Source: Pirellulales bacterium | GTDB taxonomy: Bacteria; Planctomycetota; Planctomycetia; Pirellulales; JAEUIK01 | Direction: 5' to 3' | DNA: 64,000 nucleotides | Assembly (NCBI GenBank): GCA_019694435.1 | Contig: JAIBBZ010000003.1 | Coordinates: 62,001 to 126,000 of the forward strand | In this document: one piece after another, positions 1 to 64,000 of the stretch | How positions within the stretch are numbered: position 1 is the first letter of the stretch | Layout: the number at the start of each line of letters is the position of its first letter | Translations under genes and position numbers: made by a program | Notes under the pieces: generated by a model | Databases searched by the model: none | Seen by the model: the letters and a program-made list of their open reading frames with translations, nothing else | Told to the model about the DNA's origin: nothing

Positions 1-1754
1 TCCGGCACGCTCACGCCGTTGCGGCTCAACGTCATGCGCAACCCGGTGTTGCCCACGCGCAGGAGCTGATAGGCTCCGCCATAGTTCCAGATCACGCCGT
101 CGGTGAGGCCCGGTTTCGGATAGACCCAGGACTCCATGGTGAACTGCCCTGCGGTCGCCAGCCCCAGGGGTGCCGTCAGGTTGCCGTACGCGTTCGTGCC
201 GCGCGACGTGTCGATGGCCTGGCCGAAGCCGGCGATGGTCGTGCCGTAACCGAAGCCCTCGGCCAGATGGACCACGCTGTCCAGGGTCACGCGCGGCAAG
301 ACGTGGTTGAACGTGACGGTGTAGCCCGTGCCCGGCGCCGCAGGCAGCGAGGCCAGCGCGAGCGAATAGCTGCCTCCGGGTGAGCCATTCAGGTCAAACC
401 GAATCGAGTTCGTTGCCGCGTCGAACGTCGCTGGCAGGCTGGTGCCTCCGGCGCGCGTTAAGGTCGCCGTGAGCAAGGTGTTCGCCGCCGCGCCGGCCGG
501 CAACTGCACGACGACCTGCGAACCATTCGAGCCGCGCGAGGGCAGCGTGAAGTCGTACACGTCGCTGTCCGCCGAGGCGCCCAGAGCGCTGCCGGGCTCG
601 TAATAGCTGCGCAACAAGCCCGACACCGACGTGCTGGGGCGAGCGCCGCCAATGACGCCCAGACTTTGGCCCGACGGTCCCGAGCGGAAGTAATCGGCCT
701 CGGTCAAATCGGTCGCCGCCGCCACGACGGGATAGCTCTCGACAAAAAACTGGTACCCGGTGCCACCTTGCAGCTCGGGCGAGTTGAACGTGAGCGTGTG
801 CGTGCCGGCGGCCTCGTTGGTTCGGGTCCACGTCAAGCGATTGTCGCTTACGGCCGGAGCCAGCGAGTAGGTGCTGGTGCTCAAGACCGGATTGCCGATC
901 GTGCTCGCGCCGGCATCAGCCACGAGCGTGGCAAACATCACTCCGCCGCTGGTCGCCAGGTCATAGCGCAGCTCTTCGTGCGGATCGTTCAAATAGGTGC
1001 CCGCCGCGGCCGAACCTTCGATCCGGCCGGCGGCGTAACTGGTCCGACCGGCAGCGACGGTGCCCATCGCGATCACGGCCGGATCGCTGCCCAGCGGCTT
1101 GGTGATATCGGGCGCGCCCGGCTCGTTCGGAAAATCCTGCAGCACAGCCTCGTAGGTGTACGAAACGCCCGTGCTGCCATTGCCCAACAGCAGACCAAAG
1201 AGCACGGGCGTGCTCCCCAACACCAGGTCGTACGCGCCGGCCCCGAGGCCGTTGAGCGAGAACTCGATCGTGTCGTTCGCGACCGCCGTGGCCCCATAAG
1301 TGCCGGAGCCATCGACGCGAGCCAGGCTGGTGAAAGGCGCCAACAGGTCGCCCAGACCGAGGCGGGAAAACAGGTTTCCGCCGCTGGCGCTCGTCGTCAC
1401 CAGCGCCTGGCCATTGGCGCCCGACGGCGTGAGCTTGACGCGAATCTTTCCCGACGCATTGCCGCTCTCGGCCAGTTGAAAGCGAATCTGGTCGTAGTCG
1501 AAGTTGCCCGAAAACGTCGATTGCAGGCCGCCGATGATCGTGACCGCCGGCCGATCGAACGTCCCCAGAGTGCCCGCGTCCAATTGGCTCACCGAGGTGT
1601 CGAACCGGCCCGCGCCTTCGTCGATCAAGCTCGCCGCGGCGAGCAACTGGCGAATTTCGAGTTGCTCCGTGCGAAGGGTTTGGCGCCGGCGGTGCGAGGA
1701 GGCGTTTCGCGGTCGGCCGCGATGCTGCGCGCAAGATCGATGGCGTGACCGCAT
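1..1754 (-). CDS. Large secreted LamG-domain protein (N-terminal part; runs off the left edge)
   Basis: The frame starts at ATG 1754, preceded on the minus strand by GGAGG about 7 bases upstream, and stays open to the window edge (584 codons seen). An Arg-rich leader leads into RTEQLEIRQLLAAAS at about residues 29-43, which matches the LExRxLLAA-type motif near the start of many large planctomycetal secreted proteins. The rest reads as Gly/Ala/Ser/Thr-rich beta-sandwich repeats. Two stretches resemble bacterial pre-peptidase C-terminal (PPC) domains, one around 'DSDVYDFTLPSRG'. Near the window edge 'GQFTMESWVYPKPG' is typical of a LamG/concanavalin-like domain. The protein is probably exported to the surface or outside. 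The catalytic or binding role is unknown because the C-terminus lies outside the window. The opposite-strand open frames here have no family features. Confidence 0.75.
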   Translation of the reverse strand, partial: MRSRHRSCAQHRGRPRNASSHRRRQTLRTEQLEIRQLLAAASLIDEGAGRFDTSVSQLDAGTLGTFDRPAVTIIGGLQSTFSGNFDYDQIRFQLAESGNASGKIRVKLTPSGANGQALVTTSASGGNLFSRLGLGDLLAPFTSLARVDGSGTYGATAVANDTIEFSLNGLGAGAYDLVLGSTPVLFGLLLGNGSTGVSYTYEAVLQDFPNEPGAPDITKPLGSDPAVIAMGTVAAGRTSYAAGRIEGSAAAGTYLNDPHEELRYDLATSGGVMFATLVADAGASTIGNPVLSTSTYSLAPAVSDNRLTWTRTNEAAGTHTLTFNSPELQGGTGYQFFVESYPVVAAATDLTEADYFRSGPSGQSLGVIGGARPSTSVSGLLRSYYEPGSALGASADSDVYDFTLPSRGSNGSQVVVQLPAGAAANTLLTATLTRAGGTSLPATFDAATNSIRFDLNGSPGGSYSLALASLPAAPGTGYTVTFNHVLPRVTLDSVVHLAEGFGYGTTIAGFGQAIDTSRGTNAYGNLTAPLGLATAGQFTMESWVYPKPGLTDGVIWNYGGAYQLLRVGNTGLRMTLSRNGVSVP

Positions 1755-1969
1755 TTCTTCACCTCCAGGCCGGTTGCGCTCCTCGTGGTCCGGTCACCAG
1801 TTGGTCGACGGCGGACACTCACGTGGGCGAATTGGTTAGCTCGGCTTCCCGCGAATCGTTCCCCGGGAAGGCTCTCGTCCGGAAGGAGTAATGCAGAAGG
1901 CGGCGCGACTTAACGCGGCCGCGCGAAAAGACCCGGCCACCGTGCCCCAAACCGTCGCGTTGTCGCGGC

Positions 1970-4189
1970 TTACGGCGCGGAGACGCCGGGACGGATGATG
2001 CGCCATTCGCTCAACGCAAATACGCGCTCGGGCGAAGTTCCGAGCGTCCCCTCGATGCCGGTCAGCAGCTCGAGGCGAAACGCCGTGGCCCCGGCGAAGG
2101 GGCCATGCGCAAAGATGCGATAATTGCACTGGGGCACGGCCTGCGAAGGCTCGACGTCGATCGTCCCATCGTCGCGCCAAGTGGCCGTCAATCCGGGCGG
2201 CTCGAAGCGCACCTGTTGCGGCACGATCCACGTCCAATGGACCTTCGCGCTCGCCAGCGCAGGTTGCGGATCGGTCGTATAAGACAGACGAAAACGCCCT
2301 GCCTTGTGGAACCATGCCGACGTGTTGTGCATCAACTCGAACACCAGATCGTCTGCCACCAGGGGCTCGGCGGGAAACGCCGCGACGGCTTGATCCTGGC
2401 CGGCCGCCTCGTCTTTGACGAGCCAGAAGCTGGTGCCGCGCATGGCGCCGTCGATCAACTCGCTGCTGTGATGCAACGGGCCCGCGAGGTCGAACGACGC
2501 CTCGGTCCGTGCCAAAGGTACGACATCCGTGGGCACCGGAGGCGCCGGAGGTGGATACGCCAAGACTCCGAACTCGGTCAGGTGCACGTCGCCTCGGACG
2601 TCGTCAACGAAACTCAGTATGCCACTCGGACCACACAGCAAGTCGAGCCGAAAGCCGGTCACGCCACGATAGTCGCCCGCGGCCAACACGATGTAGTCGT
2701 CTGGCACGTTGGCACTTCCCGAGACGCGAATCGTGCATCCATCGGTCTCGACCGCGGCCTCCGACGCGGCGTCCGTCGTGCGCACCTCTTGCGGCCGCAC
2801 GGGAACCCATTCGATGTTGGTGCGGGTCACATCCGGATCGGGCGCCGTCGTGTACGAGATGCGAAACCGCCGGGGTTTGAACCCGAGGTAGCCGCCGCCG
2901 TCGTTTTCCAATTCGAACAGCAGTTGCTCGGCCGTCAGCGGAGCGACGGTCTGAAACACGGCTGCTTGCGGTCGATCCTGCTGGCCCTGTACCGACCAGC
3001 CGGCCGAATGACGCACGCCGTCGATCGCGCCGCTCACCGAATACTCGTCATGGCGCGACTCGTACGTGGCCGAGGCATTTTTCAAGTCGACGTAGGATCG
3101 GTTCAGCGAACGATGCAACGCGGCCAGGCGGCTCGTGGCGACCTGGGTCCCGGGCGCACCGCGATGTTCGCCGCGTTGCCAGAGCAGCAACCCACCAAGC
3201 GCTGCCGCGAGGCCCACGGCGACCCAGGGCCAAAGTCGCCGGTTGCCGGTCGATCGGATCTGCAGCAGTTGCTCGCGCACCACGTCGGCACTGGCGGGCC
3301 GTTGCCCGGGTTCGCGGCGCAGTAGGCGGAGGACCAAGGCGTCGACCTGGCGATTGCCGCGCTGTCCGCGCGACGGCGGCTCATAGTCGATTGCGGGCAA
3401 GTGGCCCGTCAAGGCTTCGTAAAACACCACTCCCAACGCATAGAGATCGCTGCGGGGGTCAGGATCGCTGGCTCCCTTGAACTGTTCCGGCGCCATGTAA
3501 TTCGCCGAGCCGAGCACCTGGCCAGAGTGCGTGAGCCTGGGCGACGGGAACCCTTCGGCGGCAACCATCTTGGCGATGCCGAAGTCGGCAATTTTCACCA
3601 TGCCCGCGGCGTCGAGCAGAATATTCTCGGGCTTGATATCGCGATGCACGATGCCCTGGCGATGGGCAAACGCCAGCCCTTCGCACACCTGTTCGACGAG
3701 CTGCATGGCCTCGTCGAGCGGCAAGGGCCCCGACGCGAGACGTTGCCTCAGGCTGCCGCCGGGCACGTATTCCAGCAACAAGCAAAAGAATCGCTCGACT
3801 TGCCGGACGTCGTATACGGCAACAATCCGCGGATGCTGCAGTCGGGCCAGCAATTGGGCTTCGCGCAGCAGGCGCTGTCCGGCGAGCGGCTCGTCGTCGT
3901 CAAGCGGAATGACCTTCAGCGCGATCTCGCGCTCGAGGCCGGGCTGGTAGGCGCGATAAACGGCTCCCGTGCCGCCTATGCCCAACAGCTCACCCACTTC
4001 GAGATCGGCAAACCAGCCCGAGACCACCTGCGATGAGACTACCGGCACGGCGCTGGAGCGTTCCGCGCGGCTGCGGACCGCTTCGAGTCCCAGCCGGACC
4101 AGGCACGCGGGGCACTGACCGAACGGAGTCTCCCCGGTCATCACCCCGCCACACGTGCGGCATCGGACCCGAGGCGATTCGACGCCCAT
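1970..4189 (-). CDS. Membrane Ser/Thr protein kinase with Zn-finger-like N-terminus and duplicated sensor ectodomain
   Basis: This is a 739-residue Hanks-type (PknB-like) kinase. An N-terminal CxxC...CxxC cluster (CRTC about 10-13, CPAC about 26-29) looks like a zinc ribbon. The kinase domain spans about 60-320: Gly loop GIGGTGAVY about 70-78, ATP Lys in IALKV (K92), HRDIKPEN about 182-189, DFG about 202-204. One membrane segment (WPWVAVGLAAALGGLLL, about 322-340) follows. The outer part holds two related beta-rich repeats, each with an 'IDG..W' type block and an 'RFRISYTT'/'RFRLSYTT' block, like the discoidin-like ectodomains seen on planctomycetal proteins. It begins 12 bases after the ECF sigma gene, so the two are probably one operon. 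The ligand and substrates are unknown; the sigma factor itself is a plausible phosphorylation target (inference). Confidence 0.9.
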   Translation of the reverse strand: MGVESPRVRCRTCGGVMTGETPFGQCPACLVRLGLEAVRSRAERSSAVPVVSSQVVSGWFADLEVGELLGIGGTGAVYRAYQPGLEREIALKVIPLDDDEPLAGQRLLREAQLLARLQHPRIVAVYDVRQVERFFCLLLEYVPGGSLRQRLASGPLPLDEAMQLVEQVCEGLAFAHRQGIVHRDIKPENILLDAAGMVKIADFGIAKMVAAEGFPSPRLTHSGQVLGSANYMAPEQFKGASDPDPRSDLYALGVVFYEALTGHLPAIDYEPPSRGQRGNRQVDALVLRLLRREPGQRPASADVVREQLLQIRSTGNRRLWPWVAVGLAAALGGLLLWQRGEHRGAPGTQVATSRLAALHRSLNRSYVDLKNASATYESRHDEYSVSGAIDGVRHSAGWSVQGQQDRPQAAVFQTVAPLTAEQLLFELENDGGGYLGFKPRRFRISYTTAPDPDVTRTNIEWVPVRPQEVRTTDAASEAAVETDGCTIRVSGSANVPDDYIVLAAGDYRGVTGFRLDLLCGPSGILSFVDDVRGDVHLTEFGVLAYPPPAPPVPTDVVPLARTEASFDLAGPLHHSSELIDGAMRGTSFWLVKDEAAGQDQAVAAFPAEPLVADDLVFELMHNTSAWFHKAGRFRLSYTTDPQPALASAKVHWTWIVPQQVRFEPPGLTATWRDDGTIDVEPSQAVPQCNYRIFAHGPFAGATAFRLELLTGIEGTLGTSPERVFALSEWRIIRPGVSAP

Positions 4190-4201
4190 CGCTGCGCCAC
4201 C

Positions 4202-4999
4202 CTAGTTCACAGCGACCGCAAGCAGGATCTGCTCGAGCTCGTCTTCGATTTGGTCAGGATGCGCAACCGTCCGAGCAACCTCTTCGCGCAGCAGCTTGCC
4301 ATAGCGCCGCCGCAGACGGCCCAAGGCCATCGAGAACGCCGCTTCCGTCAATCCCAGCCGCGCACGGCATTGATCGCGATCCGGACGCCGATCATCGGTC
4401 AAGAACGGCAACAGCGATTCGCACCGTGCCTGGTTGCCGGCGCGGGCATACTCCGCGTGCAACCGCTGCAACGTCACCTGCAGCAAGGTCATGGCCCAAC
4501 CGTGGTCGAATTGGCGGTCCGGCGTCCAGTTGCAAACCAGTGCCTGCTCATACCGGGCCTCGGCCTCGAGCGGATCGAGCGATAGCAGCGCCGAGCTTGG
4601 ATGCCGCTTCTTGGCACGCGTACGGCGATGCTCGCGGGCGCAAAACTGGCGCAAGGCGACGCGGAGAAACGTACGGAATCGCCCCCGCTCGCGGTCGGCG
4701 CGCCGCAGCAGGTCGGCCGCCACGATCCAGGCCAAGAACGACTGCACGAGATCTTCGGCATCGTGCGTCGAATACCCGCCGCGGCGCAGATCGGCATAGA
4801 GCGGGAACCAGTACTGCTGACAAAGCAGCGCCAGGCTGTCCGAATGCCCAGCGCCTCCCTGGCGAGCGTCGGAAACGAGTGACCAGTCGGTCGTTACGAA
4901 CTGGTTACTCGCGCCGGCGGCGGACGCAGCTTTATCAAGCGGTCGGCGGGTCGCGAGATCGGTCGGCATCGTGCACTGGTCGTGGTGGGAAGCAAACAC
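4202..4999 (-). CDS. ECF-type RNA polymerase sigma factor, planctomycetal kinase-paired type
   Basis: This 265-residue protein begins with 'FVTTDWSLVSDAR', a conserved opening of planctomycetal ECF sigma factors found beside Ser/Thr kinases. The sigma-2 region contains 'YSTHDAEDLVQSFLAWIV' and 'RGRFRTFLRVALRQF'. A sigma-4-like helix-turn-helix lies at about 215-245 ('LGLTEAAFSMALGRLRRRYG'). The start used is GTG 4999, with an AAAGGTAGAGG-like purine run upstream; ATG 4969 is an alternative. It lies 12 bases upstream of the kinase gene on the same strand, the usual arrangement for this class. No anti-sigma gene is present, so activation probably depends on the kinase or on the C-terminal extension (inference from the family). 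Confidence 0.88.
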   Translation of the reverse strand: MFASHHDQCTMPTDLATRRPLDKAASAAGASNQFVTTDWSLVSDARQGGAGHSDSLALLCQQYWFPLYADLRRGGYSTHDAEDLVQSFLAWIVAADLLRRADRERGRFRTFLRVALRQFCAREHRRTRAKKRHPSSALLSLDPLEAEARYEQALVCNWTPDRQFDHGWAMTLLQVTLQRLHAEYARAGNQARCESLLPFLTDDRRPDRDQCRARLGLTEAAFSMALGRLRRRYGKLLREEVARTVAHPDQIEDELEQILLAVAVN

Positions 5000-5289
5000 C
5001 TCTACCTTTGAGCCGTTCCTCGATACCCAAAAGGTGGTAGAGGGCCCGCGCTCCCCTGATCATGGCGCGGAGTTCCGGCCGGTAACATGGGCATTTTAAG
5101 TCGGCCGGCGCGCCACCGCCAGCAATTGGCATGAACCGCCAAACGGCCACCTGCCGCATACAGCTTTGGGGGCAATCCGACCGGTGCACACCCCGGACGA
5201 CGGCTCCGACCTGTTGCGCGGAGAATCGCGAGCAAGTCAGAGCACCCGGATGCCGCCGGCAAAGAGCGCGCCGGCAAGCGCAAAAGCAG

Positions 5290-5311
5290 GTACCCCCTAG
5301 GGGAGTCGAAC
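5290..5311. repeat. Left attachment site (attL): 22-bp copy of the tRNA-Glu 3' end
   Basis: The sequence begins GTACCCCCTAGGGG and is identical over 22 bases to 19683-19704. Identity stops exactly at 5312 (g against c). It corresponds to the T arm, acceptor 3' strand and discriminator of tRNA-Glu read on the minus strand. The rest of the tRNA is absent, so this is a site remnant and not a tRNA gene. Confidence 0.85.
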
Positions 5312-5390
5312 GAATTGACTTAAACGCTGATCGCGTCGAGGGTTGTCACAACAGCATAGTTAGCAGCGCTGCAGAATCCGGTGCAACTGC

Positions 5391-5520
5391 CATGTGGTTT
5401 AGGCTGGCACTCGAATTCCAGGACTACTTGGAGGACCTACGATCCATCATTGTCGCATGGCCCAAGCTGTCCTACTCGACTCGTGCCGAAATCTTGCAGA
5501 GGGTCCAACTGGCGGAATAG
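5391..5520 (+). CDS. Possible small protein (42 aa) beside attL
   Basis: ATG 5391 opens a short frame ending TAG 5520. It contains 'FQDYLEDLRSIIVAWPKL' and ends 'EILQRVQLAE'. From memory, short planctomycetal proteins with an 'AWP.LP.AIRA.IL' pattern occur often, commonly next to integrase genes, and this could be one or a worn copy of one. There is no convincing ribosome binding site, and the frame is open upstream across attL, so chance cannot be excluded. Confidence 0.25.
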
Positions 5521-6023
5521 GAGCACCTGGCTGATCGTCCAATGCACCGTCCGCATCGTCCGCATCGTCCGCAACCCTGATAGGGGCACGTCCGTCGTCG
5601 CTGCGCTTGGCGCTCATTCAAGGGGCGTCGCGGCGGTCGCGCCTGTGCCTTGGCTGCGGTTGCAACCGAGCCATGGACTTACCGAGGCCCCCTGGCGCCC
5701 CCAACGCCAGCCGCTGTGCACATATGGTTACCTTCGCTCGCAGTTTTTACGATTTTCAAGCGACCTATTGCGATCGAAAAAGTGGCACGTTAGATTCTTC
5801 GCAACGGTACGGTTCCTGGGCTGGGTGCCGCTAGTGAGGCAGACTTCAATTCACGGTTCGCAGCGCCGCTACCTGCGTCAGTCGGTAGCTGCCGCATCTT
5901 TGCCGTGACTCGCTCGATCGGTTGGACCAGTGCTTTTGCGCTGGATTCGACCGTTCCTTAGCCATGCTAGTTCCCGCCGGCAGTCTTTTGCCTCGGGCCA
6001 TCGTTGAACTTAGGGGAACCGAA
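5521..6023. other. Stretch without a supported gene
   Basis: No frame here has family features or a good ribosome binding site. A short triplication of 'CGTCCGCAT'-like units lies near 5547-5572. The last 100 bases probably hold the promoter of the PEP-CTERM gene. Confidence 0.4.
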
Positions 6024-8069
6024 ATGCCGCGTACCAGCGCCGCTGCAATCGTGATTGTCTGCCTGCTTGCTGACTCGATCGCCTTTGGGCAGCTTTCGTT
6101 CCAAGGGCTTGGGTTTCTTGACCAGCCAGGGCATTCCAAAGCGTTCGCCATTTCCGCTGATGGCACGACCGTTGTCGGCCAAAGCATGCAATATCCACCA
6201 CCATTGGATTACAGCTATGAGGAAGGATTTCGCTGGACTGAAGGCGGCGGGATGGTCGGGCTGGGAAATGAATTCGCCTATGTTCAAGGCGGGCAGGTTG
6301 ACCTATTCCTACATAATCCAGCGTTCAGCGTTTCCGGTGATGGTTCTGTAATTGTTGGCACTGGCGAGCGCAATTATGACGGCGAGTATATTGGTTATTA
6401 CTGGACTGAGAGTCGCGGTAATGTCGCGATATGGGGTGATATACCGCACATTGCCTTCGATGAGCCAGCGTTCCGGACCTATGGTGTTTCCGCAGATGGG
6501 CATTTGGCGGCTGGGGACTATTTTGATTATTCAGGAAGCGCCGATAGCGATGATGGCCCATTCATTGTTCCGCTAGACTCGTCAGGTCCTCCGTTTAATG
6601 TAGTCGTGCTCGAACAATCCAGGGCGATAGGCGGTACTGCGTACGGTGTTTCAGGGGATGGAACAGTGGTGTGTGGTTCATCCTTAGGGAGTCAGGCATT
6701 TCGATGGTCGTCCCCGGATGGCTTAACTGGCCTTGGTTACCTCACGGTGACACCGACTTCGTCTGAGGCTCGCGCGGTGTCCGGTGACGGGGCCACGATC
6801 GTAGGTTGGAGCAATTCGTCTTTCGGAACCCAAGCGTTCGTTTGGACCCAGCCGACAGGGATGGTTGGGGTCGCACCGACCGTTGGGCTACAGGCGGTCA
6901 TCGCCTATGCGACATCTCACGATGGATCGGTTGTAGTCGGTCAGGGCAAGAGAGGTGGGCAAGACACCGCCTTTTTGTTCAGCGAGTCCACGGGATTGCA
7001 GGCACTGGATGAGTATCTCAGTGCGAGGGGACTTGCTACTGAACTTGCAGGCTGGCGCTTGAGCGAGGCGCGTGGCGTGTCAGCCGATGGTCACCGTATT
7101 GCCGGCTGGGGAGTCGATCCTCAAGGACGGACTCAGGCCTGGGTGGCCACAGTTCCGGAGCCGTCCAGCGCCCTGTTGATGGTTATTGGGGGTGCCATGC
7201 TTCTCGGTCGGACAAACCGCAGACGCATGGCGATGGCAAGAATCGCGACCGTGCTCAGCACAGCGCTGCTGGTATTCCCACTGACCGCAAATGCAGACGT
7301 GAGCGTCAGCTTGAACTTTGACGCTCCAGTGGTCGGTACGATTGGCGACAACGCGGGCAATGGAACAGGATTCACACATCGGCTACCCGGAACGGGCGGG
7401 GCGATCCCCGCAAATGATCCCAACCTCAGCTTGACGGCCGTCCCGGGCAAGTTGCGAATGAACTCCACTCGGTCCGATTTCAATCAGCTAAATGGCTTTG
7501 GACGCAACCTCGGAAATTTGGAGGCAGCCGTAGTCTTTGTGCCAGGCGTGGGCACTCACGATTTTACGATGTCGGCCTTATTTGAAGATGTCGTCGTCAA
7601 TGGGCTGTCGGATCAGCTTACTTTGCTGGTCGGAGCAAATCAGGATGCCACGGTTCGATTGGGATTCCACGAACCTGACCAGGTGTTCGCTGTCGAGAAT
7701 TTCGGAAGTGGCGATGTTGGCGGTGCAGGTACGGGCTTGGGTGCTTTTGATCCAGGTGACAACATCCTCCTGACCGTGACTAGGGCAGCCGGGATTTGGA
7801 GCGTGTCTTGGACAAACCAAACCAACCCGGCCACCAGTGGATCGCTTTCGTCATTTACCGTTCCCTGGCTGGAGGCTTATGACGACCTGTATTTCGGCAT
7901 TCATGCCGCGAATGCTCGCGGCTTCGTACCCTTCACAGCGACCATCGACAACTTCACGTTGAATGTGGTACCAGAACCGTCCACCACTTTGCTCGCCATG
8001 ATCGGCGCCACCGCAGTGGGCGTCGTTGCCGCCCGCCGTCGTCGTACGGGGCTGTCGCTGACGAAGTAG
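6024..8069 (+). CDS. Tandem in-frame fusion of two PEP-CTERM secreted proteins (HAF-repeat beta-propeller + lectin-like domain)
   Basis: Start ATG 6024 has AGGGG upstream and is followed by a signal peptide (MPRTSAAAIVIVCLLADSIA). The first part (about residues 20-380) carries repeats of the HAF type: 'GHSKAFAISADGTTVVGQS', 'AYGVSGDGTVVCGSS', 'ARAVSGDGATIVGWS', each followed by an 'AFRW/AFVW..' strand, predicting a secreted beta-propeller. It ends in a full PEP-CTERM signal, VPEPSSALLMVIGGAMLLG plus RRR at about 377-402. Directly after this, without a stop, comes a second signal peptide (MAMARIATVLSTALLVF, ATG 7227 or 7233), a beta-rich domain, and a second PEP-CTERM (VPEPSTTLLAMIGATAVG plus RRRR). 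These were evidently two genes joined in frame. Whether the product is one chain, or the second half starts independently at 7227/7233, cannot be told; no strong ribosome site precedes 7227. Sorting would use an exosortase and EpsH-type system, not present here. Confidence 0.85.
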   Translation: MPRTSAAAIVIVCLLADSIAFGQLSFQGLGFLDQPGHSKAFAISADGTTVVGQSMQYPPPLDYSYEEGFRWTEGGGMVGLGNEFAYVQGGQVDLFLHNPAFSVSGDGSVIVGTGERNYDGEYIGYYWTESRGNVAIWGDIPHIAFDEPAFRTYGVSADGHLAAGDYFDYSGSADSDDGPFIVPLDSSGPPFNVVVLEQSRAIGGTAYGVSGDGTVVCGSSLGSQAFRWSSPDGLTGLGYLTVTPTSSEARAVSGDGATIVGWSNSSFGTQAFVWTQPTGMVGVAPTVGLQAVIAYATSHDGSVVVGQGKRGGQDTAFLFSESTGLQALDEYLSARGLATELAGWRLSEARGVSADGHRIAGWGVDPQGRTQAWVATVPEPSSALLMVIGGAMLLGRTNRRRMAMARIATVLSTALLVFPLTANADVSVSLNFDAPVVGTIGDNAGNGTGFTHRLPGTGGAIPANDPNLSLTAVPGKLRMNSTRSDFNQLNGFGRNLGNLEAAVVFVPGVGTHDFTMSALFEDVVVNGLSDQLTLLVGANQDATVRLGFHEPDQVFAVENFGSGDVGGAGTGLGAFDPGDNILLTVTRAAGIWSVSWTNQTNPATSGSLSSFTVPWLEAYDDLYFGIHAANARGFVPFTATIDNFTLNVVPEPSTTLLAMIGATAVGVVAARRRRTGLSLTK

Positions 8070-8076
8070 TTCGCCC

Positions 8077-8192
8077 GAAGATTCCCAAGGTGCCATCCTT
8101 GCGCGAGAGGGCACGTTGGCCATCTTCGTGGATTGAAGTGCGAAGATTCCCAAGGTGCCCCATCCTTGGAGTGAGCAATCTTGGCATCTTCG
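8077..8192. repeat. Two tandem hairpin repeats downstream of the PEP-CTERM gene
   Basis: Units at 8077-8128 and 8141-8192 both begin CGAAGATTCCCAAGGTGCC and both end ATCTTCG, so each can fold on itself (CGAAGAT/ATCTTCG outer stem; CCAA/TTGG and GTGCC/GGGCAC inner pairs in the first unit). They start 8 bases after the stop codon. They could act as a bidirectional terminator or mRNA 3'-end stabiliser, or belong to a dispersed repeat family. There is no T run, so a simple intrinsic terminator is unlikely. Confidence 0.6.
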
Positions 8193-8670
8193 GCGGCCAG
8201 CGAGCAAAGCTGGGTCGCCTGAGATGTCGCAACTGACAGCGCTCCGGGGGAACGAGGCGATGCGAGTATCCCATCCTCCCCATGCCGAGGTTTGTTACGC
8301 CGCCGTCGCAGAGCGACGATGGACTGGGTGTCCCGAACGGAGGGATTTGTCATTATCAAGGGTTGAAATGCGCAAACGCCCGTCTTGCCGCGAGATCAAA
8401 GCTGGTCGTCCTCAAAGTTGGCGCCTCGTTCCCTCGGTCGATGTGACCGAATCAGCTTGTTGGCAACCCTGTTCGTGGCCAGGACGGTTCGTTCTTCGCG
8501 CGCAAGGAGGACGACGGCTCCCTGCCGGATTTGACACAATCCCGGTCGCGTTCTCTGGCAAGATATTCCTCGCGCCGTATCTGTTGTGGGCAAGTACGAC
8601 GGCGAATGCCGACGCAAATGCTCCGTTACTTGGCAGCAAGCGAGCAAATTCCAGTTAATAGCGTACCACC
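8193..8670. other. Stretch without a supported gene
   Basis: Open frames on both strands cover this stretch, but none has recognisable motifs, hydrophobic segments or a credible ribosome binding site. If the palindrome that follows is an attC site, this could be a gene-less or decayed cassette. Confidence 0.4.
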
Positions 8671-8734
8671 GCACAACAATCCGTTGCAGACGCGACAGCC
8701 CTGACGGGCCGCGGCCTGAGCTCAATCGTTATTT
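8671..8734 (+). repeat. attC-like imperfect palindrome ahead of the HIT-HNH genes
   Basis: The segment opens with GCACAAC and closes with GTTATTT. Between them lie offset complementary arms (TTGCAG near the left, CTGAGCTCAA near the right) and a central AGCCC-TGAC-GGGC hairpin. Size (about 64 bases) and architecture resemble integron attC sites, but the outer core boxes are degenerate. The HIT gene's ribosome site starts within 10 bases after it, as in gene cassettes. This assignment is inferred from structure, not from a search. Confidence 0.4.
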
Positions 8735-8757
8735 GTGGAGAAAGGAGGCGAGTGACC

Positions 8758-9132
8758 GTGAACGGCTGTGTCTTCTGCAACCCTCATGGGGACAGGGTGT
8801 TCCTGGAGAACGAACTCGCCGTCGCATTGTGGGATGCGTTCCCTGTCACCGCGATGCACGCGCTGGTTGTCCCGCGCCGACACACCGAGGACTACTTTTC
8901 ACTTACCGCTGAGGAGTTGCTCGCCTGCAACGATTTGCTTCGGAAGGCACGTGAACTCGTCCAGGTAAGTGATCCCGCAGTAGAAGGATTCAACCTCGGC
9001 GCGAACATCGGCGATGCAGCAGGCCAAACCATCTTCCATTGCCACATCCACCTAATCCCCCGCCGTCGCGGTGACGTCGACAATCCCCGTGGCGGTGTTC
9101 GTCACCTGATCCCGGGCAAGGGAGCCTATTGA
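8758..9132 (+). CDS. HIT-family nucleotide hydrolase/transferase
   Basis: About 124 residues. An N-terminal CxxC (GCVFCNP) and the C-terminal histidine triad 'HCHIHLIPRR' mark a HIT (histidine triad) protein with the zinc-type N-terminus; 'LVVPRRHTEDYFSL' is the usual second conserved block. HIT enzymes cleave or transfer nucleoside phosphoramidates and dinucleoside polyphosphates through a His-AMP intermediate. AAAGGAGG at 8741-8748 gives 9-base spacing to GTG 8758; GTG 8752 is possible but too close. The stop codon overlaps the region where the HNH gene starts, so the two are translationally coupled. The position inside the element, bracketed by attC-like palindromes, suggests an accessory role, possibly handling a nucleotide signal or product together with the nuclease (inference). 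Confidence 0.88.
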   Translation: MNGCVFCNPHGDRVFLENELAVALWDAFPVTAMHALVVPRRHTEDYFSLTAEELLACNDLLRKARELVQVSDPAVEGFNLGANIGDAAGQTIFHCHIHLIPRRRGDVDNPRGGVRHLIPGKGAY

Positions 9133-9134
9133 CC

Positions 9135-10157
9135 GTGATGCACCCCTTCGTCGCGTTTCGACCGCGCCCCGAGGATTGCTGGCGCGGGATTATCCTGTTC
9201 GGCCGCAACGTTGCCACCTACAAGTTCGCACTCGGGCGGGCGCTGCTCGAACTACAGCCCCAAGCTGGCCAGCTTGTGACCTTGGAGGAGTTGGCGGCGC
9301 CGTTCTCGAAGTATCTGTGTTCCCACCTGCTGCTCGCAGAAAAACAGGGCACCTCGCGGGCAAGTCGCTTCTTAGACGCCTGCCGCAAGGCCAATGCGGG
9401 TGAGCTGACGCAGGAACAATTGGTCGACCAAGCTGTCCGGATCGGTTTTAACAATGTGATCCACGCGTTCCACGTTGTGGGCCGGAACGAAGTGCCGCAA
9501 CGGTTCTTCGTGGACGAGCGCGGCAGGGGTGGGGGAATCCGGATGACGCAGTCCTTCGCTGACCTGGTTGGCGGTGACCAGAATCCCAACCTACCGCTCG
9601 AAGCAGACGCGCGATGGCGGCTTGTCGAGACTGCGTGGGAACTTGGTGTGTCACCCGCGCTACTCACGGTGAACCGCGATCCGGCTACCGAATCGCTGTT
9701 CGTGGTCGACGCGGAAAGGCGCCGAAAGTCAATCACGGGGGCGCGCGACGCGCTCAGCGGTTACCAGAAGGGACACTGCTTCTACTGTTTCGACAGCTTT
9801 TCTCTTGCTGGAGCGACACCGCCGGACGTTGATCACTTCTTCCCACACTCTCTCAAGGCGGCAGGCATGGGTGGTCTCATCGACGGCGTGTGGAATCTCG
9901 TCCTAGCCTGCCGTCGCTGCAACCGAGGTGTGGCGGGGAAGTCGAACCTCATTCCTAGCATCAGGCTTCTTGAGAGGCTGAGCACGCGAAATGAGTTCCT
10001 GATTGCGAGCAATCACCCCCTTCGCGACACCCTTATGGCGCAGACCGGCGCGAGTGAGGTCGACCGCCGGGTGTTTCTGAGCACGTTCCACGTGCAGGCT
10101 CAGGCCGTCTTGATTCATGAATGGGAGCCCGTGGAGGTCGCGGAGGCGCTATTCTGA
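9135..10157 (+). CDS. HNH endonuclease-like protein coupled to the HIT gene
   Basis: About 340 residues. The C-terminal half has an HNH/zinc-ribbon core: 'CFYCFDS' (first CxxC), 'DVDHFFPHSL' (catalytic His block), 'GVWNLVLACRRCNRGVAGK' (Asn plus second CxxC, final His position replaced), then 'LIPS'. The N-terminal 200 residues are helical and match nothing I recognise; they may be the target-recognition or partner-binding part. Start candidates are TTG 9129, GTG 9135 and ATG 9138; AAGGGAG at 9118-9124 favours 9135. It overlaps or abuts the HIT stop at 9132, giving a two-gene unit. HNH proteins with this core act on DNA in restriction, anti-phage and homing systems. A defence role is likely from family and context but not shown. 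Confidence 0.82.
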   Translation: MMHPFVAFRPRPEDCWRGIILFGRNVATYKFALGRALLELQPQAGQLVTLEELAAPFSKYLCSHLLLAEKQGTSRASRFLDACRKANAGELTQEQLVDQAVRIGFNNVIHAFHVVGRNEVPQRFFVDERGRGGGIRMTQSFADLVGGDQNPNLPLEADARWRLVETAWELGVSPALLTVNRDPATESLFVVDAERRRKSITGARDALSGYQKGHCFYCFDSFSLAGATPPDVDHFFPHSLKAAGMGGLIDGVWNLVLACRRCNRGVAGKSNLIPSIRLLERLSTRNEFLIASNHPLRDTLMAQTGASEVDRRVFLSTFHVQAQAVLIHEWEPVEVAEALF

Positions 10158-10181
10158 GCGCCGGGACGCCATACGAGCATG

Positions 10182-10247
10182 GCTAACAACAGCATGCAGC
10201 GGACGGCACTGCGCTCCGCAAACGGTGCTGAGCGTCACTGCGTAAGG
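10182..10247 (+). repeat. attC-like palindrome between the HNH and EVE-nuclease genes
   Basis: It begins GGCTAAC AACAGCATGCAGC, continues with an arm that pairs imperfectly with the closing 'GTGCTGAGCGTCACTGC', and ends CGTAAGGT. Core boxes match RYYYAAC and GTTRRRY with one mismatch each. The length (66 bases), bulged arms and the GCAGC(G)GAC ... GCTGAGCGT layout are those of integron attC sites. It starts 24 bases after the HNH stop, where a cassette attC would lie. Its final 'TGCG.AAGGTGGGCG' recurs at the end of the 11782-11877 palindrome. Confidence 0.5.
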
Positions 10248-10388
10248 TGGGCGTGAACTGCAACCACGGAAGAGCACTGTACTCGGACGGTACGTCACTG
10301 GGCGGTTGGCCAGAGGCGAATTGGGTACGTGGGAATCGAAGCGATCCAACGTTACAATCCTGGACGAGGCGGGGCGTTGGCCAGATGC

Positions 10389-10522
10389 GATATAGGTCTA
10401 CCTATCGGCCACAAGGACGTTCGCACCACCCTGATCCGCACACACGCGTTGAACCGGGGCGCGGCGTTCGCAGTCCCGCTGACGGTCGTGCTCGACGAGG
10501 CTATGCGCAAAGGTTGATGTAG
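10389..10522 (+). pseudogene. Decayed C-terminus of an integron-type tyrosine integrase
   Basis: The frame at 10389 reads 'GHKDVRTTLIRTHALNRG', which matches the end of IntI/XerC-like integrases (GHxDVxTTMIYTHVLNRG). A one-base loss after the Asn-Arg then moves the homology to the next frame, 'GRGVRSPADG', the usual GVRSPxDxL tail, ending at TAG 10522. The catalytic Tyr position (IYTH) is Arg here (IRTH). Nothing upstream matches an integrase, so only about 40 codons survive. It cannot be active. Its position 140 bases after an attC-like palindrome supports an integron origin for this cargo segment. Confidence 0.6.
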
Positions 10523-10663
10523 ACACAACCCGCGGACACATTGTGACCTAAGAGGATCGGCCGCTAGTGCGATAGGCTGACAACCTTGCAGTCTATTGGC
10601 GGTACGCTGACCATCCTAAAACCAAGTTCGCGGACTAGCATGCACGCTCGGAGTATTCACGGC

Positions 10664-11764
10664 ATGAACTACTGGAGCGACCTGTTTACGCCTGAGACGT
10701 TCGAGGCGTTTGCTCGTTCAGATCGCACAATTTCGGGATTTCGTGAATCTCAGCGGTCTATGGCCGAAAAGGTTCGCGTCGGCGACAAGTTCGTTTGCTA
10801 CATGGTCCGCATGTCTCGTTGGATAGGCATCTTGGAAGTGATGGACGGGCCATTCACGGACAGCACGCCGATTTTCGTCCCTGACGACGATCCATTTGTT
10901 GTTCGATTCAAAGTTAGGCCTGCCGTATGGCTTTCTCTCGAAAAGACGATTCCAATCCACGAGTCGGAGGTGTACTCCCAGCTGTCGTTCACCCGCGACG
11001 TCAGGCCCGGCGGATATTGGCTTGGCCCGTTACGTCGCAGTCTAGTTAAGCTCAACCAGGATGACGGCGCATTCTTGGATTTGCTCCTGCAGCGCGTGCA
11101 GGCCGACGGTCGCACTTTCCCGGTGGACAACGAGCAGTATGACCGCGCGTTGAAGCGACGTATTCAACGGCCAGATCGTTCCGTTGTGGTTAGTGTGCCT
11201 GACGACAGGGTTGCGCCGACCGAAGAACCTGCGCAAGATTCAACAACTGACCGAGAATCGGTGCGCGTGCAAGCTGCCCTTTGTCGGATCGGTGAGGCGA
11301 TGGGTTTCAAGATTTGGCTCCCCAACGCTGACCGATCTCGCGTTGGCGAACATTGGTCGGCGCAGCCGGGAGTTCTGTTGGACCGCCTGCCACTGAACTA
11401 CGACGAAACGACCTTGGACACCGTCAAGCGAATCGACGTGCTTTGGCTGAAGGGGCGCGCCATCCGGAGAGCTTTCGAGGTCGAACATTCGACGGCAATC
11501 TACTCCGGCTTGCTGCGAATGGCCGATCTGTGTGCACTCCTTCCAAACATCAATGTGCCGCTCCATATTGTCGCACCCGAGTCGCGGCGCGAAAAGGTAT
11601 TCCAAGAGATCACCCGACCGGTATTCTCATTGCTAGAAAACTCGCCCCTTGCCGAGCGCTGCACGTATTTGTCTTACGGCAGCATTGAAGAGCTGGGGGA
11701 ACTTGATTACTTGTCCCACACCACCGATAGCGTGTTGGACGAGTTCAAAGAGTACGCTGAGTAG
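10664..11764 (+). CDS. EVE-like domain fused to a PD-(D/E)XK-type nuclease (modification-dependent restriction-like)
   Basis: About 366 residues. The N-terminal 150 residues read as an EVE/PUA-like fold: 'MNYWSDLFTPETFEAF', 'MAEKVRVGDKFVCYMV', 'WIGILEV', 'YWLGPLRRSL'. EVE domains bind modified bases. The C-terminal part carries a restriction-endonuclease-like core: 'VKRIDVLWL' (acidic strand), then 'AFEVEHSTAIYSGLLRMADL' (ExE-type catalytic strand and helix), as in PD-(D/E)XK nucleases. The middle (about 195-215) is an acidic linker. ATG 10664 is used because it coincides with the domain start; ATG 10640 is possible. The pairing predicts cutting of DNA carrying modified bases, or an RNA-directed variant (inference). 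It is flanked by attC-like palindromes on both sides. Confidence 0.75.
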   Translation: MNYWSDLFTPETFEAFARSDRTISGFRESQRSMAEKVRVGDKFVCYMVRMSRWIGILEVMDGPFTDSTPIFVPDDDPFVVRFKVRPAVWLSLEKTIPIHESEVYSQLSFTRDVRPGGYWLGPLRRSLVKLNQDDGAFLDLLLQRVQADGRTFPVDNEQYDRALKRRIQRPDRSVVVSVPDDRVAPTEEPAQDSTTDRESVRVQAALCRIGEAMGFKIWLPNADRSRVGEHWSAQPGVLLDRLPLNYDETTLDTVKRIDVLWLKGRAIRRAFEVEHSTAIYSGLLRMADLCALLPNINVPLHIVAPESRREKVFQEITRPVFSLLENSPLAERCTYLSYGSIEELGELDYLSHTTDSVLDEFKEYAE

Positions 11765-11781
11765 TCCTGGTGGGGTTGCCA

Positions 11782-11877
11782 GCGAACAAAGCACTGTGCT
11801 TGACGGGCAGGCGTAACGGTTACATCCCGTTCCTTGTAACCGGCCCGCAAGTGAGCGCAGTCGATCATTGCGCAAGG
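11782..11877 (+). repeat. Long attC-like palindrome after the EVE-nuclease gene
   Basis: It starts 18 bases after the stop codon. The centre is a perfect CGGTTACA (11817-11824) / TGTAACCG (11835-11842) hairpin with a 10-base loop; a second stem pairs GACGGGC with GCCCGC; outer arms run GCGAACAAAGCACTG ... CGCAGTC. The end 'TTGCGCAAGGTGGGCG' resembles the end of the 10182-10247 palindrome. The outer boxes fit attC less well than the 10-kb site, so it might instead be a strong fold acting as a terminator or repeat. Confidence 0.45.
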
Positions 11878-11982
11878 TGGGCGAGTCCTGGGCGCATTAC
11901 CGCTGCTAAAATCCTGCACGGCTGCGACACACCGAAGCAGCCAACCTTTGGCGGCGACTACGGTCGAGCGTTAGATGGGTGT

Positions 11983-14436
11983 TTACCAATCGATCTTGTC
12001 GAGGGTCTGCTCTCGGAGGAAAGCGTCCCGCATCGTCAAGCAGTGTGCTCGCAATTCGGCGAACGTCAAGTCGGCCGCCTGTTCGGCGAGTGCCGCCGCC
12101 TGTTGGAAGTCGCCGGCTTCCGCGTGGGCGGCGGCTAGGATCGCGACGGATTGCCAGTCCTGCTCGCCAGTGACTTCGAGCAGCTTTCGGGCGGCCACGA
12201 TGGCCTTCGTGCCATTGCGAAACCGCGCCTGCGGGCAAGCGGCCAGCAGCAACGCTTGCATTCGTAGCAACTCACGATGGTCGGCAGCTAACCGCAGACC
12301 AGTTTTGATGTCCCGTTCAGCCAGCGGGTACCGGCCTTGAGATTGGTAGACACGCGCCCGCAGCCAATAGATATCGGCGTCTCGCTCATTGACCTTCAGC
12401 GCCTGGCCGAAGTCCCTCATTCCGCCTCGCTCATCTCCCAGCATGACGCGTACTGCACCGCGGGCGGCAAGCGACGAAGTTAAGTCAACGCCGGCTAAAT
12501 CGACAGCGTGTTGCAAATCGAGAAGGGCTGCGTCCAGGTCACCGCGATGCCATTTAATAAGACCGCGGTTGACGTACGGCATTGGGTTGGCAGTGTCCAA
12601 GACCGCCCACTCGTTGAGGATCATTAGGACAGCATCAATCTCTTGATGCGTCAGCGCCAAGTAGTAGCCGACGGCAGTGAGCCATTCGTGCCGTAGCTGG
12701 TTACATTCGAGTAAGAGTTCGCGTTCCGCGGCGAGGGCTTCGGCGTGGCGGCGTAACAATTCAGCGATGCGTTGGGTGAGACTGGCATGTTCGGCCTGAA
12801 GGGCTTGTAATTGGAGCTGTAGGTTCCGCATCTCCGACTGCACTTGGTTCGCCTCGAAGTTTTCGTCTCGACGACGATGTTGGAGCAGCTGGGCGTCGGC
12901 TTCGCTTAGCGAGCTGTTGACGGCCAGCATTCTCCCTTCGACGCCCGTTAGGTTGGCCTTGGCGGCTTCGCCTTGGTTGCGGATGTCGTACACTTTCGAC
13001 TGCAAATTCTCGTACCGCTGCAACAGTGTGAGTCGCTGTTCGTAGATGCTTTGCAGCAACCGTCGCCGCTGCTCGATGCGAATGGCAATCTCCCCCTCTT
13101 CATCGCGGGCCGGGGGCGCCTGGGCCGGCACATTGGGCCGGGGACGATGGGGGAAGTGTTCGAGCGGGCTCGGTTGGGCGGGGGCCGATGCGAGTAGTTC
13201 AGCTAGGTGTTCCGAACTGATGGCAAAGTAGTAGCCCGTAGCATCCTTAGGGGCCCATGTGTTCACGCCAACGACTCGTCCACGGTAATTGACCAGCGGT
13301 CCGCCGCTGTTGCCGTGGTCAATGGTTGCGGTCGAGTGAATCCAGCGGGCATCGAGAGCGTAACCCGCGGCGGTGTAGATTTCGGCGGTTTCGAGAAGAC
13401 CAGATGCCGCAATTTCATGACCAGTTCGCACGCTGCTGACGACGCCATCCGAAACGGAGGCAATCAACCCCTGAGGACTCCCGAACGCGGCCACGCGCTC
13501 CCCCTTTTCAACGTCCGAGGCTAATTCCAACCGCGCAAGGTCTGGGGGGAGGTCGGGCACGTGTAGCACGGCCAGGTCATGCTCGGCGCTGGCGGCGACG
13601 AAACCGGTTGCTGAATAAACGGAGCCGCCCACTAGCAGGACCTTGATGTCCACGGCCTCATTAGCAACGTGAAAGTTGGTTGCGACCAACCCATGACTAC
13701 CCGTCAAAAAACCACTGCCGGTAGCTAGAGTTCCGTCCAAACGCCGTTTTTCGATCGTGACGACCGAAGGTTCCACGAGCTTCACCAACACGGGGAGTTC
13801 GAGGCCAGTGGCCGACTTTGTTTCGGCCGGATTCTCAGCAGCTGGAGGGTCGGAGCTTCCCGGAGGAGTGGGCGCGTCTTCTTCGGCCGAGGAAGCCTCT
13901 GCCGCGTTGTCGCCGATGGGAACCGTTGCCGGTTCGGTGGGGGATGAATCGGCCGCTTTCGCTGTGTCCGCGGCTTCTTGAGCTTTCAGCTGCCGGACTT
14001 TTTCCCGCAACTCGGCCAGCTCCCGCTTCTCCTTACCACTCGTGGCGGCGCGGAGTTGTTCATTTCCCCGACCAAACCACAACAACAGCGCCAAGGCGAC
14101 GGCCGCACAGCCGCAACCGGCCAAAACGATCACACGCCAGCCCACAGCAGTTTCTGGTTCCGTCGCCGCTTCAGAAATCTCCGGTGTTACCGGTTTGGCC
14201 GTGGGACGATCGACAGCGGTTGCCTCCTTCGGCTTGGCTGCCGCGGCCGCCGGCTGAGAAAAGAGTCCGCGAATCTCTCCAGCGGGAAGCCACTTGTTTG
14301 ATCCGGAGCGTCGAACCTGGTCGTGCGGGGATAGTTCCTTGCGACGAACCATCTCCTGGAGCTGCTTGGAGCCCATCGGACCCAGGACTTCCCCAAGGAC
14401 TTCGCAGTACCACTCGGTTCGCTTGTTTTCCGACAT
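11983..14436 (-). CDS. Membrane-anchored trypsin-like protease with N-terminal GYF-like and C-terminal TPR domains
   Basis: 817 residues in an unusual order. Residues 1-60 are GYF_2-like ('WYCEVLGEVLGPMGSKQLQEMV' and 'NKWLPAGEI'). One membrane helix follows (about 100-121, WRVIVLAGCGCAAVALALLLWF), then a Lys/Glu coiled coil and a low-complexity linker. About 210-405 is a trypsin-like serine protease with the full triad: His in 'VATNFHVAN', Asp in 'EHDLAVLHV', Ser in 'DHGNSGGPLV'. A long coiled coil (about 435-560) and TPR-like repeats ('PMPYVNRGLIKWHRGDLDAA', 'ADIYWLRARVYQSQGRYPLA') complete it. The GYF part should face the cytoplasm and the protease the other side if inserted N-in, but topology is not certain. 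It is the only intact minus-strand cargo gene of the element. Protease plus TPR proteins occur in anti-phage islands; a sensor-protease role is plausible but unproven. Confidence 0.8.
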   Translation of the reverse strand: MSENKRTEWYCEVLGEVLGPMGSKQLQEMVRRKELSPHDQVRRSGSNKWLPAGEIRGLFSQPAAAAAKPKEATAVDRPTAKPVTPEISEAATEPETAVGWRVIVLAGCGCAAVALALLLWFGRGNEQLRAATSGKEKRELAELREKVRQLKAQEAADTAKAADSSPTEPATVPIGDNAAEASSAEEDAPTPPGSSDPPAAENPAETKSATGLELPVLVKLVEPSVVTIEKRRLDGTLATGSGFLTGSHGLVATNFHVANEAVDIKVLLVGGSVYSATGFVAASAEHDLAVLHVPDLPPDLARLELASDVEKGERVAAFGSPQGLIASVSDGVVSSVRTGHEIAASGLLETAEIYTAAGYALDARWIHSTATIDHGNSGGPLVNYRGRVVGVNTWAPKDATGYYFAISSEHLAELLASAPAQPSPLEHFPHRPRPNVPAQAPPARDEEGEIAIRIEQRRRLLQSIYEQRLTLLQRYENLQSKVYDIRNQGEAAKANLTGVEGRMLAVNSSLSEADAQLLQHRRRDENFEANQVQSEMRNLQLQLQALQAEHASLTQRIAELLRRHAEALAAERELLLECNQLRHEWLTAVGYYLALTHQEIDAVLMILNEWAVLDTANPMPYVNRGLIKWHRGDLDAALLDLQHAVDLAGVDLTSSLAARGAVRVMLGDERGGMRDFGQALKVNERDADIYWLRARVYQSQGRYPLAERDIKTGLRLAADHRELLRMQALLLAACPQARFRNGTKAIVAARKLLEVTGEQDWQSVAILAAAHAEAGDFQQAAALAEQAADLTFAELRAHCLTMRDAFLREQTLDKIDW

Positions 14437-14572
14437 GGTGACTACCCCACAACAGTCCAGTTATTTTCCGTGTGTGGGCACCAATTTAGCCACGGCTGCG
14501 ACGCCGACCCAGAACGACAGTAGCGGGCCCCCAAGTGACCAGATTTTTGCTCGCCAAAGTCGCCATGTCCAA

Positions 14573-14833
14573 TTACGCGGTCAGTCTTTTACCGCCTGGG
14601 TGTTGCATCGTCGATACACTTGGGGCCGCGTCGAGGTTATTGCGGAGCTTGTCGGCGTCGAGCCACAGCGTGGCCTCGAACCCGAGGGCGGCGCCGTTGG
14701 ATTTGGCGTCGTTTGACTTGGCACCGTTGGAGCGGGAGCCGTTGCCCTTGGCTGCCGTTGGCGCTTTGGCGGTGCGGGGTGCGGCGTCGTCCTTCCTGGA
14801 CGGGCTGGACTTCGTCGTCGTGCGTTTGGCCAC
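14573..14833 (-). pseudogene. 5' stump of a type I restriction methyltransferase gene (hsdM)
   Basis: GTG 14833 opens 'AKRTTTKSSPSRK', a Lys/Ser/Asn-rich leader, then 'GAALGFEATLWLDADKLRNN' and 'LDAA'. The last block is the conserved opening of HsdM proteins (LGFExTLWxxADKLRxNMDA). Similarity stops near 14627; the frame then runs into unrelated sequence and ends at 14573. All SAM-binding and NPPF motifs are missing, so this is a deletion remnant. It implies the island once carried, or landed in, a type I restriction-modification locus. Confidence 0.65.
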
Positions 14834-15309
14834 CGTTCGATGCCCCCGGGTGCAGCAGGTATTAGGAATAAGGACTTCGGTCGGCGGTGGTCCCAACCAA
14901 GTGGCCAACCGATTGTCGTGCGGGCCTCGATTGTAAAACGCTTCGCGGCGTGGCTCTAGCGCTAGGCCTCGCGAGCCGGGTTGCCCGAGCTAGTGGAAGC
15001 GCCGATAATACTGTGTCCGCCGGCCAATAAGTGCCGGGGGCCTGCCGGTGCTCACTGAAAGCACGACTTGGCAGCGAACACCCGAACCGTGGGACACAAG
15101 ATCGCCAGACCGGTAGGACGGGCTAATCCATCGCTGTCGCATTCTGCGGTGCGACAGTAGCCAAATGCCCCAATAAACCCGGCAAAGTGCGGCGTCCCTG
15201 AAGCAAAACGGCGGGTGTTCCCCCTGTTGTTTGCCCCCCAGCCGGGGGCAGACCGTCGTCGTCGAGGCATCGTGGCCGTCACAGCGAACTTGAGCATGAT
15301 GGAGGACTT
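14834..15309. other. Stretch without a supported gene
   Basis: No frame here has family motifs. The final bases contain GGAGG serving the gene at 15310. This gap separates the minus-strand cargo from the plus-strand core module. Confidence 0.4.
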
Positions 15310-16215
15310 ATGCGCGCCGCTGAAGTACCGCTTTTTTCGAGAATCGAAGCGAGCTTTACGAGCATCGTCAACAGGGTTGAAGGGTACGCCGTTCAAGCGG
15401 AGTACGCCCTTGCAGTGCCTAAGGGAACCGAATTGCATAGCGCGGGCACGTACTTGCGTTATGAGCGCCGGCAGCGGGAATTGGTAGCACGGCACAAGGA
15501 GATGGGAAATCGGCTGCCGACCAATCTTATTGCCCTCGCTCAGCTTGCCGAGGAACAAGCCCAGCTTCTCGAAATACTCGCCAATTATGACGAGCGCCGT
15601 GCCCAGTATGCATGCCAAAATTCTCCAACCCCCGACTGCCGTGAGCTAGTCTCAGCCTATCGTGCTGCGGCACTCCATCTCGGACACGCACCGCCGGCTT
15701 GGCCGTTTGAGGTAACGTGTCATTCGACTCGGGGGTGGTTGCTCTATCTAGCGGCGGGTATTCCGGGTGCGAAGCCGCGTTTCTCCGCGAACGGACCAAG
15801 ACGCTTACCGATCAACCAGCCACCAAATCATGACCTAGTCATAACCCCTGCCGACCGTACGGCGCAAGCATTGCCGCAGAAAAAGCCCAAGCGGAGCACG
15901 GATCAAGGTGATGGCCAGGCGAAGCTGATTGCGGCTCTGAACGTACACCACCAGTACGCTAAAGACAGTTGCCTGAACCTCGAACCTATCGGCAACAACG
16001 AACTGGCCCGACGTGCGCAGGTTTCCCCATCGACGGCTTCCGCATTCTTTCGCGATAAATTCAAGGGGCATTCGAAATATCGACAACAGTGCCTTAACCG
16101 GACAATCCTTTTGCCGGCGTTGAAACTACTCAATCAAGACTACGCACCCCATCATTTGTTCGGGACCGAGCATCCCGGCGAGGTCGGACGCCACGGCGAC
16201 GATTCGGACGGCTGA
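15310..16215 (+). CDS. Element-borne HTH protein of unknown role (first gene of the core module)
   Basis: 301 residues with GGAGG 5-6 bases before ATG 15310. The N-terminal 120 residues are predicted helical ('YERRQRELVARHKEMGNRL', 'LAQLAEEQAQLLEILANY'). The middle is basic and Pro-rich and probably disordered. The C-terminus reads as a helix-turn-helix: 'NNELARRAQVSPSTASAFFR', followed by a basic segment and 'FGTEHPGE'. I do not recognise the family by name. Proteins of this size and layout recur in planctomycetal elements upstream of an excisionase-like gene, ATPase and integrase, so it is probably a regulator or accessory DNA-binding factor of excision or replication (inference from context). 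Confidence 0.7.
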   Translation: MRAAEVPLFSRIEASFTSIVNRVEGYAVQAEYALAVPKGTELHSAGTYLRYERRQRELVARHKEMGNRLPTNLIALAQLAEEQAQLLEILANYDERRAQYACQNSPTPDCRELVSAYRAAALHLGHAPPAWPFEVTCHSTRGWLLYLAAGIPGAKPRFSANGPRRLPINQPPNHDLVITPADRTAQALPQKKPKRSTDQGDGQAKLIAALNVHHQYAKDSCLNLEPIGNNELARRAQVSPSTASAFFRDKFKGHSKYRQQCLNRTILLPALKLLNQDYAPHHLFGTEHPGEVGRHGDDSDG

Positions 16216-16234
16216 TTGGTGTCCACTGCCCGTA

Positions 16235-16267
16235 GTGTTCGATCGTTCGGCGTATTTTGCCGAACAC
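16235..16267. promoter_or_regulatory. Candidate operator: nested inverted repeats upstream of the excisionase-like gene
   Basis: GTGTTCG (16235-16241) pairs with CGAACAC (16261-16267). Inside it GTTCGGC (16245-16251) pairs with GCCGAAC (16259-16265) around a 7-base loop. The two pairings compete, since both use the right arm. The site is about 150 bases upstream of the HTH gene at 16416, in the only gap of the core module, so it could be an operator or a terminator for the gene upstream. Confidence 0.35.
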
Positions 16268-16415
16268 CTGCGAAGTTTTTCCCTTTGAAAAACCCGTGGA
16301 TTTCGGGCATTTTCTTGCGGTTCACCACCTGCTCGGCACTCCAACCGCCGAACTCTGCGCCAACGGGTATGCGGGCTGCACTTCGCAGCCGGCGAACCAG
16401 TGGAGAAGGTGAACC

Positions 16416-16670
16416 ATGGCAACGCAACGCGTTGACCGCCTAGCCTCTCGTGCGCGGGAGGTGGCGACGGTGTCGGCACAGGACAGGGGAGGCCAGCTCT
16501 TGACGCTGGCCGAAGCAGGGCAGTTTTTGCGGTTGTCGCATAACACGCTGCGGAAACAGATTCGACTCGGTCGCTTATCCGCGGTGGTAATTGGCCGCCG
16601 CAAGTTTGTCGCCCCCAGCGAGCTAGATCGCTTCATCGCACACAACAGCACAAACGGAGGTGCAGCATGA
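16416..16670 (+). CDS. Excisionase-like helix-turn-helix protein
   Basis: 84 residues. GGAGAAGGTG precedes ATG 16416. Residues 27-75 are an HTH_17/excisionase fold: 'LLTLAEAGQFLRLSHNTLRK', 'QIRLGRLSAVVIGRRKFVAP', 'SELDRFIA'. Such proteins bend DNA at att sites and steer the tyrosine integrase towards excision, and often also regulate the element's promoter. The stop overlaps the ATPase start as ATGA, so the two are translationally coupled. The family is also used for other DNA-binding regulators; the location beside an integrase favours an Xis role. Confidence 0.8.
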   Translation: MATQRVDRLASRAREVATVSAQDRGGQLLTLAEAGQFLRLSHNTLRKQIRLGRLSAVVIGRRKFVAPSELDRFIAHNSTNGGAA

Positions 16671-18313
16671 GTACAGGGAGCGATCGCCAACGATCTGGGC
16701 AATTACAGCGGCTACTGGACCTCGCACGAGAATGGGAGCTGTTTCACAGCCCCGATCAAAGCCCGTTTGCAACGATTCGGTACGAAAAGCGAGCCTTGAC
16801 TTTACCGCTGACCGTAGACGAAGCCGGCCCTGAGCTTACGAGGGCATACCTAGATGAGCATGATGAGGCGCCGGCGAGCGGGATTGTCACCGAAGCGGTG
16901 CAGCACTTAGCGACTCTGGCGCGGTTTCGCGGCGAGCAGCATGAGGTGCAGGTGCGGGTTGCTCAGCAAGGATCGGCGCATTACCTCGACCTGGGGAGCG
17001 ATGACGGCCGCTGCATTGAAATCACCACTGAAGGTTGGCGTGTCATCGACGAGCCACCGGTCAAGTTCCTGCGACCTGCCGGCATGCTCGCGCTGCCCGA
17101 GCCCCAGCATGGAGGTGATTTAGAAGAACTGGCGATGGTCTTGAATATCCAGTCCGAAGACTGGGTCTTGTTGGCAGCCATGCTCGTTGCCATGGTCTTA
17201 GGCATCTCGCCCTTCCCCATCTTGATCCTGCTGGGCGAACAAGGCTCGGCCAAGAGCACGGCGACACGGCTGTTACACACGCTGATCGATCCTCATCAAC
17301 TCCCGCTGCGCACGTTACCCCGGAACGAGCAAGACCTGGCTATCGCGGCGGCGGGGTCCTACCTGCTCTGCTTCGATAATGTGTCAATCCTGTCGGATGC
17401 GATGTCGGACGCCCTTGCCCGACTGGTTACTGGAATTGGATTCGCCACCCGTCAGCTCTACACCGATCGTCGGGAAGTGCAAATCCCGGTTCGACGTCCC
17501 ATCTTGATGAACGGGATTGATGAATTTGCCGGGCGTCCTGACCTGCTTGATCGTGCGCTGGTGCTCGAATTGTCTCCGATCCCGCCAGATCGACGCCGCA
17601 CGGAAGCTGAGGTGATCGAACAGTTCAACCGCAGCCATGGACGGATTTTAGGTGCGATCCTCGATTTGGCGGCTCGGGCCGTGGGGATCATGCCGAGCTT
17701 GCATCTCGAAACGTTACCGAGGATGGCAGACTTCGCCCGACTGGGGGAGGCTGTCGCGATTGCCCGGGAATTCCCTGAAGGTGCGTTTCGTGAGGCCCTG
17801 GAGGCGAATCGTGATCGCGGAGATCAGGCAACCATTGAAAGGTCGGCGATCTTTGAGCCGCTGATGGCGTTCGCGGATCGCACTCGTGAATTCCGAGGTA
17901 CCGCGAGAGAACTGTTAAGCGAGTTGCGGGAATTGGCTGTTGCGAGCGGATTGAGGCTGGCAGCCAACTTTCCCCAGACTCCCAATCGCCTGTCTCAACA
18001 GTTGCGGCGATTGCTGCCCCTGCTACGCACCCGGGGGATCGAAATCCGCATGGACTTCCGAACGCCCGACAGAGCCAGGCAGCGATTGATTGAAATCCGC
18101 GTTCCCGTTCTACGGGAGAGAGGGAGGAGAACCGCCGTTGCACCCACTCTGCCGGCACCACCGCCTGCGGACGATGCGGACGATGCGGACGATGAGTTGC
18201 GCTTTGTGCCAGACGGCGAACCGCTAAATCCGGATGCAGAGCCAAGCGGCGAAGAGTTCTTCGGCGACATCGAGTTTGATGTCGATGCTTTGGACGAGAC
18301 CAGCCCGTCTTGA
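16667..18313 (+). CDS. P-loop ATPase of the element (replication/helicase-like)
   Basis: 548 residues starting with an ATGA overlap with the excisionase-like gene. The N-terminal 170 residues are a separate domain. A Walker A 'LLGEQGSAKSTATRLLHT' lies at about 188-205, a Walker B-like 'SYLLCFDNVSIL' at about 235-245, and a sensor-like 'PILMNGIDEFAGRPDLLDRA' at about 278-297. This arrangement is seen in superfamily 3 or AAA-type helicases of phages and integrative elements. The C-terminus is acidic with a short Asp-Ala repeat. It probably drives replication or unwinding of the excised circle, but no primase motif is visible and the assignment to a specific helicase family is uncertain. Confidence 0.7.
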   Translation: MSTGSDRQRSGQLQRLLDLAREWELFHSPDQSPFATIRYEKRALTLPLTVDEAGPELTRAYLDEHDEAPASGIVTEAVQHLATLARFRGEQHEVQVRVAQQGSAHYLDLGSDDGRCIEITTEGWRVIDEPPVKFLRPAGMLALPEPQHGGDLEELAMVLNIQSEDWVLLAAMLVAMVLGISPFPILILLGEQGSAKSTATRLLHTLIDPHQLPLRTLPRNEQDLAIAAAGSYLLCFDNVSILSDAMSDALARLVTGIGFATRQLYTDRREVQIPVRRPILMNGIDEFAGRPDLLDRALVLELSPIPPDRRRTEAEVIEQFNRSHGRILGAILDLAARAVGIMPSLHLETLPRMADFARLGEAVAIAREFPEGAFREALEANRDRGDQATIERSAIFEPLMAFADRTREFRGTARELLSELRELAVASGLRLAANFPQTPNRLSQQLRRLLPLLRTRGIEIRMDFRTPDRARQRLIEIRVPVLRERGRRTAVAPTLPAPPPADDADDADDELRFVPDGEPLNPDAEPSGEEFFGDIEFDVDALDETSPS

Positions 18314-18410
18314 ATGAGCTACTGGGCCGAGGCAGCCGCACGGATGCGGCTTGCCTGCTGCCTAGAATTCGTCTCGTGGTCAAGCAACCTCGTATCGAGG
18401 AGAATCTCAA

Positions 18411-19721
18411 GTGGCAAGTATCGCCCGCGAGCCCAATGGGCGTCGCACCATTCAGTTTATTGGGGCTGATCAGCGACGGCGTTCGATCCGCCTGGGCAAG
18501 GTCTCTCACAAGGTCGCGGAGACCGTCAAGATTCATGTCGAGCGGTTGGCCTCCGCTACCTTGATGGGCCATGTCGTTGATGACGATACGGCTCGCTGGC
18601 TTGACCGGCTGGATCAGGACTTTTACGAGAAGCTGGCGAAGGTCGGCCTCGTTCCTCGACGTGAGCGAGCAACGCTAGGGGCCTTCCTGGATGCCTACAT
18701 TGCGCAGCGGACCGACGCCAAGCCACGCACCATTATCAATCTCAAGCAGGCACGAAACTACCTGATTAAGCGATTCGGTGAGGACTACCCACTTCGCGCG
18801 GTTACTCCGGGGGACGCTGATGCCTTTCGTCAATGGATGTTTGGAATCGTGGGGGAGAATACGGCTCGCCGACACTGTGGGCGTGCCAAGCAATTCTTTC
18901 GTGCAGCCCAGCGCAAGCGGCTGATCGGCGAGAATCCGTTTGCCGATATGGCAGGCTGTGGTGTCAGGGCGAACAAGGACCGTGAGTACTTTTTGTCCCT
19001 GGAGGATGCATACAAGGTTTTGGCAGCCTGCCCTGATCCGGAATGGCAACTCCTTTTTGCGCTTGCCCGATTTGGAGGACTGCGGATTCCCTCGGAGGCC
19101 GTGGAATTACGCTGGCAGGACATTGACTGGGAGAATCGCAAAGTACTCGTCAGAAGCCCCAAGACTGAACACCACGATGGCAAGGGCTCCCGGACCATTC
19201 CTTTGTTCCCGGAGCTAGTGCCCTATCTGGAAGCAGTCCGCAGGCAGGCCCAGGAGGGTGAAGAATTCGTCCTACCAAATCGGCGAAATCAAAATGCCAA
19301 CTTACGGACTCGGCTGACCAAGATCATCCGTCGGGCTGGCCTAAAACCCTGGCCAAAGCTCTGGCAGAATCTGAGATCGACCCGGCAAACGGAACTGGCC
19401 GACCAACGCTATCCTGGCCATGTGGTGTGTGCCTTTATGGGCAATTCACAGGCGGTAGCCCAGAAGCACTATCTCCAGGTTACGGACGATCACTTCCATC
19501 GGGCTGCCAGCGAACCGACCGCACCCGTAGACGATCAAGGCGGTGCAAAAGCGGTGCAGATTCCGGTGCACCAGGGCGCCCCCTCCAGGGTCAAAGACGA
19601 TCAAACGATCAGCACTGCCCACAAAAATACGGCGGTTTTGACAACCTTTGAACCGTCGTGGAGCCCAGAGAATGGGCAGACAGTACCCCCTAGGGGAGTC
19701 GAACCCCTGTTTTCGGGCTGA
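18411..19721 (+). CDS. Tyrosine recombinase (integrase) of the element
   Basis: Start GTG 18411, with GAGGAG 8 bases upstream. An N-terminal Arm/SAM-like part ('REPNGRRTIQFIG', core-binding domain about 85-170) is followed by the catalytic domain (about 195-385). Catalytic Arg lies in 'LARFGGLRIPSEAVEL', Lys in 'SPKTEHHDGKGS', the second Arg in 'LWQNLRSTRQTEL' and the Tyr nucleophile in 'AQKHYLQV'. Both usual His positions are Asn (QNLR and MGNS), which I recall as normal for this planctomycetal family. The last codons, from about 19684, lie inside the tRNA-Glu gene on the opposite strand, so the C-terminus is supplied by the attachment site. It should catalyse recombination between the 22-bp repeats. 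Confidence 0.9.
   Translation: MASIAREPNGRRTIQFIGADQRRRSIRLGKVSHKVAETVKIHVERLASATLMGHVVDDDTARWLDRLDQDFYEKLAKVGLVPRRERATLGAFLDAYIAQRTDAKPRTIINLKQARNYLIKRFGEDYPLRAVTPGDADAFRQWMFGIVGENTARRHCGRAKQFFRAAQRKRLIGENPFADMAGCGVRANKDREYFLSLEDAYKVLAACPDPEWQLLFALARFGGLRIPSEAVELRWQDIDWENRKVLVRSPKTEHHDGKGSRTIPLFPELVPYLEAVRRQAQEGEEFVLPNRRNQNANLRTRLTKIIRRAGLKPWPKLWQNLRSTRQTELADQRYPGHVVCAFMGNSQAVAQKHYLQVTDDHFHRAASEPTAPVDDQGGAKAVQIPVHQGAPSRVKDDQTISTAHKNTAVLTTFEPSWSPENGQTVPPRGVEPLFSG
19683..19704. repeat. Right attachment site (attR) within tRNA-Glu
   Basis: Identical over 22 bases to 5290-5311. It covers the acceptor 3' strand, T arm and one base past the discriminator of the intact tRNA-Glu gene. The integrase reading frame passes through it. 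Confidence 0.85.
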
Positions 19722-19756
19722 GAACCCGACGTCCTGGGCCACTAGACGAAGGGGGC
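19684..19756 (-). tRNA. tRNA-Glu (anticodon CTC)
   Basis: On the minus strand a 73-base cloverleaf begins GCCCCCT and ends AGGGGGT plus discriminator A; the G1-U72 pair is seen in other bacterial tRNA-Glu genes. The D arm is GTC...GAC. The anticodon stem TCGGG/CCCGA encloses loop TTCTCAG, giving CTC. The T arm is AGGGG-TTCGACT-CCCCT. No CCA is encoded. Its 3' end is the insertion target of the element. Confidence 0.92.
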
Positions 19757-19905
19757 CCAATGGAGAGCGGTCGCGCCGCGGCGGGACCTTCTCACGTATG
19801 GATCGGCCAGTTGTTTGGCCAGGATTAGTTTCGTACTGCGCGGCCGGTTCGCTGTCAACGGGCTGCCACGCCGCTCCGACCCAGTGCCAGCGGAATCGCT
19901 CGATT

Positions 19906-21486
19906 TCAGGGCGCGAGCAGCGGCAATTCCGCGTCCTCGCCCAGGTTTTCTTCCACCCAGCTTTGCCACTGGGACGAGGTCTGCTCGTCGAGCGCTTTTT
20001 GAATGGTCCGGTAGGCCGCGTTGAACGATTGGCGCAGCAGATCGTCACGCAGCTTGCCTCGTACCGGCCACAGTGCGGCGAGCGTCTGCCGGGCCGCAGA
20101 CGATTGGGCACGAATCGTCTCGATGACGAACTGGCCAGCCAGGCCAAAGGCGCGCAGCTCCTCGTCCTCTTCCAGGGCAAACTCGTGGAACAGCACGAGT
20201 GCCCGATCGTAGTCGTCTTGCTGCAGGTATTGCCGGGCCAGTTCCTGCCTTGCCAGACGCACATGGTAGGCGTCGGTCGGAAAATAGTGCTCAACGGCTT
20301 GCCAGGCCTCGATGGTCGCGACGCTCATTGCCAGATCGAACTGTTCGCGGCCCGTGGCCTGGCGTTGAATCGCAGGCGGGCTGGCGGCGCCCTGGAGCAG
20401 GTCCGGTTCGCGCGTCGACCAGGCGATCACGGCCCCGGCCAGTAGCGCCGCTACGGCCGCTGCAGACCATAGGCGCCACCGCAGGCGCACGCGCGGCTGC
20501 ATGGCCAAAGTTTGCATGGTTGCCGCGAGGCGCTGAGTGGCCTCGAGCCGCGTGGTGGGCGTCGCGGCCGGCAAGGGCAATTCCAACGACGCCTGCGGTA
20601 CTCCGTCCGTGCCGGAGGCGAAGCCGGGTACGCCACGCAACGCAGCCAGCACATCGCGGGCGCTGGCGAACCGCTGCGCGGGCTCCTTGGCCATGAGCCG
20701 CTCGACGATCGCACACAGCTCCGCAGGCAGATCGCCGCGCAGTTCGGCCAACGCGGGTGGCTGCTTGTGCAGGTGTTGTACGGCCACGGCCAGGGGTGTC
20801 TCGCCCGTGAATGGTGGACGGCCGGCAAGCATGTGGAAACACGTTACGCCGAACGAATAGAGATCGCTCCGCGGGTCGAGCGGTTTGCCCTCGACCTGCT
20901 CGGGGCTCATGTAGAGCGGCGTCCCCAGCGTGATACCGACCTGCGTCAGGTTCACCGCCTCATGGGGCTGCGCGGTGCGCGCCAGGCCGAAATCGGCCAC
21001 TTTCACCTCGCCGCTGCCGGCCAGCATGATATTTTCGGGCTTGATGTCGCGGTGCACGATCCCCTGCCCTGCGGCCTTGGCCAGCGCCGCGGCCACCTGC
21101 CACATGATCGACAACGCGAGCATCGGCTCGGGCGGACCCCGACGGACGAGCAGCTCGTGCAGGTTGACGCCGGCGACGTATTCCTGCGCGATGAAATGCA
21201 CGCCCTCGAGGCAACCGACCTCGTAGATCTGCACGATATTGGCATGGACGAGCGCCGCCGCGGCCCGGGCCTCGTTTTGAAACCGGGTGATGTAGGTTGC
21301 GTCACCGGCCAACTGAGACTTGAGCACCTTGATGGCGACGCGGCGGCGCAGCGAGAGCTGCTCGGCGAGATAGACCTCGGCCATGGCCCCCTGCCCCAGC
21401 CGCCGGAGAATCTGATAATCGCCCAAACGCCGGCCGACGAGTCCCTCGGGACCGGCGGCGGGCGAAGATGTCGTCGGATCGGCCAT
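19906..21486 (-). CDS. Membrane Ser/Thr protein kinase with helical (TPR-like) C-terminus
   Basis: 526 residues. The kinase domain covers about 25-285: Gly loop 'LGQGAMAEVYLAEQ', VAIKVLK, 'IVHRDIKPENIMLA' near 143-156, DFG in 'VADFGLARTAQ', activation segment 'GTPLYMSPEQVEG'. All catalytic residues are present. After a short linker comes one membrane helix (about 348-365, 'AAAVAALLAGAVIAW'). About 150 residues follow with an alpha-helical, TPR-like look ('DAYHVRLARQELARQYLQQ'). It stands alone, with no sigma factor nearby. It is the first gene outside the island on the right, separated from tRNA-Glu by 149 bases. Confidence 0.9.
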   Translation of the reverse strand: MADPTTSSPAAGPEGLVGRRLGDYQILRRLGQGAMAEVYLAEQLSLRRRVAIKVLKSQLAGDATYITRFQNEARAAAALVHANIVQIYEVGCLEGVHFIAQEYVAGVNLHELLVRRGPPEPMLALSIMWQVAAALAKAAGQGIVHRDIKPENIMLAGSGEVKVADFGLARTAQPHEAVNLTQVGITLGTPLYMSPEQVEGKPLDPRSDLYSFGVTCFHMLAGRPPFTGETPLAVAVQHLHKQPPALAELRGDLPAELCAIVERLMAKEPAQRFASARDVLAALRGVPGFASGTDGVPQASLELPLPAATPTTRLEATQRLAATMQTLAMQPRVRLRWRLWSAAAVAALLAGAVIAWSTREPDLLQGAASPPAIQRQATGREQFDLAMSVATIEAWQAVEHYFPTDAYHVRLARQELARQYLQQDDYDRALVLFHEFALEEDEELRAFGLAGQFVIETIRAQSSAARQTLAALWPVRGKLRDDLLRQSFNAAYRTIQKALDEQTSSQWQSWVEENLGEDAELPLLAP

Positions 21487-21594
21487 GCGTCAGGGCTGCT
21501 GCGGCGTCGGCGAATTAGTCACCAACACCCAGTATCGAGCCCGCCCGCCGGATTGACAACGCTGCCCCAGCCCCGGCTCGACGCCGGCACTGCA

Positions 21595-23967
21595 CTAGTG
21601 CGGCGCCGGCCACTGCAAGTGCTCGTGCAGAAACGCGAAGGTACCGACGCCGTGAATGGTGTGCGGCCCGTCGAAAAACTCGATCGTCGTACGCGTGGGA
21701 ATCTTCAAGGCCGCATAGAGCCGTCGCACCTTGGAATATTCGTAGGCCACCCACTCGTCGGGGGCCACGCCATCGTGGTGCCCGCGTTCGACCATAAAGG
21801 GGCGCGGAGCGATCAGCGCCGCCATCTCCGCGTAGTTAAACGTATTGCCCAGGTTCCACTCGAAGATCTCGTACTCGCCCGTGGCCACGTAGCTATACGG
21901 GCTACGCGCCGAGGCATTCTTCCAGATCCACTCGTTGAAATCGGCCGAGCAGATCGACAGGCAGTATTCGGTGACCACGGCCGGCACGCGCATCGCCGTC
22001 TTGCCGCCGTAGGAAAGTCCATAGAACCCGATCCGCTGGGGATCGACGACCGGCAGTCTCGCCAGCCAGCGGACCGTCTGGCGGTGCTGCGGGATGATGA
22101 TCGAGAACAGCGATTTGCCCAGCGGGTTCAGTTTGCGCTGTAGCGAACGAAACTTGTCCTGGCCGATGTACGGGTTTTGCGGCGCATAGACCACGAAGCC
22201 GCGTTCGGCCAACCGGCAGGCGTAACGATGGTAAGAAGGATTGTCGACCTGCGGATCGGCGACATCCTGTGGTCGCCCCTCGAGCCCGTGTTGGCACACG
22301 ACGGTCGGCCGCCGCTCGCCGGGGCGAATGTCCTTGGGCACGAGTAAGATGCCGTAGGCGAACACTTCGGGAAAGACATCGAGCTGCACCTCGTAGCCCG
22401 TGTAGCTCGGCTCGTCGTACAGCTTGCGCACGCGGGGCCGGGGCTCGAGCAGCGGTTGGTCGAAGCTGCCGATGACTTCGTCGTAGAACCGGCGACGATA
22501 GTCCTCGGTCGAACGCCGCCAGGTGTCCAACGAACTGCGATCGGCCTCGGCCCAATAGGCGGCCCGAGTGTACTCGGCCTCGCCCAGCAACCACTGGTTG
22601 TAGCCTACGAGTTGCTCGAATTGCCGTTGGCGCCGAGTTGGCGCCGCGAGTCGTTCGAGCACGGCCGACGGCAATTGCGTCTCGTTCGATGCCACGAGAT
22701 CGTGATGTACGGCAGTCATGAACGTCGCGATCGATTGTCCCGGTCGGTCGACGGGAATCAGCTGCCCTAGCTGCGCGTACCCCATTGCCTTCGCGATGTG
22801 CTGCGCGCGGGCAAACTCGTCGGACACGCGCTGCTGCGGCGGCGTGGTCAACACGCCGGGAGCGGCGCCGCTGCGGCCGTCATGCGGCGGGGGCGGGCCA
22901 TCGACGTCGGGAAACGGCGAGGCCTCGACAAACAGCGTTCGCGGCGCAATCAGCGACGCAAGCTCCGCGTCGCCAAAATCGACCAACAGCGACCAGACGT
23001 TGCGGTAGATGGGTTCGCGCCACAGCTCTTGGCGCGAGTCGAAATAACCCGAGACGAGCGCGGCATCGATTCGCTGATCGACGGCCGCTGCATACAGCGC
23101 CAGCAGCCCGCCTTCACCATAGCCGACGACGGCCAAGGGTCGCTTCGTATCGGCCTGCTCCGTGGCGAAACGATCGACGGCGGCAAGTACTTTTTGCAGC
23201 TCGTAGCCGATCACGTGTCGGCCCAGCTCGAATGCTTGCCGGTAGATGAATTCTCGATGCGGCTGATTCGTTGGCCGTACCCCGCCAACGACGCTGAGCG
23301 TATCGTCGCGGTCGATCAGCAACGGGACCAGCACGCGATTGCCGCCGGCAGCCAGCTTGCCCGCCGTCTCGACCACGAACGCGCGCGACACCTCGCCACG
23401 CGGACCGGTCAGGTCGGCGTCGGGCAAGAGGATCACGTCGGCCACCGGCTCGCGTGGCGTGTCGGGGCGCGCCGGGTCGGTGGGGACGAGCAGCAGGCCC
23501 TCGCCTTCGACGACCAGCCCGCCATCGCCGGCCAGCACAGGCCAGCGCACCAGATGAACCTGGTAAGGCCCGATGCCCGCCACCTCGGCGATCAGCGAAC
23601 TGAGGCCCTCGGCGGCGCTGAAGCCTTGCTCGGCGGCTGGCACTCGCGCATCGATCGCGCCGACGATCGTCAGCAATTGCTGGCGCTTGCCGGCGCATAG
23701 TTTGTCCCACGCGCCTGCGATCAAAGCCGGATCGGGCGTCCAACGTTCGCGGCGTTCGGCACGCACCGCGGAGGTTGCGGCATCGACGAATCGGTCAATG
23801 CCTTCGACCATCGCCGCCGCCAGGTCGCCGGTGGCCGTCAGCGGCTCGAACGAAGGCAACGCCACGGGCTCGCCGGCTCGCGATCCACTCGCCCACGGTC
23901 CGTTCGGCAGCAGGATGGCGCACGCCAACGCGGCGCACGCCGCCCGTGAAAAAGCGCATCTCGGCAT
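21595..23967 (-). CDS. Exported two-part alpha/beta hydrolase (dienelactone-hydrolase/acetyl-xylan-esterase-like)
   Basis: 790 residues with an N-terminal signal ('AFSRAACAALACAILLPNG'). The C-terminal half is an alpha/beta hydrolase: 'PTVVCQHGLEGRP' oxyanion region, nucleophile elbow 'GLSYGG' near residue 651, late acid in 'ERGHHDGVAPDEW', catalytic His in 'GPHTIHG' near 770. The N-terminal half looks like a second, degenerate hydrolase domain ('RPLAVVGYGEGGLLALYAAA', elbow GYGEGG; 'IAPRTLFVEASPFPD'). Such long esterase-like proteins are frequent in planctomycetes and are thought to act on acetylated or sulfated polysaccharides. The substrate is not deducible here. Confidence 0.82.
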   Translation of the reverse strand: MPRCAFSRAACAALACAILLPNGPWASGSRAGEPVALPSFEPLTATGDLAAAMVEGIDRFVDAATSAVRAERRERWTPDPALIAGAWDKLCAGKRQQLLTIVGAIDARVPAAEQGFSAAEGLSSLIAEVAGIGPYQVHLVRWPVLAGDGGLVVEGEGLLLVPTDPARPDTPREPVADVILLPDADLTGPRGEVSRAFVVETAGKLAAGGNRVLVPLLIDRDDTLSVVGGVRPTNQPHREFIYRQAFELGRHVIGYELQKVLAAVDRFATEQADTKRPLAVVGYGEGGLLALYAAAVDQRIDAALVSGYFDSRQELWREPIYRNVWSLLVDFGDAELASLIAPRTLFVEASPFPDVDGPPPPHDGRSGAAPGVLTTPPQQRVSDEFARAQHIAKAMGYAQLGQLIPVDRPGQSIATFMTAVHHDLVASNETQLPSAVLERLAAPTRRQRQFEQLVGYNQWLLGEAEYTRAAYWAEADRSSLDTWRRSTEDYRRRFYDEVIGSFDQPLLEPRPRVRKLYDEPSYTGYEVQLDVFPEVFAYGILLVPKDIRPGERRPTVVCQHGLEGRPQDVADPQVDNPSYHRYACRLAERGFVVYAPQNPYIGQDKFRSLQRKLNPLGKSLFSIIIPQHRQTVRWLARLPVVDPQRIGFYGLSYGGKTAMRVPAVVTEYCLSICSADFNEWIWKNASARSPYSYVATGEYEIFEWNLGNTFNYAEMAALIAPRPFMVERGHHDGVAPDEWVAYEYSKVRRLYAALKIPTRTTIEFFDGPHTIHGVGTFAFLHEHLQWPAPH

Positions 23968-24487
23968 CGATGGGCCGCCTTTGCGAGTGATCGTCGCCAG
24001 GTTGGTTGACCGCAGGCGGCCAGTCTAACAGACCTGGTTTGAACGATCACCGCGCGGCCAAGGCAACGCTCACAGGGCGTGCATCGCTAGCGGCGTGGCG
24101 GCGCAACTCGCCACGGAAGTTCGTCGCCGGGCCCAGGAGCGGATATTGCCGGGCCACGTCCGGCATGAAGGCCCCGAAGTTGATCGCCTGCCGCGTTACG
24201 CGGAAATGTGTGTTGTTCATCTGTCAGCCTGGTTCTCTAGTTCCCATTCGTGTGGAGCGGCACGGTCGCGCTTGGAGCCGCTGCCGCCCTTGTTCCCGAT
24301 CGTTAGTTGCCGCCATCCCTCGAGGCGTCACCGACACGGAAAAGATCACGGCACGCGTGATTCGTCTGCTGGACCGGCCGAGCGCAAACCCAAGCCGCGG
24401 CGGCAGCAACGGCTGGAAAGCCGCATCAGGGCCGCCTATCATCGGCGGCAAATCCGTCGTTCCCTGCCAGACCCCCAGGACCGCACC
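23968..24487. other. Stretch without a supported gene
   Basis: This 520-base gap lies between divergent genes. A plus-strand frame from 24095 runs into the isomerase gene but lacks protein-like features before ATG 24488. The gap probably holds both promoters. I see no hairpin or repeat worth naming. Confidence 0.4.
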
Positions 24488-25402
24488 ATGATCGCCACGA
24501 CCGCCCTCGATCGCCGCCGCTTTATTCAGTCCGGTGCCGCCGGAGCCTGGGCGTTGGCGGCAGGTCGCCTGCCTTCGGCCCGTGCCGCCGAACCGACTGC
24601 CGCGATCAAGCACGCCGTGAAATTCGGCATGGTCGGCGGCCAGGGTTCGCTCGTCGAGAAATTCAAGCTCGTCAAGGAACTCGGTTACGACGGCATCGAA
24701 ATGGACAGTCCCAACGCGTTCGAGCGCGACGAGGTGCTGCGGGCCCGCGACGAGTCGGGCTTGAAGATTCACGGCGTGGTCGACTCGGTGCATTGGAAAG
24801 AGACGCTCTCGCATCCCGACCCCGAGGTGCGCGCCCGCGGCATCAAGGGATTGAAGACGGCGATTGCCGACGCCCAGGCCTACGGCGCTTCGACTGTGCT
24901 GCTGGTGCCCGCGGTGGTGAACAAGGAAGTGTCGTATGCCGACGCCTACACGCGCTCGCAGGCCGAGATTCGCCGGGTGCTGCCCGTGGCCGAAGCGCAC
25001 GGCGTCCGCATCTGTTTCGAAAACGTCTGGAACATGTTTCTGCTCAGCCCGCTCGAGGCTGCCCGATACATCGACGAGTTCGACTCACCCTGGGTCGGCG
25101 CCTATTTCGACGTGGGCAACGTGGTCAACTACGGCTGGCCCGAGCAATGGATCCGCGTGCTGGGCAAGCGGATCGTCAAGCTGGATATCAAGGAATACAG
25201 CCGCAAGCTGCGCGACCAGTCGGGGCCGGGCAAGGGGTTCGATGCCGAGATCGGCGAGGGCGATTGCGATTGGCCCGCCGTCGCGCAGGCACTGGCCGAG
25301 GTCGGCTACACCCAGGGTTGGGCCACGGCCGAGGTGCGCGGCGGCGAGCGCGAACGCCTGGCCGAGATCAAGGCGCGCATGAACCGCGTCCTGCGCGGTT
25401 AG
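24488..25402 (+). CDS. Tat-exported sugar phosphate isomerase/epimerase-like TIM-barrel protein
   Basis: 305 residues. ATG 24488 is chosen because it begins a twin-arginine signal: 'LDRRRFIQSGAAGAWALA'. The mature part is an AP-endonuclease-2/xylose-isomerase-like barrel: 'LGYDGIEMDSPN', 'VRICFENVWNM' (Glu metal ligand), 'GAYFDVGNVVNYG' (Asp/His region), 'VKLDIKEYSR', 'EIGEGDCDWPAV'. The family (IolE/hydroxypyruvate isomerase type) isomerises or epimerises sugars using a divalent metal. Tat export implies folding with its metal in the cytoplasm and action in the periplasm. The specific sugar is unknown. Confidence 0.85.
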   Translation: MIATTALDRRRFIQSGAAGAWALAAGRLPSARAAEPTAAIKHAVKFGMVGGQGSLVEKFKLVKELGYDGIEMDSPNAFERDEVLRARDESGLKIHGVVDSVHWKETLSHPDPEVRARGIKGLKTAIADAQAYGASTVLLVPAVVNKEVSYADAYTRSQAEIRRVLPVAEAHGVRICFENVWNMFLLSPLEAARYIDEFDSPWVGAYFDVGNVVNYGWPEQWIRVLGKRIVKLDIKEYSRKLRDQSGPGKGFDAEIGEGDCDWPAVAQALAEVGYTQGWATAEVRGGERERLAEIKARMNRVLRG

Positions 25403-25447
25403 ACGGCAAGCTCAATCCAAAAGGCACCGCACAGCGCGGCCGCGCGC

Positions 25448-25987
25448 TCAGGTTGACCGCCAGTTCTCGTCCATCTGGCGATTGAATTGCGCCGATTGGC
25501 CGGGCGCGATGGACAGATGCTGCCAGCGATCGCCGGCCAGGATCCGGGCCATCAACACGATCTGCCCGACGTGATAGCCGTAGTGATCCAGCTGGCGGTG
25601 AATGGCGTGAATCACGCTGTGCGGCTCGCCCCGAATCGTCACCGTGTGCTGCAGGTCGGATTCGATCAGGTCGGCCAGCGCCGAGAACACGCAGTCCCAA
25701 CCGCGGTCCCAGGCGGCGACAATCTCGCCGCGATCGGCAAAGTCGTCGGCAAACTCCTGCTCGCGGTTGCGATCCGGCTTCTCGCCGTCGCTGTGCAGAA
25801 AGTCGGTCCACCGCGAGCGCATGTTTCCGGACATGTGTTTGACAATGACGGCGATCGAGTTGGTGCCCGGCGCCAGCGCCTGGCGCAGCTCGGCATCGGT
25901 CAACTGGCTCATGGCCCGTTCGCCCAGCCTGCGCTGGTGCTGGAACAGCGCCACGGCGCTGGCCAGCGTTGGTAGCACCTTGGTCAT
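25448..25987 (-). CDS. DUF1572 / DinB-like protein
   Basis: 180 residues from ATG 25987 (an upstream in-frame extension to 26140 lacks protein-like character). It is a DinB-like four-helix bundle: 'LASAVALFQHQRRLGERAMS', 'IVKHMSGNMRSRW', 'IHRQLDHYGYHVGQIVL'. The three conserved His (KH, D-H-Y, Y-H-V) fit the metal site of this fold. DUF1572 proteins are common in Firmicutes and planctomycetes; thiol-dependent transferase activity is suspected for DinB relatives, but the reaction here is unknown. It is convergent with the isomerase gene, 45 bases away. Confidence 0.8.
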   Translation of the reverse strand: MTKVLPTLASAVALFQHQRRLGERAMSQLTDAELRQALAPGTNSIAVIVKHMSGNMRSRWTDFLHSDGEKPDRNREQEFADDFADRGEIVAAWDRGWDCVFSALADLIESDLQHTVTIRGEPHSVIHAIHRQLDHYGYHVGQIVLMARILAGDRWQHLSIAPGQSAQFNRQMDENWRST

Positions 25988-26214
25988 CGTGGTTCGCGGC
26001 TCCTGTTTGCCGGCAATCCCGAGTCTCGCGCCAAAACGGTCCCGATTAACACCAGTTGCGACAATCTTATCGAGGCCAGGAAGCCCCCAACCTACCCCCC
26101 CAGAGGACTGGACGCCGGCGGTTGGCCTGGAATTTGCCAACGTGTGAAACTATCACTTCGGCAATTGGGTTAAAAAGTTAGCTGCCTAAATTTGAACCAG
26201 AAGGGACATCCCCT

Positions 26215-28065
26215 ATGCATTCCCCGCGTTCGACCCGTCTTGCCATGCTCACACTGCTCGCCGTCTTGGCGGCTGGCAGCCCGGCGTATGCCGTCGAGGC
26301 CAACCGGTCGATCGGTCGGGAGGTGCCCCTGTTCAATCTGCCCGACCACCACGGGAACGAGGTCAAGCTCGACGCCGTCTTGTCTCAAAACAAGCTTGTC
26401 GTGGTGGCGTTCCTAGGCATCGAGTGCCCGTTGGCAAAGATCTACGCCCCGCGCTTGCAGGAGCTGGCCAACGAGTTTGGTCCCCAGGGGGTCGGTTTCC
26501 TGGCCATCGACTCGAACCAGCAAGACTCGCTGACCGAGATGGGACACTTCATCCGCCAGACCACCCTGGCGCTGCCCTGGCTTAAGGACGGGAACAACGT
26601 GGTCGCCGATGCCTTTGGCGCCGAGCGGACCCCGCAGGTCTTCGTTATCGACGCTCAGCGGCGGATTCGCTATCGCGGCCGGATCGACGATCAGTACGGC
26701 CTGCACACGATTGGCGGGTATGCCCGGCCCGAAGTCACGCGCCGCGACTTGGCCATCGCGCTCGAAGAGCTGCTCGCGGGCAAGGAAGTAAGCCAGCCGG
26801 AGACGCAGGCGATGGGCTGCCTGATCGGCCGCGTTGCCAAGGTCGCGCCGCACGGCGAGGTGACCTATTCGAACCAGGTCGTGCGTATCTTGCAGAATCG
26901 CTGCCAGGAATGCCATCGGCCGGGTGAAGTCGCGCCGTTTGCCTTGCTCGACTACGACGAAGTCGTCGGCTGGGCCGAGATGATGCGCGAAGTGGTCAAC
27001 GACGGCCGCATGCCCCCCTGGTCGGCCAATCCCGAGTTCGGCCACTACAAGAACGACCCCCGGCTGTCGGCCGAAGAAAAGCAATTGATCAACGAGTGGG
27101 TCGCCAACGGCTGCCCGCGGGGCGAGGACTCGGATCTGCCGGCCCCGCGCGAGTTTGTGCAGGGCTGGAAGATCGGCCAGCCTGACCAGGTCGTCTACAT
27201 GGACGACGAGGCCTTCGAGGTTCCGGCCGAGGGCGTCGTCGATTACCAGTATTTCACGGCCGATCCCGGCTTCACCGAGGACAAGTGGGTCATGGCCGCC
27301 GAGGCCCGGCCCGACAACCCGGCCGTCGTGCACCATATCATCGTGTTCATCACCGATGAAAGCGGCAATCGCTCGGGCGGGATGCGCGGCGGCTTGGCCG
27401 GCTATGCTCCCGGCATGCCTCCGCAGGACTATCCCGACGGCGTCGCTTTGTTCGTGCCCAAGGGCAGCAAGCTGACCTTCCAGATGCACTACACCCCGAA
27501 CGGCACGGCCCAAAAGGACCGCAGCTACGTGGGCATCAAGTTCATCGATCCGAAGCTGGTCAAGCGCACGGCGCGCGGCGGCGTGGCGGGCAACGTCGGT
27601 TTCAAGATTCCGCCGGGCGACGACAACTACGAAGTCACGGCCAAGTACCGCTTCCGCCGCGATTCATTGCTGCTGAGCATGACGCCGCACATGCACCTGC
27701 GCGGCAAGTCGTTCCGCTACGAGGCCGAGTATCCCGACGGGACGCGCGAGGTGCTGCTCGACGTACCGCACTACGACTTCAACTGGCAGTTGCGCTACGA
27801 TCTGGCCGAGCCGAAACTGATTCCCAAGGGCACCCGCATCCACACGATCGCCCACTTCGACAACTCGGACCACAACCCGGCCAATCCCGACCCGGCCGAT
27901 GAAGTGCGCTTCGGCGATCAGACGTGGGAAGAAATGATGTTCGGGTTCTTCACCACGATCGACCCGAACCAGGACGTGCAGCAAGAGCTGGCCGAGAAGA
28001 CGGAGCCCGAGCTCGGCACCGGCGACGGCGACGGCGTGACGCTGAACGCGGGCGACAGCAACTAG
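26215..28065 (+). CDS. Exported redoxin + cytochrome c + copper monooxygenase-like fusion
   Basis: 616 residues. AGAAGGGA precedes ATG 26215, followed by a signal peptide (LAMLTLLAVLAAGSPAYA). Residues about 30-190 form a redoxin/AhpC-like domain in which the active site keeps one Cys ('LGIECPLAKIYAPRL'). A c-type heme site 'CQECHRPGE' lies at about 229-237, with 'MPPWSANPEFGHYKND' later as the likely axial-ligand region. The last 270 residues resemble the copper type II ascorbate-dependent monooxygenase fold, with copper-ligand motifs VVHHII (about 371), 'FQMHYTPNG' (about 423) and 'MTPHMHLRG' (about 492). The combination is frequent in planctomycetes but its substrate is unknown. A strong terminator follows at 28120. 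Confidence 0.85.
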   Translation: MHSPRSTRLAMLTLLAVLAAGSPAYAVEANRSIGREVPLFNLPDHHGNEVKLDAVLSQNKLVVVAFLGIECPLAKIYAPRLQELANEFGPQGVGFLAIDSNQQDSLTEMGHFIRQTTLALPWLKDGNNVVADAFGAERTPQVFVIDAQRRIRYRGRIDDQYGLHTIGGYARPEVTRRDLAIALEELLAGKEVSQPETQAMGCLIGRVAKVAPHGEVTYSNQVVRILQNRCQECHRPGEVAPFALLDYDEVVGWAEMMREVVNDGRMPPWSANPEFGHYKNDPRLSAEEKQLINEWVANGCPRGEDSDLPAPREFVQGWKIGQPDQVVYMDDEAFEVPAEGVVDYQYFTADPGFTEDKWVMAAEARPDNPAVVHHIIVFITDESGNRSGGMRGGLAGYAPGMPPQDYPDGVALFVPKGSKLTFQMHYTPNGTAQKDRSYVGIKFIDPKLVKRTARGGVAGNVGFKIPPGDDNYEVTAKYRFRRDSLLLSMTPHMHLRGKSFRYEAEYPDGTREVLLDVPHYDFNWQLRYDLAEPKLIPKGTRIHTIAHFDNSDHNPANPDPADEVRFGDQTWEEMMFGFFTTIDPNQDVQQELAEKTEPELGTGDGDGVTLNAGDSN

Positions 28066-28119
28066 CGTCGCACAATAACCAGCGCCGCCCAGCCGGCGTC
28101 CAAGCCCAAGAGCAACACG

Positions 28120-28154
28120 CCGCGGCGGGTCCCTACGACCCGCCGCGGTTTTTT
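28120..28154 (+). terminator. Rho-independent terminator after the redoxin fusion gene
   Basis: CCGCGGCGGGT (28120-28130) pairs perfectly with ACCCGCCGCGG (28138-28148) around a 7-base loop and is followed at once by six T. It sits 55 bases after the stop codon at 28065. Confidence 0.9.
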
Positions 28155-28312
28155 GTTTTGACGGCAACTTGTTTGCCTCTGCCATCGCGCTGCGCAGTGA
28201 AGCTGATTTGCGGCGCCGGTCGGAATGACGATCTCTGCTGGCAGCCCCGTGATCTCATTCATGGCCGTCAGAAAGAGACCGAGTGCAGCACGCACCGGGC
28301 TCGAACAGCCGA

Positions 28313-28459
28313 TCAGCGGCTCTCCAACGAGGAGGTCGCTGCAACATAGGTCGCACCGCTGAGCACGGCAACGATTAGCAAGTCCAAGAAGATTCCGTTG
28401 ACAAACACGGCAACTAGAACCAAGGCGCAGACACCAGCAAACAGCAACAACGAACGCAT
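28313..28459 (-). CDS. Possible small membrane protein (48 aa)
   Basis: ATG 28459 opens 'MRSLLLFAGVCALVLVAVF', then 'VNGIFLDLLIVAVLSGATYV', and ends ATSSLESR-stop at 28313. The composition is that of a two-helix membrane peptide. No clear ribosome binding site is seen. It lies 54 bases downstream of another small membrane protein gene on the same strand, so the two may be co-transcribed. The role is unknown. Confidence 0.4.
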   Translation of the reverse strand: MRSLLLFAGVCALVLVAVFVNGIFLDLLIVAVLSGATYVAATSSLESR

Positions 28460-28513
28460 CGAGAACTGCCACAGCGGCGCTGTCCCGCGATCCTTTGACG
28501 GGCGTCGGCCTAG

Positions 28514-28966
28514 CTAGTTCAAAATCGCCACCGCGACACCCTGAGCGAGTGCCACGAGGACAGCAGCTCCCACAACCGTGAACAAGATGGGGTCAACTGG
28601 CGGAAACACCTGTCCTCGACCGAACAGCACTGCCAGACCAAAGGCGATCGCAGGCGCGGCGATCAGCAATTCTCCGATTGAAATGCGAAGCCTGCGCAAG
28701 TTGCGTCGCCGATCGACCGCCGTGCCCGCGAACCAGCCGAACGCACACCCTGCAATCGCGCCGATGGGCACCCCCGAGTACAAACAGCCGGGATAGCCGA
28801 TCTCGTCGAAAGCGCGATACAAGCCACACACACCGCCCGCCGCGCCCAAGATGGCCGCGAGAATGTAGCGAGCTACCCACCGCCCCGGCGGATCAATGAC
28901 ATCTGGTACTACCTGATTCGCCCGCGAGTGAATCTTCGACACCGAGCACGTCGCTCGCGCGCCCAT
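28514..28966 (-). CDS. Small multi-pass membrane protein (paralogue of the gene at 37375)
   Basis: 150 residues with about four hydrophobic segments: 'RYILAAILGAAGGVCGLY', 'VPIGAIAGCAFGWFAGTA', 'IGELLIAAPAIAFGLAVLF' and 'LFTVVGAAVLVALAQGVAV'. The Arg-rich 'DRRRNLRRLR' loop probably faces the cytoplasm. The central 90 residues are nearly identical to the protein at 37375-37731, and DNA identity is about 96 percent over some 250 bases. The N-terminal 20 residues differ from the paralogue, and the start could lie later, near the shared IDPPGRW. The function is not recognised. Confidence 0.65.
   Translation of the reverse strand: MGARATCSVSKIHSRANQVVPDVIDPPGRWVARYILAAILGAAGGVCGLYRAFDEIGYPGCLYSGVPIGAIAGCAFGWFAGTAVDRRRNLRRLRISIGELLIAAPAIAFGLAVLFGRGQVFPPVDPILFTVVGAAVLVALAQGVAVAILN
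28621..28897. repeat. Direct repeat copy A (duplicated membrane-protein gene segment)
   Basis: Aligns without gaps to 37404-37680. From about 28651 onward I count nine differences in roughly 250 bases; the first 30 bases are more diverged. Both copies have the same orientation and lie 8.8 kb apart. Confidence 0.85.
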
Positions 28967-28989
28967 TCAGACACCCAAGGACACGGAAC

Positions 28990-29925
28990 TCACGACACAC
29001 GACGCCGAGCGATAGCGCCGATAAAGATTGTGCCGACACCGAAAGCCGACAACCATAGGGTCGACGGCTCGGGGACAGCAACATAGGCGTTGTTCACAAT
29101 GCCCGCATCCACGCTGTTGATCGTGTAGCCGGCAGGAAGGTTGAAGGCGGGTCCGTCTGTCACGAATTTAGCGGTGTGAGAGAAGTCAACGCCAACCTCC
29201 ATGGAGAATACAGAACCGTATTCCGTCCTAAGGACCGTCGTAGTGTTCATGCCGAATCGGATCGCAAAGGGAGTGTTGACAGGCACGTTAAAGACTCCGG
29301 TGGTGACGACGGTCGAACCATCGAAGTTGGCAAGCAGGCCGGTTCTGTCATAGACCGGCCCACCACTTGGGGTAATCGAAAGTCCATAGGTTCCGCCAAA
29401 ACTATTATTCCAAAATCCACCTGATAGACCAGATTCGATATAGAATTCCACGGAGCCGCCTAAGCGAGAGGTTGGCGAGGAGCCTGAGCCCATACTGGCC
29501 AAGATCGAGCCGTCAATCAAGGCGTTCACGGATATGGGCACAGTGCTTGGGCCCGCCGGTCCCGTCACGATGAAGTCCGACCAAACGGCGATGGCGTTGG
29601 TACTGTTACTAAAAGTAAAATCAAAATTAAGGGGGAAGTTCGATTCGTTGACGGCCCTTGCGTAGGAGCTCGACTTCAGGCCGAAAATACTTGCCTCTGA
29701 TGAACCCACGCCAAGGGTCGCGGGATCATCGTAATTGACGAAGAGTTCCGAACCAGCGGGAATGCCAATCGAAGTGATTTCGTACGAGTCCGTGGGCAAT
29801 TGAAAGGAACCTAGCGCTCCTCCAGCCGATCCGCCAGCGAAATACACTCCCGCCGCCTGCGTGGTAGCGGACGACAGAAGGGCTACGGTCAAGGTGTAGA
29901 ACAAGTACTTTCGGTAAGCGCGCAT
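28990..29925 (-). CDS. PEP-CTERM secreted protein
   Basis: 312 residues from ATG 29925 (signal 'MRAYRKYLFYTLTVALLSSA'; the longer start at 29961 would bury it). The body is a Gly/Ser/Thr-rich beta domain without a known catalytic motif ('GSVEFYIESGLSGGFW', 'VNTPFAIRFGMNTTT'). The C-terminus is a classic PEP-CTERM signal: VPEPST, hydrophobic 'LWLSAFGVGTIFIGAIA', then RRR. Exosortase would cleave it during export to the surface or exopolymer. Lower-GC codons than the neighbours are visible. The ligand is unknown. Confidence 0.85.
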   Translation of the reverse strand: MRAYRKYLFYTLTVALLSSATTQAAGVYFAGGSAGGALGSFQLPTDSYEITSIGIPAGSELFVNYDDPATLGVGSSEASIFGLKSSSYARAVNESNFPLNFDFTFSNSTNAIAVWSDFIVTGPAGPSTVPISVNALIDGSILASMGSGSSPTSRLGGSVEFYIESGLSGGFWNNSFGGTYGLSITPSGGPVYDRTGLLANFDGSTVVTTGVFNVPVNTPFAIRFGMNTTTVLRTEYGSVFSMEVGVDFSHTAKFVTDGPAFNLPAGYTINSVDAGIVNNAYVAVPEPSTLWLSAFGVGTIFIGAIARRRVS

Positions 29926-30066
29926 GTAAGTTTCACTTATCGTGGGGTGGATGATTCTCAACCGCTAGAAATCGTAATGGCAACTACAGGAATCACATCA
30001 ATTGAGGCCATTATTTTGACGTAAAGGCTTGTGCCCAGTCGTTAATCGTGCCCGCTAGCTGATGGT

Positions 30067-31405
30067 TTATTTGCGGAGGAAAGGGCTTCCTCGGGGTGGT
30101 GGTCCGAGGGCAGCGACGGCTGCGCTTCGGTGTTGCTTGCTCCGTCGCACGGCGATGGCAGCGCGGCGGAACGACCACAGGCCGATCAGTATGCCGATCG
30201 CGCACAGAGCAAGCGTCGATGGCTCGGGGGCGGCGGTCACCGTGATCTTGTCGACGTAAGTTGTGAGTCTGCGACATAAACACCAGGTCGATGATCGGTC
30301 TACCAGCAAGTGCCGACAGGTCATCGAGAACCGGCAGCGGCTCATGCAGCAGGTCGAAAATTGGCTGCATCGGTTCGAGCAGCGTCTGAGCGCGTTCGGC
30401 CAACGGCTGCACCAGGCCACGCAACAGCGAGCCGACGTTGATTGATACGTTGTCGAACCGCAGCGTGGAGCTGCCCCGAGACGGGCCCAATGCTGCTCCC
30501 GGCGAGACACCGCCGGAGGGCATGACCCAGTCGAGCACCATGTCGGCGCGGAACTGGGGCAGACCCTCGAGCGCCTCGGCCGTGAGGCCAAAATTCAGAT
30601 GCACCTCGCCGCCGATTGCCGGGTTGGCAATCGCAAACGAGGGAGTGACGTCGGCGCTGAACGTGAGCTTGATGTCCGGGCCGGCGTGCTTGTCCTCGAC
30701 AGTGAACATCTGGAAGCCGAGGCCCACCGCGAGGTCGGATGGAAGCTTGCCATCGATCTCGAACTTCAGCTCATTGGCGGCGCTGGTATCGAAGCACGCA
30801 GATCCGTTCTTGAAGCCGAAATTGAAGTTCTCGTACTCCAGCCAGATCGTAAACCCGCCTTCACTGCCATTCCCCACCGGGCGGAAGGGAATTGAATCGA
30901 TGTCCAAACCCACGCTGCTACTGAAGGAAATCTCGAGGACCCGGTCACGCGAGATGTCGATGCTCGAAGCCGAGAAATTCCTTAGCGAGACGTCCTCGAC
31001 TTCAATGCCAGCCGGCGCCGCGCGATCGGCCAGCACGTTCGCAGCGCTGGGACCGAGCACTTCGAAGGTCGCCGTCTTAACTGGCAACGCGCTGTTGGCC
31101 GGATCCAGGCCGGCGAGCCGATTCTTGAACTGCACGCGAAATGTGTCGAGCGAATCGGTAAGTTGGTCGCGGTCTTCGAGTTTGACGTTGATCAGCGGCA
31201 GCTTGGCGACGCTGCTGATGCCGTTGAGCACGCCGGTGATGCCCGCCAGCGCCGCGTCAACCCGGGTGCCGACGTCGCCATAACAGCCCGCGAACGTCCG
31301 ACGATCTTCGAGCACTTCCCTGCAGGACCGATGGAAGTACGGGAAACAACCCGAGGGGGCGCGGGATTTCCGACGATCGCGCGAGAAACGCCGTTTCCGA
31401 GGCAT
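30067..31405 (-). pseudogene. PEP-CTERM secreted protein gene broken by a frameshift near its 3' end
   Basis: ATG 31405 opens a basic leader with 'EVLEDRRTFAG', a worn version of the LExRxLLAA motif. About 370 residues of beta-rich sequence follow ('LPLINVKLEDRDQLTDSLDT', 'SACFDTSAANELKFEIDGKL', 'VHLNFGLTAEALEGLP') that resemble modules of planctomycetal giant surface proteins. Near 30250-30285 the protein-like signal leaves this frame: the original frame degenerates into Arg/His-rich sequence ending at 30011, while the next frame gives 'TAAPEPSTLALCAIGILIGL' and 'WSFRRAAIAVRR', a complete PEP-CTERM signal ending at 30067. A one-base indel would rejoin them. A programmed shift or sequencing error are alternatives. 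Confidence 0.65.
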
Positions 31406-31617
31406 GTTATTCGCTCAGTGGTGGACGGACGCGACGGACAGTTCTTGGGCGACTTCTGAGTTCCAAGTCGTGAAAGGGGCCTCGCCTCCTGCTAAGATTG
31501 GGAAGTTCCCTCCTACACGTATAGCGCCCTCCAATCCCTAAACGCACAAAGTGCACGGAAAAAAACTGGCGAAGCCGGCGGCGCTCAATCACGATCATTG
31601 CCGTTGCACCACGATCC

Positions 31618-32199
31618 ATGTCCGACAATCCTGACTTCGCGGACTTCTTGCGACGCATTCGTGCTGGCGACGATCTAGCCGCCATGGAACTGGTGCGGCG
31701 CTTCGAGCCTTTGATTCGCCGCGAGGTGCGAACGCGGATCGGCGACCATCGACTAAAAAGGGCTTTCGATTCCGCTGACGTCAGCCAATCGGTCTTGGCA
31801 ATCTTTTTTTCGAGAGCGGCGAACGGCGACTATGAGCTGGAGCGTCCCGAACAACTTGCCCGCCTGCTAGTAACCATGGCCCGCAATCGCCTAGTGTCGC
31901 GGGCCCGCAAAGAGCGGCGACTGGTTCGTGACGTTCGTCGTCTGTCGACTGACCCTGCCGCGCTCGAGCAGGTGGCCGATCGGCAGTCGTCGCCTAGCGA
32001 GGTCCTTTCCAAAAAGGAACAGTTGGCACGATTGGAGGTTTCTCTGACCGACGAGGAGCAGCAGATACTCAACCTTCGAAGCGAGGGGCTGAGTTGGGAC
32101 GAGGTTGCTGCGCGAATTGGCGGCAGCGGCCAGGCACGCCGCATGCAGCTGTCACGCGGAATCGAGCGGCTCGAGCGACAACTGGGCCCGGCCGATTAG
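31618..32199 (+). CDS. ECF-type RNA polymerase sigma factor
   Basis: 193 residues. Sigma-2: 'LVRRFEPLIRREVRTRI', 'FDSADVSQSVLAIFF', 'RPEQLARLLVTMARNRLVSR'. Sigma-4: 'LTDEEQQILNLRSEGLSWDE' and 'VAARIGGSGQARRMQLSRGI'. This is the ECF type that planctomycetes encode beside a large Ser/Thr kinase. The kinase gene follows 75 bases downstream on the same strand, so one regulatory unit is likely, with the kinase replacing an anti-sigma factor (family knowledge plus inference). It belongs to a different ECF branch from the one at 4202: shorter, and without the 'TTxWS' opening. Confidence 0.88.
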   Translation: MSDNPDFADFLRRIRAGDDLAAMELVRRFEPLIRREVRTRIGDHRLKRAFDSADVSQSVLAIFFSRAANGDYELERPEQLARLLVTMARNRLVSRARKERRLVRDVRRLSTDPAALEQVADRQSSPSEVLSKKEQLARLEVSLTDEEQQILNLRSEGLSWDEVAARIGGSGQARRMQLSRGIERLERQLGPAD

Positions 32200-32274
32200 C
32201 AGCGACTCCTGTGCGTTTTGGCGGCCGTTGACGATGAAGTTTAAGGTGCGACACGCTTCTGCAACTGGTTGCCA

Positions 32275-35200
32275 ATGGGCTCCCCTACTCGTCCCGATCC
32301 TGCCGCTCGAGCAGCCGCGTTCGTGGGAAGCACGCCATCGAGCCTGCGCCGTGCCGCGCAACATGGGCAGGTGCCCGACCTCGAAGCCATCGTGGCGGCC
32401 GCACCGCATCTTTCGGCAAGCGAGATCGCCGAGCTGGTGCGGGTGGACCTGGAGCTGCGCTGGCGATGTAACGATCCGCAGCGTGCTGAGGACTACCTCG
32501 AGCGGTTTCCGGTAGTCGCGGAGAATTTCGAGCTGGCGGTTGATGTCGTCTACGCCGAGTACCTTGCCCGTGAGTTGGTAGGCCAGCATCCCGAGGTTGC
32601 GGAGTATCAGACGCGTTTTCCCGCATACCAGGACGTGCTCGCCGAGCAGATTCTGCTACACCGCGCGATCGAGACTCCCGACGGCCACACGGCTGTCGAC
32701 TTGGCGCCCACAAGGTCGCCGGAGACCAGCTACGAAATCGTGGAAGAGATCGGCCGCGGCGGCATGGCCGTCGTGTACAAGGCGCGGCAGCCCGACTTGA
32801 ATCGCTACGTGGCCTTAAAGATGGTTCGCGCAGTCGACGCCAGCAACGATGAGTTGCTGGCGCGATTTCGGTCCGAGGCACGCGTGGTCGCGGGCCTGTG
32901 CCATCCGCGTATCGTGCAGGTCTACGATTTCGGCGAGCACGACGGGTTACCCTACCTGGCGATGGAGCTGATCGAAGGCGGGTCGCTCGCGGACCGTCTG
33001 GACGGCACCCCCTGGCCAGCACGCGCCGCGGCAAAGCTTTTGATCGACCTCGCCGGGGCAGTTCAATTTGCACACGAGCGGTACGTCATTCATCGCGACC
33101 TCAAGCCGGCGAATGTGCTGATTGTCTCGCAAGCTCCGGAGCTGGAAGTCAAGATTGCCGATTTCGGCCTGGCGAAGTTATTTCACGAAGGGGGCTCGCA
33201 GCATACCAAGAGCGGCGCGTTTATTGGCACGCCCAGCTACGTGGCGCCCGAGCAAGTCAGCGGCAAGACCCAACAGATCGGTCCCCCGGCCGACATTTAC
33301 GCGCTGGGTGCGATCTTGTACGAGTTGTTGACGGGCCGGCCTCCGTTTTGCGGCGCGTCACCCATCGAAACCTTGCAGCAGCGGCTCGCGATGGAGCCGA
33401 TCTCGGTGTACCGTCTCGCGCCGCATGCTCCTCGCGATCTGGCGACCATTTGCGACAAGTGCCTGCGCACCGAGATCGATCGACGGTATAGCTCGGCAGC
33501 AGAGCTGCGTGACGATCTAGAGCGCTATCTGGCGGGCATGCCGGTGCAAGCCCGACGCATTGGTGGCGTCGAGCGCGCGTGGCGCTGGTGCCGCCGCAAC
33601 CCCACCTGGGCCGTGGCGCTCGGGTCCGTGGCGATGCTGTTGCTGGGCATTGCCGCCGTGTCGCTGTGGTACTCGAGTCGCCTCCAAGGCGAGCTCGTTA
33701 AGACGCAACTGGCCGAACAATCCGAGCGCGCGGCCAATCGAGAATCGCAGGGCCGCTTGTGGGATTCTTACCTGATCGAGGTCACCGCTCGCAACGTCAG
33801 CCGTCAGGTGGGGCAACGGGTGGCAGCACTCGAAACCATCGACAAGGCGCAAGCTCTGTTGGGTACCATAGGTCGAACCGATGCTCGCGTGCGGCAACTC
33901 CGCGGGGCTGTCCTCTCGTCCATGGCACTGCCCGATCTGCGAACGGTTTGGAAGGCCGGTGCATGGCCGGCTAACAGCTATTCCTGCGCCATGTCGGCTG
34001 CCGCCGATCTCTTTGTAATCTTTGTCAACGAGCGCGCCTTGACCGGATATCGGCTCTCTGATCGAAGCGAGTTGTGGTCGATCGACTACACCGACAAGGG
34101 CATAAAGGTGGTCACCTCCGAAGACGGACGATTTGTCGCCGCCTTGGGCGACCGCGGCGCGGCAGTTTGGCGCGTCGATGGTGCTCAGCCACAACTCGCC
34201 TGGCAAGTCGAGGGTGTGAACTTCTTAAATTTCTCGTCCGACGCTCTTTATGCTGCTTACAGCCATCCGGCCGCCGGCATGCAGCTTGTCGAGGGCGCTA
34301 CGGGCAGAATTGTTCGCAAACTGGGCGAAAGTTCCGCCCTCTCCCAATTCCAATTCCATCCAGCCGGCGACCGCGTTGCCGTGTGCGCGCCTAAATTGCA
34401 GGTGTTTTCTTGCGACACGGGAAATATCGAGTTCGAGTCTCCGTCGCCCTACCGGGCCGAGCCTCGCCTGGCCTGGCATCCACATGGCGAACACATTGCC
34501 GTCTGGCACGATTGGCGGGAGATTGCTCTTTGGGACGTGAAGCTTGGTAAGCAGGTGCTTGCGCTTCCCCACGTCGGCCTGGCAGCACAGCTCATATTCA
34601 GCGCGGATGGATCGCTGCTATTGTCTTACAGTTTGTGGGACCAACGATTGCTGGTTTGGGACATTGCACTCGGTCAAAGACTACTCGAAGTGCCCGCGTT
34701 CATAAGCCGCGCCTCCGGGGCCACACCCGAAGGAACGATCCTGGTCCTGGGCGATTCAGCAGGCCAACAAACGCTGACGGAACTGTCGCGGGGCATCTGC
34801 CGCCCACTATGTGAGGCGCTCGACAAGCCTTTGGCGCATTGGGCTAAGCTCTCCGTGAGTCCCGACGGTCGCATGCTGGCGGCAAGCAGCGAACGCGGTT
34901 TCGAGTTATGGGACCTTAAGACCACAAGGCGGCTGTCGGTTTGGCCGTCCGGCTTCTGTTGGGCCGACTTTGACCGCGAAGGTCACCTGACGATCGGAGC
35001 CAGAGGGGGTATCTATCGTTGGCCGCGCACTCTGGAACGCCAACCCGCCGTTTCCGGTGAAGGGCCACTGGAACGAACGGTTGTGCGTTTCGGGCCGCCT
35101 GTAAAAATCTCGGGCCCGATCGTGATCACCAGCCTGTCAGTCAACGCCAGCGCCGAGTCGATGGTATTCGAGGACGACTTCGGTTGGTCAGTGCTGCGTA

Positions 35201-35874
35201 GGGCCGAAAATCCCGCGGCGGTTCGCCTGCAAACGAAGGGCGATCCGCGAAACTGCGCGGTCAGTGATGACAACCGCTTCGCCGCGATCGCGAACTGGAA
35301 TAGTGTCGGGGCGTCGGTCTGGGACGCGGATTCGGGAAGGCTGCTGGCCACACTGCAATTGGGATACTATGGGGTGCTGCAGTTTAGTCCCGACAGCAAA
35401 CTGCTTGCGGCCTCGCCCGATGGAGTCACCCTGTGGCGCACCAGCGATTGGCAACGAGTGACGCAGTTGCACGCCGAAGGCACGTCGCCGACAGGTCTTG
35501 GATTTGTCTTCTCGCCGGATAGTCGCGTGCTCGCCGTCGGCCAGCCCAATGGCATTCTGCGATTCGTCGACGCTGCCTCGGGCCAGGATTGGGTACGCGT
35601 GACGCAAGCGGACCTAACCAGCGTGTCAATCTTGGCGTTCAGTCCGGACCAGCGGCAACTGGTCACTTCGTCGATCGACGAGCGATTGCCAGCACAGGTT
35701 TGGGACCTGACGGCGATGCGCCGTGAGCTTGCGCGCCGCGGGATCGAACTGCCGGCCGAGGTACTGAGCCCGGCTGCGACCGTGTCGGCCATCGAAGGCG
35801 CGGTCGAAGTGGTGCTCGACGACGGCGGTCTGCTGTTTCAACTTGACGCGGAAGCAAAAAAGGCCGCGCCCTGA
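32275..35874 (+). CDS. Large membrane Ser/Thr kinase with WD40-like beta-propeller ectodomain
   Basis: 1199 residues from ATG 32275 (TTG 32269 is an alternative). A helical N-terminal region (about 30-150; '[15 protein letters not shown]') precedes the kinase domain (about 155-425): Gly loop '[15 protein letters not shown]', VALKMV, '[13 protein letters not shown]' near 271-283, DFG in '[14 protein letters not shown]', '[14 protein letters not shown]'. The juxtamembrane '[21 protein letters not shown]' leads into a membrane helix at about 446-465. The remaining 720 residues contain WD40-like repeats ('[13 protein letters not shown]', '[20 protein letters not shown]', '[17 protein letters not shown]'). 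It pairs with the ECF gene upstream. The propeller is probably outside and senses an unknown ligand or partner. Confidence 0.92.
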
Positions 35875-36054
35875 GTGCTCCGCAAGCTACACCGGGATGT
35901 ACAAGGTATTCTCCGTCTTTCGCAAGTTGCGCCTGTCTGAGGGACATAGCGTTTTATGATCGGCGTGTCCTGGTGGCCTTCCCCCTTAAAAGCGGACCAG
36001 ATTGAATGCGAGAATCGCAGCCGGGCGATAGCCCGGAAAGGATTCTTGCGATTG

Positions 36055-36330
36055 ATGCGGACGAGGCACACCACGGAGCAGATCATCGAGAAGCTGCGTT
36101 AGGCGGACTTGGCGTTGGGCAAGGGGCAGAAGGTGCCTGAGGTCTGCAAGACCCTGTCGATCACCGAGCAGACCTACTACCGCTGGCGACAGAAGTACGG
36201 CGGGATGGCTCCCGAGATGACCCGGCAACTATTGGCCTTCGAGAAGGAGAACGCCCGGCTGAAGAAGCTGGTAGCGGAGCAGGCGCTCGACATGGAGATC
36301 CTGAAAGAGGCCGCCAAGGGAAACTGGTGA
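36055..36330 (+). pseudogene. IS3-type transposase OrfA with an in-frame amber codon
   Basis: ATG 36055 reads 'MRTRHTTEQIIEKLR', then TAG at 36100-36102 where this family has Glu, then 'ADLALGKGQKVPEVCKTLSI', 'YYRWRQKYGGM', 'LVAEQALDMEILKEAAKGNW' and TGA 36330. The helix-turn-helix and leucine-zipper parts are intact. GAG to TAG is a single substitution. Confidence 0.8.
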
Positions 36331-37302
36331 GCCCCGCTTCGACGCAGGCGCACGTTGGCCGAGGTGCGTCGTCGCTTGGGGCCGGATCGCGTTTCGGAGC
36401 GCCGGACCCGTCGCGTGCTAGGCCAGTGCCGGGCCACGCAGCGCTACGAGCGCCGCTGCCAGGCGGACGAAGCGCAGCTCTTGGACGAGATGCGCCGCAT
36501 TGCGCGGCAGCGGCCAAGGTTCGGCAGCCCGCGGATTCACGACGCGTTGGTCAAGCGTGGTTGGGCAGTGAACCACAAGCGGGTCGAGCGGTTGTGGCGC
36601 GAGCACGGCCTGCAGGTCGCCAAAAAACAGCGAACATGCCGGCGTCGATTGGTGAACTGCGGAGGCAGCGAGAACAGCTGCGTGCGGCGGCGTCCGCTGC
36701 GGCCCGATCAGGTCTGGAGCTACGACTTCGTCGAGGACCGGACCGAGCGGGGTCGCAAGCTACGGATGCTGGTGATGATCGACGAGTTCACCCGCGAGAG
36801 CCTTGCGATCGAGGTGGCCTGGTCGTTCACCGCGGCTCGAGTCGTCGAAGTGCTGCAGTTTCTGTTCGCCGTGCGCAGTGCGCCGGAGCACATTCGTAGT
36901 GACCATGGTCCCGAACTCGTGGCCTAGGAGGTGACGCGTTGGCTCGATCAGGCCGCGGTGAAGACGCTGTTCATCGCCAAGGGGAGCCCTTGGGAGAATG
37001 GCTACGTGGAGAGTTTCAACAGCCGCTTCCGGGACGAGCTGCTGGACCGTGAGTTGTTCCTGAGCCTGGCGGAAGCTCGCTGGGTCGTCGATTGCTGGCG
37101 GCTCGATTACAATCACCGCCGGCCGCACAGTGCGTTGGAGTACCACACCCCGGCGGCGTTCGCCGCTCCGACCACCGCGAGGCGGCGGTGCCCGGCCGCT
37201 TCCACTGCGAAGTTGACTTCGTCTACGCCTCAGCCAACTTCTCCGCTCCAGCAGTCCAGCGATTCACTACCCCCAGATTCTCTCATTCACGATGGTCTAT
37301 AG
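36327..37302 (+). pseudogene. IS3-type transposase OrfB (DDE) with frameshift and amber codon
   Basis: OrfB would start at GTG 36327, overlapping the OrfA stop as GTGA ('VSPA'). After about four codons the homology moves to another frame ('RRRRTLAEVRRRLGPD', 'VLGQCRATQRYERR'), implying an indel near 36338. DDE residues are recognisable: 'YDFVEDR', 'IRSDHGPELVA', 'WENGYVESFNSRFRDELL'. TAG at 36925-36927 replaces the Lys that normally follows GPEFVA. The C-terminus 'WRLDYNHRRPHSALEYHTPA' is typical of the family. With at least two lesions here plus one in orfA, the element is dead. Confidence 0.8.
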
Positions 37303-37374
37303 ATCGGGGTAAGGTCAACACCTTCTGACTGCTGTAGCCTACCGCGCGCAACCTTGCCTGAACGGAAGCAAGCG

Positions 37375-37731
37375 TTAGCCATGCAACAATCGCCAAGCAC
37401 ATTCGAACAACACGGCCATGCCCAAGGCGATCGCAGGCGCGGTGATCAGCAATTCTCCGATTGAAAAGCGAAGCCTGCGCAAGTTGCGTCGCCGATCGAC
37501 CGCCGTGCCCGCGAACCAGCCGAACGCACACCCAGCAATCGCGCCGATGGGCACCCCCAAATACAAGCAGCCGGGATAGCCGATCTCGTCGAAAGGGCGA
37601 TACAAGCCACACACACCGCCCGCCGCACCCAAGATGGCCGCGAGAATGTAGCGAGCTACCCACCGCCCCGGCGGATCGATCCAAGGAGCCTTGCTCTTGT
37701 TGGGTTTCAAAATGGGTGGATAGTCGAACAT
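37375..37731 (-). CDS. Small multi-pass membrane protein (paralogue of the gene at 28514)
   Basis: 118 residues, 'MFDYPPILKPNKSKAPWIDP', then the shared core 'GRWVARYILAAILGAAGGVC' and 'VPIGAIAGCAFGWFAGTAVD'. The last membrane helix of the 28514 paralogue is missing; after 'MAVLFECAWRLLHG' the frame stops, 57 bases from the IS right end. It may be a C-terminally shortened copy produced by rearrangement, or simply a shorter paralogue. The function is unknown. Confidence 0.6.
   Translation of the reverse strand: MFDYPPILKPNKSKAPWIDPPGRWVARYILAAILGAAGGVCGLYRPFDEIGYPGCLYLGVPIGAIAGCAFGWFAGTAVDRRRNLRRLRFSIGELLITAPAIALGMAVLFECAWRLLHG
37404..37680. repeat. Direct repeat copy B (duplicated membrane-protein gene segment)
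   Basis: Gap-free partner of 28621-28897, in the same orientation. Recombination between the two would delete 8.8 kb including the ECF-kinase pair and the IS. Confidence 0.85.
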
Positions 37732-37768
37732 CGCGCAAGCGCGCCAGAGGTCACGAGAGCAAAACCGT

Positions 37769-38092
37769 TTACGGCGCGAGGCCCTGCGCGTCCGGGCGAT
37801 CGCGCAGCGACTGCTCGATTTCTTTCAGACATTGCTTGCGCACAGACTCCACCAGCGAGTCCAACGTCGTGCCAGTGCGTTGCTTGGTGCCTGACGGGTA
37901 GTAGAACTTCACGTACTCCAGATTCTCGTCGGCACTTTGCGGATCGCGCAACGATCTCGTCACCGCATCCTGAAAGTTGCGCACCTGGTCCGCAGCGAAA
38001 GCAACATGGATGCGCAGCAGCACCAGCTGCCACAGCAATGCCGCCACGGAGATCGCCAGAATCGACACGACGGTAAGCAAGAACCTGTGCAT
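37769..38092 (-). CDS. Small membrane-anchored protein of unknown function
   Basis: 107 residues from ATG 38092 (upstream frame to 38371 is not protein-like). An N-terminal membrane anchor or signal 'FLLTVVSILAISVAALLWQL' is followed by a soluble mixed helical part: 'QVRNFQDAVTRSLRDPQSAD', 'ENLEYVKFYYPSGTKQRTG', 'SLVESVRKQCLKEIEQSL'. I recognise no family. It lies just upstream of the truncated membrane paralogue on the same strand. Confidence 0.55.
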   Translation of the reverse strand: MHRFLLTVVSILAISVAALLWQLVLLRIHVAFAADQVRNFQDAVTRSLRDPQSADENLEYVKFYYPSGTKQRTGTTLDSLVESVRKQCLKEIEQSLRDRPDAQGLAP

Positions 38093-38523
38093 CTCATCAC
38101 CGCAGCGACGTCCAGGACAAGGTCGGCCAACATTGCCCAGCCAACCGGTAGTATAGGGGGCCCAGCTCGCGTGGTCCGAGCAATCGGCGGCCCCTCTTGC
38201 CGCAGATGCGATGCCGACGATGCGTTCAAGCCAAGGACGTGCGTCGGCTTGAACGCAGGCGCGAGAAAGCGAGCCATGCCTCTGCGGCGGTATGGTCAAT
38301 ACGCTCGTTGGACGGGCGCAAGAATTGCGCACGACGGCTATTCCGAAATAGCTGCAACCCGCACGCGGCAAACGGTCGCAAGCCGGCCGAAAACCGAACC
38401 GCCTTCGGCGAACTTTCGTATCGAAAGTGGAGACTGATCCTGCCCGCGGGGTCGTGACCGGAGAGACCGGGGCCCTGAGGGGTGGGCAAAGGATAAGTCG
38501 TTTGGGGGTAAAGGAGGTGGGTT
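38093..38523. other. Divergent intergenic region with a 12-bp perfect inverted repeat
   Basis: The gap between the 37769 gene (minus) and hsp20 (plus) has no supported gene. It contains TGCGTTCAAGCC at 38221-38232 and its exact complement GGCTTGAACGCA at 38246-38257, with a 13-base spacer. It is not the CIRCE heat-shock element (TTAGCACTC type). It might be an operator or a relic of a mobile repeat. Confidence 0.5.
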
Positions 38524-38976
38524 ATGTTACGCACCTTGAGGCCCGTGAACGAGAGGCTGCCGAAGCCGCTGGGAACGCTGGAACGGGAGTTTGAAGGCCT
38601 GTTCGATCGGTTCCTGGGGCCGACCGTGGAGTGGTGGGAAGGCGCGACGGCCTTGATGCCGCGCACGAACGTCGCCGAGACCGCGACGGAATACGAAGTG
38701 ACCACCGAGTTGCCCGGGATGAAGCCCGAGGACTTCACGATCGAGATGAAGGACGGTGATCTGTGGATCACCGGTGAAAAGAAGGAAGAAGAGGAGCAGA
38801 AGGGCAAGACGATGCACCGGATCGAAAGGCGTTATGGCCAATTCCGCCGCATCGTGCCGCTGCCGACCGCGGTCAATCCTGAAGCGGTCCGCGCGGAATA
38901 CAAGGAAGGCGTGCTGCACGTCTTCGTGCCCAAGACCGAGGAAGCCAAGGCGCGGCGCATCGAAGTCAAGGGTTGA
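38524..38976 (+). CDS. Hsp20/alpha-crystallin small heat-shock protein
   Basis: 150 residues with a very strong ribosome site (AAAGGAGGTG, 5-6 bases before ATG 38524). The alpha-crystallin domain spans about 50-145: 'PRTNVAETATEYEVTTELPG', 'FTIEMKDGDLWITGEKKEEE', 'YGQFRRIVPLPTAVNPEAV', 'AEYKEGVLHVFVPKTEEAK', ending in 'RRIEVKG'. It acts as an ATP-independent holdase that keeps unfolding proteins soluble. It is monocistronic, with a terminator at 39002-39049. No CIRCE or ROSE-like element was recognised upstream. Confidence 0.95.
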   Translation: MLRTLRPVNERLPKPLGTLEREFEGLFDRFLGPTVEWWEGATALMPRTNVAETATEYEVTTELPGMKPEDFTIEMKDGDLWITGEKKEEEEQKGKTMHRIERRYGQFRRIVPLPTAVNPEAVRAEYKEGVLHVFVPKTEEAKARRIEVKG

Positions 38977-39001
38977 TCGAACCCGGCGCTGCGTAGTGGT
39001 T

Positions 39002-39049
39002 GCGGCCGCGAGGTGCTTGTGGTGGGCACCTCGTGGCCGCTCTTTTTTT
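39002..39049 (+). terminator. Rho-independent terminator of the hsp20 gene
   Basis: GCGGCCGCGAGGTGC (39002-39016) pairs with GCACCTCGTGGCCGC (39026-39040), 15 pairs with one G-T, followed by seven T at 39043-39049. It also separates hsp20 from the convergent gene ending at 39115. Confidence 0.92.
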
Positions 39050-39114
39050 GCGCCCGCCGGCGCGTTGCTCGCTCGATCAACGGCGCCTATTCGACGACTC
39101 GACGAACACGTTTC

Positions 39115-41355
39115 CTACTCGAAAAACACCGTCCGGCGATCCTTGCCATACGCCCGCTCGGGTACAAACGCGTTGGCATACCGGGCCACGTTCGACACGC
39201 GAATGCGGGCAAATTGTACGACGGCCGGCCCTTGCACCGAGGCTTCGACCGGGTGATAGCCGAGCCGCCAGGGGCCTGACGATCGGAACTCGCCGCCGAC
39301 GGCAAAACTACCCAGCGGCCGTCCGTCGAGAAACACGCTCGCCTGGGCTGCCTCGCGCACGACAGCCGCGTGATGCCAGTTGCCGTCGTTCACCGCTGCG
39401 AGCGTTTCGAAGGCGGCGTTCGGCTTGCCGTCGGCCACGAAGACCAGTTGCCCCTTGCGCAAGACGAGCGTCAGTGACCGATCGTCGGCGGTCTTCCGCT
39501 TGGTAATCAGCGTGGCCGTTTCGGCGCGTGTGACGAACCAGAACTCGAGCGTTGACGTGTCGGGAAGCTCCACCTCTTCGTGGCCCAGCAACGCACCTTC
39601 CTGGCCGCGCTTTTCCGCCGGCCCGGTCGCCCAGATCTTCGTCCGCCCGAACAGCTCGGCCACGCGAGATTGCACCCGCGCCAACTCGGCGTCGGCAAGA
39701 CGGGGAATCGCGCGTTCGTACCAGTAAAGAGCGCGGCGGCGCACGGCAGCCTGTTCGATCGCGCTCAGCTCTTCCGCGGCATCCCACCATGCATCGCCGG
39801 CCGCGACCTGGTCGGCCACGGCACTCGGACGCGCAAGCTCGCGCTGCCCTGCCACTTGCCAGGGGCCCGGCGTCCCGGCGGCCAGATGCTCGGCCGCCGC
39901 GGGGAAGTCGCCCTGGTAGATCGCCGCAAACTGGCCGACCGCCGCGTGCGCAGCCTGGTCGCCGGGATTGGCCGCGAGCGCCTGGCGCTGTTCCTGCAGC
40001 GATTTGAAGGCCTGTTGGCAAGTGCGCAGATCGCGATTGAAGTCCTTGATCCGCTCGGCGAGCAGCTCGTCACCCGACGATTTGCCCAGCGTGTTGGCCA
40101 GCCGCGCTAGCTCTTGCGCAAGCTTGAAATCCTCGGCCGCCATCGCCGCTTGCGCCGTCTCGAGCACCGCGAGGGTGTGATCGTACAACGCCTCGGGGTC
40201 TTTCAACCGCGGCCCGATCGTCTCCAACACTTCCTTCCGCATCGGCAACGGATCGATCTCGAAGACACGGGCCTGCGCGTTGATCGTTTCCAGCGCCGCG
40301 GGCGTGGCATCGGTCTCGACGAACAGCCGCCGCGATTCGCCGAACATGGCAAAACGCAGCGCGGGTTGCTCCTCGGCCTTGGACGCGGCCTCGTAAAGCT
40401 TGCGGCCGAACGTGCGAAAATCGGTGACCGACCGGGCCTTCTCATAGTCGAAAGCAAACCGCTGGCGAAGCTCGGCCAGCGCGGCCTTCAAGCTCTTGGC
40501 ATCGGGCACCGGCTGCTTGACCTCGGGCTTGGGCTCCGCCGGCTCGGCCGGTTGGTCGAGCGGCTGATCGGGCTGTTCCGGTTCCGTCGATTGCTCGGTC
40601 GTCATCTCTTCCTGCCCGGCCGGCGGTTCGGTCGCATCCGAGGCCGGCTTGCTGCGGCGCGGCGGGCGACGCACGGGCCGCTTAGGGGCGGTGGGCTGCG
40701 GCGCCGTGGGCAAATCGACCTCCGGCTCGACAGGCGCAGGCTGCGGCGCGACGGCCGGCGCTGCCGCGGCACTGGTCAGCCAGCCTTGCCGATGTGCAAA
40801 CGCCAACGCGGAGACACCGGCCGCAATCAACGCGACCAGCGAGATGATCCAAGGGACGGCCGATCGGCGCTGGCGGCGCGCGTCGCGCTTCGGCGCACGC
40901 GACACCAGCTCGAACTGCAAATCTGCCTGATCTGCCTGAGCCACCGGCGCGGCTTCGGGCACCACAGCCGCGGCCCGGACCGGCTCCGCCTGCGGCGGCA
41001 ACAGGTCCTCGGCCTTCTGCTTTGGCAGAGGAGCGGGTTTTGCCGCCTCTTGTGCCGCGTTGATTCGTGCCCGCAGCTTGGCGTCGTAGGCGGCCTTCTT
41101 TTCGGCATTGGCCAGATAGGCCCGAGCCGCAGCCAGCTCCTTCAGCAGCTTTTGCGCTGCATCGGCGTGCGCATCGTCGGCCAGCTTGCGGACCAGGGCG
41201 ATCCGCAGATCGGCCGCGCGGGCAATTTTCTCCTGGTCGCTCTCCAGCAGCGGCAATCCCAAGAGCGCATAGAGATGGGGCGGCCGCTGACGGTCGCGGA
41301 TGCCGAGCCATTGCTGATACGGATCGAAAGCCTCGGACACAGGAGCCCCCGGCAC
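39115..41355 (-). CDS. Membrane protein with J-like N-terminus and LamG C-terminus
   Basis: 746 residues. The N-terminus (about 10-100) matches a planctomycetal J-like module: 'FDPYQQWLGI', 'PPHLYALLGLPLLESDQEKI', 'AARAYLANAEKKAAYDAKL'. One membrane helix lies at about 167-186 ('VPWIISLVALIAAGVSALAF'). A Pro/Glu-rich spacer follows, then a long helical region (about 285-560). The C-terminal 170 residues form a LamG/concanavalin-like sandwich: 'LPDTSTLEFWFVTRAETAT', 'VNDGNWHHAAVVREAAQASV', 'FLDGRPLGSF', 'FARIRVSNVARYANAF'. The J-like part would be cytoplasmic and the LamG part extracytoplasmic. The role is unknown; binding of a polysaccharide or protein at the surface is a reasonable guess. 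Confidence 0.8.
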   Translation of the reverse strand: MPGAPVSEAFDPYQQWLGIRDRQRPPHLYALLGLPLLESDQEKIARAADLRIALVRKLADDAHADAAQKLLKELAAARAYLANAEKKAAYDAKLRARINAAQEAAKPAPLPKQKAEDLLPPQAEPVRAAAVVPEAAPVAQADQADLQFELVSRAPKRDARRQRRSAVPWIISLVALIAAGVSALAFAHRQGWLTSAAAAPAVAPQPAPVEPEVDLPTAPQPTAPKRPVRRPPRRSKPASDATEPPAGQEEMTTEQSTEPEQPDQPLDQPAEPAEPKPEVKQPVPDAKSLKAALAELRQRFAFDYEKARSVTDFRTFGRKLYEAASKAEEQPALRFAMFGESRRLFVETDATPAALETINAQARVFEIDPLPMRKEVLETIGPRLKDPEALYDHTLAVLETAQAAMAAEDFKLAQELARLANTLGKSSGDELLAERIKDFNRDLRTCQQAFKSLQEQRQALAANPGDQAAHAAVGQFAAIYQGDFPAAAEHLAAGTPGPWQVAGQRELARPSAVADQVAAGDAWWDAAEELSAIEQAAVRRRALYWYERAIPRLADAELARVQSRVAELFGRTKIWATGPAEKRGQEGALLGHEEVELPDTSTLEFWFVTRAETATLITKRKTADDRSLTLVLRKGQLVFVADGKPNAAFETLAAVNDGNWHHAAVVREAAQASVFLDGRPLGSFAVGGEFRSSGPWRLGYHPVEASVQGPAVVQFARIRVSNVARYANAFVPERAYGKDRRTVFFE

Positions 41356-41450
41356 TCACCCACGACGGCCACACCCGGCGAGCGGCACGCGTCCAGTTCA
41401 ATTCACCCAGTGTGGCTTGGCAAGCACAACCCCGAGACATGACATGGCGA

Positions 41451-42728
41451 TTATCCCAACGACCAGGGGCCGCGATAGGGTCGTGCAAGCATGGCCGCCG
41501 CGTCGTCGTCGCCCACGATCCGCTCGCTGGCGGGATCCCAAGCAATCGTTCGTTCGAGGCGCGTCGCAATATTCGCCAGATGGCAAACCGTGGCCGAACG
41601 ATGGCCGATTTCGACGTCGCAGATCGGCAGTTCGCGCGTCCGCAAGCAATCGAGCCAGTTCTGGTGATGATCGCGGCTCGTGGGCAGCACGGGCGAAAGG
41701 TCTGCGAGCCGGATCTCGGCCAATTCGGCCGGATGGGTCACGAGGCGTTTGCGATCGACCTGGATCCAGCCGTCGGCGCCGATGAACTTCGCACCGCCAG
41801 GCAAATGCATGCCCACGTCGACCACGACGCCGTCGTCGTAGCGCAACGTGGCCCGTTGGTCCATGGGCACTTCGTACCAGCCTTCGGGATGGTACTTCGC
41901 CGTACCCGACGCCTCGACCGGCCCCGACCCGTCGCGTCCCAAGGCCCATTGCGTGATATCGAGATGATGCGCGCCCCAATTGGTCATCTGCCCGCCCGAA
42001 TAGTCCCAGAAGAACCGGAACTTGTAGTGCACGCGATTGACGTTGTAGGGTCGCCAGGGCGCGGGCCCCAGCCAGAAGTCGTAATCGAGTTCCGGCGGCA
42101 CGGGCCCGTCTGGCACCGGTTGGCCGTCGAAATTCACCTTACTGATGCCGACTTCGACGCGCTCGACCCGGCCGATCTTGCCGGCGCGGACCAGCGTGCA
42201 GGCGAGCTGGAATAGCTCGTCGCTGCGCTGCTGCGAACCGGTTTGCACGATCCGGCCGGTCTGGCGTGCCGCTGCAACCATCTTGCGACCTTCGGCCACG
42301 GTCAGCGTGAGCGGCTTTTCGCAATACACGTCTTTGCCCGCCCGACACGCGTCGATCGTCATTTGCGCGTGCCAATGGTCGGGCGTCGTGATCACCACAG
42401 CGTCGATCTCGGGGTCGTCGAGCAGCCGGCGATAGTCGGAGTACGTGCGGCATGCGCCGTTGGATGCCTCGACCTTCTTGGCCGCCTCAGCCAACACGGC
42501 CTGGTCGACGTCGCACAGCGCCACGGCGTGTTTCATCAGCCGATTCAAATTGTTCGTGCCCTGGTTGCGCACGCCAATGTGCCCGGTGCGAATCCGGTCG
42601 TTGGCGCCAATGGCGCTCCGCGGCACGAAATAGGGCACGGCCAAGGCCGTCGCCGCGGCGAGCGAGCTTTTCAACAGGCCGCGGCGATGAAACGTCACCG
42701 GTACCGGGTCGTGACGATGATCGGACAT
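41451..42728 (-). CDS. Tat-exported Gfo/Idh/MocA-family oxidoreductase
   Basis: 425 residues. The twin-arginine-type leader 'FHRRGLLKSSLAAATALAVP' precedes a Rossmann domain: 'RIRTGHIGVRNQGTNNLNRL', 'CDVDQAVLAEAA', 'IDAVVITTPDHWHAQMTIDA', and the family signature 'GKDVYCEKPLTLTVAEGRKM'. The C-terminal beta-alpha domain has 'YSGGQMTNWGAHHLDITQWA', with the conserved substrate-side residues in GAHHLD. The enzymes oxidise or reduce sugars or sugar-like polyols with a tightly bound NAD(P). Exported members of this type are greatly expanded in planctomycetes. The substrate cannot be named. It is followed on the same strand, 57 bases upstream of its start, by the amidohydrolase gene. Confidence 0.9.
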   Translation of the reverse strand: MSDHRHDPVPVTFHRRGLLKSSLAAATALAVPYFVPRSAIGANDRIRTGHIGVRNQGTNNLNRLMKHAVALCDVDQAVLAEAAKKVEASNGACRTYSDYRRLLDDPEIDAVVITTPDHWHAQMTIDACRAGKDVYCEKPLTLTVAEGRKMVAAARQTGRIVQTGSQQRSDELFQLACTLVRAGKIGRVERVEVGISKVNFDGQPVPDGPVPPELDYDFWLGPAPWRPYNVNRVHYKFRFFWDYSGGQMTNWGAHHLDITQWALGRDGSGPVEASGTAKYHPEGWYEVPMDQRATLRYDDGVVVDVGMHLPGGAKFIGADGWIQVDRKRLVTHPAELAEIRLADLSPVLPTSRDHHQNWLDCLRTRELPICDVEIGHRSATVCHLANIATRLERTIAWDPASERIVGDDDAAAMLARPYRGPWSLG

Positions 42729-42785
42729 GGCGGGGATTCCTCGTTGCGTTGCGCGGCCGCGAACAGGGCGCGCTGAAAGAACAGG

Positions 42786-44300
42786 TCAGTCGCTGGCCGC
42801 CGCGCGACCGCGCGGCGGATTGCGATAGTCGAGCGGCGGCGGCTGATCGGCCTCCAACAGCGGGCGATATTCGCGGTCGGCGCGGCGGCGGACGTGTTCT
42901 TCCTTGGCCGCGCGCAGCACCTCGCGGTCGTTGTACAGGTCCCAGGCGGTTGCGGCCAGCACCCGCGCTGCCAGCAGCATCCCCTGCCGCCCGATCGTCG
43001 TACCTCCGGCGGCGACCGCTTGCCAGCTGTGCCCCGGCGTCCCCGGAACCCAGCAAGCCGTCGAAAAACCGCTCGTCGGGACAACCCACGAAACGTCGCC
43101 CACGTCGGTCGAGCCTTCTTTCGTCGTGCCCGACGCATCGGTCACTTCGGCCACTGAAACCAAGGGCGGCGGACTGTCGAGCGATTGCTGCAATCGTGCG
43201 GCGAACTGTGTCTGTTCGGGGTCGAACTTCAAGTCGTTCTCCGCCCGCAGGTTGGCCAGCGTGACGCGCGCCAGGGTCTCGTTGGGCAGGATCGGCATCG
43301 TGCCGCCCAGGTACAGCGTTTCGAGCTGTGTTTCGGTGGCCAGCGCGCCGGCCTGGGCACACAAGAGCAGCCGTCGATACAAGTCGCGGACCACTTCGGC
43401 TTCGGGGTGGCGCACGTAGTAATAGACTTCGGCAAACTCGGGCACGACGTTCGGCGCGTCGCCGCCGGCCGTAATCACGTGATGAATGCGCGTCAGGTTG
43501 GGGGTGTGCTCGCGCATCAGTTCGGCGGCGTGGTTCATGAGCTCGACGCCGTCGAGCGCCGATCGCCCCTGCTCGGGCGACGATCCGGCATGGGCGGCCC
43601 GGCCATGAAAGCGGAACTTGGCGGCGATCCGCGACAGGCAGCTCGGATCGCCCGCCGAATTGCGCGCCGACGGATGCCAGTGCAGCACGGCGCTACAATC
43701 GTCGAACAGCCCGGCGCGCACGAGAAACACCTTGCCGCAGCCGCCCTCTTCCGCCGGGCAGCCGTAATAGCGCACCGTGCCGTGCAGTTCGCCGGACGCG
43801 ATGCGCTCGGCCACGGCGATCGCGGCCAGCGCCGAGGCGACGCCGAACAGGTGATGCCCACAGGCATGGCCATATGAATTCTCATCCGTGCGCGGGGCGC
43901 GTTCGGGCGTCGCCTGCTGCGACAGCCCCGGCAGCGCGTCGTATTCTCCCAGGATGCCGACGACTGGTTCGCCCGCGCCGAAGGTCGCCAGGAACGCGGT
44001 GGGCATCCCGGCGACGCCACGTTCGACGCGAAAGCCCGCTTCGGCCAGGAGCGTCGCGAGCCGCTCGGCCGAGCGCGTCTCTTGATATCCTGGCTCGGCC
44101 CAGCCCCAAATATCGAGCGCCGCCCGCCACCCGGCGTCGGCCCGGGCATCGATCGCCGCACGCAGATCGACCTTTTCCGCGCGCGCCAACGCGGCCGCCG
44201 CGAGCAGCGTCAGGCCAGCAACAAGACCAGCAGCCGCGCGACGGCCTGCACCGCGCACGCGACCGCCTGCACCGCGCAGGGGAGAAACAAATCGCGGCAT
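42786..44300 (-). CDS. Exported M20-family amidohydrolase (AbgB/p-aminobenzoyl-glutamate hydrolase-like)
   Basis: 504 residues. A signal ('AGLVAGLTLLAAAALARA') lies behind an Arg/Gly-rich start with a small internal repeat (RGAGGRVRGAGRR). Metal-site motifs of peptidase M20: 'VVGILGEYDALPGLSQ', 'SYGHACGHHLFGVASALAAI', 'YYGCPAEEGGCGKVF' (Glu-Glu), 'VLHWHPSA'. The lid/dimerisation domain reads 'AKFRFHGRAAHAGSSPEQGR', 'EFAEVYYYVRHPEAEVVRDL'. It resembles AbgB and related indole- or p-aminobenzoyl-amino-acid hydrolases, which remove an amino acid from an aryl amide. It is probably co-transcribed with the oxidoreductase downstream. The first 20 residues may be non-coding; a later start is possible. 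Confidence 0.85.
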   Translation of the reverse strand: MPRFVSPLRGAGGRVRGAGRRAAAGLVAGLTLLAAAALARAEKVDLRAAIDARADAGWRAALDIWGWAEPGYQETRSAERLATLLAEAGFRVERGVAGMPTAFLATFGAGEPVVGILGEYDALPGLSQQATPERAPRTDENSYGHACGHHLFGVASALAAIAVAERIASGELHGTVRYYGCPAEEGGCGKVFLVRAGLFDDCSAVLHWHPSARNSAGDPSCLSRIAAKFRFHGRAAHAGSSPEQGRSALDGVELMNHAAELMREHTPNLTRIHHVITAGGDAPNVVPEFAEVYYYVRHPEAEVVRDLYRRLLLCAQAGALATETQLETLYLGGTMPILPNETLARVTLANLRAENDLKFDPEQTQFAARLQQSLDSPPPLVSVAEVTDASGTTKEGSTDVGDVSWVVPTSGFSTACWVPGTPGHSWQAVAAGGTTIGRQGMLLAARVLAATAWDLYNDREVLRAAKEEHVRRRADREYRPLLEADQPPPLDYRNPPRGRAAASD

Positions 44301-44334
44301 GAGAAAGCCGGCAGTTACCGGCCCAAAGAACCAG

Positions 44335-44405
44335 CTCGGGGACTAGGATTCGAACCTAGACTAAATGGTCCAGAGCCATTCGTGCTACCGTTACACCATC
44401 CCCGA
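44335..44405 (-). tRNA. tRNA-Gln (anticodon CTG)
   Basis: A 71-base cloverleaf on the minus strand: acceptor TCGGGGA/TCCCCGA with discriminator G, D arm GTGTAACGGTAGCAC, anticodon stem AATGG/CCATT around loop CTCTGGA (CTG), T arm CTAGG-TTCGAAT-CCTAG. CCA is not encoded. No integrase or repeat flanks it. Confidence 0.93.
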
Positions 44406-44732
44406 GTGTGGCCGCATGCGCAAACGCGGCGGTGGGCCGCCCAGCGACGGCCCCGCCAGACGCTTCCCAACCGCCACTGAAACTGCACACAAATGTGGCG
44501 CAGCGAGCGGCGCAAGTGGTTGCCCGGCGAACGCTTAAGCGTAGCGCTCGGCGGCCGGGGCGTCAAGGTCTGCGGCCGCGGCCGGGCCCCGGATGTTCGA
44601 TGCGCCCGCGCCGCAGGAAGTTCGGGCGTTTCTCGCCGCGACGGCCAATTGACCGGCCGGCGCGGGCAGTTCTAGAATCGGCCGTACCGTCCGCCGCCCG
44701 CGTCATCCGTCTCTCGTTGCCCTGCGGTTCCC
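44406..44732. other. Stretch without a supported gene
   Basis: This 327-base gap lies between the tRNA-Gln 5' side and the FHA-SpoIIE gene. It should hold the promoters of both; no repeat or clear hairpin was noted. Confidence 0.35.
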
Positions 44733-46514
44733 ATGGCCTTTTTGCAGGTCCTCAAGGGGTTGAATCCCGGCCAGGTGATCCCCCTGGAGCAAATGCGCTC
44801 GACCCTGGGGCGCCATCCCGATTGCGACATTGTGCTGAATGTCGGCGCCGTCAGCCGCGAGCATGCCTTGATCGAGCGGCTCGACGACGGCTTCTATGTG
44901 CGCGACTTGGAAAGCCGCAACGGCACGTTCGTCAACGGCGAGGCCATTCAAGAGCGCCGCCGGCTGGAAGACAACGACCGGCTGAAGATCTGCGACTTGC
45001 TGTTCACGTTTCACGTCGACCATCCGGCAAAGCCCAAGCCCCGGACGACGCTGCCTTCGCCGCAGCAGCCTGTCGGACTGCTGGCGAGCGGCGCCCTGGC
45101 CTCGACCCCGACGGCAGCGGGTGCGGCGGCCGTGTCGGAAAGCGGGCTGCTCGGCGGTCTCGATTTGAGCGACGAAGCGCAACCGCCCGAACGGCAAAGC
45201 TCCACTGTGCTGGCCAGCATGGCGCTGTCCTCGAAGGTCGATCCGAACCTCACGGCCGGGGCGCGGGCCGAGATGAAGCTGCGGGCCCTCTACGAGATCA
45301 CGGACAACCTGCGCAAAGCGCTCGATCTTGACGACATTCTGCCCAAGATCCTCGACACGCTGTTTGCCCTGTTCGTCCAGGCCGATCGAGGGTTCGTCGT
45401 GCTGCGCGAGCGGGCCGACGGACCGCTGTTGATCAAGACCGTCAAGCATCGCCGCCCGGCGATGGCCGATCAGACCCGGCCGAGCCGGACGATCATCAAC
45501 AAGGTGATGGAGACGCGCGAGGCGCTGCTCACGGCCGATGCCAGCAGCGACTCGCGGTTCGATCCCAGCCAGAGCATTGCCGACTTCCACATCCGCTCAG
45601 CGATGTGCGCGCCGTTGCTCGACGCCGAGGGCAACGCCCTGGGCATCATTCAGCTCGATACGAACGATCATCGCCACCGGTTTGCCGAGGACGACCTGTC
45701 GGTGCTGGCGACCGTCGCCTTGCAGGCCGCGATCGTCGTCGAAAACGCCCAATTGCATCAGCAGGCCATGCGGCAGCAGCAAATCGCCCACGAGCTGCAA
45801 CTGGCCCGCCGCGTGCAGCAGGGCTTTTTGCCCCATTCGCGGCCCGAGCTGCCGGGCTACGAGTTCTTTGATTTCTACGAGCCCGCCAAGCAGGTCGGCG
45901 GCGATTACTACGATTACATCCCGTTGTCGGGCAACCGCCTGGCGATCGTCGTGGCCGACGTTTCGGGCAAGGGCATTCCCGCGGCGCTGCTGATGGCCAA
46001 GCTGTCGGCCGAGATGCGCTACTATCTCGTCTGCAGCGACTCGCCGGCCGAAGCGGTCCGCCAGATCAACGACAGCTTTTTCCAGGGCGAGTGGGAAGAC
46101 CGTTTTGTGACGATGGCCGTCACCGTGGTCTCGCCCGACGATCACACGCTGCGGCTGGTCAACGCCGGACACATGGATCCGTTGCTCCGCCATGTCGACG
46201 GCCGCGTCGAAGGCATCGGCGCAGAAGTGGCCGGCGTACCGATCGGCGTGGCCGAAGGCTATCCCTACGAGGAGACGGTCGTCCAACTCGGCCCGGGCGA
46301 AAGCCTGACGATGTTCTCCGACGGCATCAGCGAGGCCATGAACCTGGCCGGAGAGCTGTACGGTATCGAACGCCTGACCGAACAGGTGGCCAAGCTCACC
46401 TCCGGGTCGATCGTCCAGTGCGGCAAGCAACTGCTCGACGACGTCAAGCGCTTCGCCGGACAGCAGGCGCAGTCCGACGACATGTGCCTGGTGATGTTCG
46501 GCCGGACCGGCTGA
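44733..46514 (+). CDS. FHA-GAF-SpoIIE protein phosphatase (RsbU-like regulator)
   Basis: 593 residues. Residues about 1-95 are an FHA domain ('RSTLGRHPDCDIVLN', 'VSREHALIE', 'LESRNGTFVNGE'), which binds phosphothreonine. A low-complexity linker follows, then a GAF domain (about 180-350, 'RSAMCAPLLDAEGNALGIIQ'). A SpoIIE/PP2C phosphatase domain (about 355-590) has the metal-binding motifs 'KQVGGDYYDY', 'VADVSGKGIPAALLMAKL' and 'LTMFSDGISEAMN'. Such proteins dephosphorylate anti-sigma-antagonist-type partners in partner-switching systems. The FHA head suggests control by one of the Ser/Thr kinases (inference). No anti-sigma or STAS gene is in the window. Confidence 0.93.
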   Translation: MAFLQVLKGLNPGQVIPLEQMRSTLGRHPDCDIVLNVGAVSREHALIERLDDGFYVRDLESRNGTFVNGEAIQERRRLEDNDRLKICDLLFTFHVDHPAKPKPRTTLPSPQQPVGLLASGALASTPTAAGAAAVSESGLLGGLDLSDEAQPPERQSSTVLASMALSSKVDPNLTAGARAEMKLRALYEITDNLRKALDLDDILPKILDTLFALFVQADRGFVVLRERADGPLLIKTVKHRRPAMADQTRPSRTIINKVMETREALLTADASSDSRFDPSQSIADFHIRSAMCAPLLDAEGNALGIIQLDTNDHRHRFAEDDLSVLATVALQAAIVVENAQLHQQAMRQQQIAHELQLARRVQQGFLPHSRPELPGYEFFDFYEPAKQVGGDYYDYIPLSGNRLAIVVADVSGKGIPAALLMAKLSAEMRYYLVCSDSPAEAVRQINDSFFQGEWEDRFVTMAVTVVSPDDHTLRLVNAGHMDPLLRHVDGRVEGIGAEVAGVPIGVAEGYPYEETVVQLGPGESLTMFSDGISEAMNLAGELYGIERLTEQVAKLTSGSIVQCGKQLLDDVKRFAGQQAQSDDMCLVMFGRTG

Positions 46515-46673
46515 TCGCGCCAGCCATCGGCGACGGCTCCCTTGCCTTGCACGGGGCCACGAATCTATGCGGCGCGGCCAACACGCCGAACTTCGCGCCA
46601 ACGCCGCCGTAGAATCTCGCGGCCGTCGCCGCACGCCGGGTTGAACCGCCCTCGCAGCGCCCCGGATCACGAC

Positions 46674-49600
46674 CTAGTCGGGCGCACCGACGAGCACGAA
46701 ACTGGCCCAGTAGAACGGGTGCGCGGCGCCGCGCGCCTGGCGCCTGCGCGCAAGCAGGGCCCGTTGTGCGGAGCTCAGCGCTTCGGCCCTGCCTGTGCCT
46801 GCGGCCAGGCGGCTGTAAAAGTCCTGCATCAGCTCGTTTGTTTCGCGATCGGGAACCTTGTACAGGCTGGTGACGAGCGTCTCGGCGCCGGCGAGCAAAA
46901 AGGCTTGTCGCAAGCCGGCGACACCCTCGCCAACGCGCCAATCGCCCAAACCCGTTTCGCAAGCGCTGAGGACCACCAGTTCGCAGCCGCGCAGGTCTAG
47001 CAGGCCGATTTCCTCGGCCATTAGCCAGCCGTCGTCGCCTGGCGCCGAGCGCACGAGGTTTTCTGAGTCGGCGGGCATGTCCGCGGTGCGCTCGGCCAGC
47101 CGATTCGCGCCGGCCAACACGACGCCGCAGCGCAGCAGAGGGTTGTGCTGTCGCGACAAGCTCGCCAACACGGCCAGACCCCGGCCCGCGCGATCCGACG
47201 CGCTACCTGCATCGGCCGGCAGGTCTGCCTCGGAGCGGTCCTTCAGATAGAAGCCATGCGTGGCAAGATGCAATAGCCGCGGAGGTGGCATTCGCTTGAG
47301 CAGCCCTTCGAGAGCATCGGCGCCCGTGAGAATTCGCACCGGCGTGAATCCCGGCACGCGCCGGAACAAGGCTTCAATCTTGCGCGCTTCTTCGGCCATT
47401 CCCGGCAGCACCTTCCAGGCACCGGCGCTGCTGGCTCGCGTTAACTCCTCGACAGCTTCGCGATCAGGCAGCTCGGCCGTCTCGAGCGGTTTGTCCGGCG
47501 CTTCGCGTGCGAGCTGCGCAACCCGTTCGGCCTGATCGTCCGCCAGATCGTAATCAGGCGCAGCGAACACGACCGATCCTTGCGCCGGCGGTTCGTGCGG
47601 CCGGAGCAAGTCGCGCCCCGACGCGAGATAAACAAAGCGATAGTCCTCGATCAGGTAGCGGTTTCGCCGATCGACCAGCGCCTCGAACGCGACGCGGCTC
47701 AGCTCGCCATCGGGCGCCACGTAGACGTTCCGGACGCCTTCGAGATGCGGGCGCAAAGGTTCGAACAAGCGTGCCGCAAGTTCCTGCGATCGTGCGACAA
47801 ACTCAACCTCAGCAGCTCGCTCCGTCGCTGCATCGGCCGTGGCTTGCTGGCGCCGAAACATTTCAACTTCGTCGCGCAGCCGCCCGGCCAGACCGTCCAG
47901 CTCGTCGGCCGGCCCCAGGTCGACCCAATTTGCGCGCCCACCGGCGCGGGCGACGACCGCGGCATAGCGCGGCGGCTGCCAGATTTCCCGCTCCCCTTTC
48001 AGGTTGCGCGGGACAAAGCGCACGATCTCGACCAAGGCTTCCTCGGCTGCCAGGGTCTCGCCGACGCCCTGGGTCGATGCGTTCCGGCCTGCGTCCCGGT
48101 CTTTCATCGTGCTCGACAAGCGTCGCTTCAGGTCCACCTCGATGCGCTGGGCATCGACCAGCAACCGCTCACGCGTGGCGGCCACCTGGTCTTTCGACCA
48201 CTCGCGCGGTGGATTCACCGAAAGGGCTGCCAACTGCTGCCGCATTTGCCGCCGTCGCGCCAACAGCGCGGTGACCTCGGGATCTGCGTGTTCCAGCCGC
48301 TCCAGCGCACGAAACCTCAGCACCGATTCGGCGACGATCGTCTTGCGCTCGAGCAGCCAGCGCAGACCCGTTGCGGTCGCCGACGTGGCAGCGTCGTTCC
48401 GGGCCATGCGGTCGACGATGCTGAGCAGCGTGTAATATCTTGCGTTCGACGTGCCGAGGTAGGCGCTCATTTCGCCTTCGCTGGTCTGATCGAACACGTT
48501 CACGATCGACGCCTGGCTGATCTCCAAAGCGCGGCTCAATCGCTGCAAAGCACGTGCATCGTCGCCCTGGCGAGCATCGAGCAAGGCCAGGTTGGAATAG
48601 CTGAGCGCCAGCGCCGGATGCCCTTCGGGATACGCCTCGGGCGAAAACACCCGCTCGCGCATCGCCAGGCTCAGCTCGTAATACTTGCGCGCCCCATCCA
48701 GGTTGCCGGCGTCCTCGAGCGCCGCGCCCAGGTTGTTGTAACTCGCCGCGACTGGCGCGCTGCCCTGCGGAAACTCAGCTTCCGGGAACAGCGCCTGTTC
48801 CATGGCCAGCGAACGTTCGAACCAGGGCAACGCCTCTTGATATCGCTTCAATCGCGACAGCGTCGTACCGACGTTGTTCATACTGCTGGCCAGCGCCGTA
48901 TGCCCCGTGGGAAATCGTTCGGGCGGATACAGCCGCGTCAGCATCTGATGCGCTTCGAGGAACAGTTGGTAGGCGTCTTCCGGTGCGCCCTGCTCGAGCC
49001 GGGCCGTGGCCAGATTGTTGAGGCCCGTGGCCAACAGCAAATGCCCGGCAGGAAACTGCTCGCGCGGAAACAAGCGGCGATACATGTCGAGTGCATGCTG
49101 AAAATAGTCGGCGGCTGCCGCGTCGTTTCCCAGATCGCGCATCAGTGAACCGAGATTGTTATAGATCGTGGCCAGTTGCTCGTGACCGTCGGGGAATTTG
49201 TCGGGCGAATAGATGGCCAATCGCCGACGCAGCGCGTCTTCGTAGACCACGCGCGCCAGTTCAAAGCGCCCGCGCCGCCAAAGCACGATCCCCAGCTCAC
49301 TCAGGGCCGTGGCCACCTCGGGGTGCCCGCCGTGGGGATATTCCTCGTCCGGATACAGCTTGCTGAGCAACTCAAAGGCACGCCGGTAGCCATCGGTAGC
49401 GGCAGGCAAATTACCAGCTTCGTCGAACATGTAGGCCTGCGCTCCCACGGCCAGCGCCAGATTGCGGTGTCCGCGCGGGTAGAGCTTTTCAGGATAGAGT
49501 TGTTCGAACTGCCGAATAGCGAGTTCGAATTCCCGGTTGGCATCGGCATACGCGCCTTGCGCACCGAGGACTTCGCCGAGCTGTTGATGCGCGCTGCCAA

Positions 49601-50408
49601 GGCTCGGGTGGCCCGCCGGCAGCTCGTCGGCCGGATAGAGCGTCTGATACATGGCCAGCGCCTGTTCGCTGAGTTTGCGCGTTTCGGCCAGTTCGCCATT
49701 CACTTGGCGTGCCAAAGCCAGGTTCGTCAGCGCCGTCGCCCGCAACGGGTGCGGCGTCGCCAGCTTGATTCGATCGAGCAAGGCCAGGGCTTCGACGCCG
49801 CGCTCCACGGCCTGCGCACCGTCGCCCGCTTGATAGAACGCGTTGAGCTCGCCGGCCAACTCGTAATATTGCGCCAGCAGCTTGCGGCTCGACTCTTCCA
49901 TTTCGGCCAGCAGCGCGCTCATCGTTTGACGCCAGTGGGCGTTGGCAACGCGCCAGTCCTGGGCGCCATAGCGATTCGCCAGCACCGCGACGGCCAATTC
50001 TCCCATTTGCGCCGCGATGCCGTAGTTCTCCGTCTGCTCCAGCGAATCGATCATCCAATAGAACACGTAGCCGTACGGCGGATCGTGCGAGCCGGTGAAC
50101 TCGGCCTCCATCGCGAACACGGGCTCCGCCGTGCGAATGGCTTCGTCGACCTTCTTCTCAACCGCAAACAGCTTGATCGCCGGCAACAGCACGTCGACCA
50201 CGCGCTGCCGCGCTCGATCGTCGATCGCCTGTTGCTCGGCCGTCAGCTCCGAGTTCGGCGCATCGGCGCCCCGGGCCACCGCGCCAGGCATCAACATCAG
50301 CAGTAATACGCCAGTGCCGGCAATCCTCAGGCCTGGCAAAGTGAGCATTCGTGTGACCGCCGTCACGAGAGATTCGCGGCCAGCGCCGCGGCAAAAAGTG
50401 CGAATCAT
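46674..50408 (-). CDS. Very large exported TPR-CHAT protein
   Basis: 1244 residues from ATG 50408 (AAGGAG 8 bases upstream; the frame also extends to 50456). A signal peptide or anchor ('LRIAGTGVLLLMLMPGAVA') is followed by about a dozen TPR-like units through residue 620 or so, many with the Pro-Gly-His turn 'YPEGHPAL' or 'FPTGHTAL' between helices, as in planctomycetal and cyanobacterial TPR-CHAT proteins. A helical linker leads to the C-terminal CHAT (caspase-HetF) peptidase domain (about 900-1240), with the catalytic His in 'LLHLATHGFY' near 1046 and the Cys in 'LVVLSACETGLGDW' near 1148. Both catalytic residues are present. The target is unknown; no gasdermin-like or caspase-substrate gene adjoins it. 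Confidence 0.9.
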   Translation of the reverse strand: MIRTFCRGAGRESLVTAVTRMLTLPGLRIAGTGVLLLMLMPGAVARGADAPNSELTAEQQAIDDRARQRVVDVLLPAIKLFAVEKKVDEAIRTAEPVFAMEAEFTGSHDPPYGYVFYWMIDSLEQTENYGIAAQMGELAVAVLANRYGAQDWRVANAHWRQTMSALLAEMEESSRKLLAQYYELAGELNAFYQAGDGAQAVERGVEALALLDRIKLATPHPLRATALTNLALARQVNGELAETRKLSEQALAMYQTLYPADELPAGHPSLGSAHQQLGEVLGAQGAYADANREFELAIRQFEQLYPEKLYPRGHRNLALAVGAQAYMFDEAGNLPAATDGYRRAFELLSKLYPDEEYPHGGHPEVATALSELGIVLWRRGRFELARVVYEDALRRRLAIYSPDKFPDGHEQLATIYNNLGSLMRDLGNDAAAADYFQHALDMYRRLFPREQFPAGHLLLATGLNNLATARLEQGAPEDAYQLFLEAHQMLTRLYPPERFPTGHTALASSMNNVGTTLSRLKRYQEALPWFERSLAMEQALFPEAEFPQGSAPVAASYNNLGAALEDAGNLDGARKYYELSLAMRERVFSPEAYPEGHPALALSYSNLALLDARQGDDARALQRLSRALEISQASIVNVFDQTSEGEMSAYLGTSNARYYTLLSIVDRMARNDAATSATATGLRWLLERKTIVAESVLRFRALERLEHADPEVTALLARRRQMRQQLAALSVNPPREWSKDQVAATRERLLVDAQRIEVDLKRRLSSTMKDRDAGRNASTQGVGETLAAEEALVEIVRFVPRNLKGEREIWQPPRYAAVVARAGGRANWVDLGPADELDGLAGRLRDEVEMFRRQQATADAATERAAEVEFVARSQELAARLFEPLRPHLEGVRNVYVAPDGELSRVAFEALVDRRNRYLIEDYRFVYLASGRDLLRPHEPPAQGSVVFAAPDYDLADDQAERVAQLAREAPDKPLETAELPDREAVEELTRASSAGAWKVLPGMAEEARKIEALFRRVPGFTPVRILTGADALEGLLKRMPPPRLLHLATHGFYLKDRSEADLPADAGSASDRAGRGLAVLASLSRQHNPLLRCGVVLAGANRLAERTADMPADSENLVRSAPGDDGWLMAEEIGLLDLRGCELVVLSACETGLGDWRVGEGVAGLRQAFLLAGAETLVTSLYKVPDRETNELMQDFYSRLAAGTGRAEALSSAQRALLARRRQARGAAHPFYWASFVLVGAPD

Positions 50409-50523
50409 CGACCGACTCCTTCGACGACTAAATGCGCGGACGCCGAGGGACAGCACGGGCCTATCAGGCTGAACACCTTCCTACTCTAACGCATGGAAGT
50501 GCCGCGAGAAAAGTTGCTGCCGG

Positions 50524-52158
50524 TCAGCGGCCCGTCTGGCCGTTGACTTGCTGCAATGCAAACTCGAGCCCCTGTTGCGCCAGGAGATAGTGCGGATCGA
50601 TTGTTAGCGCCGCGCGAAACTCGGCAATTGCCGCCGGCCATTGCGCGCGCCGCGCCAGGACAATTCCCAGGTTGCCATGCGGCTCCTTGAGCTGCGGATC
50701 GGCGGCAATGGCTGCGCGAAATTGTCGCTCGGCCTCGTCCATCCGGCCCAGGCGAAACAGGGCATCGCCCAGCTTGTTATGCAGACCGGCCGACGGCCGA
50801 ATCGAAACGCCCGCTGCGAGTTGATCGACCGTCTGAACCAAGTCGCCGCGCCGACGCGCCACGGCGGCCAGCTTTTCGTGCGCCAGGTAACTGCGGGAAT
50901 TGATCGTCAACGTGTGGGTAAACAGCGTGGTGGTATTTCGCCAATAGCCCGTCTGGACGAACGCCATGAGCGCTAGTCCCGTGCAACCGGCCACGACGGC
51001 ACCCTGCGCCCAGCGCGAAGGATATTGCGCCAGCCACGCAGTCACCAACAGCGACGGTCCAAGCAGCGCCAGGCAAGCGTAACGGTCGGCCACGGTCGAA
51101 TAGTTCTGGAACTCGAAAGGTATGAGTCCACTGGCCGGCACAATGGCCAGCAAGGTAATGCCCCAAGCAGTCAAAGCCCAGCGCCGTTGCCGCAAAGCGG
51201 CCGCTAAGGCGGTTACGGCCATCGGAGTCAGCCACATCATCACGCGCCAAGGCGACCCGAGCGCCACGCGCGGGGTCCGGCCATAGTCGGGGCATAAGCC
51301 CACCGGCGCAGCGAACTTCAGCGTGTAAAACGTGGTGGCGTCGAGCGCCACGCCCACGCGTGCAAACAGGCCGGGAACTTCGTCGACGTGCTCGTCCGGC
51401 TGTTGATGCTTGGTGAACACCGCCAGCGTCACTCCGATCACCAGCCACACCGCAGCCAGATTGGCGACGCGGCGCCAGTGCGCCGGGGCCACGGCCCAGG
51501 TCAGTAACAGGGCCATCAACGGCAACGTGACGACCGAAGGTTTGGCCAACAGCGCGAGTACATACGCGACGCTCGGCACCACCGCGCCCGACCAAGTCCG
51601 GACCTCGTTCGTCAGCCCGCGCAAGACGAGGAGCAAGGCCAGGCACGAGAACAAGGCCGCCAGCAACCCTTTAGTCTCCGTGATCCAAGCCACGCTCTCG
51701 ACGTGCAACGGGTGCACGGCATACGCCAAAGCCCCCAAGCACGCTGCCGCGCGCCGTGCAAACAGGCGCTCAAACAGCAAGTACACCAGACCGCTACCTA
51801 AGATATGCAGCAGCACGTTGCCGGCATGAAACACCCGCGCGTCGAGCCGGTCGGGATTCTCGGAAGTGGGCGTGCGTTGGGCGACGCTCGCTTCCAAGGC
51901 CCACCAGGAATAGGTCACCGGCACGTAGAGCGACAAGAAAGGTGCCCGCCAGAATTGCCCGACACTCTGCAGGCTCGGAGGCAGGAACCGCTCGTTGTCG
52001 GCCACATTGACCCGATCGTCGAGGTCTTGAAACTCGAAACCGATCGTCTGCCCAAACACGGCGATCACGACGACGGCGACGAGGCCCAACGGCAAAACCG
52101 CCGCTCGCCAGCTTGCGAGCCGCCCAACCGCCGCCGATCTGAGATCGCGCCGTGCCAT
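50524..52158 (-). CDS. Polytopic membrane protein with C-terminal TPRs (TMTC/O-mannosyltransferase-like)
   Basis: 544 residues. Around ten membrane helices fill residues 15-410, beginning 'LPLGLVAVVVIAVFG' followed by 'FQDLDDRVNVADNE', where the acidic D-D pair in the first outer loop is the usual catalytic signature of GT-C glycosyltransferases. 'VHPLHVESVAWITETKGLLA' is a hallmark of the TMTC/planctomycetal TPR-transferase family. Three TPR units close the protein ('LHNKLGDALFRLGRMDEAER', 'KEPHGNLGIVLARRAQWPAA'). It probably transfers a sugar from a lipid carrier onto proteins or exopolymers at the outer face. It precedes, on the same strand, genes for a sulfotransferase and envelope enzymes. 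Confidence 0.8.
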   Translation of the reverse strand: MARRDLRSAAVGRLASWRAAVLPLGLVAVVVIAVFGQTIGFEFQDLDDRVNVADNERFLPPSLQSVGQFWRAPFLSLYVPVTYSWWALEASVAQRTPTSENPDRLDARVFHAGNVLLHILGSGLVYLLFERLFARRAAACLGALAYAVHPLHVESVAWITETKGLLAALFSCLALLLVLRGLTNEVRTWSGAVVPSVAYVLALLAKPSVVTLPLMALLLTWAVAPAHWRRVANLAAVWLVIGVTLAVFTKHQQPDEHVDEVPGLFARVGVALDATTFYTLKFAAPVGLCPDYGRTPRVALGSPWRVMMWLTPMAVTALAAALRQRRWALTAWGITLLAIVPASGLIPFEFQNYSTVADRYACLALLGPSLLVTAWLAQYPSRWAQGAVVAGCTGLALMAFVQTGYWRNTTTLFTHTLTINSRSYLAHEKLAAVARRRGDLVQTVDQLAAGVSIRPSAGLHNKLGDALFRLGRMDEAERQFRAAIAADPQLKEPHGNLGIVLARRAQWPAAIAEFRAALTIDPHYLLAQQGLEFALQQVNGQTGR

Positions 52159-52185
52159 GGGGCGCCAGTTTAACGCACCTGGCGC

Positions 52186-53331
52186 TTAATCGACCGCGTA
52201 GCCATAGCGGTCGAAATAGGGCCGCCAGCGACGGGCAATCGTGGCCCGGATTGCCGGATCGAGTTGGGCATAGGTGTTCGTCTGATAGGTCGCCGTGTCG
52301 CGCCGGTAGCGATCCAGGTGCGGCTCCAAGTGCTCGAACGAACCGAGCTGCAGGTGGTCGTAGACCCGGCGCAGCTCGCCGACGGGGTCGGCCACCAGGT
52401 GCTCGTAGCGCACCTCGCAAAACCGCCGCGGCTCGATCAGTTCGCGAGTCGCTTCGAGTTGCGCGTGCATCTGCTCGAGCGTGCTGAGGACTAATTCGTC
52501 AAGCCCGGCAAACGTCGGCGTTTGCAGCCCGTGCGCGAGGTACATCGACTTCCAGAAGTGCACCGTCGAAGGAAAGAGCACATACGGATCGCGGCAGAGG
52601 TGTACGAACCGGGCCTCGGGAAACAACTCTTTGAGCACCCGCAGCCGAAACGTGTGCTGGGGCGACTTGAGCACCAGTCTTCCGTGCCCGCCGTGCTTGT
52701 AACTGATGCGTTTGAGCAGACCGAGCAGCGCCTGCTGCCAGGCGCGGCGATCTTCTGCCGCGAGCTCGTCGAGCGTGACATACTCCGGGAACTGCGGCGG
52801 CTCGTTGGGAAACGCCACCGTCCAGAAGGGGCTCGGCAAGCCCAAGTTGCACAGGCCCGACTCATCCTCCTGAGGCCGGTCCCAGCTCATCTTCATGCTG
52901 TCCATGGGCCGCTCGCGCGGCAGCAGGAACTTGATCCAGCCGGCGTAGGGCTCGCTGATCAGAAAATGGTTCGGCGCGAAGCACTCGTAGGTCGTCGGAT
53001 AAATGTGGCGCGGATCGAGCGCCAGCAGCTCGTGCATCAACGTCGTGCCCGAGCGCCAATGGCCGATTACAAACAGCGGCGGTTCTTCAAGCTCCAGGCG
53101 ATCGGGCCGACGGCCGACGGCCAGGCGCTGGACGCCGCCCAGCAGCGAATTGCATGCACTAAAGGTCGTAATCGACGCGGCCATCGACCAGTGCCGCCAG
53201 TCAACCCGAAATCGATTATGGGCCAGCATTCGCAGCCAGCCGCCCAGGTTGCAACCGCCCCACAAGCGCCCTTCATACCAGGGGATTTGCTTGGGGGCCG
53301 TCGGGGTCTTGGCGGTCGTGGCCACAGGCAC
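52186..53331 (-). CDS. Sulfotransferase
   Basis: 381 residues. The 5'-phosphosulfate-binding loop 'PPLFVIGHWRSGTTLMHELL' lies at about 84-103. The 3'-phosphate region is in 'RFVHLCRDPYVLFPSTVHFW' (about 235-255), with 'GRLVLKSPQHTFRLRVL' just before and 'EVRYEHLVADPVGELRRVYD' after. These match PAPS-dependent sulfotransferases of the Sulfotransfer_3 type. It is likely to sulfate a lipid, glycan or small molecule; planctomycetes carry many such enzymes. The start lies 22 bases after the end of the DUF2156 gene, so the two are probably co-transcribed. Confidence 0.88.
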   Translation of the reverse strand: MPVATTAKTPTAPKQIPWYEGRLWGGCNLGGWLRMLAHNRFRVDWRHWSMAASITTFSACNSLLGGVQRLAVGRRPDRLELEEPPLFVIGHWRSGTTLMHELLALDPRHIYPTTYECFAPNHFLISEPYAGWIKFLLPRERPMDSMKMSWDRPQEDESGLCNLGLPSPFWTVAFPNEPPQFPEYVTLDELAAEDRRAWQQALLGLLKRISYKHGGHGRLVLKSPQHTFRLRVLKELFPEARFVHLCRDPYVLFPSTVHFWKSMYLAHGLQTPTFAGLDELVLSTLEQMHAQLEATRELIEPRRFCEVRYEHLVADPVGELRRVYDHLQLGSFEHLEPHLDRYRRDTATYQTNTYAQLDPAIRATIARRWRPYFDRYGYAVD

Positions 53332-53353
53332 AAGTCTCGCGGGAACAGCGCGG

Positions 53354-54508
53354 TTAACGCTCGTCGTCGGCGCTGGATTGGGCGTCCTCGTCCGGTGCGG
53401 CCATCGTGGCGCGCCGCGCGAGCTTGGTGAACTTGGTCCAATAGTGCTGCGCGGCCGCGGTCGGGCCGATCGAATGAATCCCCCACAAGCTGATAAAGTC
53501 GTAGGCGGCGAAGAAATTCAACTTCGGCCGAGCAGCGATGAACATCTCGCGAAATTGCGGACGGAAACGGCTCTTGTAGTGATAGATGCCGCGCATGTCG
53601 AAGACCCAGTTCATGCGCTCCCACCAGATGGTCTGACCGACGCGCATCAACCAACTGTCGCCGTCGAGCGGCTTCTCGCAGCGCAAGCAGGGAATCAGCG
53701 ATAGCGACAAGGTTTCGATCCTCTCGCGCTGCAACTGCCGCGCGGTCTGCATCATCGCGAAGGGCACGATGCCCCGCGGCGCATCGGGCCGGCGGCGATA
53801 GGTTTCGATCGCCCAGAACCGGCCGTCTTCCGCCGGGTTGCACACGATCAGCGCTTCGATACGCTGCGCCGTACGGGCTACGAACAGCCGCCTGCGGCCC
53901 AGCCGTAGCGGATCAAATTGGCTGACAAACACGCTCAATTCGCGGCGATGGGGCGTGTTGGTCACGTGCGCATGAGCAATCTGCGACAGCTCCGGCGCGA
54001 CACGCTCGCGATAGTCCTGGTCGCTAGGATCGATCGCCACCTCTTCGCAGACGGCGCCCTGGCGAAGGCAATAGTTCTCCTGGCGCCGTACCCATTCGTA
54101 GTTCTTGCCCTTCCAGGTCGTGCTCCGCAAATCGATCAACGGCTCTTCGCCGCACTTGGTCACCTCGTAGCCCTCGTAGCGCAGCAGCGGCAAGTCGGTG
54201 GGACCAATGTTGTAGAACATCACTTGCCAACGCTGCTGGGCCGCGTACCGCGTGAACTCGGTCAACAGCAGCGGGCGACGCTCGACCGGGGCGAGCAATC
54301 CACCGACGACGTGCACATACCGGCGCCGGCGAACAAAGCCCAGTACACCCGAGCCATCGCTCGACCAGAAGTGCTCGCGGTCCTGTTCGGTGGCCAAGTA
54401 CGAGTCGTACGTCTGTCCATGCCGCCACGCCAGTTCCTCGAGGCGCGCTGCCGACGCGTCCGCAGACGGGGCTCGTGAGGCGGGGTGATCGGCGGCCGAC
54501 ACGTTCAT
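53354..54508 (-). CDS. DUF2156/MprF-like GNAT-fold acyltransferase
   Basis: 384 residues forming a tandem GNAT-like fold: 'SSDGSGVLGFVRRRRYVHVV', 'AQQRWQVMFYNIGPTDLPLL', 'CGEEPLIDLRSTTWKGKNYE', 'FWAIETYRRRPDAPRGIVPF', 'SLSLIPCLRCEKPL'. The pattern (W-GK, then N-F-Y/R-R clusters) fits the soluble catalytic part of MprF, which moves aminoacyl groups from tRNA to lipids, and related DUF2156 proteins. There are no membrane helices for the flippase part. It may aminoacylate or acylate a lipid or exopolymer component; the substrate is unproven. It is the first gene of the cluster with the sulfotransferase. Confidence 0.75.
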   Translation of the reverse strand: MNVSAADHPASRAPSADASAARLEELAWRHGQTYDSYLATEQDREHFWSSDGSGVLGFVRRRRYVHVVGGLLAPVERRPLLLTEFTRYAAQQRWQVMFYNIGPTDLPLLRYEGYEVTKCGEEPLIDLRSTTWKGKNYEWVRRQENYCLRQGAVCEEVAIDPSDQDYRERVAPELSQIAHAHVTNTPHRRELSVFVSQFDPLRLGRRRLFVARTAQRIEALIVCNPAEDGRFWAIETYRRRPDAPRGIVPFAMMQTARQLQRERIETLSLSLIPCLRCEKPLDGDSWLMRVGQTIWWERMNWVFDMRGIYHYKSRFRPQFREMFIAARPKLNFFAAYDFISLWGIHSIGPTAAAQHYWTKFTKLARRATMAAPDEDAQSSADDER

Positions 54509-54685
54509 GCACTACGGTCCATTAAATAGCCGGGCCCTCGAACCGGCAGAGCGACGGGCCCCTCATTATGTGTCGGAACGCCTGTCTGGGTCATGCACCC
54601 GGAAAAACGACGCTCGGCGAAAGGGCCACGACGGGCGGAGTTCTCAGAGCAACCGGCACAGCTTAGGTCGATGGGCGCGAGCAGG

Positions 54686-56650
54686 TCATGGCTGGGGGGT
54701 GGGAGATGGTTCGGCTGAGGGTGGGCTCGATTCGGCCGGCGGCTCGCCGGCCAGTGGGCCGGATGCCTCGGGGGTCGGCGCGTCGGCGGTGGGCGGTGCC
54801 GTGTCGATAGCCGCCGGCTGTTCGCCGGAGGGTGCCGGCTCCGTGCCGCTCTGCTCGCCGCTCGCCGGCTCAGCGCCGGACGGCTCGGCCGCGGCAGGCT
54901 CGGCGCCGGCCGGTTGTTGACCCGCCGCAGCATCGCCCGACGCGGCCGCGGCTTGTTGTTGCTTCTGTCGATAGATGTCCAGGCGCTTGCGGAAAGTATC
55001 GGCCACGGCCGGTTGATTGGCCTCGTTGGCCTCTTTCATGCCGCGTTCGCCCGTGGCGATGCACTCGGCATACCGGCCGTCCTCACCATAGGCGACCATC
55101 AGCGTGTCGAGCATCGTCAACGGCGGGTGGTCCGTGGCGCCGAATGCCTTTTCCGCCAGCCGCACGGCTTCGGCCGTATCGCGGATTTTCGGGTCCGGGT
55201 GCGAAGCGAGAATCGCGGCCAGATTGATCTCGGTGTCGGGCCAGTTGGGAAACAGCCGAAGCGCTTCGCGGTAGTGCGCCACTGCGTCGGTGGTCCGCTG
55301 TTCGAGAAACGCCAGGTAACCCAAGAAAACACGGGCCGTCGGATCGCTGGGGTTGCGCCGCGCGGCGTCGGCCACCAGCCGCCGCGCCGCGAGGAATTGT
55401 TGTTGCTCGATCAACTGGAGTGCCTGACCGACCGCCTGATCCAAGAGCGGTGGCGACGGTCCCGTTGCGGTGCTGGGTGGCGGCAATTCCGTGCCCACAC
55501 TCGGATTGAGGAATTGCGGGACGTCGTGCACGAGCCATTCGGCAACCGCGGCCGACGCGATCTGCTGCGCCTGGCGGTTCGGATGATGATCCGATTCGTG
55601 AACCCAAAGTTGCTCGGTCTGCTTGCCGATGAATTTCGGCGCGAGATCAAGCGTCGGCAGGCCGGCATCCATGGCCAGCTTTCTTACCTGATCGTGAATT
55701 GTCGCCAGTGGGTAGCCGCCTTCGAGATTCTCCAAGAGCGGGTATAACACCACGGCCACTTTGCAGCCGGGTAGCGATCCCAATTCGAGGAACTGCGTGG
55801 CCATCGCCTCGAGGTTGACGCGGTTGAATTGCGGGTCGTACGAATCGCGATACCACTGCAGCGTCGAGCCATGCATCGAGCGCAGGTCCCATTGCGTGCC
55901 CAGCCAGCGCAGCAAGACCGAAGAGGCATACCAACTGCGCGCCTGATGTCGCGCCAAGTGGACGTCGCGAAAAATGATCAGGTCGTTTATGTATTCCTGG
56001 CGCTGCTCCAGTTCGGGCGTCAGCTTGACGTCGTTGACCAGGAAACAGAACAAGATCCGCTGCGGGGCCAACAGGAGCTGCGCCTTGTACACATTCGAAA
56101 GATTCGCGCTCAAATCGGCCCCGACCTTGCCGCAATTGATCACTTCGACGTTGTTCCCCAACAGCCCGGCCAATTGGGCCGGCAGCGTGCCATCGGGTTT
56201 GACGCCTTCGCCCCAGACGAACGAATCGCCTACGCAGGCGATCCGCAGCTTGCCGGGCGGAGTGGTCTTCGGGTACTCGGCATCGCGATAGCCCTGCGGC
56301 GAATGATCGTACCGGACGCAATAGGGCGTTTCCCGTACTGATTCGAGCGGCAGCGGCTGCGGCGGCAGGGAGTAGGTGAACAGCTCCCAACTGCCGACGC
56401 TGAGATCGGGCAGCGGATCGAACTCGCCGTGTGGATTGCTCGGATAGCAGTGGTAGCCGATGGTCTGGCCGTCGATCCGCCGCAGATTCCGCTTGCTGAG
56501 CATCTGGGTCGGCTCGAAGCCGGTCACGCGCAGGATCAGTTCGACCCCCAGCCCCGCGATCAGCACCCCCAAACCCACGGCCAGCGCGCGAAACAAGATC
56601 GGACGCGAATTGCGCGAGGCGCGAGGCGCGGGCTTCGTCGTGGCGGACAT
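54686..56650 (-). CDS. Membrane-anchored SGNH-hydrolase-like protein with TPR region
   Basis: 654 residues. One N-terminal anchor (about 19-45, 'ALAVGLGVLIAGLGVELIL'). An SGNH-type domain follows: block I 'RIACVGDSFVWGEGVKPDGT' (Ser near 143), 'EVINCGKVGADLSANLSN' (Gly block), 'LFCFLVNDVKLTPE' (Asn-Asp) and 'HESDHHPNRQAQQIAS' (the D..H block). After about residue 410 come TPR-like helices ('PTARVFLGYLAFLEQRTTDA') and a C-terminal Pro/Ala/Glu-rich tail made of PAxSGEQP-type units. Such proteins act as esterases or O-acetyl transfer enzymes on cell-surface glycans. Another SGNH protein lies at 59523. Confidence 0.8.
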   Translation of the reverse strand: MSATTKPAPRASRNSRPILFRALAVGLGVLIAGLGVELILRVTGFEPTQMLSKRNLRRIDGQTIGYHCYPSNPHGEFDPLPDLSVGSWELFTYSLPPQPLPLESVRETPYCVRYDHSPQGYRDAEYPKTTPPGKLRIACVGDSFVWGEGVKPDGTLPAQLAGLLGNNVEVINCGKVGADLSANLSNVYKAQLLLAPQRILFCFLVNDVKLTPELEQRQEYINDLIIFRDVHLARHQARSWYASSVLLRWLGTQWDLRSMHGSTLQWYRDSYDPQFNRVNLEAMATQFLELGSLPGCKVAVVLYPLLENLEGGYPLATIHDQVRKLAMDAGLPTLDLAPKFIGKQTEQLWVHESDHHPNRQAQQIASAAVAEWLVHDVPQFLNPSVGTELPPPSTATGPSPPLLDQAVGQALQLIEQQQFLAARRLVADAARRNPSDPTARVFLGYLAFLEQRTTDAVAHYREALRLFPNWPDTEINLAAILASHPDPKIRDTAEAVRLAEKAFGATDHPPLTMLDTLMVAYGEDGRYAECIATGERGMKEANEANQPAVADTFRKRLDIYRQKQQQAAAASGDAAAGQQPAGAEPAAAEPSGAEPASGEQSGTEPAPSGEQPAAIDTAPPTADAPTPEASGPLAGEPPAESSPPSAEPSPTPQP

Positions 56651-56745
56651 GGCGCGTTTGTCTACCGGGGCTCGTTCGTCGATTTGCGGGACCTGCTCGC
56701 TTAGTGAACTTGTCAGTGTACCGCGCTGGGCGGCATCCGGGCGAG

Positions 56746-58233
56746 CTATTGCAGATGAACCCTGCGCAGCGCGGCGAGCGAGGCCAGCGCCGGCTTGGCT
56801 TGCCCCGTTGTATCGAACAGGCCCGACCAGGGAAACTCGTGCGAGGCCGAATCGAGCACGGCGCCCCAGCTAATCGTCCGCACGGCAGGCTTGGCCAGCA
56901 GCAGCGCGGCCAGGCGTTCGAGCAAGCGCTGCTGCGACTGCGGCGACCAGCCCCCTGGCGGCCCTTCGGCAAGGGGCCGCGCGGTCGATGTCGCCTTGTG
57001 ATCCACGCGATCCGAGCTCGCGCACGTCAGGACCGCGCGCAGCGGGATTCCCAGACAGGCCCATAGGTCGAACAACCGGCTGAAATCGAGCCAATCGCGC
57101 CGACCCGTTCCCTGAGGCGCATAGCCGATGTTCAATTCCAACTCGATTTCAGCCACCCCCAGGCCCGAGCGGACCAGCGTGTCGGCAAAATGCAACGGCG
57201 ACAGATCGAGCTCGACGCGACCTAAGTATTCGGCCCACGGTTGATCGATGCGCAAGATTGCCGGGGCGCCCGGGTCCAGTTGCCGCACGAGTTCGAGCAC
57301 GCGGGCCACCAACCGCAGTCGATCTTCCTCGGACAACCCGAGCATTTCCTCGGCACTGACGCGCCCGGCAAAAATCCAGCTCTCAACCTGCCCGCGATAG
57401 CGGGTCACGGCCGTCTCGACATAGTCGCTGATGATGGATAACAGGTTGTCAAAGTCGCCTTCCCAGAGGTAGATCCAATCGGGCAGCCCGCGGGCGTCCA
57501 AGCGCAATAGCGGCCCCCCGGTAACGGGCAATTGGTGCTGCCGGCACCAGGCGATTTGTGCGTCGAAGGGGTCCCAGCGATAGTTACCCTCGGTGCTTTC
57601 GATCTCGCGCCACGGGAGCGTCACGGTGGCCGAACTGAAGGCAGCCAACAGTCGTCGACCTTTGGCCTCGTCAATCGACTCGGCCCCCAGTTGCATGCCG
57701 AACGCGGCCGGCAGTCGGCTGGCCTGACGTCGTCGCGCGGCGAGCGCTTGATCGGTATACGTCCGGACCAGCAGGTCCGAGGCCTCAAGCGCCAGGCTCA
57801 GCGCGTGTTCGGCCAGACCATGGCCCGCGGCCGGATCGTCTTGAGCCGTGACCGCCGTGGCAAACCGCTCGTGCGCGGCATGCAGGCGTTCGCTTAATTC
57901 CGACGGTACGGCCAGGCCAATGGCCTGCCACTCGGCCAGTTGATTGCGTACCTGGTTGAGCTTGCCGCGCGCCAGTTCAACCTCGAGCACGTAAGGCTGC
58001 GCGCGCTCGATCAGCGTGGCCGTATTGAGGATCAGCTCGCCGTAGCCCGACACGCTCCACGGGACATGCAGGCTCCCCGATTCACTGATGGATCGCTCGA
58101 CCGTGAGCACGCCATCGGCGTAGCTCACCCGGCCTTGCCAGGGGACCAGGTCTGCGCCGGAAACATAGACTCGTTCGGTCGCTGCTTCCGTGAGCCTCTC
58201 CGGGGGGAAGACCAGGAACCGCATTACGCCCAT
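56746..58233 (-). CDS. GH10-like glycoside-hydrolase-family protein, possibly non-catalytic
   Basis: About 495 residues from ATG 58233 (AAGGGA upstream; the frame also extends to 58302, and ATG 58224 is possible). An N-terminal beta domain ('RFLVFPPERLTEAATERVYV') precedes a TIM-barrel-like region: 'FSSATVTLPWREIESTEGNY' and 'WDPFDAQIAWCRQHQLPVTG' are the GH10 entrance motifs, and 'GLPDWIYLW' and 'LDFSRLFDLWACLGIPLRAV' fit later strands. The acid/base strand, WDVVNE in true xylanases, reads 'VESWIFAGRVSAEE' here, lacking the Asn-Glu. This is typical of a planctomycetal GH10-like family of unclear activity. Carbohydrate binding or an altered mechanism are alternatives. Confidence 0.7.
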   Translation of the reverse strand: MGVMRFLVFPPERLTEAATERVYVSGADLVPWQGRVSYADGVLTVERSISESGSLHVPWSVSGYGELILNTATLIERAQPYVLEVELARGKLNQVRNQLAEWQAIGLAVPSELSERLHAAHERFATAVTAQDDPAAGHGLAEHALSLALEASDLLVRTYTDQALAARRRQASRLPAAFGMQLGAESIDEAKGRRLLAAFSSATVTLPWREIESTEGNYRWDPFDAQIAWCRQHQLPVTGGPLLRLDARGLPDWIYLWEGDFDNLLSIISDYVETAVTRYRGQVESWIFAGRVSAEEMLGLSEEDRLRLVARVLELVRQLDPGAPAILRIDQPWAEYLGRVELDLSPLHFADTLVRSGLGVAEIELELNIGYAPQGTGRRDWLDFSRLFDLWACLGIPLRAVLTCASSDRVDHKATSTARPLAEGPPGGWSPQSQQRLLERLAALLLAKPAVRTISWGAVLDSASHEFPWSGLFDTTGQAKPALASLAALRRVHLQ

Positions 58234-58454
58234 CAGCGAGTTCCCTTCCCGACCCGAACGACAGGCCACACTCTCGAACGTCGCCCGAGGTGCAAGTGGC
58301 ACAGGGGCTTAGCACGCGAGCGAGTCTAAACCAAGGCTACCAAAGCATCAAGAACGACGGGCGGACGGAGTGATATACTGCCGCCTTTTCTCGCACCTGT
58401 TTCGGGGAAAAGCCGTTTTGCCCCCGATGGCCTTTCGACCGGAAGCACGTTTCC

Positions 58455-59339
58455 ATGCATCACGCGGCAATCGTCGAAACACACCTCCCAGGCCTGCCCG
58501 TCCGGCGAGGCAAGGTCCGTGACGTTTATGACCTGGGCGACCGGCTGCTGATCGTGGCCACCGATCGCATCAGCGCGTTCGATTGGATTCTCTCGCCGGG
58601 AATCCCGGACAAGGGACGCGTCTTGACCCAGTTGAGCCGGTTCTGGTTCGAACGCGTGCCGGTCGAACATCACCTGCTGTCGACCGAACCGACGGCCGAT
58701 GACCTGCCCGAGGGCATCGATCTGCGCCCGCTGGCCGGCCGATCGATGCTGGTGCGCAAGACCGACGTCGTGCCGTTCGAGTGCGTGGTTCGCGGCTACC
58801 TCGCCGGGTCGGGCTGGAAGGAATATCGCGCGACGCAGAGCGTCTGCGGAGTCCAGCTTCCAGCCGGGCTGCTGGAAAGCTCACGGCTGCCCGAGCCGAT
58901 CTTCACGCCGGCAACCAAGGCCGTCAGCGGTCATGACGAGAACGTGAGTTTCGAGTACATGGCCGCGTCGATCGGCCGCGAGTTGGCCGAGCAATTGCGC
59001 ACCGCCAGCCTGGCCGTCTATCACCAAGGCGCCGAACTCGCCGCGACCCGCGGCATTCTCTTGGCCGACACGAAATTTGAATGGGGCCTGGTCGCAGGGC
59101 ACCCCATTTTGATCGACGAGGTGCTGACGCCGGACAGTTCGCGTTTCTGGCCGGCCGACGGCTACCAACCTGGCCGTAGCCAGCCCTCGTTCGACAAGCA
59201 GTTCGTCCGCGACTGGCTCGAAACGACCACCTGGGACAAGAACAGCCCGCCCCCCGAACTGCCGGAAGAGGTCGTCCGTCAAACGCGCGCCAAGTACATC
59301 GAGGCATACGAACGGCTGACCGGTTTCCGCTTCGTGTAG
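58455..59339 (+). CDS. purC: Phosphoribosylaminoimidazole-succinocarboxamide synthase (SAICAR synthetase)
   Basis: 294 residues, the longer SAICAR synthetase form. It joins aspartate to CAIR using ATP in the eighth step of IMP synthesis. Signatures: '[20 protein letters not shown]' (ATP loop and first block), '[20 protein letters not shown]', '[18 protein letters not shown]' (substrate block), 'DENVSFEYM', '[13 protein letters not shown]', '[19 protein letters not shown]', and '[17 protein letters not shown]'. Length and order are normal. ATG 58455 fits the family start. No other purine gene is adjacent, so it is probably transcribed alone. Confidence 0.97.
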
Positions 59340-59522
59340 CACGTCGAGGGCCGCGGTGCGGGAATGCCGCCAGCTAGCTGCGCGCGGGGGCCCCCGCACA
59401 CGGCTGATCTACCTGCGGCCGTCGGCTTGCGATACTCTCCCTGCCCGGTTGGAGCTTCGCGAGCGTCTGCACGGCTCTCGATTTCCTCGCAGGCCGGCGC
59501 CTAGCGGCGCCGTACTTTTCCG

Positions 59523-60515
59523 ATGCGCACGAAGTGCTTCAAATGGGCGATCGTTCTCCTGACGCTCGGCACGGCGCTGGCGGCCGTCGAATTGCATTAC
59601 CGCCGACGGCCCGCGCGTAGTTTTTGGACGGTCGCCGAACTGCTCTCGACGTCCGCGGACAAGAAACTGCCGCTGACGTTCGACCGCGAGCTGGGGTTTC
59701 GTCCCTGCCTCGACGGGTCGCGCTATACGCCGACCGGCACGCAGCTCAACGGCTATCCGCTGGTCAAGGCACCCGACGTCACGCGTGTGCTGTTTGTCGG
59801 AGACTCGGCCACCGCGCGGGGGCAATTGCTCGAAAGCGTCAAGCAGCTCTACGGCGCCGGCCCGTTTGAGTTCTGGAATGCCGGCGTCGACGGCTTCGAT
59901 CCGAGCCAGGTGCGTGCCTATTACGAACGCTACAATTACCGCGTCGCGCCGGATCACGTGGTGCTGGTGCTGCACAACAACGATTTCTCCTCGCAGCCGG
60001 TGCTCAATCCCGACGATCGTGGACACCTGACGATTCATTCGCCGGGCGGTGCTTGGCGCGTGCGTTTGCCCTGGCTGTTACGCCACTCGGCCTTTGTGCA
60101 GCGCAAGTTCGTCCAGCTTTGGCTGGAGCGGCGCGAGGCCCTGGGCCCGGCGCGCGTCGAGACCGAGCTGGCCGCCTTGGCCCGGCGCGTCGCCGCCGAC
60201 GGGGCCAGCTTCTCCGTGGTGGTGCTACCGATTCTCAAGCCGCTCGATCGTTGGAGCGCACAGGAAGTCTCCAACCGCCAGCAGGCCTTGGCCATCTGCG
60301 AGCATTTGAAATTGCGCTACTTCGATCCCTTGCCCGGCTTGCAGCAGGCCCTGGCCGCGGGCGTCGACCCGAGCGAGCGCCCCGGCGACTCGTGGCATCC
60401 GGGCATGCAAGGAGCGGCGTACCTGGCCGCGCAACTTGCCCGCCAAGAGCTGCTAGGACCCGTCGGCGTACGCGGCCGCGACAACGAGCTGGTCGCCAAT
60501 CGCAGGCTCCGCTAG
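59523..60515 (+). CDS. SGNH/GDSL-like hydrolase-fold protein with N-terminal anchor
   Basis: 330 residues. A short N-terminal hydrophobic segment ('FKWAIVLLTLGTALAAVEL') suggests membrane anchoring or export. SGNH blocks: 'RVLFVGDSATARGQLLES' (GDS-A), 'EFWNAGVDGFDPSQVRAYY', 'DHVVLVLHNNDFSSQPV' (HNND), and 'SERPGDSWHPGMQGAAYLA' (D..HP). All four blocks are present, so it may be an active esterase or acetyl-ester hydrolase. It resembles the SGNH part of the 54686 protein in layout but lacks TPRs. It lies between purC and aroC; a functional link is not evident. Confidence 0.8.
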   Translation: MRTKCFKWAIVLLTLGTALAAVELHYRRRPARSFWTVAELLSTSADKKLPLTFDRELGFRPCLDGSRYTPTGTQLNGYPLVKAPDVTRVLFVGDSATARGQLLESVKQLYGAGPFEFWNAGVDGFDPSQVRAYYERYNYRVAPDHVVLVLHNNDFSSQPVLNPDDRGHLTIHSPGGAWRVRLPWLLRHSAFVQRKFVQLWLERREALGPARVETELAALARRVAADGASFSVVVLPILKPLDRWSAQEVSNRQQALAICEHLKLRYFDPLPGLQQALAAGVDPSERPGDSWHPGMQGAAYLAAQLARQELLGPVGVRGRDNELVANRRLR

Positions 60516-60645
60516 CACCGCTGCCCGGGCAGGTCGACAATCGCCCTATCTTGGGCCGGCCCCTGCAGTTAGAATCGAAAATCTGCGGGGATTTTGCGCG
60601 CCTTGGGTGCGTCGCGGGGCGATAGTTAAGTGGTTGAATCGTCGT

Positions 60646-61791
60646 ATGTTGCGCTATTGGACGGCAGGTGAATCGCACGGCAAGGCACTGCTTGCCTTGA
60701 TCGACGGTTTTCCTGCCGGACTCACCATCGACACGGCCACGATCGACCGCGAGTTGCGACGTCGCCAAGGCGGCTACGGCCGCGGCGGCCGGCAGCGCAT
60801 CGAAACCGATCAGGTCGATGTGCTGACCGGCGTATGGCAAGGCAGCACGATCGGCAGTCCCATCGCGCTGCAGGTCGTCAACAAGGACTACAAACTCGAA
60901 CGCATGGCCGACCTCGAACGGCCGCGCCCCGGTCACGGCGATCTGACCGGCGCCATCAAGTACCTGGGCTCGATCCGCGGCGTACTCGAACGAGCCAGTG
61001 CGCGCGAAACGACCGTCCGCGTAGCGGCCGGTGCCCTGGCTCAGCAACTGCTGGCGGTGTTTGGCATTCGCGCGTTCGGCTACGTCGTCGAATTGGGTGG
61101 CGTGCGCATCGATCCACGCCCTGGTACGCTCGACGAGCAACTCGCCTGGCGCGACGCGAGCGAACTTTATACCTGCAACCCCGCGCGAGACGCCGAACTC
61201 AAAGAGCTGATCGACCGCTGCGGTAAGGAAGGCGACACCCTCGGCGGCGTGCTGGAAATCCGCGTCGAAGGGTTGCCCTTTGGTCTCGGCACGCACGCCC
61301 AATGGGATCGCAAGCTCGACGGACGGCTGGCCCAGGCCGTGATGGCCGTGCAAGCCATCAAGGGAGTCGAAATCGGGCTCGGTTTCGAGGCGGCACGCCG
61401 CCGCGGCTCGCAGGTGCACGACCCGATCCAGTTCGACGCCGCACACAGCGATGCGGCCAACCTGGGCTACGAACGCCCGACGAACAATGCCGGCGGGCTC
61501 GAAGCGGGCATGACCAACGGACAGCCGTTGGTGATCCGCGCAGCAAAGAAGCCAATCAGCACGCTGCGCAAACCGCTCGAATCGATCAACCTGCGCACCA
61601 GGCAGCCAGAATCGGCCGCTTACGAACGTAGCGACGTCTGCGCGGTGCCCGCGGCGAGCGTGATCCTCGAAAACGTCGTGGCCTTCGAGGTCGCGGCGGC
61701 GCTGATCGACAAGTTCGGCGGCGACAGCCTCGAGGAGATGCAAGCTCGGTACGCGCTGTTTCAGGACCTGGCCCGGCAGCATCGCGGATAG
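60646..61791 (+). CDS. aroC: Chorismate synthase
   Basis: 381 residues from ATG 60646, where the conserved 'MLRYWTAGESHGKALLALID' begins (the frame extends upstream to 60607 without homology). It catalyses the anti-1,4-elimination of phosphate from EPSP to chorismate using reduced FMN. Key blocks: 'RRRQGGYGRGGRQRIETDQV', 'RPGHGDLTGAIKYLGSIRGV', 'LERASARETTVRVAAGALAQ', 'YERPTNNAGGLEAGMTNGQP', and 'ERSDVCAVPAASVILENVVA'. The substrate-binding His (ESHG, PGH) and Arg residues are intact. It is not in an aro operon. Confidence 0.97.
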   Translation: MLRYWTAGESHGKALLALIDGFPAGLTIDTATIDRELRRRQGGYGRGGRQRIETDQVDVLTGVWQGSTIGSPIALQVVNKDYKLERMADLERPRPGHGDLTGAIKYLGSIRGVLERASARETTVRVAAGALAQQLLAVFGIRAFGYVVELGGVRIDPRPGTLDEQLAWRDASELYTCNPARDAELKELIDRCGKEGDTLGGVLEIRVEGLPFGLGTHAQWDRKLDGRLAQAVMAVQAIKGVEIGLGFEAARRRGSQVHDPIQFDAAHSDAANLGYERPTNNAGGLEAGMTNGQPLVIRAAKKPISTLRKPLESINLRTRQPESAAYERSDVCAVPAASVILENVVAFEVAAALIDKFGGDSLEEMQARYALFQDLARQHRG

Positions 61792-61839
61792 TTCACCCGC
61801 AAGTTTCCTCCACCCCAGCGCATTCACGAGACGACACGG

Positions 61840-63069
61840 ATGTGGCCTCGCGAATTCTCTGCTCGACGGCTGTGGTGCCGGGCGACATTCGTCGCCGTGG
61901 CGGCGCTACCGACGATCGTATTCACCGGGTGGGCGATCTGGCGCAACTCGCCGGCCCACCGCAGCGCGGTCGCCGCCGCGTGGGAACAAGCGCTCGGGCT
62001 GCCCGTGTCGATCGGCCGCATCGAGCACCTGAGGCCCGGCGTCTGTGCGTGCCGGCAGGTGGTACTGCATGATCCCGAGACGGGCGCCCCCTGGCTGGCG
62101 CTCGAACACTGCGAGCTGGCCCAAGCGACGACGCGCAACGTGATTACGGCCAGCGGCGTGCGCGTCGATGCCCGGGCCGCCGGTGAGCTTTGGACGCGCG
62201 TCGAGCTCGCATTGCGGCGACGGAGCACCGGCACAACCCCACTGCGCGTGGTGCTCCAGGACATCATCGCCGCGACCGACGGGCCCGCACCGCTGGCGCG
62301 CTACGAAGAACTGGTGGCGATGCTCGAGGGCAGCACCCAGGGGCCACACCTGGCGGTCGACATTCGCATCGCCGGAGTAGACGAGCCGTTGCAAATCGCG
62401 CTCACGCGCGATCGCAGGCAGTCCCCCCCCGTAACGAGTATCGACCTGCGCTCGCCGGCCGCCCTGCCCTGCCGGCTGGCCGCGGCGTTTTGCCCGGCGC
62501 TCGATCGCCTGGGCCCCGAGGCGACTTTTCGCGGTAACGCGACCCTGACGCTCGCCGCCGACGGTCTGCGCGCCGATGTCTACGGCGGCGAATTCCAACG
62601 CGTCGACCTGGGACGCTTGCTGGCCGATGCAGTCCCGGCGCGGTGGTCGGGCCGGGCGAGGCTGACGCTCAAGGAACTCGTGGTCGCGCGCGGACGCTTG
62701 CAGCTGGCCACCGGGCGCATCGACGGCGACGCGGGCCAGATCTCTTATGAGACCTTTATGGCCGCGGTCAACGAATTGGCGTTGCCGCTTCCTGCCGGAC
62801 GTCCGCTCGTCGCGTCCATTCCCTACGAACGTCTCGCCACGGCTTTTCACTTGCATCCCGACGGCTTGACCATCGTCGGCGACTGCCCCGAACTGCCGCC
62901 GGGCACGATCCTGGTCGGCGAGGGCCGCGCGATTCTCGCATCGCCGGCGTCGCAGCAGCCGGTCAGTGCGTGGTCGCGCACCTTGGCGGCCATTCAAGAC
63001 GCCAGCCGGCAGGCCCAGCGCACGGCGACGCGCGTCGCCCCGCGTCAGGCTGTCCCGCCGCGGCGCTAG
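61840..63069 (+). CDS. Membrane-anchored protein of unknown function (AsmA-like appearance)
   Basis: 409 residues. One N-terminal membrane helix ('ATFVAVAALPTIVFTGWAIW') is followed by a beta-rich periplasmic part. 'WEQALGLPVSIGRIEHLRPG' and 'GNATLTLAADGLRADVYGGE' resemble segments of AsmA/DUF3971-like proteins, where a 'VxIGxIExLxPG' strand recurs, but I cannot assign the family with certainty. The C-terminus is Arg/Gln-rich. It begins 48 bases after aroC, so read-through from aroC is likely. Its stop codon overlaps that of the convergent CcsA gene at CTAG 63066-63069. Confidence 0.6.
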   Translation: MWPREFSARRLWCRATFVAVAALPTIVFTGWAIWRNSPAHRSAVAAAWEQALGLPVSIGRIEHLRPGVCACRQVVLHDPETGAPWLALEHCELAQATTRNVITASGVRVDARAAGELWTRVELALRRRSTGTTPLRVVLQDIIAATDGPAPLARYEELVAMLEGSTQGPHLAVDIRIAGVDEPLQIALTRDRRQSPPVTSIDLRSPAALPCRLAAAFCPALDRLGPEATFRGNATLTLAADGLRADVYGGEFQRVDLGRLLADAVPARWSGRARLTLKELVVARGRLQLATGRIDGDAGQISYETFMAAVNELALPLPAGRPLVASIPYERLATAFHLHPDGLTIVGDCPELPPGTILVGEGRAILASPASQQPVSAWSRTLAAIQDASRQAQRTATRVAPRQAVPPRR

Positions 63070-64000
63070 CTCTTTAATCCGGCGGTCAGTCCGGTTGAAG
63101 CTTGCGCGCCCGTGCCCAGCCCATCTTCCGTTCCGAGCGGCTGTTTTTCCTGCGTGCGCATGCTGTAGACAAAGGCGGCCGGTGCGACCCAGAACAGCCA
63201 GGCAGCGCAAATCGCACCGATGACGTAGGACTGCCCGCCGTCGCCAAAGCCGTAGGCATGCAGCCCTTCGCCGAGAATAAAATTCACGCCGTACCACGAC
63301 ATGCCAATCACCGTCGCCCCCAGGACGGCGCCCAGGTGCAATCCAAACGCACCGAACCACCCGGCAAACCGGCCATGAAGAATGGCCAGGTAGGTGAGCA
63401 GCGAGATCAGGGCCCAGACTTCCTTCGGATCCCAACCCCAAAAGCGTCCCCACGAGACGTCGGCCCAGAGACCGCCGAGCAAGGTTCCGGCCGCCAACAA
63501 GAGCACGGCCACTTGGATTGCCTTGTAGACGTATCCGGCCAACTCCGCAGCAGCCTGAGGCGGACGCAACTGCGAGCTGCCGCTGACCGGTTGCCAGGCG
63601 CCGAACATGTAATGTCCCATCGCGGCCATCGCCAAGCCGAACGCCAGCAGGCCCGCGCCATAGCTCGACACGATCGTCAGCACGTGAATCGTCAACCAGA
63701 AGTTGTCGCGCAACACGGGCTGCAGCGGGGTGAACCGCGGATCGAGCACCGGGGCATACCAGGCGACCATCCACAACACGGCGGCCAGCAGCGCCGACGA
63801 CATGACGAACATGCGCCGTGGATAGATCTCGGCCAAGGCCGTCGCGAAATGCCCACGCAAGGTCCACGGCACCATCCCCAGGCTCAGGGCGGCCGTCACG
63901 AGGGCGCGCGGCAGAAACCAAACCGTCGGCACGAGCACGAACATCCCGGCCGACCAGGTGAGCAGGTCGTTGAAGCTCGGCAGCCATTCGCCGACGGCCC
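63066..64000 (-). CDS. Cytochrome c assembly protein, CcsA/ResC type (C-terminal part; runs off the right edge)
   Basis: Open from the window edge to TAG 63066 (311 codons seen). At least seven membrane helices are visible, e.g. 'FVMSSALLAAVLWMVAWYA', 'IVSSYGAGLLAFGLAMAAM', 'AIQVAVLLLAAGTLLGGLWA'. The heme-handling WWD-type signature is 'DVSWGRFWGWDPKEVWALIS', and conserved His residues occur in 'NFWLTIHVLTIVSSYG' and 'LTYLAILHGRF'. CcsA/ResC works with ResB (Ccs1) in system II to deliver heme across the membrane and attach it to CxxCH apocytochromes, such as the fusion protein at 26215. Planctomycetes often carry a ResB-CcsA fusion; the missing N-terminal part would tell. Confidence 0.9.
   Translation of the reverse strand, partial: AVGEWLPSFNDLLTWSAGMFVLVPTVWFLPRALVTAALSLGMVPWTLRGHFATALAEIYPRRMFVMSSALLAAVLWMVAWYAPVLDPRFTPLQPVLRDNFWLTIHVLTIVSSYGAGLLAFGLAMAAMGHYMFGAWQPVSGSSQLRPPQAAAELAGYVYKAIQVAVLLLAAGTLLGGLWADVSWGRFWGWDPKEVWALISLLTYLAILHGRFAGWFGAFGLHLGAVLGATVIGMSWYGVNFILGEGLHAYGFGDGGQSYVIGAICAAWLFWVAPAAFVYSMRTQEKQPLGTEDGLGTGAQASTGLTAGLKS

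Follow-up and report, generated by a model that had tools for sequence, protein, structure and literature searches.

A tRNA-Glu island of a Pirellulales bacterium whose attachment site apparently splits the integrase gene, and similar detached integrase tails in related islands

An integrative island targeted to a tRNA gene was confirmed at positions 5290-19704 of the window, that is, of the whole stretch of 64,000 nucleotides of Pirellulales DNA that was analysed. Both ends carry a 22-bp exact repeat, GTACCCCCTAGGGGAGTCGAAC, with copies at 5290-5311 and 19683-19704 (plus strand) that are separated by 14,393 bp; a search of the 6.13-Mb assembly (90 contigs) with the 19-bp core of this repeat, allowing up to one mismatch, returned two matches only, one at each island end, and a reversed-pattern control returned none. 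ARAGORN placed an intact tRNA-Glu(CTC) at 19683-19756 on the minus strand, and the repeat is therefore the 3′ end of this host target gene, with the copy at 5290-5311 as its displaced fragment. The locus thus has the features expected of a tRNA island: the tRNA is intact at one end, the other end holds the corresponding 3′ fragment in like orientation, and a tyrosine integrase (PF00589, E 6.7e-13) lies in between. GC content is 0.55-0.62 within the island versus ∼0.63-0.68 in the flanks as far as ∼25 kb, and drops again at 28.5-30 kb, beyond the island. A first-pass annotation had proposed a 14.4-kb island in tRNA-Glu(CTC) with both att sites, which the repeat and its unique core bear out; the span that it gave, 5290-19756, is correct on the left, but the right end falls at 19682 or 19704, depending on the repeat copy counted, and 19705-19756 is host tRNA sequence outside the element. 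In three of five family-level relatives, a homologue (50-53% identity) of the gene to the right of the island, which encodes a kinase, adjoins tRNA-Glu(CTC), and the downstream stretch of these three showed no relative of the window integrase (at most 4 kb was covered, and in two of them 2.7 and 3.3 kb). The left-hand island flank was not found in the five relatives, and the exact empty site was thus not seen among them.

The tRNA end of the island carries genes of an excision/replication type, all on the plus strand. The first (15310-16215) encodes a protein with a conserved C-terminal part of ∼110 aa and relatives in 29 of 396 genomes, some of which lie near two sibling integrases of the same genome. 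An excisionase-like HTH_17 protein (16416-16670; PF12728, E 3.6e-9; PHROG 66, E 5.6e-6) and a helicase-like ATPase (16667-18313) follow; the latter has a Walker-A-like motif, identified by eye, and no Pfam match of its own above the cut-off. Relatives of the helicase-like gene occur in 25 of 396 genomes and precede an integrase of the window family in 10 of 32 loci examined, with L034 and L049 being the same island; some have N-terminal zinc-ribbon or Toprim primase-type domains, which the window protein lacks. An AlphaFold model of the helicase-like protein from four sequences was poor (mean pLDDT 57.5), searches of PDB sequences gave nothing usable for this protein or the integrase, and a scan of viral sequences with the helicase-like protein revealed no free circle. 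This helicase-like module may provide for replication after excision. Gene matches uphold the earlier placement of such a module at the tRNA end, with accessory genes elsewhere.

The accessory genes comprise a HAF-repeat/PEP-CTERM protein ORF with two PEP-CTERM motifs (5922-8069, plus strand; PF07589, TIGR02913), a HIT-family protein (8752-9132, plus; PF01230, E 2.2e-18), an HNH endonuclease-like protein (9129-10157, plus; PHROG 338, E 2.3e-16, with Pfam HNH below cut-off), a protein with an EVE-like domain and a restriction-endonuclease-like C-terminal half (10586-11764, plus; PADLOC REase_II, E 1.2e-16), and a protein combining GYF_2, HtrA-like trypsin, and TPR domains (11983-14436, minus; PF14237, PF13365, TPR models). 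The HIT and HNH genes (8752-10157) share four bases and may form a two-gene unit; the EVE-like domain (NCBIfam PRK00809, E 1.2e-6, under its cut-off, with Pfam EVE also below cut-off) and its endonuclease-like partner possibly constitute a modification-dependent nuclease. Genes for HAF-repeat/PEP-CTERM proteins recur in or beside such islands (here, at 7307-8308 of locus L049, and in L093), and in L093 the integrase frame appears to continue into such a gene. The earlier description called the cargo rich in nuclease-, protease-, and nucleotide-type genes; its "defence or satellite-type" character was not established: in PADLOC, the EVE-like, HNH, HIT, and HtrA-like proteins each matched as single genes only, short of the complete known system expected of a defence island, and the nine likely genes gave no capsid, terminase, or packaging match (PHROGs, Pfam). 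PICI/P4-like phage satellites carry capsid-remodelling, terminase, or packaging genes. The claimed lack of conjugation genes stood, as no conjugation or phage structural family matched the nine likely genes (Pfam, PHROGs, NCBIfam) or eight further ORFs (Pfam only), and no relaxase or conjugation gene of the kind that defines an ICE or mobilizable element was found in the island.

The main feature of the locus had been overlooked: the att site cuts through the integrase gene, whose detached 3′ end is found immediately inward of the left repeat. The integrase had been described as abutting the tRNA, and the two are indeed adjacent; the ORF (18411-19721, plus strand), however, overlaps the tRNA, crossing att without a stop and ending in tRNA-antisense codons, 'VPPRGVEPLFSG', to give a chromosomal form of 436 aa. 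Joining 19682 to 5290 in silico continues the integrase frame for 69 residues past the repeat (5312-5517) to a stop at 5518-5520; it takes the joined att to bring this detached 3′ end (5312-5520, plus strand) into the integrase frame. At the in-silico junction, the att core accordingly lies inside the int reading frame, as in Myxococcus phage Mx8. The catalytic Tyr354 precedes att, which falls at residue 425, and both enzyme forms predicted from this arrangement therefore retain the catalytic core. A leave-one-out tail profile scored the window tail at 24.4 bits in frame 0 versus −1.3 in each other frame; the tail was also matched by a 20-tail profile, which includes the window row. A structure model from one sequence predicted a helical hairpin in the tail, with block pLDDT of 78-92 over residues 31-70.

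Relatives of the window integrase were found in 179 of 396 genomes of the order (E ≤ 1e-60), and among 13 relatives in named genomes, 10 came from MAGs named Planctomycetota, Phycisphaerae, Phycisphaerales, or Pirellula, and the remaining three from genomes labelled Obscuribacter, Deltaproteobacteria, and Bacilli. Loci were taken from selected places favouring long contigs and from sites found earlier, mostly in genomes split into many contigs; the integrase was present in 80. Once a near-duplicate (L034) and loci short of upstream sequence had been set aside, 75 were examined for repeats. Of these, 28 yielded an upstream repeat of 14 bp or more, and in the other 47, C5, L081, and L082 among them, none was found within the stretch examined. 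After removal of L071, in which the integrase frame stops before att, and L096, in which a 14-bp match lies within the integrase ORF and not at the tRNA end, and after addition of C5 from a separate repeat search, 27 islands with both ends were available, all 5.7-32.6 kb long except C5 (2.6 kb). In 26 of these, the integrase frame stays open for at least 21 codons beyond the repeat, L046 having no tail; 23 tails are 53-73 aa long, and 21 contain a tail motif with a tryptophan (W), which is missing in C18 and L069 (weak score), L068 and L088 (no match), L090 (21 aa), and L046. When leave-one-out profiles were offered all three frames, the predicted frame scored at least 20 bits in 20 of 24 islands tested, the exceptions being C18 (7.3 bits), L069 (10.9 bits), and L068 and L088 (no match); off frames reached at most 3.0 bits, except for one L035 frame at 20.0 bits, where there is perhaps a second tail. 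A Mantel test of tail against core distances in 22 islands gave r −0.02 (p 0.54), so that the test gives no support for tail and core being inherited together; the absent correlation may reflect exchange of tails or saturated distances.

Further loci outside this set include a 41-kb island (L082) with an in-frame W tail, extra to the 27 and uncounted, and one with a 25-bp repeat and a truncated integrase (L081). For five of the 27 islands, the integrase has no called tRNA gene next to it; four of these sites look, by eye, like tRNA fragments and one like a tmRNA end; in L112, the att near the integrase end resembles, by eye, a tmRNA 3′ end and not a tRNA. Among 54 integrases that reach a recognised T-loop, the three reading frames through it are used by 41, 9, and 4 (seven of the nine at tRNA-Ser); three further integrases stop short of the T-loop, and the motif was unrecognised in six. 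A proposal that relatives with longer frames (500-600 aa) retain the whole tail on the chromosome was rejected, as the tail profile matched ORFs in none of 20 such loci (best 4.0 bits, E 0.056), where the extra length consists of linker, tRNA antisense, and flank.

The tail profile was built from 20 aligned tails, all chosen for having the W motif; the W is invariant in all 20, which is partly selection because only motif-bearing tails were aligned. It matched 193 of 392 genomes of the order (E ≤ 1e-3) and, across the phylum, 30 of 149 drawn genomes (E ≤ 1e-4), many of these matches being partial. Among the ∼150 matches listed, frames are short, mostly 60-200 aa, and three are at least 400 aa. 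Two long frames were rejected as candidates for an integrase with its tail, one because it is a PEP-CTERM gene on the opposite side of att (L130) and the other because no integrase was visible by eye (L146). No Pfam model matched more than one of the 20 tails, and the profile found only weak matches among PDB sequences (E 0.06 or worse). In one match from another lineage in the phylum search (L163, 1268-2711), a tail-like 'RAWPELPEDVRARI' ending is carried, as judged by eye, by a primase-like protein and not by an integrase; this ending may be a shared docking motif. Separately, one single-contig genome (G106) has four displaced tails (L149-L152), with hairpins similar to the tail of L173, a family-2 island from the same genus; the stretches fetched around these four contain no family-1 integrase.

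The genome of the window itself contains four more matches to the window integrase. Three are at tRNA-Lys, tRNA-Val, and tRNA-Ala: for the tRNA-Lys element, a far repeat of 20 bp was located at a distance of 9.7 kb; for the tRNA-Ala remnant, the repeat measures 39-44 bp, its distance is 2.6 kb, and a homologous tail ending is read across its junction; and no far repeat was found for the tRNA-Val integrase, whose locus is near a contig end. The remaining match, on contig C35, points towards a tRNA-Met fragment that belongs to a neighbouring island as its far end; this region (C35:43770-54140; L166, L025) is a tandem, in which a second-family island at tRNA-Met is followed by the island of this family-1 integrase.

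The 10.3-kb tRNA-Met island of C35 encodes an integrase of a second family that barely aligns with the window integrase (BLAST E 0.29), although a family profile detects distant similarity (27 bits, E 1.7e-10). This integrase too has a frame that runs into the tRNA; when followed over a 46-bp repeat (one mismatch), the frame leads on into a tail whose hairpin is similar (13.2 bits, E 0.014). The second family matches 41 of 146 genomes (E ≤ 1e-40); among the matches listed, 20 places were fetched, seven of them with about 18-20 kb, and the ORF overlaps the tRNA in all 20. A far repeat was within reach in two of the 20, both with an in-frame W tail, which together with C35 makes three of three resolved islands. 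A nearest-tail look at the sequences is suggestive of second-family tails that group by host lineage.

Two loci display integrase and tail in one frame. In L110 (1845-3513, reverse strand), a degraded integrase lies directly before the far att copy, and near position 8168 of L156, a locus that forms the distal end of the 41-kb island L082, an integrase C-terminal end does so; both read in one frame into the tail, the arrangement that the model of a joined gene predicts, and both probably derive from tandem islands. Neither a complete integrase-plus-tail gene nor an excised circle was found in plasmids, phages, or viral contigs: with the joined L095 protein as query, phages gave no match and plasmids two weak partial matches (26-27% identity) without an intact integrase-plus-tail, and with the window integrase core as query, viral contigs gave a single 61-residue fragment.

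Such an anatomy, in which att lies within the integrase gene and integration detaches the tail, is highly likely to be the correct reading of the window island, and it is very likely that the split gene also acts as a switch between a free and an integrated form of the enzyme. The similar detached tails of many related islands suggest two such forms. In the excised circle, the gene would encode a 500-aa integrase consisting of the core, a linker, the att-encoded 'VPPRGVE', and a tail ending in the W-containing helical hairpin. Recombination with the tRNA-Glu 3′ end would keep the core with its catalytic tyrosine next to the tRNA and carry the last 69 codons 14.4 kb off to the other end, and the integrated gene would finish in tRNA-antisense codons; the free-state integrase would thus have the tail, and the integrated-state integrase would be without it. 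Chances are about even that the tail is an arm for docking or assembly that serves attP × attB integration while the island DNA is free. Its loss would then lower re-integration, and excision would be left to the tailless integrase together with the excisionase-like protein.

A fairly unlikely alternative, drawn by analogy with the repressor of mycobacteriophage BPs, is that the tail targets the free-state integrase for degradation, with a stable enzyme resulting from integration. As in the window island, attP of BPs lies in a reading frame, and integration removes a C-terminus to leave a shorter protein with an altered property; in the available part of that account (PMC4557955), however, the switched protein is a repressor whose lost part holds a degradation tag, whereas here it is an integrase. 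The conserved part of the island tails is the internal W-hairpin, whereas their extreme C-termini are not conserved (20-tail alignment, by eye), which favours docking or assembly over a degradation tag.

By a second analogy, with the 'suicidal' SSV-type integrases of archaea, integration would disable the enzyme and lock the island in place. The likeness is that attP lies inside int in both and that integration separates the gene in two, according to the portion available of a review of archaeal integrases (PMC8371274). In SSV-type integrases, however, the catalytic Int(C) is severed from Int(N), whereas the window integrase loses a post-catalytic tail alone, its catalytic domain with Tyr354 lying wholly upstream of att; the same portion (PMC8371274) names PF16795 for the SSV type, whereas the match here is PF00589. 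An excisionase-like gene is also kept in the island, and we regard self-inactivation as distinctly unlikely.

The tail could also be a small gene in its own right, located at the far end and no part of the integrase. Its conservation in the short frames noted above among the matches listed would be in keeping with this, as would some in-frame start codon in or before att for 18 of 23 tails. The other five, however, have no in-frame ATG, GTG, or TTG upstream and no ATG in the first 35 codons (within the tail, only ATG was checked), L068 among them lacking the W motif. Of 11 chosen tail matches read at base level, moreover, 10 start at the T-loop antisense of the tRNA in att (L154 does not do so exactly), and in 26 of 27 islands tail and integrase share one frame across att, which leaves a separate gene very unlikely. 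An ordinary tRNA island, whose integrase reads into the tRNA by accident and whose far-end frame is due to chance or neutral, would accord with the motif's absence from six of 27 islands and with the Mantel result, but is very improbable given the in-frame homologous tails (20 of 24 at 20 bits or more, with low off frames save one of L035), the like motif in a second integrase family, and the two natural in-frame joins of L110 and L156.

An att-split integrase gene with a detachable tail, the reading preferred here, has partial counterparts elsewhere. In the int/sib retroregulation of phage lambda, integration removes the int 3′ region and thereby changes int expression; that system acts on mRNA, whereas the switch of the window island would act on the protein. 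The target of phage Mx8 is tRNA-Asp. According to the title of a 1996 paper by Tojo et al., cited by the Islander paper, integration alters the C-terminal region of IntP. Mx8 resembles the window island in having attP inside int, and its intact Int (AF396866) contains 'STGLEPVLLG', resembling the antisense T-loop reading of the islands, followed by a long C-terminal part. Its similarity to the island integrases, however, is marginal (E 0.001 in the best pairwise BLAST; 4.3 bits against the family profile), its C-terminal part does not match the tail profile (1.1 bits), and it is one phage, in contrast to the many islands and two integrase families here. The Islander paper, in the part available, states that Mx8 and SSV integrases extend across attP; its islands share with the window an integrase beside the tRNA, an intact tRNA at one end, and a 3′ fragment at the other, but that part describes no conserved detachable integrase tail (PMC4383910). 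The available portion of the archaeal review, from 2021, considers self-disrupting integrases exclusively archaeal and does not mention Mx8 (PMC8371274). The system was not found in Planctomycetota in the literature searched, mostly open papers available in part (PMC8371274, PMC4557955, PMC8138268, PMC4383910). A precedent therefore exists in Mx8, and the shared tail and its frequency look new.

More speculatively, Planctomycetota may have a widespread, perhaps phylum-wide, integration-state switch, in which at least two distantly related integrase families share an exchangeable type of tail that is attached only in the circle and can be reassorted between islands at att, so that the integrase would report its own state and the tail would dock on a host or replication factor; we hold this broader scheme as tentative and rather doubtful. 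Mx8 was already an exception to the archaeal-only rule, and the arrangement is now found to be common in one order of a bacterial phylum. In practical terms, the arrangement supplies a sequence signature by which such islands can be recognised at either end. It also implies that the C-termini annotated for many planctomycete integrases probably consist of tRNA-antisense codons. The system also offers a ready test of how an integrase obtains its direction. If the tail is of one piece with the enzyme only when the island is excised, its conservation would itself be evidence for continued cycling of these islands, in a group of bacteria that has been little studied for mobile elements.

Follow-up and report, generated by a model that had tools for sequence, protein, structure and literature searches.

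What does a HIT hydrolase, a member of a group of enzymes usually regarded as housekeeping, do directly ahead of an HNH nuclease gene? The window analysed here, a stretch of 64,000 nucleotides from a Pirellulales bacterium, contains such a pair among ordinary planctomycete genes (kinases, PEP-CTERM). The original prediction for this DNA took the two genes to be a coupled unit within a mobile island. The features of the pair are as follows.

8743..8748, + strand: Shine-Dalgarno sequence AGGAGG, 9 bases before the GTG at 8758 and 3 before the GTG at 8752
8758..9132, + strand: HIT hydrolase of the PRGGVR subfamily, 124 amino acids (Pfam HIT, 2.2e-18; alignment A8)
9037..9057, + strand: HIT catalytic motif HCHIHLI (HxHxHxx), from the sequence
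9138..10157, + strand: winged-helix and HNH nuclease, clade 1 of the YKFA-HNH family, 339 amino acids (N-termini of homologues, profile, AlphaFold2)
9150..9656, + strand: N-terminal winged-helix domain with a near-invariant YK motif, Y31-K32 (AlphaFold2, pLDDT 94)
9723..10019, + strand: HNH domain, CFYC...DVDHF..P...WNLVLAC..CNR (Pfam; profile match to the Cas9 HNH)

The open reading frame listed for the HIT gene spans 8752-9132 (+) and would encode 126 amino acids if it started at 8752; GTG 8758 is favoured because of its spacing from the AGGAGG. The product has the HIT fold and the intact HxHxHxx motif that define the HIT superfamily, and the three histidines of this motif are invariant in all 18 of the HNH-paired HITs that were aligned. 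Nearly all of these proteins share with it a C-terminal PRGGVR extension, which is absent from the two further HIT genes of the genome, both of another type. As judged from sequence, the HIT gene of the window is not a housekeeping copy.

The frame listed for the nuclease, 9129-10157 (+), would encode 342 amino acids from a TTG at 9129, and ATG 9138 is favoured because of the N-termini of its homologues. With the favoured starts, 5 bases separate the two genes, and with the listed starts (TTG for the nuclease) they overlap by 4 bases; the predicted genes abut whichever starts are used. An AlphaFold2 model of the nuclease (pLDDT 91) places a winged-helix-type domain at residues 12-167 and the HNH domain near residues 199-297. 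The Pfam HNH match of the window protein alone is weak (0.0051), while the family profile matches the HNH chains of Cas9 at 6e-6 and the model aligns with the Cas9 HNH at a Z of about 6. The catalytic residues D235, H236, N256, and N265 are invariant across 81 homologues, and the protein has the beta-beta-alpha-metal arrangement with catalytic His and Asn by which the HNH superfamily is recognized.

The best structural match of the full model is the sulfur-binding domain (SBD) of Hga in complex with phosphorothioated DNA (VIA Z 7.9), followed by the SBD of ScoMcrA. The Hga domain is again the best match of the N-terminal domain alone (VIA Z 7.4), although a Z below 8 may reflect a common arrangement; the superpositions cover 114-115 of 146 residues at an rmsd of 3.2-3.3. 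The sulfur pocket of SBDs consists of an H/Y-R/K/Q element and a Y-P element (PMC6224610, PMC7470945). Y31-K32 is retained in the YKFA-HNH family at the start of the helix that corresponds to the SBD pocket helix, and R80, which varies in the family, stands where the pocket proline would be expected (the register being taken from the order of secondary structure). Alignment of the N-terminal domain with seven SBD sequences gave no sequence support (hhalign, probability 0.9%), Foldseek found no significant relative of it (E 0.7 or worse), and NCBIfam NF045808 had no match in the genome at E <= 0.001. Membership in the SBD-HNH family was rejected: the resemblance, at a Z below 8, is confined to the fold, and the sequence profile and the pocket proline fail. 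The modelled domain is best described as no more than an SBD-like winged helix, and dependence on phosphorothioate is not predicted.

Among 84,980 species genomes scanned, 501 relatives of the nuclease were identified; the family aligns over its whole length at about 50% identity. A search of plasmids gave 10. IMG/VR contigs gave only a handful of relatives and 50,697 phage records gave none, and a homing endonuclease of phages was rejected on these last two results. Complete E. coli genomes gave no match to a DNA search with a Citrobacter copy, run in "distant" mode only. Within the phylum of the window, 9 of 392 genomes have a nuclease match at E <= 0.001, some of them weak. The family includes a second clade, which is distantly homologous to clade 1 over its full length (hhalign: probability 99%, E 8e-19, 287 columns) and keeps the T/S-Y-K-F-A motif and the HNH domain, as at locus L008.

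To describe the partners of the nuclease, we read the immediate neighbours at 92 nuclease loci. A HIT gene adjoins the nuclease at 17 of these, which has a probability of about 3e-32 under random placement if kinship is ignored. It lies upstream, downstream, or in convergent orientation with a 4-base overlap. Pairs of this kind occur in Planctomycetota, Pseudomonadota, Bacteroidota, Thermodesulfobacteriota, Nitrospirota, and further groups. The prediction that the two genes form a coupled unit is therefore borne out, by their abutment and by a pairing kept across phyla. It was to be abandoned if the pairing proved unconserved or the HIT a plain housekeeping copy; instead, the pairing extends through several phyla and the HIT belongs to a distinct subfamily.

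At 65 of the 92 loci (63 plus two mis-called cases), the immediate neighbour is a class I SAM methyltransferase. Both partners occur together at none of the 92, where 12 such loci would be expected under independence (P = 6e-12, kinship ignored). On a nuclease tree of 81 rows, the HIT label needs eight changes, at least four of them on well-supported branches, which means repeated exchange of partners rather than one ancestral pair; for example, locus L035, with a methyltransferase, groups with L040, with a HIT, at 100/99. The either-or choice is seen again in clade 2, which has a HIT at seven loci (L007, L008, L111, L112, L124, L125, and L152) and a methyltransferase or its remains at three (L119, with a broken copy at L118 and a remnant at L120). 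The broken and remnant genes (L118 4389-4990 and L120 4775-4975) lie directly upstream of intact clade 2 HNH genes, indicating that the partner can go while the nuclease frame stays open. In Geobacter sp. OR-1, each clade is represented by one HIT-HNH pair (L040 and L152), and a gene for a Vsr-like mismatch endonuclease lies directly upstream of its clade 2 pair (L152 2523-3406). As read from gene order, two or three partners can stand in for one another beside the nuclease; the HIT is only one of them, and the methyltransferase is the commoner.

A possible third partner is a MazG-like or NTP-pyrophosphohydrolase gene, which takes the place of the others or lies nearby in two copies from Synechococcus and two from plasmids. 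The cyanobacterial copies at the loci read otherwise have no recognized partner. Six cyanobacterial loci (L012, L013, L015, L062, L075, and L096) have a divergent gene of 145-152 amino acids upstream of the nuclease, and that of L012 has a match in the gp82 family of Mycobacterium phage L5 (PF25735, 1.7e-19). The partner methyltransferase has GCGSGRD as motif I; its motif IV position reads WaCASLLHvp, without the [DNS]PP[YF] that marks amino-methyl DNA methylases, and it is placed by Pfam among Methyltransf_25/11/TehB-type proteins.

The partners are also found fused to nucleases. Winged helix, HNH, and HIT are joined in single open reading frames at five loci (L240, L241, L243, L247, and L250; Pfam HNH about 1e-13, HIT 1e-16 to 1e-19), of which L243 and L250 are near-copies within one genome. 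At L132 (3-1559), a frame truncated by the start of its contig contains a methyltransferase and, fused to it, a third variant of the YKFA-HNH protein. A reverse survey, covering about 590 genomes from two phyla, gave 28 strong matches to the HIT profile; seven have an adjacent HNH, five are fused to an HNH, and nine form the N-terminus of a long open reading frame (L212, L213, L215, L216, L217, L218, L219, L221, and L246), the HNH share being inflated because HNH-paired HITs had served to build the profile. The one long frame that was checked, L217, carries its PRGGVR-type HIT on a SauUSI-like PLD-helicase (PADLOC mREase_IV, 1.1e-57). The presence of this HIT in cis with nucleases of two folds suggests that it acts on something that the nucleases make or sense. 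Separately, one row of L214 (1-1899) holds, on one strand, a HIT, an HNH protein that opens with the TYKVSLILVILDAI motif, and the first part of a cytosine-C5 methyltransferase.

Defence genes are annotated within about 6 kb of the nuclease at several loci, and the next gene after the pair of the window, about 0.4 kb downstream, is probably of this kind.

10586..11764, + strand: gene with an EVE domain (modified-base reader type) and a REase_II match (Pfam EVE, 0.004; PADLOC REase_II, 1.2e-16; NCBIfam PRK00809, 1.2e-6)

It is probably a modification-dependent restriction gene and the second restriction gene of the island. Elsewhere, the neighbours include type III-like and type I restriction-modification genes and a PLD/DEAD helicase. 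By locus, they include a helicase and a site-specific DNA methyltransferase (L014), type I restriction-modification (L016), a DNA methyltransferase with a BPTD_3080 restriction enzyme (L017), N-6 methylase and PLD-type genes (L018), McrBC with type I restriction-modification (L118), CRISPR I-Fv (L119), and BREX (L120); at some nuclease loci, no gene of known defence function lies close by. The clustering with defence genes that had been proposed as a check is thus observed, with restriction-modification, McrBC, BREX, and CRISPR systems among the neighbours.

That the island is mobile, also part of the original prediction, is plausible. A pair with 82% DNA identity to that of the window over 1444 bases is present on a Nitrospira-binned contig (L024), where the HNH frame is broken; protein identity to most other relatives is about 50-57%. 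In both places, an attC-like element lies 3' of the pair.

10177..10245, + strand: attC-like element GGCTAACAACAGCATGCAGCGGAC..., a single copy in the genome, found also at L024 4034-4100

This suggests that the pair may have moved as a cassette. A palindrome upstream of the pair (8671-8738) is without a proper GTT core, and Rfam has no match within 7900-12100. An integron-cassette reading of the pair is only suggestive.

The HIT-HNH pair appears to be an anti-phage module not described before, in which the second part can be exchanged. With moderate confidence, we read it as a two-component defence module of the restriction type, composed of an HNH cutter and a catalytic HIT accessory. The N-terminal winged-helix domain would bind DNA and probably recognize a modification of it or another non-self feature, and the HNH domain would cut the bound foreign DNA. 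The HIT would act jointly with the cutter and would probably take a nucleotidyl group off a reaction product or ligand; candidate substrates are a modified nucleotide, an adenylated end, or a nucleotide-type regulator. Since a class I SAM methyltransferase can fill the slot of the HIT, the partner would be an accessory or regulator and not the cutter. The pairing, its conservation, the exclusivity and switching of partners, the fusions, the intact motifs, and the defence neighbours are all read from sequence. DNA as the target, dependence on modification, and the substrate of the HIT are what we infer, and the case for modification is indirect because the SBD homology lacks profile support and the pocket proline is not conserved. 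A methyltransferase does not obviously fit a nucleotide-handling role, which counts against this reading, as do the loci that lack a known defence gene in their surroundings.

A broader possibility, put forward tentatively, is that these loci belong to a broad, unnamed group of defence nucleases in which a constant cutter is combined with a swappable enzyme slot. A HIT, a small class I methyltransferase, and perhaps a MazG-like enzyme would then bring unrelated chemistries to one job, for example making cut ends unrepairable or covalently licensing the nuclease.

The tight coupling, free gene order, and exclusive partners would also fit a self-harming HNH kept in check, as in type VII toxin-antitoxin systems, by a partner that adds a modification to it or takes one away; the HIT would strip a nucleotidyl group and the methyltransferase would methylate. 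The intact partner sequences and the plasmid location of some copies agree with this, yet about ten or more loci, many of them cyanobacterial, have an intact nuclease with neither partner, some partners are fused in cis, and neighbours and fusions point to restriction enzymes, so that we consider it unlikely. The toxin-like nuclease of the original prediction, controlled by or releasing a nucleotide, is conceivable but unsupported as written; what the nuclease and the HIT are fused to, and what lies near them, favour restriction of modified DNA over a classical toxin.

The occurrence of the PRGGVR HIT in cis with two unrelated nuclease folds, HNH and PLD-helicase, could instead reflect end processing, in which the HNH cuts foreign DNA and the partner makes the ends unjoinable. 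The HIT would de-adenylate ligase intermediates like aprataxin and the methyltransferase would cap the ends; this purely inferred scheme appears rather improbable to us. Classical restriction-modification, in which the methyltransferase shields self DNA from the HNH enzyme, would account for the methyltransferase beside the nuclease in most copies and for the cytosine-C5 methyltransferase start in L214. However, the HIT variants have no modifying enzyme alongside, no cognate DNA methyltransferase adjoins the pair in the window, and the partner methyltransferase, with WaCASLLHvp in place of the DNA-methylase motif and its Methyltransf_25/11/TehB-type placement, led us to reject this explanation as very unlikely. 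Finally, HNH genes are common and homing HNHs exist, but a chance meeting of a housekeeping HIT with a homing-type HNH is hardly credible and was rejected, given a pair conserved in several phyla, exclusive partners, fusions, a distinct HIT subfamily, and the lack of matches among the phage records.

One HIT subfamily is tied, through operons and fusions, to nucleases of two unrelated folds near defence systems. The either-or choice of HIT or methyltransferase on one nuclease suggests that two chemistries may solve one problem, and the role of nucleotide-handling enzymes inside defence islands becomes directly testable.

No named system with this pair had been recognized in the original prediction, and in agreement with it no published description of a HIT-HNH pair in defence was found in the open-licence literature or defence libraries searched. 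Several known systems share parts with it. In Thoeris type II, a HIT-family protein, ThsC, is the third component (PMC8565338); the similarity of the window HIT to ThsC is weak (3.8e-8), and the TIR and NADase effectors of Thoeris are not seen at the pair, with no TIR or SIR2 among the selected window frames that were scanned. The HNH domain is weakly similar to those of Septu PtuB and PDC-M01B (1.2e-5 and 5e-5), but Septu requires the PtuA ATPase, which is absent beside the window nuclease, where the neighbours are the HIT and the EVE/REase gene. The PADLOC mad2 model of the MADS defence system is matched in its C-terminal half by the alternative methyltransferase partner (1e-12 to 1e-18), which is itself a free-standing protein of 200 amino acids next to the HNH. 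SauUSI-type type IV enzymes (PLD-helicase-DUF3427) carry the PRGGVR HIT subfamily at their N-terminus in several genomes, whereas the HIT of the window is a separate gene and its effector an HNH protein without a helicase. In the SBD-HNH enzymes ScoMcrA, SprMcrA, and EcoWI (PMC6224610, PMC7461809, PMC7470945), a winged-helix-like DNA reader precedes the HNH domain, as a predicted one does here, and where the second helix begins they share a Y/H-K with the window nuclease (Y31-Q32 in SprMcrA, H116-R117 in ScoMcrA). The window nuclease differs from them in having another HNH subtype and a coupled partner gene, a HIT or a methyltransferase.
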